Source: a virus
Reading direction: 5' to 3' (one strand)
Length of the DNA: 31,972 nt
Virus record (IMG/VR): IMGVR_UViG_3300030104_000940
Span: 1-31,972 of that record
Each line of letters starts with the position of its first letter. Position 1 is the stretch's first letter. Below are positions 1 through 31,972 of this stretch, one piece after another. A program made the position numbers and the translations under genes. The notes beneath the pieces are model-generated. The model searched no databases. It saw only the letters and a list, made by a program, of their open reading frames with translations, and was not told where the DNA came from.

Positions 1-1464
1 CCAACTAATAAGCCAACAACAAATTCACGACTTACATTTGAAGTTGATATGTCTACCATTGGTTCGACCACTGTTAGGTACTACTTTAACGGTAGCCTTG
101 ACACAACTTATAGCAGTTTGGGTTTTGCAGACGAGCCTTATTATATTGTTTCATTCACAGGCGTAGAGACTGACCGTAATGGTGTATTTAATTTTAACTT
201 TGGTTCTAGCGATTTTACTGATACGCCAACATCAGGGCATAGGGGTCTTACAGCTAAAGATGCTTTTGCAGGATCAGCACCCGCTATTGAAGACGGCTCG
301 GCCTATATGCAGACCACGCTGTATACTGGTAACGCTAGTGCAAGATCAATTACCCAGAACAACACGGACGATGGTAATGTTGCAAAAAATTCCACGTTCC
401 GACCTGACCTTCTTTGGCTTCGTGGACGAGAGTCTTACCCGCCAAATTCAAGCCTATATGACTCGCTGAGATCCACTGAAGCCAACCCTGCGCGACTAAC
501 ACCTAACCTTGATACAGCAGAACACGATGATAACGAAACGTCAGCGAACAAAGCGTTTAAATCATTTGACGCTAGTGGGTTTAGTTTTCAAGGCGGCGGT
601 AATAATTCCGCACCTAACGCTGACGATAAGGACATGGTGGCTTGGCAATGGCTGGCGGGTGGTGCGCCGACCACCGACAATATCGCTTCCGCAGGGGCAA
701 CACCTACCGCTGGTAGTGTCAAAATTGATGGGTCAAATCTAGGTTCTGCTCTTACAGGCACCATCCCCGTGACTCGACTTTCTGCCAATCAAAAATCGGG
801 CATAAGTATGATTACTTACACGGGCAATGGATCTGACTTGGCAACTCTAGGTCACGGGCTAGGCAAGGCTCCCTCGATGGTTATCTACCGTAAGAGGGCT
901 GCTGCACAATGGATGGTTCAACACGCTGGATGCACTGGTGGTATAACTAACGGAACGTCAACAAAACAGTTGGTTCTTGATACCGTAGATGGAGAAGGAG
1001 GTCCGTTTAGCGGTGGTTACATTAATGCCGTTGGTACAGAAACGGTAACTTTCAAAGACGGAGCTACGTTTAATAACTGTAACGCAAGTAGCGCACCTTA
1101 TATATCCTACATGTTTGCAGAAATTCCTGGGTTTTCAAAATTTGGTGGTTTTACATCTGGCAGTTCTGGTGATCCGTTTGTTGAATGCGGGTTCACACCA
1201 TCTTTAATTTTCTTAAAAAGAATAAGTGCTAATGATAACTGGTATGTGCATGACACAGCCCGTGATCCAATCAACCCAGCTTACAAGTACACCACTTGGG
1301 ACAACGAAGCCGTCGAAGCGTCTAACACAGGGGTTTACATTGACATTATAAGCAATGGATTTGTATGTGATCTAGGCAGCATCGTTACGACTGATGATGA
1401 AATGATATTTGGAGCTTGGGCCTCTAATCCATTTGCAGGAACAACACCTGTTACAGCACGATAA
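1..1464 (+). CDS. Tail fibre / receptor-binding protein, 5' truncated by window edge
   Basis: The frame is open from base 1 with no stop before the ATG at 49, so that ATG is probably internal and the gene begins outside the window; 487 residues are visible. A motif of the form xPxLxxxxxR followed by an aromatic/His stretch occurs three times: FRPDLLWLRGRE, GKAPSMVIYRKR with QWMVQHAG, and FTPSLIFLKRIS with NWYVHD. This motif is typical of marine phage appendage proteins (I associate it with the DUF7483 type, from memory). The composition is Gly/Ser/Thr/Asn-rich as in beta-structured fibres. GC is higher than in the virion genes downstream, as is common for exchanged host-range genes. The stop overlaps the next start by 1 nt. 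Role in host recognition is inferred; no enzymatic motif is seen. Confidence 0.7.
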   Translation, partial: PTNKPTTNSRLTFEVDMSTIGSTTVRYYFNGSLDTTYSSLGFADEPYYIVSFTGVETDRNGVFNFNFGSSDFTDTPTSGHRGLTAKDAFAGSAPAIEDGSAYMQTTLYTGNASARSITQNNTDDGNVAKNSTFRPDLLWLRGRESYPPNSSLYDSLRSTEANPARLTPNLDTAEHDDNETSANKAFKSFDASGFSFQGGGNNSAPNADDKDMVAWQWLAGGAPTTDNIASAGATPTAGSVKIDGSNLGSALTGTIPVTRLSANQKSGISMITYTGNGSDLATLGHGLGKAPSMVIYRKRAAAQWMVQHAGCTGGITNGTSTKQLVLDTVDGEGGPFSGGYINAVGTETVTFKDGATFNNCNASSAPYISYMFAEIPGFSKFGGFTSGSSGDPFVECGFTPSLIFLKRISANDNWYVHDTARDPINPAYKYTTWDNEAVEASNTGVYIDIISNGFVCDLGSIVTTDDEMIFGAWASNPFAGTTPVTAR

Positions 1465-1817
1465 TGCTAGAGCTTGGAACAAAAGAGTTAATTACTTTAG
1501 GTACAGTATTAGCAGGTCTCGCTGCAACATACGGCGTTATTAAATCTACGATTAAAACAATTACAGAGCAACTAGCAGAAGAGAAAGACGAGTTAGCAAG
1601 TTTAAATACAAGGCTAGATAAAGTAGAAGCAGTGCAAGCTGTTGCTACAAGCTCAATAGATACGATGGCAAAAGATATCTTATCGCCACAAATACTAAAA
1701 GAACGAAGTGAACGGGATGGTAGAATAGAACAAAGACTAGATTCTATTGAAAGAGAATTAGATAACTTTCATAAGATGCACAATGGTTCCCACCCTCCCG
1801 TTAAGGATAGAGATTGA
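1464..1817 (+). CDS. Small membrane-anchored coiled-coil protein, inner-spanin-like
   Basis: A 117 aa protein with one hydrophobic segment near the N-terminus (about residues 8-27, LITLGTVLAGLAATYGVI) followed by a long charged heptad-rich helix (about 30-105) and a polar tail. An N-terminal anchor plus periplasmic coiled coil is the architecture of Rz-type inner spanins, which bridge to an outer-membrane lipoprotein. A lipoprotein gene follows directly, with stop and start overlapping as TGATG. The assignment rests on architecture and gene pairing only. Alternatives are a baseplate- or virion-associated membrane protein or a small holin. The location before the ejection genes, far from the holin at 13287, is unusual for a lysis gene. 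Confidence 0.5.
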   Translation: MLELGTKELITLGTVLAGLAATYGVIKSTIKTITEQLAEEKDELASLNTRLDKVEAVQAVATSSIDTMAKDILSPQILKERSERDGRIEQRLDSIERELDNFHKMHNGSHPPVKDRD

Positions 1818-2248
1818 TGACAAAATTAAAACGTTTTATACTTTTATTCTTGACTTTTATACTAATAAGTTGTACAATACCAGAAGATAAGTTTGACGCA
1901 AATAAAGAATATGCGGTAGGTTTGATTACTCAAGTATGTACAACATTAGAAGTTTCTAAAAAGATTCATACAGAATACTCAAAAAGTTTTGAAAAAGGTT
2001 TACAAGAATTTTATCAAAGAATTTTTGATGAAAAATGTATCCTATTTCCTCAACCCGTACTCGCTAAATTTATCAAGCTAGAGTTTAAGGGTCCAATATC
2101 TGATAATGTAGAAATAGAAATATGGAAAGTTATTCTTGATGAGAAACCTGAAGATGATAAAGAAATAACATATTTTTGGGCAGCTATTCAAAAAGAAAAA
2201 CAAGAAAAACAATCCGAACCTGAAAAAGTAAAAGATACCGAGGTATAG
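1817..2248 (+). CDS. Lipoprotein, candidate outer spanin
   Basis: A 143 aa protein with a clear lipoprotein signal: N-terminal Lys/Arg, a hydrophobic core (FILLFLTFIL) and a lipobox LISC with Cys19 as the acylation site. The rest is hydrophilic with a Lys/Glu-rich C-terminus. I chose the ATG at 1817, which overlaps the previous stop as TGATG, rather than a TTG one codon upstream. Pairing with the preceding membrane coiled-coil protein suggests a two-component spanin, but at 143 aa it is longer than many outer spanins and lacks the usual proline-rich region. A virion or superinfection-exclusion lipoprotein is an alternative. Confidence 0.6.
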   Translation: MTKLKRFILLFLTFILISCTIPEDKFDANKEYAVGLITQVCTTLEVSKKIHTEYSKSFEKGLQEFYQRIFDEKCILFPQPVLAKFIKLEFKGPISDNVEIEIWKVILDEKPEDDKEITYFWAAIQKEKQEKQSEPEKVKDTEV

Positions 2249-2252
2249 TAAT

Positions 2253-3809
2253 ATGAGCGAACAGCCAGAACTTCCCCAGCCTGAAATGGACCCTGTACCA
2301 GAGGAAGAAGTAACGGAGTTAGAGCCTGAACGAGAGCTTACTACTGAGGAGGCTTTTAAGCCTGTTCGTGAAATTATGGGCAACCAAGCGGCGGGGGTTG
2401 TTGATCTTGGCGATGCTGAATATAAACCAGTATCACAAGAAGTACAAGATAATGAACTGTTAAGCACGGACACTGCAGGGGTTAGTTTAGACCCAACTGG
2501 AGCGGCAGTGCCATCTTCAAATGTTCTTGAAAGTCAAGATGTAACTGCTCCTACTGCAGAAGAAGACCTTGGAAAAATAGACGCTGTAGAGCGAAATCTA
2601 CCTAACATGCCTACAGATGTTGTTGGTGCAGAAGTTGAGTTATCAACAGGAGCAATTATTGATCCTGCAGATGTAGTAGATGAGCGCACAAAAACAGAGA
2701 TGTTTGAACGTGGTTCTTTAGCGGAAGCAAAAACACAGGCTCTTGCTGCAGAAGCTACCGTTCAGTATCAAATAGGTGCGTTATACGAATCACTTGAGGA
2801 AGGCAAACCACTTCCTGCTTGGGCATCCAAGAATGTCAAAAAAGTAAATGACATTATGATGGCTAGAGGTCTTGGTTCTTCTAGTGTTGCATCTGCAGCA
2901 ATGGTAAGTGCTATTGCAGAGAGTGCGTTACCTATTGCAATACAAGATGCTAATAAATATGCTACAATACAACTACAAAATTTAAATAATGAACAACAAA
3001 CTGCACTAGCTAATGCTGCTACTATTGCTGCTATGGATCGACAGAATCTTGACAACCGTATGAAAGCTGCAGTTAAGAACGCTGATACTTTTCTAGCAAC
3101 AGATGTTAAAAATGCAGACCTAGAACAAGCTGCTAATCTGTTAAATTATCAAACTAAAGCACAAGCTTTATTTACAGATACTGCTGCTGAAAATGCTAGA
3201 CTTAATTTAAATGCAAAAACAGAAGTTGAAGTAGCAAAATTTTACGATACGCTTGGAACGACTGTAGCTACTAATAATGCTAATCGTGCTGCAGCTATGG
3301 ATCAATTTAATGAAGACCAAGCTAATTCTATAAATAAGTATAATGCTAAAATACAAGATGCAAGAGAACAATTTAATTCTACAATGATATCTGCAATAGA
3401 GCAATCTAATGCTTTGTGGAGACGTTCTCTCAATACCGCTAATACTGCAGAACAAAATGCAGCAAATAGAGTTAACGCTGCAGCAGCACTAGGAATAACT
3501 ACCTCTGCTTTAGATGCAATATGGCAAGAATATAGAGATGAAGTGTCGTTTGCATTTACTGCTTCTGAAAACAGTCTATCTCGTAATCAACAATTAGCGT
3601 TAACAGCTATTGCTAATCAGTTTGCAATGGACATGTTTGATGCACAAGTAGATGCAGATTCTCAAAAATCTATGGGTGCGTTAGTAGGTAATATGATAGA
3701 AGGTGTTTTTAATAATGTTTTAAGTCAAACTGGTAGTGGTAGTGGTAGTGATTATTTTGGTGATGATAATACAGCGTATGATCCACTTACAGTTGAAGAT
3801 TTTGTATAG
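2253..3809 (+). CDS. Ala/Asn-rich internal virion (ejection) protein
   Basis: A 518 aa protein. Residues 1-150 are acidic and Pro/Glu/Val-rich and probably disordered. Residues 150-470 are Ala/Asn/Gln-rich helix with many NAA/ANA patterns and no catalytic motif. The C-terminus has a short Gly-Ser run (TGSGSGSD) and an acidic tail. It lies between appendage genes and two giant proteins, the place where T7-like phages keep internal core proteins such as gp14 that form the ejection channel. Assignment is by position and composition. The start ATG at 2253 lies just after the preceding stop. Confidence 0.55.
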   Translation: MSEQPELPQPEMDPVPEEEVTELEPERELTTEEAFKPVREIMGNQAAGVVDLGDAEYKPVSQEVQDNELLSTDTAGVSLDPTGAAVPSSNVLESQDVTAPTAEEDLGKIDAVERNLPNMPTDVVGAEVELSTGAIIDPADVVDERTKTEMFERGSLAEAKTQALAAEATVQYQIGALYESLEEGKPLPAWASKNVKKVNDIMMARGLGSSSVASAAMVSAIAESALPIAIQDANKYATIQLQNLNNEQQTALANAATIAAMDRQNLDNRMKAAVKNADTFLATDVKNADLEQAANLLNYQTKAQALFTDTAAENARLNLNAKTEVEVAKFYDTLGTTVATNNANRAAAMDQFNEDQANSINKYNAKIQDAREQFNSTMISAIEQSNALWRRSLNTANTAEQNAANRVNAAAALGITTSALDAIWQEYRDEVSFAFTASENSLSRNQQLALTAIANQFAMDMFDAQVDADSQKSMGALVGNMIEGVFNNVLSQTGSGSGSDYFGDDNTAYDPLTVEDFV

Positions 3810-3818
3810 GAGATAAAA

Positions 3819-4229
3819 ATGTTTGGAAATATTGTAGGTCCGCTACTAAGTGTTGGTTCTAAATTTATTAGTGGTAAAAGTAAAGGTAGTAGTGGTTCTA
3901 GACAACCAGCATTTGATCCACGAATTGGTTTTGTTGCAGAAAAAACATACGCAATGCGAGCAGCAGAAAATGCAAAAAGGCTGTCTGATCCAGGGCGTAG
4001 AATGACCGCTGAACAAGAAGGTAGGACTAAAAAGGTTAAATATGAAGAAGAGGTACTGTCTTTATATCGTAATGCTCAAGCTAATACAAGAGTTCGTGAA
4101 GCTATTATTCAACAAGCAGAGAGACAAGGAAATATTAGCCCTGTACTTAAAAAAGCAAGATACGATATTTCTGATCCGTTAAAAAGAGATACTGATACTA
4201 GAACAAAACCCTTAAAATTAGAGACATAA
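3819..4229 (+). CDS. Small basic virion-module protein
   Basis: A 136 aa Lys/Arg-rich protein. The N-terminus (MFGNIVGPLLSVGSKFISG) is a short hydrophobic/glycine segment, followed by a basic Gly/Ser linker and charged helical sequence. The ATG is preceded by TAGGAGATAAAA, a clear ribosome-binding site. It sits between two probable structural genes and is spaced tightly, so a virion role is likely. I do not recognise the family. The N-terminal pattern resembles small internal proteins that touch membranes during ejection, but this is inference. Confidence 0.5.
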   Translation: MFGNIVGPLLSVGSKFISGKSKGSSGSRQPAFDPRIGFVAEKTYAMRAAENAKRLSDPGRRMTAEQEGRTKKVKYEEEVLSLYRNAQANTRVREAIIQQAERQGNISPVLKKARYDISDPLKRDTDTRTKPLKLET

Positions 4230-4230
4230 T

Positions 4231-4785
4231 ATGTCACAAGCTACATTTAATTCACAAGATATTGATCCACTTGCAAGAGCTATTCCAGGGCAATCATTAA
4301 CAGACACACCTGGACAGTGGCCTTTTGAGAAACCACCACAAATTGTTTCTCCAAAACAAGCTTTTGAAATTGTAAAAAATTCTGTTGAATCACCTGAATC
4401 ATTAGAAGACATACTTAAATTATTAGATGTAGGTATATCTGCAGAAACACTTGCATCATCTATAACTTTAAAAATGTTTTCAGAAGGTGTGTTTACTCCA
4501 GATATAGCTGAAATTATTAAACCACCATTAGTAGCACACATAACGGAAATGGGTATAGAAGCAGGTATTGACGATATAAATGTTGTAAATAATTTACCTT
4601 CTAGCTCTATTGATACAGAACAACATATGGCTTTGATGCAAAAAGTTAGCCCACAAAAATTTGAACGTATTGCAAACAACGCTATACAGGAAGAAGAATT
4701 TGATGAAATGCTTTTAAATATGGAGATACCAGATGAACCTATGCAGTCTCCTAAAGAAAGCTTTCTAGATATGGAGGTAGAATAA
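4231..4785 (+). CDS. Conserved marine-phage virion-associated protein
   Basis: A 184 aa acidic protein. The opening (DPLARAIPGQSLTDTPGQ followed by WPFEKPP) and the later stretch SITLKMFSEGVFTPDIAEII resemble, from memory, a conserved structural family seen in marine T4-like and T7-like phages, with the pattern PGQSLTxxPGxxPWExPP then FTPDxAEI. Function is unknown; homologues tend to sit among virion genes as here. Start and stop are tightly packed with neighbours, one base after the preceding stop and one base before the next start. No enzymatic motif or membrane segment is visible. Confidence 0.6.
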   Translation: MSQATFNSQDIDPLARAIPGQSLTDTPGQWPFEKPPQIVSPKQAFEIVKNSVESPESLEDILKLLDVGISAETLASSITLKMFSEGVFTPDIAEIIKPPLVAHITEMGIEAGIDDINVVNNLPSSSIDTEQHMALMQKVSPQKFERIANNAIQEEEFDEMLLNMEIPDEPMQSPKESFLDMEVE

Positions 4786-4786
4786 C

Positions 4787-7700
4787 ATGTCAGCATTTTT
4801 TGGTGGTGTTGCACAGGGATTTTTAAATGCCAAGTTAAGGCGTGAAGATGCTGCAGCGGAAGCTGAAAAGCAACGTATTGCTGGTTTAGAAAAAGAAAAA
4901 GATCGTCAAGTTCGTCGTGATATTGCTGATAAAGAAGTCGAAATGCGGCGGCAAACTTTAAAACAGCAGCAGGAATCTGCTCAAAAAACAAGTGATTTCA
5001 GAAAAGTTAGTAATCTTGCAACTTTAGTAAAATCAGTGGTTAGACAAAATCCTAATGAGGATTTTAGAAATAGAATATCTGCAAAAGATATGGAGCTATT
5101 CCCTCAGTTTGGATTAGGTAGTTTTACAAACGGAAAGTATAGTCTTGGTGCGGATATAGCTAATGTCGCGGCTGGAGAAACTAAAGAAAAAGGTTTAATA
5201 TCGGCAGCTTCTTTAATAGCTACTGGAAAAGCTGATCCAGCTCAGTTAGAGGAAAACCCTGAATTAAATAAAGTATACGCTAATATGATGGGTTTTAAAG
5301 TAGATGATAAAAAATACAATACACACGTTTCATCTCTGTCATCTAAATATAATTTAAAAGAAAGTATACTTGGCAAACATAATGCTATTGAAGCTTTTGG
5401 AACACCTAACATTATACAATATAGCGTAGGTAACAATTTATATAAGTATGATAAAGGTGTTGTCCCAGGTGAAATCCACAAAACAGGTTTTGAAGGAACA
5501 GCAGGAACTGATAAATTACCCGCAGAATCAGGAGCAAAGTACAGGACTAAAAATACAATATTATTTGATTTTGCTACACTAAAAAGTGCGGAAGATCTGT
5601 TAGAAGATCTTCGTTTAAAAGGAGATAAGGGTCAAATAGGTAAAAATAAACTAAAAGCTTACCACAATCATGTGCTTAAATTCAAAAATCAGTTTATTAA
5701 CGTTCAAAATGCTTCTGTTAGAGGCGGGGGTTTCATTCCTCACTTTACTTTAAATAGTTCAGGAGGTGTTAACCCACAACCAACTCAAATAAAAGTTGGT
5801 AATATAAAAGAATTATTTCCTAATCTTTATAAGGTATTAGGTAAGCAGACAAATATTGATACGATTATAAATGCTTCTAATACTGATGTTGATACAAGAA
5901 CGCCAGAAAATAGAGCTAAAGTTATGGCACCTGCGTTAGGTATGACATCAGATGAGTATGTGGCAGCAGAAAGAGCAGGAGATATTGTTACCAAACATGA
6001 AACGTTAGCAAGAACAAATCCAGGTAGAAGAGTAGGAGATAATCTCAGTAGTGCTACAAGTGTTCAAAGTATTATTCCAAATCCAAGTATGAATAATGCA
6101 CAAAAAACAACGAGAGAACTTCCTGTTTCTCCCAAACCTGATTTACGTTCTACTGATGATTCAGGAAATCAAAGATTTATTTTAGATTTACAAACAACTT
6201 CTAACAAAGTTGCATCTTCAGATATTAATTTATTGTTTCAAGCTAACACTATGAGAGAGGCTGATAGAAGAGCTTTATTTACAACTCGACCAGATTTATC
6301 AAAACAATATGATTTAATGGTTACAAATGAACTTTTTAAAACTTTAAACCTTGCTAGAGAAGATGCTAAAAATGGAGGAAATAAATACTATACTCAACTA
6401 GCAGATAAAGTAGCAAAAACTTTTGATATCCAAAGAAATGGCACTGGTGCTACAGATGTTGCTTCTGTTCAAGACGCTATAAGATTGCTAGTTAATCAAG
6501 ATATAATGGATCAACTTCGTCCACCCGTTAAAACATCACAAATTGGTAATAAACAAATAATACAAGTAAGTGCTATTCCACGAAGAACTGATACAAGGGT
6601 AACAATAGAAAAACAAAAGCTTCAAGAAAGTATAGAAAAAGGTCGTCAGGCTAAAAGTAATGCTAATTCTTTTATAAATAATATACGAAGAATGGGCATA
6701 GTTAAATTAATTAAAACAGGAGATTACACTCCTTCAGAAAAATTAAGTATGCTTGATAGTTTAAAAAACAATCCCTCTTTTCTTGAAGCTTTTACAGGCC
6801 AGCAGCTTCCTGGTGTTATGTCACGAATGAATGTAACTGTGAAAGATTTAGAAAAAATCGGATTTCAAGAATCTAGTGATCCTAAAGCAACTGTAGAATC
6901 TAAGATACAGTATGTGCAAGATTTAGGCAAAGCTTTTATGCACGGTATTAATAAACTAAGAGCCGTTGTTGACAGGGGTGTTTTAATTAACGCAGATGAA
7001 ATGCGTATAAAAAATGCTCCTGAAAAATATTTAAAATCTAGTAACTTTAGTAGTTCTGAGTTTGATTCTGGTAATGACGCTGGAACTGTAAGTCGTTTAA
7101 GCGACACAGAAAAACTTGCTGGAGTATACTTTGAAAGGTATAATACGTCTCTTAATTCATATCTTAACCAAGCAGAAACAGCATATAAAAATAAAGATTT
7201 TCAAAAAGCAGCAGAGTTTGAAGCACTGGCTTATGAACAATATCTTCTAGCTCAAAACACAATGACAAAAGTTACTTTAACATATACTTTTGCAGGTATG
7301 GTTCAAGGTGAGTCAGGTGGTAGGGCTATTTCTAATGAAGACTTTGCAATTATATTTCAAGCTTTATGGGGTGGTGCTTCTGGTGAAACTGGTAGAGGTT
7401 CTTTTGACAGGTTACAAGAAGTTCTTAATGATATTGCTTTACGAAATAAAAATATTGAAAGATTTATTGAACTTGAAGGAGGACCAGAAGCAGCTAGAGA
7501 AATGCTGGCTGTAGAACAAATGCTTCTTAGAAATAAACATAGAGATTTGTACGAAGCTTCTAAAACATTTAATTTACTTAACTTTGCACAAACAGGTTTA
7601 TCCTCTCCTAAACCTGAAAGTTCTGCAAACTTTAAATTTCCAGAAAGAATTTTAGATACCATAGAAGAAAATAACGTTCGATCTAATTTTTCTAGACAAA

Positions 7701-8149
7701 TAAATGATGAAAATAAAACAAGGTATTCTACAAGATTTAACAATTTTGTTGCTACATCAATTAGTAAAGATATGATTTCAGGAGGTGGATCATTTGAAAG
7801 TTTAAGTAATAATCAAGGTGGTCCTAGAAGTAAAATTATATCTACAGCTATTAATAATTTAACAGAAACATTGTATGACAATAAAGATACATTCCAACTT
7901 AACGAGCAAGTTTATGATGTTTTTAATAATTTTGGAAATAGAGGTTTAAGATTTGGAGATGCTGTAGCAACATATTACAGATACAATAAAGTTCTAGCTG
8001 CTGCTGGAAGAGACCCTTCAAATCAAAATTATCAAGAAGAACTTCAAAAAACTAAAGATAAAGCTACGAGTTCTTTCAATCTCATTTCAGATGTTGTGGA
8101 AGCTATACATAATCAGAAGTTTCCACAACTTACACAACAGCAAGGCTAA
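4787..8149 (+). CDS. Giant internal virion / DNA-ejection protein (1120 aa)
   Basis: A very large AT-rich gene in the ejection-protein block. Residues 1-100 begin with a Gly/Phe patch (FFGGVAQGFLNAK) and continue as a highly charged helix. The rest is mostly hydrophilic helical sequence with no signal peptide and no evident transglycosylase motif. T7 gp15 (747 aa) is the positional analogue, so this is longer. Together with the next gene it probably forms the internal core released into the cell envelope on infection. That role is inferred from position, size and composition, not from sequence similarity I can name. Confidence 0.6.
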   Translation: MSAFFGGVAQGFLNAKLRREDAAAEAEKQRIAGLEKEKDRQVRRDIADKEVEMRRQTLKQQQESAQKTSDFRKVSNLATLVKSVVRQNPNEDFRNRISAKDMELFPQFGLGSFTNGKYSLGADIANVAAGETKEKGLISAASLIATGKADPAQLEENPELNKVYANMMGFKVDDKKYNTHVSSLSSKYNLKESILGKHNAIEAFGTPNIIQYSVGNNLYKYDKGVVPGEIHKTGFEGTAGTDKLPAESGAKYRTKNTILFDFATLKSAEDLLEDLRLKGDKGQIGKNKLKAYHNHVLKFKNQFINVQNASVRGGGFIPHFTLNSSGGVNPQPTQIKVGNIKELFPNLYKVLGKQTNIDTIINASNTDVDTRTPENRAKVMAPALGMTSDEYVAAERAGDIVTKHETLARTNPGRRVGDNLSSATSVQSIIPNPSMNNAQKTTRELPVSPKPDLRSTDDSGNQRFILDLQTTSNKVASSDINLLFQANTMREADRRALFTTRPDLSKQYDLMVTNELFKTLNLAREDAKNGGNKYYTQLADKVAKTFDIQRNGTGATDVASVQDAIRLLVNQDIMDQLRPPVKTSQIGNKQIIQVSAIPRRTDTRVTIEKQKLQESIEKGRQAKSNANSFINNIRRMGIVKLIKTGDYTPSEKLSMLDSLKNNPSFLEAFTGQQLPGVMSRMNVTVKDLEKIGFQESSDPKATVESKIQYVQDLGKAFMHGINKLRAVVDRGVLINADEMRIKNAPEKYLKSSNFSSSEFDSGNDAGTVSRLSDTEKLAGVYFERYNTSLNSYLNQAETAYKNKDFQKAAEFEALAYEQYLLAQNTMTKVTLTYTFAGMVQGESGGRAISNEDFAIIFQALWGGASGETGRGSFDRLQEVLNDIALRNKNIERFIELEGGPEAAREMLAVEQMLLRNKHRDLYEASKTFNLLNFAQTGLSSPKPESSANFKFPERILDTIEENNVRSNFSRQINDENKTRYSTRFNNFVATSISKDMISGGGSFESLSNNQGGPRSKIISTAINNLTETLYDNKDTFQLNEQVYDVFNNFGNRGLRFGDAVATYYRYNKVLAAAGRDPSNQNYQEELQKTKDKATSSFNLISDVVEAIHNQKFPQLTQQQG

Positions 8150-8170
8150 TAATAATTAGGATTAGTTTAA

Positions 8171-11100
8171 ATGGCTAAATATTTTACTCCTTTTGATAAA
8201 ACAATAATAGAGGCTGGTAAATCTCTTTATGAACGTTTTGCAGATGACGAAGAAGAACGTAAAAAGAAAGAAGAAGAAGACAAGAAAAAACTTGTTTCTG
8301 AATTGAAAAGCACCTCTACTGCAAGAGACCCGTTAGCTTTACCTAATCAACCTGACTCAGAACGTGCTAAATTACAATCTCAAAGAGATGTAGAATTTAT
8401 GGGCAATGATGCAGGAGATATATTTATCTTGCCTGATGGAAAAGCAGCTTCTTCATCTGACAATCCTAACATACAAGAAAAAATAAAAATACTTAACTCT
8501 CCTTCTCGTTTAATGGCTAGACAAATAGAGGCAGAGCGAGCAGGTGAACCTATGCCTATGGGTATGGAAGGTATATACCCAGGAAAAGCAGAACCTATCG
8601 GAACAGTAGAAAGATTGCTTATAGGAACTAGCCCATTAGATCAAGATCAGAACGTATCTACAGCAGAACGTGTAGGAAGAAAAACATTAGATATAGTTGG
8701 TAGAACACCTAGAGCCGTATTGGGAGGAGCATCTAGAGGAATTGGAGGGATTGCACAATTACCTCAGTTTATCAATGCTTACGGTGTAGGGGCTTTAGAG
8801 CAAGCTGCTAGATATGTTGGGTTATATGGAGAAGGCACAGTAGATTGGGATAAGTTAGATATAGCAAATACATCTGCAAAAATACTATCCGAAGAAGCTG
8901 AAAGATTTGTTAAAGTAACAGATGACTTGTTTAGGGTGGATGAACTTGATCCTTCTGCTAAAACTTTAATGTATATTACAGACTTTTTTATGCCTGTTAA
9001 TGTTCCTGGTGCAATATCAAAAAGTTTAAATGTAGCTTCAAATGTTGCAGAAGATACATTTAGATTTGTAAAAGGTTTTCCTAAAAGAGAAGTAGACCGT
9101 GATGAAATTTTAATGGCTGATTTGAGAGATGCTCAAACGGCTAGAACAAGTCCAGTTGAAAAACAACGGCAAAGAGAACTCAACGAAGCATATGAAGCAG
9201 CTAAAAAAGATAATCCCCAATTAGACTTTGATTCGTTTGAAAAATATTCTGATTTTGGTCAAAAAATAATGGAGAAAAGAGCCGCTCTATATAATCAAGC
9301 TCGTAAAAATATTAACTTTGAATATGGTAGACGAGGTATTGTAGAAGCTGCTAAAGAACGTCTCAGATATCCTGGAGGAAGATCAAAAAGTGCTTTAGCT
9401 GCAACTTATCAAATACCTCCAGGAGGTGGCGCACCTGAATTAACAAAAACTCTAATATTTGAAAAAGCTCCCACATATGAAATGTTAGAGAATAGAAAAT
9501 TATATAAACAAATAATGGATGCACAAGCTGTTGTTAGTGCGGGAGCTATAGCTGGTGCTTGGGATTCATATTTTCAAGGAACAGAGTATCAAGATTTTTC
9601 CTATATAGTAGGTCTTACAGGTATTTTTGCTAATCCTACAACTACGTTTAAATTACTAGATAATATTGTAGGAGGTAAATTAGACCTTCAAAATAGAATA
9701 GCTATTCCTGCTTCTGTTACTAAAAGACTACCTTTTTTAAAAGATATGGACTTATTTAAAAGTGATCCAAATATAACAGGAGAGGTTATACAACGTCCTT
9801 TAAATCTTGCGTTACTTTTACACGGTATAGGTAAATTTGTTGCAGAACAAAAACAAGGGCCAGAAGATGTTATTGCTCAAACTTATGCTAATGGTGCTTG
9901 GAATAAACGAGTAACAGCAATGGCTGCAGGTGTTCCAATTTATAAAGCTTTTTTAGCTAATAGCGTTGATAAAATTGAAGCATTAGGAGGAATGACAGAA
10001 TTAGAAGCTATCACTAGAATGAGCGGTAGTGACTTTAGAAATATTGAAAGTTTTGCTAAAGAAGTAATGCCTTATCTTCCAAAAGAATATTTACAATCAT
10101 ACACAAAGTTAGTTAGGCATGGCGAGAAATTAGTAGAATCTATTAACAAATCTAAATATGGGGATAAAACTACAGAGTTTACTTTGACACTAGAGCAGAT
10201 AGCTCAAGGTGTTCAAATGACAGCACTAACAGGTATTTTAAAACACGTAACTTCTGATCCTGCGTTTAAAAATGCTAGTAAGAATGTTCAAGGTATTTTA
10301 CTTTTGTTTAGAACACATCATCAAGAAATGCAAGATCAAATTGGATTTATACAAGATTCTTTAAAAGCTTTAACTGGCGGCGATGCTAAAGCTGAGTTAG
10401 ATTTTAAAGAATTAAAAGATGGTGCTAACATGCTCATTGATAAGATGAAAGCAGACAGTGCGTTGATAATGGAAGCTGCAGAGGGTCTTAGCGATGCAGC
10501 AGGTATTGTCGGTAATAAAGGTTCCAGCATAATCGTTAGAAATCTTGTAAACGAACCTATCGAAAAAGGAGGTATGGGTTTAACAGCACAAAGGTTATCT
10601 CCTGAAGGTCGAGATGCCGTCAGCCAAAGAGCGGATAAAATTTTTAGGGATGCTTTTAACAGAGCTAACGATGAGGATAAAGCTAAATTTGCAAAATTAG
10701 AAGAGTCACTTGAAGGAAGAGTGCTGGTTGTTAACAACTATATAGACGAGTTGTATAATTTAAAAAATACAGAGTTAGAAAATTTTGGAGACATAGCAAG
10801 TATTTTAAAAAATAAAAATAGGTTCACTGCTTTTGGAACTATGTCTAGAAAAGGTCCAATGGAACCAGCGTTACAGTATAGCAACAATATAGATATATTT
10901 ATTAAACAAAGTAAATTTAACGGTTTAATAAGAAATAACGCAGAAACTTTAAAAGATAAAGCTGACGCTCTTAATGAAAGGTATCCGCAAGATTTAAGAT
11001 TTACGGGTAACAGAGATTATACTAAATTTGCTGAAAACTCTGATAAAACTATAGACCTTACTAAAACTTTAAATAATATTGATGAGTATGTAAACGCATC

Positions 11101-13276
11101 AAGAAAAGCAGATGGTTCTTCTGTTACAGAACAAGAGTATATTGCAAACTTGTTGTCTCAACTTGACTCTAATAGTCCTGGCTTTAGAGAAGAGTTTATA
11201 TACGTTGCTGATGCTTCAGACATGCACAGATTACGTATGTCACACTCAGATTGGGCATGGAATAATAGATTTAAAAATACAGGTGCTTCTAAATTAGTGT
11301 TTAAAGCTATGAAACGCATTGATCCCTTATTCAGTGAAGCGGGTATACCTGAATTAAAAATATATAATGACAATCACACCGCATTTAAAAGTATGTGGTT
11401 TGAAGATCTTCTAGGAAAAAAATTATTAAAAAGTAATCTGTATAGAAAACAAGATGATATTGGAGAAAATGATGACATTCTTGATCCAGTAGATTTTGTA
11501 ACGGATATACTAAAAGCAGAAAATTCTAAAGTTGCTGCAGATTTAGTTAAAAGAATTTTTGGTGATTATAAAGATGCACAGGGTATAACAATAGTTAGAG
11601 GTGAAGAAAGAAAACAATTAGTTGATATAGCTGATGATATTTTTGCTTATAAGGTTGTTAACGAGAATTTTTTTGGAAGTAGTGGTTCACAAAAAATTAA
11701 AGAAAAAATAGATGATCTTGAAAGAAATGGTTTAATTTCTTCAGAGATGGCAACAAAAGTAAGAACATTTACCGAATATGCAAACAAACAAAGTGATTAT
11801 AATCTTAACAAAGAATTAGAAAATGCAGAAAGCAATATAGTAAGATTAACTAAATCAGCTATAAATGTTAAAGAGGGAACCGATAAAGAAACTTTAGCAG
11901 CGGAACTGTCTAGAGTGGATACAATGGCTGATGTTTTAGAGTTCCTTATACCTACTTCTGGTACACCTACATATGCTAGAGGTGAGGGTATAACTCAACC
12001 AGGAGTGCAAGTAGAACGTATTAGAGAGTTAGCGCAAGAGAAAGCAGAACTAATACAACAATCTTTAGGTGCTGATCCTAAATTTAAACGTATCGCTCAA
12101 GAACGTTTACAAACAATAGAACGTCAACTTGATGATCTTAAACAAGTTCCTTTAGAAGAAATAACGGGTAGCAGATTTGATGTGTTTGTTAAACAAGTTA
12201 TTTTTAAAGGAGAAGATATACGATCAGGTGAAAATTTAACGGAAAAACAGAGAAAGCTAATAAAAAATCTTCGTGATTCTCTCGTAAGTGAAATGATACG
12301 TAGATCAATTAACAAAACAAGCACTAGAAAAGCATACCTTAATCCAGAAACAGATAATGTAAAACGTACTTATGAAAGGGCTACTAATTATCTTAATCAA
12401 TATATGGTAAGAGAGGGAGCCTTTACTGTACCTTCTAGTGCTTTTGAGTTAGATTCTGATTTTAATATTGTTGAACTATCAACAGTGTACGACAATATGA
12501 AACCACAATTAGAAAAACTAGATTCACTTCTTGGAGATGATCCTACTTTTGTTAAAGATTTAGATGATAAAATGAAAGCACTAGTTGCAATAAAAGGAGA
12601 AGTTCCTGAAGCTCTTGCAGATACAGATTTTGGAAATATACCAAGAGGTCTAACAACCCCTGCAGCTTTATCTAGAATATACTCTGGTATGCGCGGCGTT
12701 GTTAGTTGGAGGTATCTTGCTACAGAACAAATTGTAAGAGAACATCAAAGAGCTAAACATTTAATGTTTCATAAAATACTATCTGACCCACAATTTTTAG
12801 AAACATTAAGTTTAGTTTTAGACAGCACTACAGTATCTCAAAAGTTAGCAGATACCTTTGTTAAATCTTTTATGCCAATTATGAAATCGGCTGGAGCTAG
12901 AGCAGTTGTTTATGATCCTGTTGAAGGAGAGGGACAATACAAAGTTAATAAAAACCCAACAAGTAAACAAATTGCAGAACAAGTTAAAAAAATATGGCTT
13001 GTAGGAGGTATGCTGTCTGGCCCTGTAGGTGCTATAGCAAAAACACAAACAACTCCTAAAAAATTACCACAGGGAGAGATAGAGGTTGATATTAAGTTAC
13101 CTACAAGTTTAAAAGATATTGCTAAATCTCCTGTTCGTATTAGAAGAGGGCCAGAACCAGGACAAAAAGAATTATTTAGAAATATGCCAGAATTAAAATC
13201 TGGTCCTCCAAAAACAATACAAGAACGAGATGCAGGTCGGGAACAATTATTTAACAATATGCCGACATTAAAATAG
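8171..13276 (+). CDS. Giant internal virion / DNA-ejection protein (1701 aa)
   Basis: This is the largest gene here and the positional analogue of T7 gp16 (1318 aa). The N-terminus is charged (DDEEERKKKEEEDKKK). Mildly hydrophobic Gly/Ala segments occur at roughly residues 180-215 and 450-490 and near 1620 (WLVGGMLSGPVGAIAK), which could insert into membrane during ejection. The C-terminus carries two copies of a short motif, KELFRNMPELK and EQLFNNMPTLK, about 30 residues apart. No lytic-transglycosylase signature is visible, unlike T7 gp16. The sequence TAGGATTAG upstream of the ATG serves as ribosome-binding site, and a similar TAGGATTA precedes the holin. Confidence 0.6.
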   Translation: MAKYFTPFDKTIIEAGKSLYERFADDEEERKKKEEEDKKKLVSELKSTSTARDPLALPNQPDSERAKLQSQRDVEFMGNDAGDIFILPDGKAASSSDNPNIQEKIKILNSPSRLMARQIEAERAGEPMPMGMEGIYPGKAEPIGTVERLLIGTSPLDQDQNVSTAERVGRKTLDIVGRTPRAVLGGASRGIGGIAQLPQFINAYGVGALEQAARYVGLYGEGTVDWDKLDIANTSAKILSEEAERFVKVTDDLFRVDELDPSAKTLMYITDFFMPVNVPGAISKSLNVASNVAEDTFRFVKGFPKREVDRDEILMADLRDAQTARTSPVEKQRQRELNEAYEAAKKDNPQLDFDSFEKYSDFGQKIMEKRAALYNQARKNINFEYGRRGIVEAAKERLRYPGGRSKSALAATYQIPPGGGAPELTKTLIFEKAPTYEMLENRKLYKQIMDAQAVVSAGAIAGAWDSYFQGTEYQDFSYIVGLTGIFANPTTTFKLLDNIVGGKLDLQNRIAIPASVTKRLPFLKDMDLFKSDPNITGEVIQRPLNLALLLHGIGKFVAEQKQGPEDVIAQTYANGAWNKRVTAMAAGVPIYKAFLANSVDKIEALGGMTELEAITRMSGSDFRNIESFAKEVMPYLPKEYLQSYTKLVRHGEKLVESINKSKYGDKTTEFTLTLEQIAQGVQMTALTGILKHVTSDPAFKNASKNVQGILLLFRTHHQEMQDQIGFIQDSLKALTGGDAKAELDFKELKDGANMLIDKMKADSALIMEAAEGLSDAAGIVGNKGSSIIVRNLVNEPIEKGGMGLTAQRLSPEGRDAVSQRADKIFRDAFNRANDEDKAKFAKLEESLEGRVLVVNNYIDELYNLKNTELENFGDIASILKNKNRFTAFGTMSRKGPMEPALQYSNNIDIFIKQSKFNGLIRNNAETLKDKADALNERYPQDLRFTGNRDYTKFAENSDKTIDLTKTLNNIDEYVNASRKADGSSVTEQEYIANLLSQLDSNSPGFREEFIYVADASDMHRLRMSHSDWAWNNRFKNTGASKLVFKAMKRIDPLFSEAGIPELKIYNDNHTAFKSMWFEDLLGKKLLKSNLYRKQDDIGENDDILDPVDFVTDILKAENSKVAADLVKRIFGDYKDAQGITIVRGEERKQLVDIADDIFAYKVVNENFFGSSGSQKIKEKIDDLERNGLISSEMATKVRTFTEYANKQSDYNLNKELENAESNIVRLTKSAINVKEGTDKETLAAELSRVDTMADVLEFLIPTSGTPTYARGEGITQPGVQVERIRELAQEKAELIQQSLGADPKFKRIAQERLQTIERQLDDLKQVPLEEITGSRFDVFVKQVIFKGEDIRSGENLTEKQRKLIKNLRDSLVSEMIRRSINKTSTRKAYLNPETDNVKRTYERATNYLNQYMVREGAFTVPSSAFELDSDFNIVELSTVYDNMKPQLEKLDSLLGDDPTFVKDLDDKMKALVAIKGEVPEALADTDFGNIPRGLTTPAALSRIYSGMRGVVSWRYLATEQIVREHQRAKHLMFHKILSDPQFLETLSLVLDSTTVSQKLADTFVKSFMPIMKSAGARAVVYDPVEGEGQYKVNKNPTSKQIAEQVKKIWLVGGMLSGPVGAIAKTQTTPKKLPQGEIEVDIKLPTSLKDIAKSPVRIRRGPEPGQKELFRNMPELKSGPPKTIQERDAGREQLFNNMPTLK

Positions 13277-13286
13277 GATTAAACTA

Positions 13287-13694
13287 ATGCTAGGATTAGC
13301 AGATTCAGTTATAGGTGTAGCAGGTAAAGTTCTTGACAAGTTTGTTGAGGACAAAGACCTAAAGACTAAACTTAATGCTGAACTAAAACAACAGATGGTA
13401 TCGCTTGATCTAGCACAGGCACAAGCAAACATAGAACAGGCTAAGTCGCCCTCTATCTTCGTTGCTGGTGCTAGACCAGCTATTATGTGGATATGCGCCT
13501 TTGGTCTAGCTTGGCAGTTTGTGCTGCAGCCTGTAGCAGTGTGGGGTATCGCTCTTAGTGGTGCAGATATTGTGCTGCCCTACATAGAGACAGAAGGTCT
13601 TATGTCGTTAACACTCGCTCTCTTGGGACTTGGCGGTATGCGTACTGCAGAGAAGTGGAAGGGTGTACAACGTAATAACATGAAGAAGAAGTAA
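13287..13694 (+). CDS. Holin, GTA_holin_3TM type
   Basis: A 135 aa protein. Residues 1-55 form a charged amphipathic helix. The block GARPAIMWICAFGLAWQFVL (61-80) is the hallmark of the GTA holin family (PF11351, recognised from memory), whose members carry xxRPxxxWxCxxxLxxQFxxxP. A second hydrophobic segment lies at about 104-120, followed by a conserved AEKWKG-like end and a basic tail. Holins permeabilise the inner membrane at lysis. GC is visibly higher than in the preceding gene. No endolysin gene adjoins it in this window. Confidence 0.85.
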   Translation: MLGLADSVIGVAGKVLDKFVEDKDLKTKLNAELKQQMVSLDLAQAQANIEQAKSPSIFVAGARPAIMWICAFGLAWQFVLQPVAVWGIALSGADIVLPYIETEGLMSLTLALLGLGGMRTAEKWKGVQRNNMKKK

Positions 13695-13695
13695 C

Positions 13696-14304
13696 ATGGA
13701 CCCATTAACACTAGCTGCGATTACTGGGGGCTTTGCTGCTGTCAAGACGGCAGTTCAAGGAGTTCGTAGTGCATTGCAAACTGCTGATGATGTAGGAGCT
13801 ATTGCTTCTCAGATTGACAGGCTGTTTACAACGCATAGCGAAGCATCTAAACGAGTACAGTCTGCTAAGAAAAACAAGCTGCCAAAAAACAAGTGGGCAA
13901 AGATACTAAAGTTTAGATTAAAAGACGATAGCGATGATGAAACATCTTTAGCTAACGTAGCTGCAGCTAAACTTGCTCAGAAACAACAAGAAGAAGAAAT
14001 AAGAAAACTAGCTATAGAGATTAACAGGAGGTTTGGTGCAAGCACGTGGGCTGAGATACTAGAAGCACAAGAAGAAGCTAAAAAGAAAAAAGCTGAACGT
14101 ATAAAAAGAAATAAAAAACGTAGAGATGAAGAGGCTGCTAGAAAAGCACTCAATCAAAAAGGATTATTAGAAAAGATATTTTTAGAATTTGGTAAAGGTA
14201 TAATTGTTATTGCTGTAATCGTTGGAATAGTAGTTACATTAGTATATTTAAAGAAAAATAACGTTACTGTTTTTCAAAACACCCCCATATATGCCCCGAG
14301 ATGA
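13696..14304 (+). CDS. C-terminally membrane-anchored protein downstream of the holin
   Basis: A 202 aa protein. Residues 1-25 are a hydrophobic/Ala-Gly helix (DPLTLAAITGGFAAVKTAV); the middle is a long Lys/Glu/Arg-rich helix including an alternating basic run near 128-150. A single strong transmembrane segment follows at about 167-187 (GIIVIAVIVGIVVTLVYL), with a short tail. It begins 1 base after the holin stop and is the last gene of the plus-strand late block. Similar proteins beginning MDPxTL occur in marine podoviruses as unknown or virion proteins. A lysis or ejection accessory role is possible. No muralytic motif is visible. Confidence 0.5.
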   Translation: MDPLTLAAITGGFAAVKTAVQGVRSALQTADDVGAIASQIDRLFTTHSEASKRVQSAKKNKLPKNKWAKILKFRLKDDSDDETSLANVAAAKLAQKQQEEEIRKLAIEINRRFGASTWAEILEAQEEAKKKKAERIKRNKKRRDEEAARKALNQKGLLEKIFLEFGKGIIVIAVIVGIVVTLVYLKKNNVTVFQNTPIYAPR

Positions 14305-14371
14305 CCAAACGAAGTGGTAAATGACCCAACCTACCCGACAACACCTACTTCTTCTGTATGACGCTTAAAAG

Positions 14372-14400
14372 ACCGTGTGTGGCAAATCGCCTTTTTACAG
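14372..14400. terminator. Possible weak convergent terminator
   Basis: TGGCAAATCGCC is followed by TTTTT on the plus strand. It lies in the short gap where the plus-strand late block meets the minus-strand replication block. The stem is only 3-4 bp, so this is weak; position is the main argument. Confidence 0.25.
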
Positions 14401-14610
14401 TGTTTTATTAACGTCATCCACATATTTTTCAGTTATGTTCTCCAGACGCTTCATAAAATTATAAATAAGTTCTGTATTGGCATAGTGAGGAAGACCATCT
14501 TCCATAACTTGCTTAAAATCTTTAGCGGCAACATTGTTGTGTGTAACCTCAATGTTGCCGTCTCTTTGTAAAAACACTGAGACTTGTGATAGTAACGCTT
14601 TTGTATTCAT
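14395..14610 (-). CDS. Small protein coupled to nrdJ
   Basis: A 71 aa protein beginning MNTKALLSQVSVFLQRDG. I chose the ATG at 14610, which overlaps the nrdJ stop as ATGA, over longer upstream starts inside nrdJ. It is hydrophilic and mostly helical, with no cysteines or membrane segment. It is the last gene of the minus-strand replication block and is probably translated by re-initiation after nrdJ. I do not recognise the family. Confidence 0.55.
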   Translation of the reverse strand: MNTKALLSQVSVFLQRDGNIEVTHNNVAAKDFKQVMEDGLPHYANTELIYNFMKRLENITEKYVDDVNKTL

Positions 14611-16520
14611 ATATCTACAACTTCGCAAACCTCTCCTGTACAAGCTAACTCTTGCGATGCTTTGGTGTTGTCCTCTTTTTCATAATTATCAAAAGTTTTC
14701 CAATCAATAGCCTTTGGCATTTCAGTAACAAGCTTGTCGTATTCTTCTTTACTACAATCTTGATACGGTGCTTGCCTATAGCTGTGATCAGAGAAGGGTA
14801 GGAAACTGATACCACTCAGTTCATCAAAGTTTTCGTAGCACCAGTTTCCTACTTCCATCCATTCATGCTCTTTAACACTTACCGTAATAGAAGGTTTATG
14901 TTCGCACCAGTGTTCGCTGTAGTGCTTCCACAGGTGCAGTTGCTCCAGAGCCTTCATATCAGTCCGACAGATGGCAGCAACAGGTGATTTGAAAGGAAAG
15001 GAAAAAACCACCGTGTTGTTCGGACTGTTAAAGTCAGGTTCATTAGGAATGTTACTGTCCATTAGGAACCTAGTTAATGGGTCTTTAACATCCCCACGCA
15101 CCGTCCTGACATAATACGGAGCGTGTCGAGCATGAATACCACTAGCAGCGTTAGTAAGTTGACTAACAGTGCCAGATGGCTTCACACAAGTCGTGGCGGT
15201 AGACTGAGGTATACCTAACTTATCGGACCACTTCTTGTTAGTATGTACTACTGTATCTCTTAATTTAGTTAGACGTTCAGGATGCGATGTTACATTAAGG
15301 TACTTGCAATCCATGATGCCTGTAAGAGACACACCTAGTAAACGTTCTTCCTCTGTATTGTTCTTCCAGCGCGTACGCAGATATTTAAAATCTGTAAGGG
15401 TAGACTGCAATGTTCCAAGAATAGCAGCAAGCTCTGCCTTACGTTCTAATGACTTTTCAGTGTCGTCTGATCTGCATACAACCTCAGATAAGTTACAGAA
15501 TTGATTAGGGCGTAGGATGATCTCACTGCATGGGTTCGTGCCAAAGTCAGACTCTTCCCTACGTCCGTTAGCCACCGCTTTGCCTTGAGCAGCCGTCCTG
15601 TTAAATATACCGCGCTCTCCAGATTTGCTCTCATACAACGAAAGCCATTCTTTCATAAACGCAGACGGGTCAGGAGTTTGTGTGTAAGCGACAGAGTTGT
15701 TTGCCAAAGCCCTATGAGGGTTAATAGACCACCAATTGCCAGACTTAGCAGACCGCATCCTATCATCACTAAGATTACTGAGAGATAAAAGAGCGGAACG
15801 CCTAACGCCACCGACAACCACCACTTCACCTGTCTTACACACAATATCATGACATTCGATGGAGGATAGTTTACGTCCTTTAGCATCTTGAAACACCCTT
15901 ATCGTGAAGTCAAACAAATCTTGTAGTGGTTCTGGACCTGAAGCTCTGCCACCAAAAGTCTTCAACCTTGCACCTGCAGGACGCACCTTAGACATATCAA
16001 TCTTAGGTATTCTGTTAGTATACAAGTATCCTATCAAGTCACGGAAGCTTCTTGCCCAACCTTCTTTTGAGTCAGCTACACTGATAACGTCCTCTGTCTC
16101 TTCAAACTCAACGTCAGGTATGGTCGGCAGGTTCTCTATGTATGTACGTTCCACAGAAAAACCTACGCCAGTGCCGTTCATAAGAATGTAAAGAACTTCG
16201 TCAAATGATCTAGGATTATCAATAGGAATATACGAGCAATTGTATCCTGCAATGTTTTCACGTTTCAACGCTGGCCCTGCAGTCATAAGAGATCGCATAG
16301 ATGGCATGATCTCTAAATTTAGTATCGCTGACTTCACAGCTTTCATGTGTGGAGACTGAGACAGATCAACATCACACACAAACTTGATGTGTTCTACCAT
16401 GTAGTCTGTAAACCGTGTTACAGTCTCTTCCCATGTTTCCCTGCGTTGTTCACTGTCAAGCCAACGTGCATAGCGGCTCTTGTGAATAAACATTTGATAA
16501 TCAGTTGGTAGGTTTTGCAT
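14607..16520 (-). CDS. nrdJ: Adenosylcobalamin-dependent (class II, monomeric) ribonucleotide reductase
   Basis: It reduces ribonucleotides to deoxyribonucleotides for phage DNA synthesis, using a radical generated from adenosylcobalamin. The 637 aa protein matches the monomeric Lactobacillus leichmannii type. NCSYIPID (Cys95) supplies the first active-site cysteine, and NPCSEI then QFCNL supply Cys331, Glu333 and Cys342, with the same spacing as Cys408/Glu410/Cys419 in the Lactobacillus enzyme. The C-terminal ACTGEVCE gives a redox pair Cys627/Cys632. MNGTGVGFSVE and KPSGTVSQL are further family blocks. Lactobacillus RTPR is 739 aa, so this is a compact phage version. No partner subunit gene is present. 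It overlaps the DUF3310 gene upstream by 20 nt and the small gene downstream by ATGA. No cobalamin riboswitch is possible immediately upstream because the genes overlap. Confidence 0.95.
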   Translation of the reverse strand: MQNLPTDYQMFIHKSRYARWLDSEQRRETWEETVTRFTDYMVEHIKFVCDVDLSQSPHMKAVKSAILNLEIMPSMRSLMTAGPALKRENIAGYNCSYIPIDNPRSFDEVLYILMNGTGVGFSVERTYIENLPTIPDVEFEETEDVISVADSKEGWARSFRDLIGYLYTNRIPKIDMSKVRPAGARLKTFGGRASGPEPLQDLFDFTIRVFQDAKGRKLSSIECHDIVCKTGEVVVVGGVRRSALLSLSNLSDDRMRSAKSGNWWSINPHRALANNSVAYTQTPDPSAFMKEWLSLYESKSGERGIFNRTAAQGKAVANGRREESDFGTNPCSEIILRPNQFCNLSEVVCRSDDTEKSLERKAELAAILGTLQSTLTDFKYLRTRWKNNTEEERLLGVSLTGIMDCKYLNVTSHPERLTKLRDTVVHTNKKWSDKLGIPQSTATTCVKPSGTVSQLTNAASGIHARHAPYYVRTVRGDVKDPLTRFLMDSNIPNEPDFNSPNNTVVFSFPFKSPVAAICRTDMKALEQLHLWKHYSEHWCEHKPSITVSVKEHEWMEVGNWCYENFDELSGISFLPFSDHSYRQAPYQDCSKEEYDKLVTEMPKAIDWKTFDNYEKEDNTKASQELACTGEVCEVVDI

Positions 16521-16746
16521 CTTCTACTCTATCCTTTAACCTCGTAAGATACCATACGCACTTTCCTAAGTCCTCTGCGGCTTTGCCTTTGTGCCTGTAT
16601 CTAATTATATACTTTAACACGTTACCTTTTAAATATCCTAAAAACTCATTCCTCGTCATAGACATCTCTATTAAATCTATAGCCTCAACATCAAGCTTAT
16701 TGTAATGTTCTGGACTGTTGACGGGATCATGCTCCTCTGTCGTCAT
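16501..16746 (-). CDS. DUF3310 (SaV-like) phage protein
   Basis: About 81 aa. The family signature is complete: VNSPEHY near the N-terminus, EAIDLIE, then GYLKGNVLKYIIRYRHKG and DLGKCVWYLTRL. DUF3310 proteins are widespread in phages, often encoded beside nucleotide or replication genes as here; the biochemical role is unknown. Two ATGs are possible, at 16752 and 16746; I prefer 16746 because AGAGGATGAAG is then at ribosome-binding distance. It overlaps both neighbours, so translation is coupled. Confidence 0.85.
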   Translation of the reverse strand: MTTEEHDPVNSPEHYNKLDVEAIDLIEMSMTRNEFLGYLKGNVLKYIIRYRHKGKAAEDLGKCVWYLTRLKDRVEDAKPTN

Positions 16747-17131
16747 CTTCATCCTCTAACGTAACCGTAACTGTCAGGTGTTCCCTGTCTTTCTCTTTGA
16801 ACACATTTTGAGCATAATCGTTGTTTCGATAAGAGTCAAGTGAAATTATGTTACTTTCTGAATATTCATCTTCTTCAAGAAGTTTTTCACCAAGACTGTA
16901 TACTTCTTCTGCACTGTTCTGTAGTATGTGAACTAAACCTTTAGCAAGAACCTGACACATATTAGCAGGACCGTCCTCGTTATTTGTTTTATCCAAACAA
17001 AACATAAAAAACTGATCTACACTATCATCTGTGTTCTCCATAACAAGATAAACACGATTGTCCTTTAGTCCTTCCTTTTCCGTTTCAACAATAGCTTTCA
17101 TCTTAGCTAAGTCATCGTGCATGTCATCCAT
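16727..17131 (-). CDS. Unknown acidic protein in replication block
   Basis: A 134 aa very acidic protein ending in a Glu/Asp run (TLEDEDDDRGA). The middle stretch QFFMFCLDK and CQVLAKGLVHILQNSAEEVY look like a folded core. I do not recognise a family. The start overlaps the endonuclease I stop (ATGGATGA), and the gene overlaps DUF3310 at its end. The acidic, DNA-mimic-like composition would suit a protein that binds a nuclease or SSB partner, but nothing in the sequence proves it. Confidence 0.6.
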   Translation of the reverse strand: MDDMHDDLAKMKAIVETEKEGLKDNRVYLVMENTDDSVDQFFMFCLDKTNNEDGPANMCQVLAKGLVHILQNSAEEVYSLGEKLLEEDEYSESNIISLDSYRNNDYAQNVFKEKDREHLTVTVTLEDEDDDRGA

Positions 17132-17495
17132 AATTTTTCATCCATCCTATAGGTATAACGCCTTTTGCATATTTAAAATTATTTTTATTGCACCAATCAG
17201 CATACGTTGTTTTTGATTTCTTACTTAACTTTACCTTGTCATTCTGAAACACAAAACGTAAATCAAGATCAGGATATTGCTCTGCTATCAACTTATGTTT
17301 TGATCTATCAGAACCAACAAACTGTCCTTTAGTCTCTATGAACATATCAAACTTAGGCAGATAGAAATCTGGTGTGTACGTCCTATCTTTAGGAACATAA
17401 GTAAACTTATGCTGTTCATACTCAAACTCTATACTGTTGTTTTCTAGATACGTTGCAAAGTCAAACTCAAATCTAGATTTATAACGTGCTGTCAT
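17124..17495 (-). CDS. T7-type endonuclease I (Holliday-junction resolvase, gp3-like)
   Basis: A 123 aa protein closely following T7 gp3: KSRFEF (Glu10), YTPDFYLP (Asp43), FIETKGQF (Glu54, Lys56), then SKHKLIAEQYPDLDLRFVF and SKTTYADWCNK. Glu10, Asp43, Glu54 and Lys56 correspond to the T7 catalytic set Glu20, Asp55, Glu65, Lys67. The family resolves branched DNA and helps degrade host DNA for nucleotide reuse, which complements the reductase downstream. It starts with an ATGA overlap with the preceding gene. Confidence 0.96.
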   Translation of the reverse strand: MTARYKSRFEFDFATYLENNSIEFEYEQHKFTYVPKDRTYTPDFYLPKFDMFIETKGQFVGSDRSKHKLIAEQYPDLDLRFVFQNDKVKLSKKSKTTYADWCNKNNFKYAKGVIPIGWMKNYG

Positions 17496-17890
17496 TTGTA
17501 TCTTTTCAATAAATTAGTCATATGTTTTTCTATGTAATCGTGAACTTTAGTAGAGTGTTTCTTTATGTTTATCATACTGAAATCTTGGTTATCTACTGAC
17601 TCACGACAAAGAATAGCAACGCCGCCTTCTGTTAAATAATTGTTTATTACTGACCAAGACTTATCAAACTCTTCTTTAAATATATGAAACTCGTTGTCTT
17701 TGTAATAAGACTCTGGCTCTCTGCCACTAAACTTCTTTACAAGAATAGGCGCACTATTACTGCCATCTCGTAAAACAATGTTTACAAGAGGATCACCTTT
17801 TTGTTTACTGTGATCCATGTATACAAATAAACAGTTCTTATTGTCAAGCACATCGTGACTATAGACTGTGTGCATTACAACTATTGGCAT
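17492..17890 (-). CDS. Degenerate DUF7831-like protein
   Basis: A 132 aa protein. The layout NCLFVYMDHSKQKGD, then VLRDGSNSAPILVKK and YYKDNEF, followed by GGVAILC, follows, from memory, a phage family with the pattern LFVFGDNxxxxGxGG, IRDxxNxxGIxTK, YxxD and VVFPxxGxGTG. Here the glycine-rich positions are replaced (the late GxGTG becomes VDNQDFS), so a ligand-binding loop may be lost. It overlaps the primase-helicase stop by 1 nt and endonuclease I by ATGA. Function unknown. The family call is tentative. Confidence 0.5.
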   Translation of the reverse strand: MPIVVMHTVYSHDVLDNKNCLFVYMDHSKQKGDPLVNIVLRDGSNSAPILVKKFSGREPESYYKDNEFHIFKEEFDKSWSVINNYLTEGGVAILCRESVDNQDFSMINIKKHSTKVHDYIEKHMTNLLKRYK

Positions 17891-19488
17891 TAGTCCTCAT
17901 CCTCAAAATCTAAACTCTTTTCCCGTATACGTCCATCTGTAAAGTCGTAATATAGTTTAGAGCATAGTCCTGTAAGACCTGTAAACCTATTCTTTATGAT
18001 ACGTACATACGTAGTGTGACGTTCTATAGGATCATCTGCTTGTCCATTACGTTCTAAACCTACCACAATATCACTAAGCTGTCCTATACTAGCAGAACCC
18101 CGTAGATCAGACAACGATGTATTTAGACCTTCTTCATGGGAACCTTGCATTGGTCTGCGAAGGTGTGATACAACTACCAGTGATATGTTAAGCTCTTGCA
18201 CTAATGTTCTAAGCTTAGTCATACACTCATCTATTGTTCTTCTTTCATCAAAGGAGTGTTCTTGAGAGCTAACAAGTATGCTGATATGATCTAGTATTAC
18301 ATACTTACACTTAGCCGCTTTTGCAAAGTACCTTACACGGGCCAGAACATTATCAATAGTGTTTGATCCAAAGTGATCGAAGAAGAAGTAGCGTCCTGAT
18401 CCTACAGTGTCCTCGTAGGATTGCTTGTACTCTTCCTCTGTATACACGGTATCTGGTAGGTGTAACTGCTTACCTAGCTCTAAGCTCATCATGGATTCAG
18501 CGGTGCTTCTCACGCTCTCCTCCATAAACATCATGCCAATGTTATCATCCGTGTTATCATAGATGTGCTTTACAATCTCTTTTAAAAAACTACTCTTACC
18601 TATGCCAGTTCCAGCACACACTGTGATAAGCTCACCCATACGTATGCCATAGGTCATTCTATTCATACCCTCATATGGATACTCTATAGCAGTCTTAGCT
18701 GGTCCTTCCTTCAATGTGTCCCATAACTGTGTACCTGCAATGATACCATCAGGAGTGTAGCTGTCAGCGTTCCACCATGCCTTAACAAAATCATCGTCTT
18801 CTTTGTTTACTAGATACTCATTAGGGTCTTTTCTGTTAAGAGTTACAATTTTAGCTTTAGGTGACAACAACTCTGCAGCTTTCTTAGCAGCTTTCTTTCC
18901 AGGTTTGTCATTATCAAAGCATATAATAATATTGTCATACGACATAAGATACTCAAAGGATTGCTCGATATCGTTGACAACACCAGAGGCTCCGTTGCGT
19001 ATAGACAAGACAGGCCATGTTGAACCCATCATCTGATAGGCTGAAAGTGCGTCAAGCTCACCCTCACACAAGGTTACATACTTACCCCTTGCAGGAAACT
19101 TGTTCTGTCCAAATAACGTAGCTTGTTTCCAATCACCCGTAGTTTGAAATGTTTTATCACCGTTGTAAGACTTCCCACGGATTTTATTTGCAATCCAATC
19201 ACCATCCTCATTGTAGAATGGATAGTATTGTTGTGTTCCTTCTACTGTAACACCATATGCTTTACATGTGTCTTTTGCTATACCTCTGTCAGGTATTGGT
19301 AATGTCTTACCAGAAGACAGGTACTTAGCGTTCATTGGCGTATTTGTCATAGGTTCCTCTATTAGTTCATCTTCAGGCTTTGTGTGTCTGTCACACGCAA
19401 AACAGTATGTGCTACCATCCTCGTTTATTGCCAGCGCATCACTGCTGCTACAGTTAGGGCAGGGCTGGTGTGTTTTCTGATAATTCAT
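17890..19488 (-). CDS. Bifunctional DNA primase-helicase, T7 gp4-type
   Basis: A 532 aa protein that makes RNA primers and unwinds the fork as a hexamer. An N-terminal zinc finger has Cys10, Cys13, Cys29 and Cys32 (CPNC and CFAC). A TOPRIM primase domain follows with CEGELDA (Glu142) and CFDNDKPG (Asp192, Asp194). The RecA-type helicase domain has Walker A GTGIGKSS (293-300) and Walker B YVILDH (Asp400), then SHLRRP and SDLRGSASIGQLSD. T7 gp4 is 566 aa, so the length fits. It ends acidic (FEDED), as does T7 gp4, whose tail contacts polymerase. Start overlaps the preceding gene as ATGA. Confidence 0.96.
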   Translation of the reverse strand: MNYQKTHQPCPNCSSSDALAINEDGSTYCFACDRHTKPEDELIEEPMTNTPMNAKYLSSGKTLPIPDRGIAKDTCKAYGVTVEGTQQYYPFYNEDGDWIANKIRGKSYNGDKTFQTTGDWKQATLFGQNKFPARGKYVTLCEGELDALSAYQMMGSTWPVLSIRNGASGVVNDIEQSFEYLMSYDNIIICFDNDKPGKKAAKKAAELLSPKAKIVTLNRKDPNEYLVNKEDDDFVKAWWNADSYTPDGIIAGTQLWDTLKEGPAKTAIEYPYEGMNRMTYGIRMGELITVCAGTGIGKSSFLKEIVKHIYDNTDDNIGMMFMEESVRSTAESMMSLELGKQLHLPDTVYTEEEYKQSYEDTVGSGRYFFFDHFGSNTIDNVLARVRYFAKAAKCKYVILDHISILVSSQEHSFDERRTIDECMTKLRTLVQELNISLVVVSHLRRPMQGSHEEGLNTSLSDLRGSASIGQLSDIVVGLERNGQADDPIERHTTYVRIIKNRFTGLTGLCSKLYYDFTDGRIREKSLDFEDED

Positions 19489-19730
19489 TTATCAAACAAA
19501 GTAGCTAATATTCCGTTAAGAAAGATAGATAATGCAACGCTGTTAACTACAATAAGCGCACGATCATTCCATACAATAGACACATATACCCAACCGATTA
19601 TTCCTACTGCATGTAAGTAAAGATTATAAGGAAATATATTCTGAGCAGTGAAAATCATACCTGTCATAAGTATAATAGAAGATGCCCATTTTATATACCA
19701 TACTTTATTCTTTACTTTTCTATCTTTCAT
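19485..19730 (-). CDS. Small integral membrane protein
   Basis: An 81 aa protein with about three hydrophobic segments (roughly 13-30, 36-54 and 58-77) after a basic N-terminus. The central block NLYLHAVGIIGWVYVSIVWNDRA (given here as its key parts: NLYLHAVG, GWVYVSIVWNDRA) resembles a small alphaproteobacterial/phage membrane family that I recall as DUF6552, with the pattern PWNxYxFxxGxxxWxxVGxxWxDRA. It is inserted between exonuclease and primase-helicase with 1-nt and ATGA overlaps. A membrane protein in a replication operon suggests membrane docking of replication or an exclusion role; function unknown. Confidence 0.6.
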   Translation of the reverse strand: MKDRKVKNKVWYIKWASSIILMTGMIFTAQNIFPYNLYLHAVGIIGWVYVSIVWNDRALIVVNSVALSIFLNGILATLFDK

Positions 19731-20572
19731 TACAAAACCTCGTCTACTTTAGGCTCCTTTTCTATATGAGTAAAGTATGTTAATCCACTAGCGTAACGAA
19801 ATACTCTAAGTCCTTGACCTTCGTTAGCGTCTTCCCAACATTGATATTTATAATCGCAGTAAGTACAATTCTTATCAAGTATTCTGTTACCCTGTTTACC
19901 CTCTGCTTTATCCTCGTAGCATTTGCTAGGAACAGTATCTTCTTTCATTGTTTTTTTCAATTCAATGATACGTTCTTTAGCATCAATCATAGATAATTCA
20001 TCAATCTCAACCAACGCCATCTCTGCATTGTTCTTGTTGTATGCAAGAAAATAACCTACGTCACCACCTTCTGCCTGAACATAACCACTTATCTGACCTA
20101 TGTACCCAAAAGGATCATCATGTTCTAACTCATTAAATTTAAATTTTCTAAAGCCAAAATCAGATGCTGACTTAACATCTACTAAAACGCCGTCTATCTT
20201 TGCATCAATGTGACCTTTAACACCTTCTACTACAACTTCTTTCTGTCTGTCTGTAACTTTATGACCAGCTTCCTGTGCTAAAAATAATAAAAAAGATTCA
20301 ACTAAGTTACCAAAAAATAATTTAAGTTTCGTCTGTCCATCTAACTTAGACGGTTTTTTATCTCTGAACTCGTACCATAACTTTCTTGAGTGTTTACCGA
20401 TAGATGACATTCTAAGACTACCGTGTCTTATTCTCTCCTCTGGTGATAGAAAGTTTTCGATGTCCTCACGTAGAGCTTTATAAAACTCTTGTAAGTTTCT
20501 TTCACTGAAACCTTGCTTACCATCCTCTAACATACTGTGTATGTCTGTTATTAATGTATTGATATTAGCCAT
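19730..20572 (-). CDS. PD-(D/E)XK exonuclease, Cas4/RecB-like with Cys cluster
   Basis: A 280 aa protein. Nuclease motifs: GNLVES (Glu92), GHIDAKIDG (His121, Asp123), LVDVKSAS (Asp132, Lys134) and QISGY (Gln160, Tyr164). The C-terminal third has Cys218, then CTYCDYKYQC giving Cys236, Cys239 and Cys245, spaced C-x2-C-x5-C as in Cas4/AddB iron-sulfur nucleases. The usual first ligand near the N-terminal RKLWYEF block is absent (Ser/His there), so Cys218 may be the fourth ligand. Phages of this type probably use it in place of T7 gp6 exonuclease to degrade host DNA and process recombination ends. Confidence 0.85.
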   Translation of the reverse strand: MANINTLITDIHSMLEDGKQGFSERNLQEFYKALREDIENFLSPEERIRHGSLRMSSIGKHSRKLWYEFRDKKPSKLDGQTKLKLFFGNLVESFLLFLAQEAGHKVTDRQKEVVVEGVKGHIDAKIDGVLVDVKSASDFGFRKFKFNELEHDDPFGYIGQISGYVQAEGGDVGYFLAYNKNNAEMALVEIDELSMIDAKERIIELKKTMKEDTVPSKCYEDKAEGKQGNRILDKNCTYCDYKYQCWEDANEGQGLRVFRYASGLTYFTHIEKEPKVDEVL

Positions 20573-20581
20573 GATACTCCC

Positions 20582-20645
20582 AGTGAAAATAAAATATTAG
20601 TAGCCCCACCCCTCGCTCTAATATCGACAACCACCTAAAGTTGTC
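20582..20645 (-). promoter_or_regulatory. Two stem-loops between ssb and exonuclease
   Basis: This is the only sizeable gap inside the minus-strand block downstream of ssb. Read on the minus strand, GACAAC/GTTGTC (20640-20645 and 20626-20631, 8-nt loop) is followed by ATATTAG/CTAATAT (20618-20624 and 20594-20600) around a GC-rich 17-nt loop, then TTTTATTTT. The second resembles an intrinsic terminator or attenuator that would make ssb more abundant than downstream genes. The stem is AT-rich, so the strength is uncertain. Confidence 0.4.
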
Positions 20646-20676
20646 CCTACCTACCATTAGAAAGCGACTCTACCTA

Positions 20677-21120
20677 CTACTCCAAGTCGTCATCATCCTC
20701 CCCTGTATCGAAAGGTACTTCGTCATCGTCTTCGGCTTCTAGTTCATCGTCACCGCCATATGGAATAAGAGATAACACCATAAGACTGTTAAGACCTGGA
20801 CTTACACCTGACTTACCTTTAAACGTCCATTCGTATGGTTTGATGGAAGCTTTAATTTCAGAACCGTTTCCGATTGAAACCTCACCACTCATCTCATTTT
20901 TCTTACGGTCCCATACTTTAGGCGCATACTTACCAGACTTTGCAGTAATGTACTCACCTTTGTCTGCTTTATCACCTTCGCCTTTCTTTACGTCGATGCC
21001 TACAGCTTTAAGGTTTTTGATTGTAGTTTTATCAAGCTGACAGATATCAACCTGATACTTACCGCTTAGTCCATTAGGCTCGAATACCGAGGCCCACTCT
21101 GCTATTCCTCTCACTATCAT
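20677..21120 (-). CDS. ssb: Single-stranded DNA-binding protein, T7 gp2.5-like
   Basis: A 147 aa protein beginning MIVRGIAEWASVFEPNG. I chose the ATG at 21120 because AAAGGAG lies 6 nt upstream; a longer frame from 21165 has no such site. The body (KYQVDICQLDK, KVWDRKKNEM, KPYEWTFKGKSG) fits the OB-fold SSB of marine T7-like phages. The last 25 residues are almost all Asp/Glu, the tail that in gp2.5 contacts polymerase and primase-helicase. It has its own sigma70-like promoter directly upstream, consistent with the need for high expression. Confidence 0.85.
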   Translation of the reverse strand: MIVRGIAEWASVFEPNGLSGKYQVDICQLDKTTIKNLKAVGIDVKKGEGDKADKGEYITAKSGKYAPKVWDRKKNEMSGEVSIGNGSEIKASIKPYEWTFKGKSGVSPGLNSLMVLSLIPYGGDDELEAEDDDEVPFDTGEDDDDLE

Positions 21121-21156
21121 AATAATCTCCTTTGCGATGAGAGTTAAGATACGTAC

Positions 21157-21184
21157 ATTATACACACATTTACGTGCTAGTCAA
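21157..21184 (-). promoter_or_regulatory. Sigma70-like promoter for ssb
   Basis: On the minus strand TTGACT (21179-21184) and a perfect TATAAT (21157-21162) are separated by 16 nt. The -35 overlaps the stop codon of the upstream gene, and the -10 lies about 37 nt before the ssb start. It would allow host RNA polymerase to transcribe ssb and downstream genes separately from polA. Confidence 0.7.
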
Positions 21185-21692
21185 CTACCTTTTTCCAAAT
21201 ATCTATATCATCTGTTGTGTACAGTTCGTGAAGCACATCATCAAGTTTAATTAAAGTAATAACATCTTTTCTATTTGGTCTTTGGTATTTTTTATATAAC
21301 GCTTCTTTACTTGTATTTACGAATACTTCACTAACTTTTTGCTCACAGAAACGTTGCAACATATCACGGTTGACTAACACGAAATCTTTCTCACGTTCAA
21401 AAACAATTTTGTCAGCTTTACCATACAACCATCCATCGTTACCTCTTACATTCTTAAATTCTATCCATGTAAGATCATCATTATAATTATCATCTCGTCT
21501 AGAAAGTTTCTTACGAGCTTTTACATCAACGGATGTAACATTATCATTTTGTGTTAGATACAAGTCAACATGCTTGTATATGTTAGAATCTTTATTTGCA
21601 TGTGCAATTTGATAACCTTTTTTCTTTGCAACATCAGTAAAAGAAATTTCAGCTTGTAGTCCAGCGTTTAACTCTAGTGAGTATCTGCCCAT
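21177..21692 (-). CDS. PD-(D/E)XK-fold nuclease-like protein of unknown role
   Basis: A 171 aa protein. GLQAEISF (Glu15), HVDLYL (Asp43) and SVDVKARKK (Asp56, Lys58) are spaced as in small restriction-like or resolvase folds, with the DxK signature on a predicted strand after a hairpin. The remaining sequence (DLTWIEFKNVRGNDGWLYG, VFEREKDFVLVNR) resembles the core of other PD-(D/E)XK proteins that test DNA or act as nicking enzymes. It overlaps the polA 3' end by 19 nt. Three nucleases in one block suggest distinct jobs in host-DNA turnover, recombination or packaging. Family assignment is by motif only. Confidence 0.65.
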   Translation of the reverse strand: MGRYSLELNAGLQAEISFTDVAKKKGYQIAHANKDSNIYKHVDLYLTQNDNVTSVDVKARKKLSRRDDNYNDDLTWIEFKNVRGNDGWLYGKADKIVFEREKDFVLVNRDMLQRFCEQKVSEVFVNTSKEALYKKYQRPNRKDVITLIKLDDVLHELYTTDDIDIWKKVVD

Positions 21693-23401
21693 GTTTTGCC
21701 TACCTTTGAATCTGCATTAAGTGTCAATCGTACACTAAGAAGCTTACCAGCTTGTCGAATAGTTTCGTCAGCACCATCCATCATAGCTTGTACATCATCA
21801 TTGTGTACCTCGTATTGTAACTCATCATGTATAGTATTGACAAGCCTTGCGTTTAATTTATTTTGTTTTATGTATTTGTGCATACATATAGACCACTGCT
21901 TACATACTATCGCCCCCGCTCCTTGCAACAGTGTATTCAATGCTGCATGTTGGTGACGTACTAGTATGCGTCTACCGTCTAATCCTTTTATGTCTCCCTT
22001 CTCAGCAACCCTCTGCACCCTTGTTATAAGTCTGTTCAACGCTGGCATGTTGGCTAGAAAGTCCCTCTTTAGTATTGCACCATCTCTTGCCGTACCGCCT
22101 ACGACACTACCAAGTTTCTCGGCACCTGCACCATATAAGAAGGCATAGATAAATGTTTTGCTTTGCGCTCTAGTCGATAGTCCTGCCGCCTTTTGATTAA
22201 CAGTGTGTGGATCACCATACAACACCTCATCTATGTAGTCTTCGTCCCGCATGTAATGAGCTAACATCCTAAGTTCTAGACCCTTGGCATCCATACCCAC
22301 TATGCTAAAATTGTCAGCATCCTCCACCGTAAAACATTCCCTACATTCTCTGCCGTAAGGTTTCTCAGATGAAACAACATTAGCCATGTTTGGCGCAGCG
22401 TGTGTCATTCTACCTGTTACTGCACCCATTGGTATAACCTTACCATGCACACGGTTGTCTGACTCACAAGCTTCTAACCAACTCTCTACAGTCTTCCAAC
22501 GAGATTCTAACATCTTCCACTCTGCTAACTTCTTAGCAGCTAGTGGTGCATCGTTAGATATTGTTTCTAAATTCTGTTCGCATATTTTAGGTGAACCTTT
22601 AGGTGTAAACACAGTGGGATTCCACCCACAATGATCTAACCTTGCAATAATTTGTTTAGGACTAGCTAGGTTGAAAGGCTCAAGCTTAAAATATGAGAAG
22701 GGACCGCCCACAGTTTTCTCAGCATCAGTTATGTCACGTAGCCCAACAAGAGACATAGAACCATCTTTTTTTATTCTAGGTGTAACTTCACGAATAAACT
22801 TAGGTATTGGTTTGAAATCTTGTTTTATTTCTTCTTCTATTTTCTTAGCTTTGTTGTATGTTTCTTGATACAAACTGTTTGCTTTTTTAATATCTAAATA
22901 AAAACCATTATTACTCTGTTGATTAATAACATAAGCTATGTTATGTTCTAGTTGTATGGATTGTTCTGAAAACTCCTTACCTTCTTGCAATAAATGTAAA
23001 TATATTTTTTCTGTAACTTCGACATCACGTTTGCAATACTCTATCATCTTATCAGTTAGTTTATCAAACTCATTAAACTCTATCTTATTATATGCTAAAC
23101 GTTTACCCCAAGCATTTAACGAATGACCATCGTCCCTGTTAGGATTAAATAGTCTAGACATAACAAGAGTATCTCTAACTTGTTTTATTTTAATATTAGT
23201 ATCCCATAATTTATTTAAAACAGGAATATCGAACTCAATGCCATTGTGTGTTATTATGATATCATCATTATTAAACACAGGCATATTGTCTTTTGTTGTA
23301 ATAACTTTAACATTGTTTGTTTTTAATTCTTGTATTACAACACACCATATTTGAGATGCTACTAAACTATCTGTTTCTATATCTAAAATGTATGTTGTCA
23401 T
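21674..23401 (-). CDS. polA: Family A DNA polymerase with 3'-5' exonuclease, T7-like
   Basis: A 575 aa replicative polymerase. The exonuclease domain has LDIETDS (Asp7, Glu9), IEFDIP (Asp58) and YCKRD (Tyr122, Asp126). Polymerase motif A is VGMDAKGLELRM (Asp371). Motif B is RAQSKTFIYAFLYGAG (Arg411, Lys415, Tyr423), almost the T7 sequence. Motif C is TIHDELQ (His525, Asp526, Glu527). The residue equivalent to E. coli Phe762 is Tyr419, as in T7 (Tyr526). It is shorter than T7 gp5 (704 aa), and no obvious thioredoxin-binding insertion is apparent. It is the first gene of the minus-strand block; the ATG at 23401 has only a weak ribosome-binding site. Confidence 0.97.
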   Translation of the reverse strand: MTTYILDIETDSLVASQIWCVVIQELKTNNVKVITTKDNMPVFNNDDIIITHNGIEFDIPVLNKLWDTNIKIKQVRDTLVMSRLFNPNRDDGHSLNAWGKRLAYNKIEFNEFDKLTDKMIEYCKRDVEVTEKIYLHLLQEGKEFSEQSIQLEHNIAYVINQQSNNGFYLDIKKANSLYQETYNKAKKIEEEIKQDFKPIPKFIREVTPRIKKDGSMSLVGLRDITDAEKTVGGPFSYFKLEPFNLASPKQIIARLDHCGWNPTVFTPKGSPKICEQNLETISNDAPLAAKKLAEWKMLESRWKTVESWLEACESDNRVHGKVIPMGAVTGRMTHAAPNMANVVSSEKPYGRECRECFTVEDADNFSIVGMDAKGLELRMLAHYMRDEDYIDEVLYGDPHTVNQKAAGLSTRAQSKTFIYAFLYGAGAEKLGSVVGGTARDGAILKRDFLANMPALNRLITRVQRVAEKGDIKGLDGRRILVRHQHAALNTLLQGAGAIVCKQWSICMHKYIKQNKLNARLVNTIHDELQYEVHNDDVQAMMDGADETIRQAGKLLSVRLTLNADSKVGKTWADTH

Positions 23402-23417
23402 TGTACATAGAACCTAG

Positions 23418-23491
23418 AGTGAGGTATAACTGGTAACATTTTACTATTCAGTGCCTACAGTGAGGTATAACTTATAAGATTTTTTATTCAA
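23418..23491 (-). promoter_or_regulatory. Two repeated promoter-like boxes for the polA block
   Basis: A near-duplicate unit of about 40 bp contains the exact 14-mer AGTGAGGTATAACT at 23418-23431 and 23459-23472. Read on the minus strand, each gives a -35/-10 pair: TTGAAT (23486-23491), 16 nt, TATACC (23464-23469); and CTGAAT (23446-23451), 17 nt, TATACC (23423-23428). They face polA. They could be tandem host-type promoters or activator-dependent middle promoters. Confidence 0.5.
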
Positions 23492-23492
23492 T

Positions 23493-23527
23493 AAGTGCTT
23501 GACAGGAGTTTAAAGAGAGATTAAGGT
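23493..23527 (+). promoter_or_regulatory. Sigma70-like early promoter, divergent from polA
   Basis: TTGACA (23499-23504), 17 nt, TAAGGT (23522-23527). The -35 lies in AAGTGCTTGACAGG (23493-23506), a 14-mer repeated exactly at the next early promoter (24777-24790), so the two are probably co-regulated. Confidence 0.6.
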
Positions 23528-23573
23528 ATCCTTGAATGAATGTCAACAACTTTTTTTAGGAAAGGAAAAAGTC

Positions 23574-24173
23574 GTGTTTAATCAAAGGTTTAGAGAGTTT
23601 GTAGGTGGCCGATTCTTTACCGTTAAATTCGTCAAAAAGGACGGAACAGATCGAATTATGACCTGTCGGATTGGTGTCAAGAAATACTCCAATGGAAGGC
23701 CGCAAACCGCCGACCCAGACAAGTATATTGTTGGATGGGAAACTGCTACAAAACAATATCGCAATATCAACATTGAAACGTTGCAGTGGGTAAAGTGCCG
23801 TGGTATGGTTATTAATCTAGTGCGTATGCCGTTACTTACGGAAAATGAAAATAGTTACATCAATAGAACTGTGGATAAAGTCATTTACGATTCATTAAAA
23901 AAGACGGCTAATGGATTACAGAGTACGCTAGGTTTATTCTTAATGGTTGTTACTCTAGTTGCTTGCTCTCCTGGTCAGATAGCTGCTAACAATGGTCCTG
24001 CTGAGTACGCATGGGTAGGATGTCACGAAGTAGTGCAAAATCCTAGCTTTACAGGTGAGTATGCTACTAGCTTACATGCTGGTGATCTACCACTAGGAGC
24101 TAAATTTTATTTTAAACAATTTAGTAAGGATGGAACGGTTGGTCCCGTTACTACTGGTGTGCCTTGTGACTGA
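23574..24173 (+). CDS. SH3-barrel (WYL_2/DUF2693-like) protein with C-terminal lipobox-like segment
   Basis: 199 aa from the GTG at 23574, chosen because AGGAAAGGAAAAA precedes it; an ATG 42 bp upstream has no such site. Residues 1-80 (EFVGGRFFTVKFVKKDGT, RIMTCRIGVKKYSNG, DPDKYIVGWE, QYRNINIETL) follow the small Sm-like SH3 barrel known from phage and plasmid proteins (PF10902, from memory). Residues 116-131 are hydrophobic and end in LVAC, a lipobox motif, but internal to the protein. The remaining 68 residues are Gly-rich with three cysteines. The SH3 family is normally a stand-alone protein, so this looks like a fusion. Function unknown. Confidence 0.7.
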   Translation: MFNQRFREFVGGRFFTVKFVKKDGTDRIMTCRIGVKKYSNGRPQTADPDKYIVGWETATKQYRNINIETLQWVKCRGMVINLVRMPLLTENENSYINRTVDKVIYDSLKKTANGLQSTLGLFLMVVTLVACSPGQIAANNGPAEYAWVGCHEVVQNPSFTGEYATSLHAGDLPLGAKFYFKQFSKDGTVGPVTTGVPCD

Positions 24174-24423
24174 TGATAGAACTAAAAGTTTAGACTTAGG
24201 TTATCGTGTTGTAGATGAAGTTCTAGATGATCTTCTAGTTGATGAAAAAGGTGAAAGCAGTGTTTTATTATTGAGCGGTGCTTTACATGCTGTGTTTCAT
24301 AAGATAGAAACCACGTACGGCAGTGGGCTACACTCTACTGAATTTATCGTTGCAACGTTACAAAATTGTTTAGAGAACCAGATTAGGTTGTTAGAACCTG
24401 ACGAAGATGATGTGATACATTAG
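24166..24423 (+). CDS. Unknown early protein
   Basis: 85 aa from GTG 24166, which overlaps the previous stop as GTGACTGA; a longer frame from ATG 24130 adds an unlikely leucine-rich N-terminus. The sequence is acidic and helical (VVDEVLDDLLVDEKGE, EPDEDD at the end) with a central SGALHAVFHKIE. No recognised family. Coupling suggests co-expression with the SH3 protein. Confidence 0.55.
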   Translation: MTDDRTKSLDLGYRVVDEVLDDLLVDEKGESSVLLLSGALHAVFHKIETTYGSGLHSTEFIVATLQNCLENQIRLLEPDEDDVIH

Positions 24424-24425
24424 CT

Positions 24426-24524
24426 ATGATTAAAGTGATATGGTTATTAACAATAATTAGTTTTATTGTACATGTGATGGAGTTGGCAATAGATTTGTAC
24501 CCTTTTGTGAAAGATTTGTTATGA
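24426..24524 (+). CDS. 32-aa single-span membrane microprotein
   Basis: MIKVIWLLTIISFIVHVMEL followed by a short amphipathic end (AIDLYPFVKDLL). It starts 2 nt after the previous stop and its own stop overlaps the next start as ATGA. One hydrophobic span covers about residues 3-18. The overlap at the stop makes translation likely. Small hydrophobic early proteins in phages often act on host membrane functions, but nothing specific can be read here. Confidence 0.5.
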   Translation: MIKVIWLLTIISFIVHVMELAIDLYPFVKDLL

Positions 24525-24757
24525 AAATTGTCAGCCTCATAAAGAATTTTGTCAGCCGCATAAAACAAATTGTCAGCCCTAAAAAACAAATTGTCAGCCC
24601 TGAAAAGAAAATTGTCAGCCAGTCTGACTATGATGAGTTGCGTGTCTTGCGTGATAACGTTTACAATCTTCAGAGTGACTTGCAAGACGCTTACAGAAGA
24701 ATTAAAAGATTGAACGACAGTCTACAACGTATTGCAACAAAAGAAAGTAAGAAGTAG
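24521..24757 (+). CDS. Heptad-repeat protein encoded over a 21-bp DNA repeat array
   Basis: A 78 aa basic protein. The first 35 residues are five repeats of seven with consensus (K/Q)IVSxxK, namely KIVSLIK, NFVSRIK, QIVSPKK, QIVSPEK, KIVSQSD. The rest (residues 36-78) is a charged coiled coil (DELRVLRDNVYNLQSDLQ, RIKRLNDSLQRIA). It is coupled by ATGA to the microprotein before it. The repeats arise from an exact 21-bp DNA periodicity that also keeps synonymous positions (Val always GTC, Ser always AGC), so the DNA may be selected as well as the peptide. Function unknown. Confidence 0.65.
   Translation: MKIVSLIKNFVSRIKQIVSPKKQIVSPEKKIVSQSDYDELRVLRDNVYNLQSDLQDAYRRIKRLNDSLQRIATKESKK
24526..24620 (+). 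repeat. Five TTGTCAGCC repeats with 21-bp period, inside a gene
   Basis: TTGTCAGCC occurs at 24528, 24549, 24570, 24591 and 24612, always 21 bp apart. Four of five have AAATTGTCAGCC-type flanks; the second has TTTTGTCAGCC. Twenty-one bp is two helical turns, so all copies face the same side of the DNA, like iterons or operators. The same element recurs three times at 27707-27758. Confidence 0.9.
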
Positions 24758-24776
24758 TAATGTAATGTTGTAATAA

Positions 24777-24811
24777 AAGTGCTTGACAGGGTATTTATAG
24801 TGTGCATAATC
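24777..24811 (+). promoter_or_regulatory. Sigma70-like early promoter 2
   Basis: TTGACA (24783-24788), 16 nt, CATAAT (24805-24810), in a gap between early genes. It shares AAGTGCTTGACAGG with the promoter at 23493. A further TATAAT at 24835-24840 lacks a well-spaced -35. It probably drives the gene at 24866 and the coupled genes after it. Confidence 0.65.
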
Positions 24812-24865
24812 GAATTGCTTAGTTGATCTATTCTTATAATGTAACAATGCAAAGGAAACAATGTT

Positions 24866-25621
24866 ATGAACATCTTCTTTCTTTCAACTAACCCAGAGCT
24901 TGCAGTATTAGATCACTGTGATAAGCATGTGGTCAAGATGGTTCTTGAAACAACGCAAATGATGTGTACCGCTCACCGATTATTAGATGGTGATGTTGCA
25001 GCAGATGCAATGGGACTTTACAAGACAGCGTATGCCAACCACCCTATGACGAAATGGGTTCGTGAAAATCAATTCAATTATGCTTGGACGTACCGTCTGT
25101 TAAAAGAACTCTGCAACGAGTACACCTACCGTTACGACAAAGTACACGCCACTCAATCTAAAGGTATCTTAGATGCTTTGCAAAAAGTGCCTGAGAATAT
25201 TTGTAATGGTACAGAGACAGGACGAACTGTGCCGCCCATGTGCATGCCTGACAAATACAAGAACAGGTTTACTAAAACAAAAGATAGTTGGATCGAACTT
25301 GCAGAGGATGCAACGGTTCGACGTAAGCGTTTAAACCAGCAATCTTTTTATGATGTAGTTGATGCCTACCGCAGATACTACATTGGAGAGAAAAAAGATT
25401 TTGCCGTTTGGACTAGAAGACCAGAGCCTAAGTGGTGGCCTGTATCTATTAAGACATATGATTGCACCCTCTGTGGAGAAAGTTTTAACGGTTACGGAAA
25501 CAATCCTTGGCCTCTTGCATCAGAAGGTCGATGCTGTAATACTTGCAATGCTGATGTGCTAGTTTCTAGAATAATTGGAGTGTATGCTGAAAATAAACTA
25601 GGAAGGATTGTAGATGCTTGA
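24866..25621 (+). CDS. Conserved phage domain fused to a C-terminal zinc-binding domain
   Basis: 251 aa, ATG after AAAGGAAACAATGTT. Residues 1-150 (MNIFFLSTNPELAVLDHCDK, HVVKMVLETTQMMCTAHRLL, AYANHPMTKWVRENQFNYAW) match a conserved but uncharacterised protein of marine and cyanophages with an HCDKHVVKM core. Residues 197-240 form a zinc-ribbon-like unit: CTLC (Cys200, Cys203), NNPWPL, then GRCCNTCN (Cys223, Cys224, Cys227). Elsewhere I know this unit as a separate small phage protein. The conserved His/Cys/Asp/Lys in the first domain could be catalytic. Function unknown. The stop overlaps the next start. Confidence 0.7.
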   Translation: MNIFFLSTNPELAVLDHCDKHVVKMVLETTQMMCTAHRLLDGDVAADAMGLYKTAYANHPMTKWVRENQFNYAWTYRLLKELCNEYTYRYDKVHATQSKGILDALQKVPENICNGTETGRTVPPMCMPDKYKNRFTKTKDSWIELAEDATVRRKRLNQQSFYDVVDAYRRYYIGEKKDFAVWTRRPEPKWWPVSIKTYDCTLCGESFNGYGNNPWPLASEGRCCNTCNADVLVSRIIGVYAENKLGRIVDA

Positions 25622-25763
25622 CGAATGTAATAATTATACTCCGAATGACGAAGAAGCGACTGAATTTGACGAATACGATTTTAATAAGGATACAGATGAG
25701 GGGGTACTACGTATGTATCGTGCCTCAAAAATCTTCAAATGGATGAAAGTACATAATGTTTGA
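25614..25763 (+). CDS. 49-aa acidic microprotein
   Basis: The frame from ATG 25614 starts MLDECNNYTPNDEEA and ends SKIFKWMKVHNV. The first 35 residues are strongly acidic and the last 15 basic. It overlaps the previous stop (25621) and the next start (25756), so it fills what would otherwise be a 134-bp gap in a chain of coupled genes. No recognised family. Confidence 0.5.
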   Translation: MLDECNNYTPNDEEATEFDEYDFNKDTDEGVLRMYRASKIFKWMKVHNV

Positions 25764-26031
25764 TCAAGCAAAATTATTAAGACAGAGTGTTAGAAGAAAA
25801 CGTCTTTGGAACGAACATGTGAGTGTAATGAAAGAAGTTAATATTAAACCGTTATCTTGGGAAGATTTCAAACGTATTTATAGGAATGATACCTCAGATA
25901 TGATATTGCTTGAGAGAGCAATACAACTTGTCTCTAAGAAATCATACGATCAGTCTGTTGATTTCTTACGTCTTAGGGATGAAAAACTATTTCAATACAA
26001 ACTACCAAGGAAAGGAAAGTACAGTGCTTGA
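25756..26031 (+). CDS. Small basic early protein
   Basis: 91 aa, strongly basic and helical (LLRQSVRRKRLWNEHVSVMK, LLERAIQLVSKKSYDQ), with no cysteines or membrane span. It overlaps its neighbours on both sides (8 nt at each end). The basic character is compatible with nucleic-acid binding; no family is recognised. Confidence 0.55.
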   Translation: MFDQAKLLRQSVRRKRLWNEHVSVMKEVNIKPLSWEDFKRIYRNDTSDMILLERAIQLVSKKSYDQSVDFLRLRDEKLFQYKLPRKGKYSA

Positions 26032-26317
26032 AGATACAATTGCAGAAGAACAGACACACATTGACATACAACAACGTAAGTACGACCAACAATTTATTGT
26101 GTGGGAACGTATGTATTGCTGGAAAGCTGGCGATGATACCTATTTGCCAGAAACTCAAGATGAGTTTAGAGCTAAGATACCACCTTACGCCAGACACAAA
26201 CTTTGGGTGCCTGTAACAGTGTGTCGTAAGAAGTCGGAAGCAGTGGACTACTGTCGTAATAGGTTTGGTAGGAATTGCTTTAAAGATAACGATAAGGTAA
26301 TGGTCGCCTTCACATGA
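26024..26317 (+). CDS. Unknown early protein
   Basis: 97 aa from GTG 26024, preceded by AAGGAAAGGAAAG and overlapping the previous stop as GTGCTTGA; a longer frame begins inside the upstream gene. Sequence includes WERMYCWKAGDDTYLP and ARHKLWVPVTVCRKKSEAVD. No family recognised. The next gene starts with an ATGA overlap. Confidence 0.55.
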   Translation: MLEDTIAEEQTHIDIQQRKYDQQFIVWERMYCWKAGDDTYLPETQDEFRAKIPPYARHKLWVPVTVCRKKSEAVDYCRNRFGRNCFKDNDKVMVAFT

Positions 26318-26535
26318 AGTGGACTATTAAATTGAAATGTGGTAACTGTGAGGATGGCCTAGTAGCTTATCTCATTGCAGACGGACCTGATGACAATGTA
26401 ACAGAAGGTTTCGAGTGCTTAGATTGTAATGGTAAAGGCTACACCGAACACACAGTACTATATGAGAGTGCAGATGATCTACATGATGACTACAATAAAG
26501 ATGACATCATTAGCTATTGTGTACAGGTTTGTTAA
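26314..26535 (+). CDS. DnaJ-type zinc-finger-like small protein
   Basis: 73 aa. CGNCEDG and CLDCNGKGY form two CxxC knuckles like the cysteine-rich repeat of DnaJ (CxxCxGxG). The tail is acidic and ends with two more cysteines. Such mini zinc-finger proteins are common in phage early regions and their partners are mostly unknown. Coupled to the preceding gene (ATGA). Confidence 0.6.
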   Translation: MKWTIKLKCGNCEDGLVAYLIADGPDDNVTEGFECLDCNGKGYTEHTVLYESADDLHDDYNKDDIISYCVQVC

Positions 26536-26548
26536 AAGGAGACAGAAG

Positions 26549-26746
26549 ATGAGTAATTTGGTAGTGTTTAATGATAGCCATAAAAGTGATGGCTTTGAAC
26601 AAGGTGTTGCTCTAATCAATAAGAAATTAGAGAAGCATGAGTTAAAAGTTAAATTACAATTCATAGAAGACTATGAGAGCGATGAAGGGGAGTATGCATG
26701 GCATATCAGTGTAGTCCCTGATGATTTACCTACTACTTTAGGTTAA
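26549..26746 (+). CDS. Unknown early protein
   Basis: 65 aa from ATG 26549 after AAAAGGAGACAGAAG, a strong ribosome-binding site; the frame extends further upstream but inside the previous gene. MSNLVVFNDSHKSDGFEQGV then a beta-rich end (YAWHISVVPDD). No family recognised. Confidence 0.55.
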   Translation: MSNLVVFNDSHKSDGFEQGVALINKKLEKHELKVKLQFIEDYESDEGEYAWHISVVPDDLPTTLG

Positions 26747-26759
26747 AAGGTAAGGTTCC

Positions 26760-26978
26760 ATGAAAACTAAGATACACGTTAATCAACATGTTATAAAATC
26801 TAACCGAAAGAAAAAGAAAAAAGATCCTGTTCTTACGGTTAAGACTTATAAATCGAATAACTATGCACACGAAATAAATATTGACGGTCCCTGCAAAGTT
26901 ATATACAGTCCCGATAAGCCTCTATCCTGTGGTGCTGAAGTTTGGATGGAGACGGAATCTAAAGTAGAAATTGTATAA
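26760..26978 (+). CDS. Conserved phage protein of unknown function (HVNQH family)
   Basis: 72 aa. MKTKIHVNQHVIKSN, PVLTVKTYKSNNYAHE and the GPCKVIYSPDKPLSCGAEVW block match a very conserved small protein found in unrelated phages (recognised from memory). The spread across phages suggests a general host-interaction role, but none is known. AAAAGGTAAGGTTCC lies upstream of the ATG. Confidence 0.7.
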   Translation: MKTKIHVNQHVIKSNRKKKKKDPVLTVKTYKSNNYAHEINIDGPCKVIYSPDKPLSCGAEVWMETESKVEIV

Positions 26979-26988
26979 GGAAAGAATA

Positions 26989-27153
26989 ATGCAGAAACAA
27001 ATGATACGACTAATATCTAAGGTTGGTAAAAACAAATGGAAAGTACAACATAGTGATGGTGCAGTGACTTTCCATAAAACCAAGAAAGCGGCCAAAGAGT
27101 ACAAACATAACGTTGTAGTCTTTGATCCGTTTGTGGGCATATATAGTGATTGA
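26989..27153 (+). CDS. Small basic early protein
   Basis: 54 aa from ATG 26989 (AAGGAAAGAATA upstream); an in-frame upstream ATG at 26971 lies inside the previous gene. MQKQMIRLISKVGKNKWKVQ, then HSDGAVTFHKTKKAAKEYKH. A short beta-rich, Lys-rich protein resembling a small nucleic-acid-binding barrel. Function unknown. Confidence 0.5.
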   Translation: MQKQMIRLISKVGKNKWKVQHSDGAVTFHKTKKAAKEYKHNVVVFDPFVGIYSD

Positions 27154-27164
27154 GGAGACTAACA

Positions 27165-27455
27165 ATGCAACACAGTAATAATTTAATGGCCACAGTAATT
27201 GCGTATTTAATGAACGAGATAGAATATGCTGTTGATAACCAATTTTCAGAAGAGTTATTGGGAGGTGATATCTGGATAAATACCACTGATAACTCTCATG
27301 CAATCAACCTTAATATAGAGTGGATTGAACAACCAATTAAATTTAAAGCTGTCGCGTTTCCACTAGTGAAAGATAAAGACGGGTACTTAATAGAGGATAA
27401 GACCGCACAAGAAATTATTGTTTATGATGAAGAGGAGAATAACAATGGAGTATAG
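27165..27455 (+). CDS. Unknown early protein
   Basis: 96 aa from ATG 27165, preceded by TTGAGGAGACTAAC, a strong ribosome-binding site. Acidic and beta-rich toward the C-terminus (WINTTDNSHAINLNIEWIEQ, AVAFPLVKDKDGY). No family recognised. Overlaps the next gene by 11 nt. Confidence 0.55.
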   Translation: MQHSNNLMATVIAYLMNEIEYAVDNQFSEELLGGDIWINTTDNSHAINLNIEWIEQPIKFKAVAFPLVKDKDGYLIEDKTAQEIIVYDEEENNNGV

Positions 27456-27705
27456 TAGTAATCTAATCCACAGCACCTACAGAGGAATGACTATTTCTAT
27501 CTGCCATCATACCTCTAACGTTCACAGCACGATGGAACGGAACTCCGATAATCTCAAGAAACTCTACGAGACTAGAGAAGTTGCTGTAATACGTAATGTT
27601 GCAAGCCAGCAAGAGATTGAGGTTATAGATAGGTGGTATGATTTTGAATCATTACAAGATGCGCTGGAAGAAGCTAGACGTTGGATTGATGCAAAGCTAG
27701 ACTAA
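27445..27705 (+). CDS. Unknown early protein, last gene before the repeat region
   Basis: 86 aa from ATG 27445 with GAAGAGGAGAATAAC upstream. Begins MEYSSNLIHSTYRGMTISIC; ends with a charged helix (FESLQDALEEARRWIDAKLD). The stop codon TAA (27703-27705) runs directly into the first AAATTGTCAGC repeat. No family recognised. Confidence 0.55.
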   Translation: MEYSSNLIHSTYRGMTISICHHTSNVHSTMERNSDNLKKLYETREVAVIRNVASQQEIEVIDRWYDFESLQDALEEARRWIDAKLD

Positions 27706-27758
27706 ATTGTCAGCTCATTACAAAAGAAAATTGTCAGCCTAATACAAAATTGTCAGCC
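27704..27758 (+). repeat. Three intergenic copies of the TTGTCAGCC element
   Basis: TTGTCAGCT at 27707 and TTGTCAGCC at 27731 and 27750, each preceded by AAA, with spacing 24 and 19 bp. They match the in-gene array at 24528-24620. They open a 321-bp region without a convincing gene (27706-28026). Confidence 0.85.
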
Positions 27759-27765
27759 TATTACT

Positions 27766-27953
27766 TTATTATGGGGCGGGGCGTAACACAGAACGATGCC
27801 GTAGTCGGGTCGGTTGGTGTTGCGCTTCGTCGCCGCTTCGCGAAGAGCAAGACGATGTTCCTCCCGCTTCGCTCTCGCTCCGCTTGCAACACGATAAGCC
27901 AAGCCTAGAACGTAACGCGAAAAGCCTAGAACGCAATGGCGCAATAATATTTA
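27766..27953. other. GC-rich palindromic non-coding region, putative origin or control element
   Basis: Abruptly GC-rich after AT-rich sequence. It contains GTGTTGC (27817-27823) pairing with GCAACAC (27886-27892), the palindrome CTTCGCGAAG (27836-27845), several CGCTTCG repeats, and AAGCCTAGAACG twice at 27901 and 27922, exactly 21 bp apart. Frames here give Arg/Ser-rich peptides without gene-like character. Beside the TTGTCAGCC repeats it is the best origin candidate in the window; an insertion remnant is the alternative. Confidence 0.45.
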
Positions 27954-27990
27954 TTGACAAGGATTCCCCAGCCATTAAATTGGTTGCTGG
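27954..27990 (+). promoter_or_regulatory. Promoter with operator-like symmetry for the DUF932 cassette
   Basis: TTGACA (27954-27959), 16 nt, TAAATT (27976-27981). The -10 is flanked by CCAGC (27968-27972) and GCTGG (27986-27990), an inverted repeat that could bind a repressor. It lies about 45 nt before the DUF932 start. Confidence 0.5.
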
Positions 27991-28026
27991 CAATAATGCC
28001 GTGACCGACATATGAAAGGAAAGAAT

Positions 28027-29148
28027 ATGTCACATGAAGTTGAAACGATGGCCTTCGCTAATGAGGTACCTTGGCACGGTCTTGGGAATCCCGTTAGCAA
28101 TGAGATGACACCTGCAGAGATGATGGCAGCGGCGGGATGTGATTGGGAGGTGGCATTGACACAAAACCACTACCCGCCCACCCATGCACATCACCCCAGT
28201 GAGCCAATTGATAACAGCCATTTTATTGAGCGTTTATCTGATGGCGCAATATTGGGAGAATATGTTGCTGGTGATTATAAGCCAGTGCAGAACTATGAGC
28301 TTTTCGATTTCTTCGACAGCTTTATTCAAGACGGTTCTATGTATTTGCACACGGCGGGAAGCTTGTTCGGTGGTCGTAAGGTCTGGTGCATGGCCACAAC
28401 CAAAGAGGGGTTTACGCTGGGCAAAGATGACGAGGTGGTCAACAATCTGTTGTTTACAATCTCGCACACTGGCAAGAATAGTAACAGCGCATTGAATACA
28501 CCCGTGCGTGTTGTCTGTGCTAATACTATGCGGTTGGCCATGTCCCAGGCTGACGACATCGTAACCCATAACCATCGTGCCGTGTTCGACGCAGAGGCTT
28601 TAAAGGTTGCGCTTGGTGTTAGTTCTCAAAACTTTGGAGAGTTTGAGGAACTGGCCAAGGCGATGGCCAAGAAGGTTCTGTCAGGCGAGGAGGAAATAGA
28701 CTTCTTCCGCTCCGTCTTTGGTGGCAAGGAACGCACCGACGACAGCGGTAAGGTGATACACTCTGAAGGTGTCAGGAAGGCAATGGCATATTTCCGTGGC
28801 CAAGAGTTCAACCCAACCGCCAGCAAGCGCAAGGAAACCAAAGATGCCACCATTGCTAAACTGCAGGAGCAAGTGGAGGCATTGATGGCAGGTAAAAGCC
28901 TGGAAGAGATCGAGGTAGATCCCGAACTGATCGAGGCTCCTTCAGCCGCCGTCAACTATGGCTGGGATATGAAGAGTGCCAAGGGTACATTGTGGGGTGC
29001 ATTTAATACTGTTACCTACATGACCGATCACAAGCCAGTGCGTGACCACGGTCCAGACCATAGAATTGAGAAGGCATTTTATGGTGGCATGGGTAGAGAT
29101 ACAAAAACCATTGCCCTGGAAAAAGCCAAGGAACTGGTTACAGCGTGA
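28027..29148 (+). CDS. DUF932 / TIGR03299 phage-plasmid protein
   Basis: 373 aa from ATG 28027, chosen for AAAGGAAAGAAT just upstream; the frame also opens at 28012. MAFANEVPWHGLGNPV is the diagnostic start of TIGR03299, a family spread over phages and plasmids. Further blocks: YKPVQNYELFDFFDSF, GSLFGGRKVWCMA, NLLFTISHTGKNSN, VRVVCANTMRLA, then a charged coil at about 270-300 and NYGWDMKSAKGTLWGAFNTV. Function is unknown, though its spread on mobile elements suggests a replication or anti-host role. GC is clearly above that of the virion genes, and it has its own promoter and a terminator after the next small gene. Confidence 0.9.
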   Translation: MSHEVETMAFANEVPWHGLGNPVSNEMTPAEMMAAAGCDWEVALTQNHYPPTHAHHPSEPIDNSHFIERLSDGAILGEYVAGDYKPVQNYELFDFFDSFIQDGSMYLHTAGSLFGGRKVWCMATTKEGFTLGKDDEVVNNLLFTISHTGKNSNSALNTPVRVVCANTMRLAMSQADDIVTHNHRAVFDAEALKVALGVSSQNFGEFEELAKAMAKKVLSGEEEIDFFRSVFGGKERTDDSGKVIHSEGVRKAMAYFRGQEFNPTASKRKETKDATIAKLQEQVEALMAGKSLEEIEVDPELIEAPSAAVNYGWDMKSAKGTLWGAFNTVTYMTDHKPVRDHGPDHRIEKAFYGGMGRDTKTIALEKAKELVTA

Positions 29149-29228
29149 TCTACGAACTAGTGCTTGGCATGTACAAGCTAGGCGTTGTAGCCGTGATATT
29201 GGTTGCATTGTTCGTATTTTTCGCGTAA
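29145..29228 (+). CDS. 27-aa membrane microprotein coupled to DUF932
   Basis: GTG start at 29145 overlaps the DUF932 stop (GTGA). The peptide (VIYELVLGMYKLGVVAVILV, then ALFVFFA) is nearly all a single membrane span. It ends 7 nt before a terminator stem. Too short for a family call; the overlap and hydrophobic pattern support translation. Confidence 0.45.
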   Translation: MIYELVLGMYKLGVVAVILVALFVFFA

Positions 29229-29234
29229 ACAATA

Positions 29235-29265
29235 GGGGCGGGCGTAACAACCCGCCCTAACTTTT
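29235..29265 (+). terminator. Intrinsic terminator after DUF932
   Basis: GGGCGGG (29236-29242) and CCCGCCC (29251-29257) form a perfect 7-bp GC stem with an 8-nt loop, followed by TAACTTTT. The T-tract is interrupted, so termination may be partial. Confidence 0.7.
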
Positions 29266-29287
29266 AAACAAACTGAGGTATATTATT

Positions 29288-29494
29288 ATGGCTAAAATCG
29301 ATTTTCATGACGTGATTTCCGTTAAAGCAATCAGCGCAAACCAGTACAAACGCCCTAGTGGTCACTGGTGGGCTATCACCCTGCAACTGGAAGATCAAAA
29401 AGAGTCTTACAACCAAGTCACCATTTACACCGAAAAAGCAGAGGTGATCGAGCATATTGACAATCTCAAGCTAGTTATTGATGAGGTGGCATAA
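29288..29494 (+). CDS. Small beta-rich protein of the DUF932 cassette
   Basis: 68 aa, ATG preceded by CTGAGGTATATTATT. MAKIDFHDVISVKAISANQY, HWWAITLQLEDQ, VTIYTEKAEVIEHIDNLKLV. Predicted beta sheet plus helix, acidic. No family recognised. Overlaps the next start by 1 nt (TAATG). GC resembles DUF932, so it probably travels with it. Confidence 0.6.
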   Translation: MAKIDFHDVISVKAISANQYKRPSGHWWAITLQLEDQKESYNQVTIYTEKAEVIEHIDNLKLVIDEVA

Positions 29495-29934
29495 TGCAAA
29501 TCGATAGGCTATATTGCTCCAATGAAATGCTTACCAACGATGAAGGGGAAGACATGACCCACGAAATAACCAACTTCGGAGGCCGTCTATTGACGGTGAA
29601 GGCATCGGACTTCAACACCCTCGCCCAATGGCACAATTTCCTCGCCAAGTCGGTCCCCGATCTAGACCCTGATAAACTGGCATCGGATAAGATTACCTTG
29701 ACCGTGGTAGCGGCTCGCTACAATCAACACGAGGTAAACGAGAAGACCGTAGACTTTGTGCTTGATGGTCTCAAGACATCGCTCCAAGGCACGCTCGACC
29801 AGCAAGATGCCAACGCTCTGGAGCTTGCCGCAACCCGTGCATTGATGTCCAAGGCTGAGAAGAAACGGGAAGCCATCAAAGATGCAAGGGAAGCCAAACA
29901 ACTATTTAATGAGATTGCGTACGATGCAGAATAA
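29494..29934 (+). CDS. Helical protein of the DUF932 cassette
   Basis: 146 aa from ATG 29494 (GAGGTGG upstream, overlapping the previous stop). A second good start is ATG 29554, with AAGGGGAAGAC upstream, giving 126 aa beginning MTHEITNFGGRLLTVKASDF. The C-terminal half is a charged Ala/Lys/Glu helix (MSKAEKKREAIKDAREAKQL). No family recognised. The high GC matches DUF932. Confidence 0.6.
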   Translation: MQIDRLYCSNEMLTNDEGEDMTHEITNFGGRLLTVKASDFNTLAQWHNFLAKSVPDLDPDKLASDKITLTVVAARYNQHEVNEKTVDFVLDGLKTSLQGTLDQQDANALELAATRALMSKAEKKREAIKDAREAKQLFNEIAYDAE

Positions 29935-30022
29935 ACTCTTTTATTCATTGATTGGCCTCTGTCTGGCAGGGGTGGTCATCAGCATCATTACCGCAACCAA
30001 CAACATAATATTCGCCTTCTAA
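29924..30022 (+). CDS. 32-aa membrane microprotein ending the cassette
   Basis: ATG 29924 overlaps the end of the previous gene. MQNKLFYSLIGLCLAGVVIS followed by IITATNNIIFAF: one clear hydrophobic span of about 20 residues after a short polar start. It is followed after 27 nt by a strong terminator. Function unknown. Confidence 0.45.
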   Translation: MQNKLFYSLIGLCLAGVVISIITATNNIIFAF

Positions 30023-30049
30023 CTCCACCGAATACCTCCCTGAAACTTG

Positions 30050-30081
30050 ACCCCACGGTTCACGCTGTGGGGTTCTTTTTT
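30050..30081 (+). terminator. Strong intrinsic terminator at the end of the early region
   Basis: ACCCCAC (30050-30056) pairs with GTGGGGT (30067-30073), loop about 10 nt, followed by TCTTTTTT. It closes the plus-strand early and DUF932 region. Confidence 0.85.
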
Positions 30082-30440
30082 GGGAGTGCGTGAACTGGTA
30101 GCAATAACCAGCTAAGAGATTGAATGGCCAGGAGAGTATGGTTATTGATGCGGTTGCAAATGTACCGCCCCCCTCCCCTCAACAGGTCAATTCTAAAACT
30201 ATTTTGTCAACTAGAGATATATGCGCGGGTGTGTGACGCGATAAACCTTTACTGGGATGTACTGGGAGGGCTAAGTCGCTCCTTACATAGCTATGCTGTT
30301 TGCAATGTCATCGGCGATACTGCGAGGGCGATTTTACTGCTTGCCCCCGCGCATGGGCCACTACCCCCTCCCGTACATATATATACAATGCCGCTATATT
30401 TTTTATATTTTTTTACTAATATTGGCTTTGTTAACCTATT
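30082..30440. other. Non-coding region between early terminator and terminase promoters
   Basis: About 360 bp. The frames that cross it give tryptophan/cysteine/proline-rich peptides without a ribosome-binding site, so I call no gene. It has pyrimidine-rich runs (CCCCCCTCCCCTC near 30169-30181), a short hairpin CTGGT/ACCAG near 30093-30110, GC-rich words (GCGCGGG, GCCCCCGCGC) and alternating TATATATA. Position just before the terminase would suit a packaging or terminus site, which I cannot demonstrate. Confidence 0.35.
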
Positions 30441-30442
30441 TC

Positions 30443-30471
30443 TTGACAATAAACAATATAGTCTATATGCA
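30443..30471 (+). promoter_or_regulatory. Possible sigma70-like promoter upstream of terminase region
   Basis: CTTGACA with TTGACA at 30443-30448; 17 nt downstream is TATGCA (30466-30471), with TATATG overlapping at 15 nt. The -10 is imperfect, so this may be a weak or secondary start. Confidence 0.4.
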
Positions 30472-30499
30472 TAGTACTACACCGCCCAGAGGTGTTACC

Positions 30500-30576
30500 A
30501 CCATTATAATGCTCCAGAGCAATCTGTCAAGCATTTTTTTCTTGACAAACTCGTATACAGCGTTATAATGGTATAC
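30500..30576 (+). promoter_or_regulatory. Strong sigma70 promoter with symmetric operator-like repeats
   Basis: TTGACA (30542-30547), 16 nt, perfect TATAAT (30564-30569). Two GTATAC words (30553-30558 and 30571-30576) bracket the -10. A perfect 10-bp inverted repeat ACCATTATAA (30500-30509) / TTATAATGGT (30563-30572) includes the -10 and an upstream TATAAT. The symmetry suggests repressor control of the leader and terminase genes downstream. Confidence 0.7.
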
Positions 30577-30656
30577 ATGGTGGAAAAGTTCATATCCAAC
30601 CAAGTATAATTATTTATATTTTACCAAAGGAAATGTTCTCCACCAACATTTAGTGT

Positions 30657-30764
30657 TTTGCGCGAATGGTAATGTAGATTTTCTTTTTTTGTTATTGTTG
30701 AGATCGCGGTTCGTAAGACGAAACTCCAATGACACACTAAGACGTACATTGCTGTTCGCGCAAA
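30657..30764 (+). ncRNA. Candidate structured RNA (108 nt) in the terminase leader
   Basis: A 20-bp outer stem joins 30657-30676 to 30745-30764. Seventeen pairs are Watson-Crick and the other three positions are all G-U wobbles, so the helix is unbroken as RNA but not as DNA. Inside, GTTATTG (30691-30697) pairs with CAATGAC (30727-30733), GAG (30700-30702) with CTC (30724-30726), and TTCGT/ACGAA closes an AAG loop (30710-30722). A U-rich single strand (30677-30690) lies between the stems. It is transcribed if the promoter at 30542 is active. I match it to no known RNA family; it could be a free RNA, a 5' regulatory leader or a packaging signal. Confidence 0.6.
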
Positions 30765-30794
30765 TTCCTTAGTATACAGGTGTTAACTTATAAA

Positions 30795-30823
30795 ACAAAC
30801 AGGGGGATTTCGTTTCTGTTTGT
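30795..30823 (+). promoter_or_regulatory. Second leader hairpin
   Basis: ACAAACAG (30795-30802) pairs perfectly with CTGTTTGT (30816-30823) around a 13-nt loop that begins GGGGATTTCG. No T-tract follows, so it is not a simple terminator. It overlaps the start of the small frame at 30820 and could hide its ribosome-binding G run. Confidence 0.5.
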
Positions 30824-30966
30824 GGCAAAAGTTAGAGCAAGTACTAAATAATATAACAAAAGATATACACGCTCCTAGACTTAAACACGATACAAGACAA
30901 CAAAAAAGAATAAACAAACTTAAACATGAGCTTGCCAGCCACACAAAAACGGAAGTTAACAGATAA
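30820..30966 (+). CDS. Possible 48-aa basic protein overlapping the small terminase start
   Basis: A frame with TTG start at 30820: WQKLEQVLNNITKDIHAPRL, then KHDTRQQKRINKLKHELASH. The basic, helical composition looks protein-like, unlike neighbouring shadow frames. It overlaps the small terminase gene by 41 nt. The GGGGGA upstream is 13 nt away, a long spacing, and the start lies within a hairpin. Overlap of this length with a well-supported gene lowers confidence. Confidence 0.4.
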   Translation: MWQKLEQVLNNITKDIHAPRLKHDTRQQKRINKLKHELASHTKTEVNR

Positions 30967-31345
30967 GCAAGAGAGGTTTCTTGACGAGTTATTATCTAAC
31001 GGTGGTCATGTCAAGAACGCCGTTGCTGCTGCTGGATACAAAGAGCAATCTAGGTCTTGGTTAACAAGGTCACTGCGTGACGAAATTATAGAGCGTACTC
31101 GTAGTATGCTTGCAACAAACTCTGTTAAGGCTGCTAACCGTATCATAGAGGGACTAGACGCAGACGGCACCATTCCGTTAAACCAAATGGACATGCGCCT
31201 TAAAACTGCAGAGTCCGTTCTCGACAGAGTTGGCCTTGGCAAGAAACAACAGTTAGAAGTAGAAGGACAGGTTATGCACGGCATAGTCATGTTACCTTCT
31301 AAAGACAAACCTAAAGAGATTATAATCGAACAGGAAGCAGAGTAA
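30926..31345 (+). CDS. terS: Terminase small subunit
   Basis: 139 aa. RKLTDKQERFLDELLSNGG, HVKNAVAAAGYKEQ and SWLTRSLRDEIIE form the N-terminal helix-turn-helix of small terminases (xLTxKQxxFLxxLxxxGGxxxxAxxxAGY). The remainder is a helical oligomerisation region (RLKTAESVLDRVGLGKKQQ) and an acidic tail that would contact the large subunit. It recognises concatemeric DNA for packaging. The start ATG 30926 has an in-frame stop just before it but no ribosome-binding site, which suggests coupling to the small frame upstream or weak initiation. The large subunit is not in this window. Confidence 0.8.
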   Translation: MSLPATQKRKLTDKQERFLDELLSNGGHVKNAVAAAGYKEQSRSWLTRSLRDEIIERTRSMLATNSVKAANRIIEGLDADGTIPLNQMDMRLKTAESVLDRVGLGKKQQLEVEGQVMHGIVMLPSKDKPKEIIIEQEAE

Positions 31346-31677
31346 TGGCAGATAAAAATTCTGGTGGTCGTGGAATATCCGACGAAGATGAAAGCATGAT
31401 GCGTACCTACCTTGTCAAAGAGGGCGGTATTGGTATGAACACAGCAGCGTCTCTTTCTGGAAAAGCTTTAAAAACAGCGTATGAAGCTACACGAAAAAGG
31501 GTTACTTCAGGAGGTCGCGCAATTTCTGACGAGGATGCAAGAGGTGGTCGTGCAATCTCTGATGAAGATTTAGGTGGTCGCACAATTTCCGACAGAGATA
31601 AATATAAAGACGGCGGCTACATAAAAAACTATGCACGGGGTGGTGGTGTACGGAAAGCAAACTTTATGGATGATTAA
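31345..31677 (+). CDS. ISDED-repeat protein
   Basis: 110 aa. Four copies of the motif GGR(G/A/T)ISD(E/R)D occur, one near the N-terminus and three in succession at about residues 56-84. Between them lies a folded-looking stretch (MRTYLVKEGGIGMNTAASLS). The C-terminus (KDGGYIKNYARGGGVRKANF) is the Gly/Arg-rich tail seen in many short phage proteins near packaging genes. The start shares 1 nt with the terS stop. Function unknown; repeats suggest a multivalent linear binding motif. Confidence 0.6.
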   Translation: MADKNSGGRGISDEDESMMRTYLVKEGGIGMNTAASLSGKALKTAYEATRKRVTSGGRAISDEDARGGRAISDEDLGGRTISDRDKYKDGGYIKNYARGGGVRKANFMDD

Positions 31678-31679
31678 AT

Positions 31680-31972
31680 TTGACATACCTCGCTTCTAAC
31701 ATCCCACATTTTAAATGTTGGGTACGAAAAGAATTTACAAACAACCACCAAGAATATCAAGGAGAATACTTACACGCACTAGCAATAGCCGTAAACACAA
31801 TACCAGATAGGTGTTTAAGTTTTAACGTTGTGTTTACAGGTTGTGACGAAGAAGAGAATGTACACGGTGGCGCAATGTGGGCCAGGATGCCAATCACTGC
31901 AATGGTAGCAGATACCGTGTTAGATGAGTGGCCTGAGTTGATGCCCACACACTTAGCCCAGCCTTGGGACTG
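31680..31972 (+). CDS. Conserved phage protein, 3' truncated by window edge
   Basis: A frame starting with TTG at 31680, directly after an in-frame stop, open to the end (97 residues). It has no in-frame ATG before codon 64, so a TTG start is needed; GGATGA lies upstream. Sequence: TYLASNIPHFKCWVRKEFTN, then EYLHALAIAVNTIPDRCLSF, NVHGGAMWARMPITAMVADT and MPTHLAQPWD. I recognise this pattern (PHFKxWVRKEF, NVHGGAMWARMPI, LAQPWD) as a conserved phage protein of unknown function near terminase genes. It is strongly protein-like throughout. Confidence 0.75.
   Translation, partial: MTYLASNIPHFKCWVRKEFTNNHQEYQGEYLHALAIAVNTIPDRCLSFNVVFTGCDEEENVHGGAMWARMPITAMVADTVLDEWPELMPTHLAQPWD

Follow-up and report, generated by a model that had tools for sequence, protein, structure and literature searches.

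The 108-nt element at positions 30657-30764 of the window, the complete viral contig of 31,972 bases that was analyzed as a whole, is, on comparative sequence grounds, a member of a previously uncatalogued family of leader RNAs with strong structural support. The features that mark the family are all found here: a covarying apical signature, a long outer helix whose letters are free to vary, and a perfect promoter upstream, the strongest host-type promoter of these uncultured marine phages. The RNA has a definite structure, strand, and family, and it keeps a fixed place behind its promoter, whatever gene follows. We propose that this leader RNA probably controls how the host RNA polymerase reads the late genes of the phage.

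The window carries genes for a T7-like primase-helicase, a family A DNA polymerase, a class II ribonucleotide reductase, and a DUF932 protein, along with structural genes; no tRNA or tmRNA was found in it. Among named phages, its DNA polymerase is nearest to those of the pelagiphages HTVC103P, HTVC104P, and HTVC115P (about 42%), and its small terminase subunit, TerS, is nearest to those of HTVC033P (48%) and the HMO-2011-type roseophages. A nucleotide search of the named phages gave no match, and IMG/VR holds near-complete relatives of 52 to 56 kb. The HMO-2011-type group of phages has been described, and phages related to HMO-2011 are reported to be a dominant group in the sea (PMC9038755).

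The main structured domain of the RNA, P2 (30657-30764, plus strand), is closed by an outer helix whose two 20-nt arms are TTTGCGCGAATGGTAATGTA (30657-30676) and TACATTGCTGTTCGCGCAAA (30745-30764). The first-pass annotation had proposed that these arms pair along their full 20 nt as RNA, and this holds, with the three breaks in the DNA palindrome becoming U-G, G-U, and U-G pairs on the plus strand. P2 folds on that strand with a minimum free energy of -40.4 kcal/mol (z = -5.24; 0 of 200 shuffles were as good), and the fold of the opposite strand is weaker (z = -3.2). The 20-bp outer helix has a score of 44, whereas shuffles average 21.9 and reach 31 at most. Inside it lies an apical hairpin with the family signature (30701-30724, plus strand), whose loop in the window is CGGTTCGTAAGA (30707-30718). 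The nested hairpin TTCGT-AAG-ACGAA described earlier is not conserved, its paired cells (55%) being at shuffle level and its covariation being 0.014; the comparison instead backs the pairing of TCG at 30704-30706 with CGA at 30719-30721, plus C30707 with G30717. On the 5' side of P2 is an accessory hairpin, P1 (30578-30645, plus strand), in which TGGTGGA (30578-30584) pairs with TCCACCA (30639-30645) and which encloses AGTTCATATCCAACC (30587-30601), a segment that is kept across the window clade, where P1 forms around AGUUCAYAYUCAACC. The letters of the P1 helix vary by subclade (UGGUGGA/UCCACCA, UAGUGGA/UCCACUA, GUAGAA/UUCUAC, GUCCUA/UAGGAC, and ACAGGUCUC/GAGACCUGU); individually the helix is weak and not significant, and comparatively it is plausible. 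With P1 included, the RNA of the window measures about 190 nt.

Leaders were taken from 33 TerS relatives, and a TerS alignment search then added more distant subfamilies. About 30 related leaders retain the stem despite wholly different letters, as in TTTGCGCGAATGG, TTTGCGTAGGCAA, ATTGCGTAGGTAACAA, and GTGTAGGCTAAAGG from the TerS relatives and AGAGAGGCAAGGTGT, AGAGGAGAACA, GATGGAGAAAGC, and ATCGGGGGAAGTT from the more distant subfamilies. When the outer helices of 30 members were each compared with 40 dinucleotide shuffles, 26 beat every shuffle and the other 4 lost to at most 2. A MAFFT alignment of 19 window-clade leaders, covering 16 outer and 4 apical pairs, gave 92.8% standard pairs and changes on both sides in 15 of the 20 pairs, and RNAalifold predicts the outer stem unprompted. 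The covariation score, a count that ignores phylogeny and is safeguarded by a control with slid partners and by an independently trained model, was 0.533 for these 19 leaders (0.272 when shuffled and at most 0.173 when slid) and 0.561 for 29 apical hairpins (0.221 and at most 0.235, respectively). In the latter, the stem pairs switch among G-C, A-U, C-G, and U-A. The tip conforms to the signature NNG-[YNRYYCRUAARN]-CNN across the family, and positions 1 and 11 of its loop covary between C-G and U-A. A covariance model trained on the window clade alone found 26 matches in 203 kb, in distant loci that have the hairpin, and none in loci that lack it; its weakest matches at true loci had E values of 0.2 to 1.

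Which molecule is under selection? At the non-Watson-Crick positions of the window clade, read on the plus strand, G-U exceeds A-C by 21 to 4 (about 5:1), which argues that selection acts on the plus-strand RNA. The compensatory changes in both the outer and the apical helices, together with this G-U excess, strongly support the earlier suggestion of selection on RNA rather than on DNA; a covariance check on related leaders, also suggested then, did find compensatory changes in the stem.

The element stands behind a sigma70-type promoter, TTGACA-N16-TATAAT (30542-30569, plus strand; 12/12), which is expected to start the leader, so that the host promoter claimed earlier for this place is indeed there. 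Judging from promoter spacing, transcription would begin at about 30576, and the outer stem of the window clade would then begin about 80 nt into the transcript; in a compact subfamily (L092, L109, and L111), it begins within the first few nucleotides. The 12/12 promoter is kept in all 32 members checked, with a spacer of 16 (17 once) and with the tip hairpin 49 to 234 nt downstream. A divergent partner that reads leftward (30503-30530, minus strand) is likewise a perfect TTGACA-N16-TATAAT, as it is in 30 of the 31 relatives in which it could be tested, its spacer letters having diverged. It points left against the rightward gene block at 23.5 to 29.9 kb. In G001, a 53.7-kb relative, the divergent pair are the sole perfect promoters in the genome, and the unit behind the leader runs through terL, the portal gene, and the capsid genes. 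An intrinsic-terminator-like hairpin in the window (30049-30074, plus strand) ends the upstream rightward block, and thus the leader promoter opens a separate unit. No terminator was found after the outer stem in the window. T-runs resembling intrinsic terminators occur shortly 3' of the outer stem in L093, L094, L098, and L099; the window clade lacks them. In G001, sites that look like terminators are not commoner than in shuffles and so are not counted as evidence of antitermination.

In the window, the rightward packaging/structural operon has terS (30926-31345, plus strand) as its first clear gene; terS has no Shine-Dalgarno sequence. The leader region had been described as gene-free, and this needs qualification: a small reading frame with conservation at the protein level (xQTGGFRFCLWQKLEQ...; 30787-30966, plus strand) lies between the stem and terS, outside the RNA element, and overlaps the start of terS. 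No ATG or GTG, the canonical starts, is present at its conserved beginning. A further hairpin, at about 30793-30821, was initially read as RNA and then rejected, the conservation there being that of the reading frame. In the window and before terS in L013, L019, L034, and L042, the frame is conserved as RTGxVRFCxWxxIEQ...; at such loci it shares sequence, in a different frame, with the end of a CxxCGxCC ORF (SEQGVFVSVSGT) and lacks its own start codon, and its sequence would make a -1 frameshift with an internal CAGGGAG possible. The partner CxxCGxCC ORF is missing from the window, where the conserved frame remains. What comes next after the RNA differs among members: terS itself, with or without the small frame in between (the window, L008, L015, and L016), a CxxCGxCC ORF (L019, L022, and L042), an acidic ORF (L028, L106, and L030), or small membrane-like ORFs (L092, L100, and L111). 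Between the hairpin and terS lie as few as 84 nt (L015) and as many as about 2.9 kb (L118). It is the promoter, rather than terS, that the RNA accompanies.

Each genome has one strong site for the tip model. Weak second matches (19 to 20 bits) lie at G001:27425-27448 (plus) and G002:2906-2929 (minus), in two related genomes; both are antisense to the leader and about 1.4 kb downstream of it. The family model found no match in 12 cultured HMO-2011-type phages, and no such element was found in the open literature on these phages. The window had 0 matches in Rfam 15 at gathering thresholds, and the leaders searched against Rfam up to an E value of 10 gave chance-level matches alone (E values of 1.9 to 9.1), none of them a phage RNA. 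An exact search of 84,980 prokaryote genomes (257 Gb) for the commonest 18-nt tip gave 4 hits, which is about chance. A search with a badly designed pattern containing CCTTCCTGGGTT gave no match, and pattern matches in L043 and L045 were taken as chance, since the ORFs there are unrelated and the full signature is absent.

HTVC103P (L051), HTVC104P (L058), and HTVC115P (L052) keep the divergent promoters without the leader, which argues that its function is not universal. Their terS begins no more than about 10 bases from the -10 box, near the inferred transcript start, and this arrangement suggests a leaderless terS message from the divergent promoter. HTVC033P and L133-L141 have a different conserved structured leader at the corresponding promoter position (L050:1571-1645 in HTVC033P, MZ892993.1), with the stem UAUAUUAUUC/GAAUAAUAUA versus AUAUAAAUCA/UGAUUUAUAU enclosing an invariant AAAGG(G)ACACACAYACACGCA...GGGUCAUCAC; this second leader type has no match in Rfam.

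Within the family, part of the membership has further elaborations. In L020, L022, and L026, each RNA has two tip hairpins, and the second loop is CAGUCCAUAAGA. A self-complementary hexamer (CUGCAG, CGUACG, CCUAGG, or CCUGGG) occupies the same place just 3' of the tip stem in L028, L030, L034, L042, L092-L114, L122, L127, and L130, once per RNA; the window clade is without it. The self-complementarity of these letters hints at a kissing site through which two RNA molecules might pair.

Based on the observations outlined above, the element would act either in cis, on the polymerase or transcript, or in trans, as an independent RNA, because it is bound to the promoter and indifferent to the next gene. 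By analogy with HK022 put, to which it is not homologous, we tentatively favor, with something short of even confidence, a cis-acting 5' leader that controls host RNA polymerase as it transcribes the packaging/structural operon. In this model, the perfect host promoter at 30542-30569 would give a transcript opening with a structured 5' leader, of which P2 would be the main domain; the nascent leader would fold and, either by itself or through a protein held on its tip, would alter the host RNA polymerase; and the altered polymerase would read through the pause and termination sites of the long packaging/structural operon. The effect may also run in the other direction, toward attenuation rather than antitermination, such that the polymerase is let go only at the right time. 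Action in cis is favored because the element always heads one long unit, because no terminator parts it from that unit in the window, because packaging and structural genes placed behind a perfect early-type promoter call for control after initiation, and because the put RNA of HK022 is a proven precedent with a like placement. No gene for a T7-type RNA polymerase was found in G001 and the other members checked, a result that falls short of proving absence given that the control search was silent as well. Taken together with the sole perfect promoters, it suggests that late timing is probably set after initiation by the host polymerase. We regard as decidedly unlikely the more specific proposal of a put-like regulator that acts on host RNA polymerase as RNA only, gates the whole operon, and, in much of the family, self-pairs as two copies via a six-base bulge.

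The main rival, which we judge rather unlikely, is a stand-alone noncoding RNA that acts in trans as a regulator, as a decoy of a protein, perhaps the host RNA-binding protein suggested in the first-pass annotation, or as a virion or packaging component and is released by RNase III or by termination, the operon being merely downstream. It accounts equally for linkage to the promoter without linkage to a gene. Long helices are substrates for RNase III-like enzymes; the two tip hairpins per RNA in L020, L022, and L026 fit a protein-binding scaffold, and in four loci a T-run comes just after the outer stem. However, no terminator follows the stem in the window, the RNA is present as a single copy in a single place, always at the head of the operon, and its commonest tip is not found beyond chance in host genomes. 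Relatives with a homologous TerS also live without the RNA, which likewise makes the packaging RNA of the first-pass annotation, if it is one that this terminase requires, unlikely.

A leader attenuator or protein-sensing switch, in which elongation is blocked or the message is exposed only upon binding of a phage or host protein to the tip loop, would give an early-type perfect promoter ahead of late genes the postinitiation control that it seems to call for; a conserved tip loop capping variable helices resembles a protein site, and T-runs follow the stem in part of the family. The window clade, however, has no T-runs, no alternative terminator/antiterminator pair was seen, and there is no candidate protein, so we consider this reading unlikely. 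We find it quite improbable that the stem serves as a 5' stabilizer of the operon mRNA, guarding it against 5'-end-dependent decay: the position of the outer stem at the very start of the RNA in the compact subfamily would suit that role, but a conserved 12-nt loop is not needed for it, and the window-clade stem starts well inside the transcript. Least probable by far is the switch on terS translation proposed earlier. In its favor, terS is the first clear gene in the window, as it is in L008, L015, and L016, and has no Shine-Dalgarno sequence, but the start of terS lies outside the stem, many members have intervening genes that put terS as much as 2.9 kb away, and the element keeps its place at the promoter even as the genes that follow change.

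No T7-type polymerase gene was found in the members checked, and for the way in which HMO-2011-related phages time their late genes with the host polymerase, a covariation-backed RNA at the sole perfect promoter offers a concrete candidate that can be tested. If the cis-acting model is true, this new family would join the small number of phage leader RNAs believed to work on RNA polymerase directly. An experimental entry is offered by HTVC033P, a cultured phage of Pelagibacter that has the second leader type at the corresponding promoter.

Several known systems invite comparison. The lambda-type nut site (boxA/boxB) shares a promoter-proximal hairpin with a conserved loop as a candidate protein site; unlike nut, the family shows no boxA above chance (in 24 leaders, the best match to GCTCTTTAACA, the Escherichia coli type, was no better than in shuffles), and its hairpin caps a long helix. 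The pRNA of phi29 (Rfam Phage_pRNA) is also a phage RNA made from a strong promoter, and the RNA of the window adjoins terminase genes; in contrast, the latter has no Rfam match, and homologous TerS proteins occur in relatives that lack it. GOLLD and ROOL are ornate phage-associated RNAs of several hundred nucleotides (PMC12286853). They too are phage-linked structured RNAs, and the hexamer in part of our family could serve RNA-RNA contact, but they are larger and more ornate, and the window family has no Rfam similarity. The put RNA of HK022 binds the zinc-binding domain of the RNA polymerase β' subunit and suppresses pausing and termination. In that phage, the stem-loops of putL lie directly behind PL and need no protein factor to act on RNA polymerase (PMC9378689). 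The complete HK022 record, searched with the family model, gave no match at an E value of ≤5, the tip hairpin has no counterpart there, the window RNA is larger, and it is present in one copy heading a packaging/structural unit, whereas HK022 has two copies on early units. Like put, however, the element consists of stem-loops in a structured RNA that would open the transcript of a strong host promoter, it lies at the promoter end of an operon that host RNA polymerase would read, with no dedicated phage polymerase found, and its location just behind a host-type promoter, predicted from sequence, recurs in every one of the 32 members.
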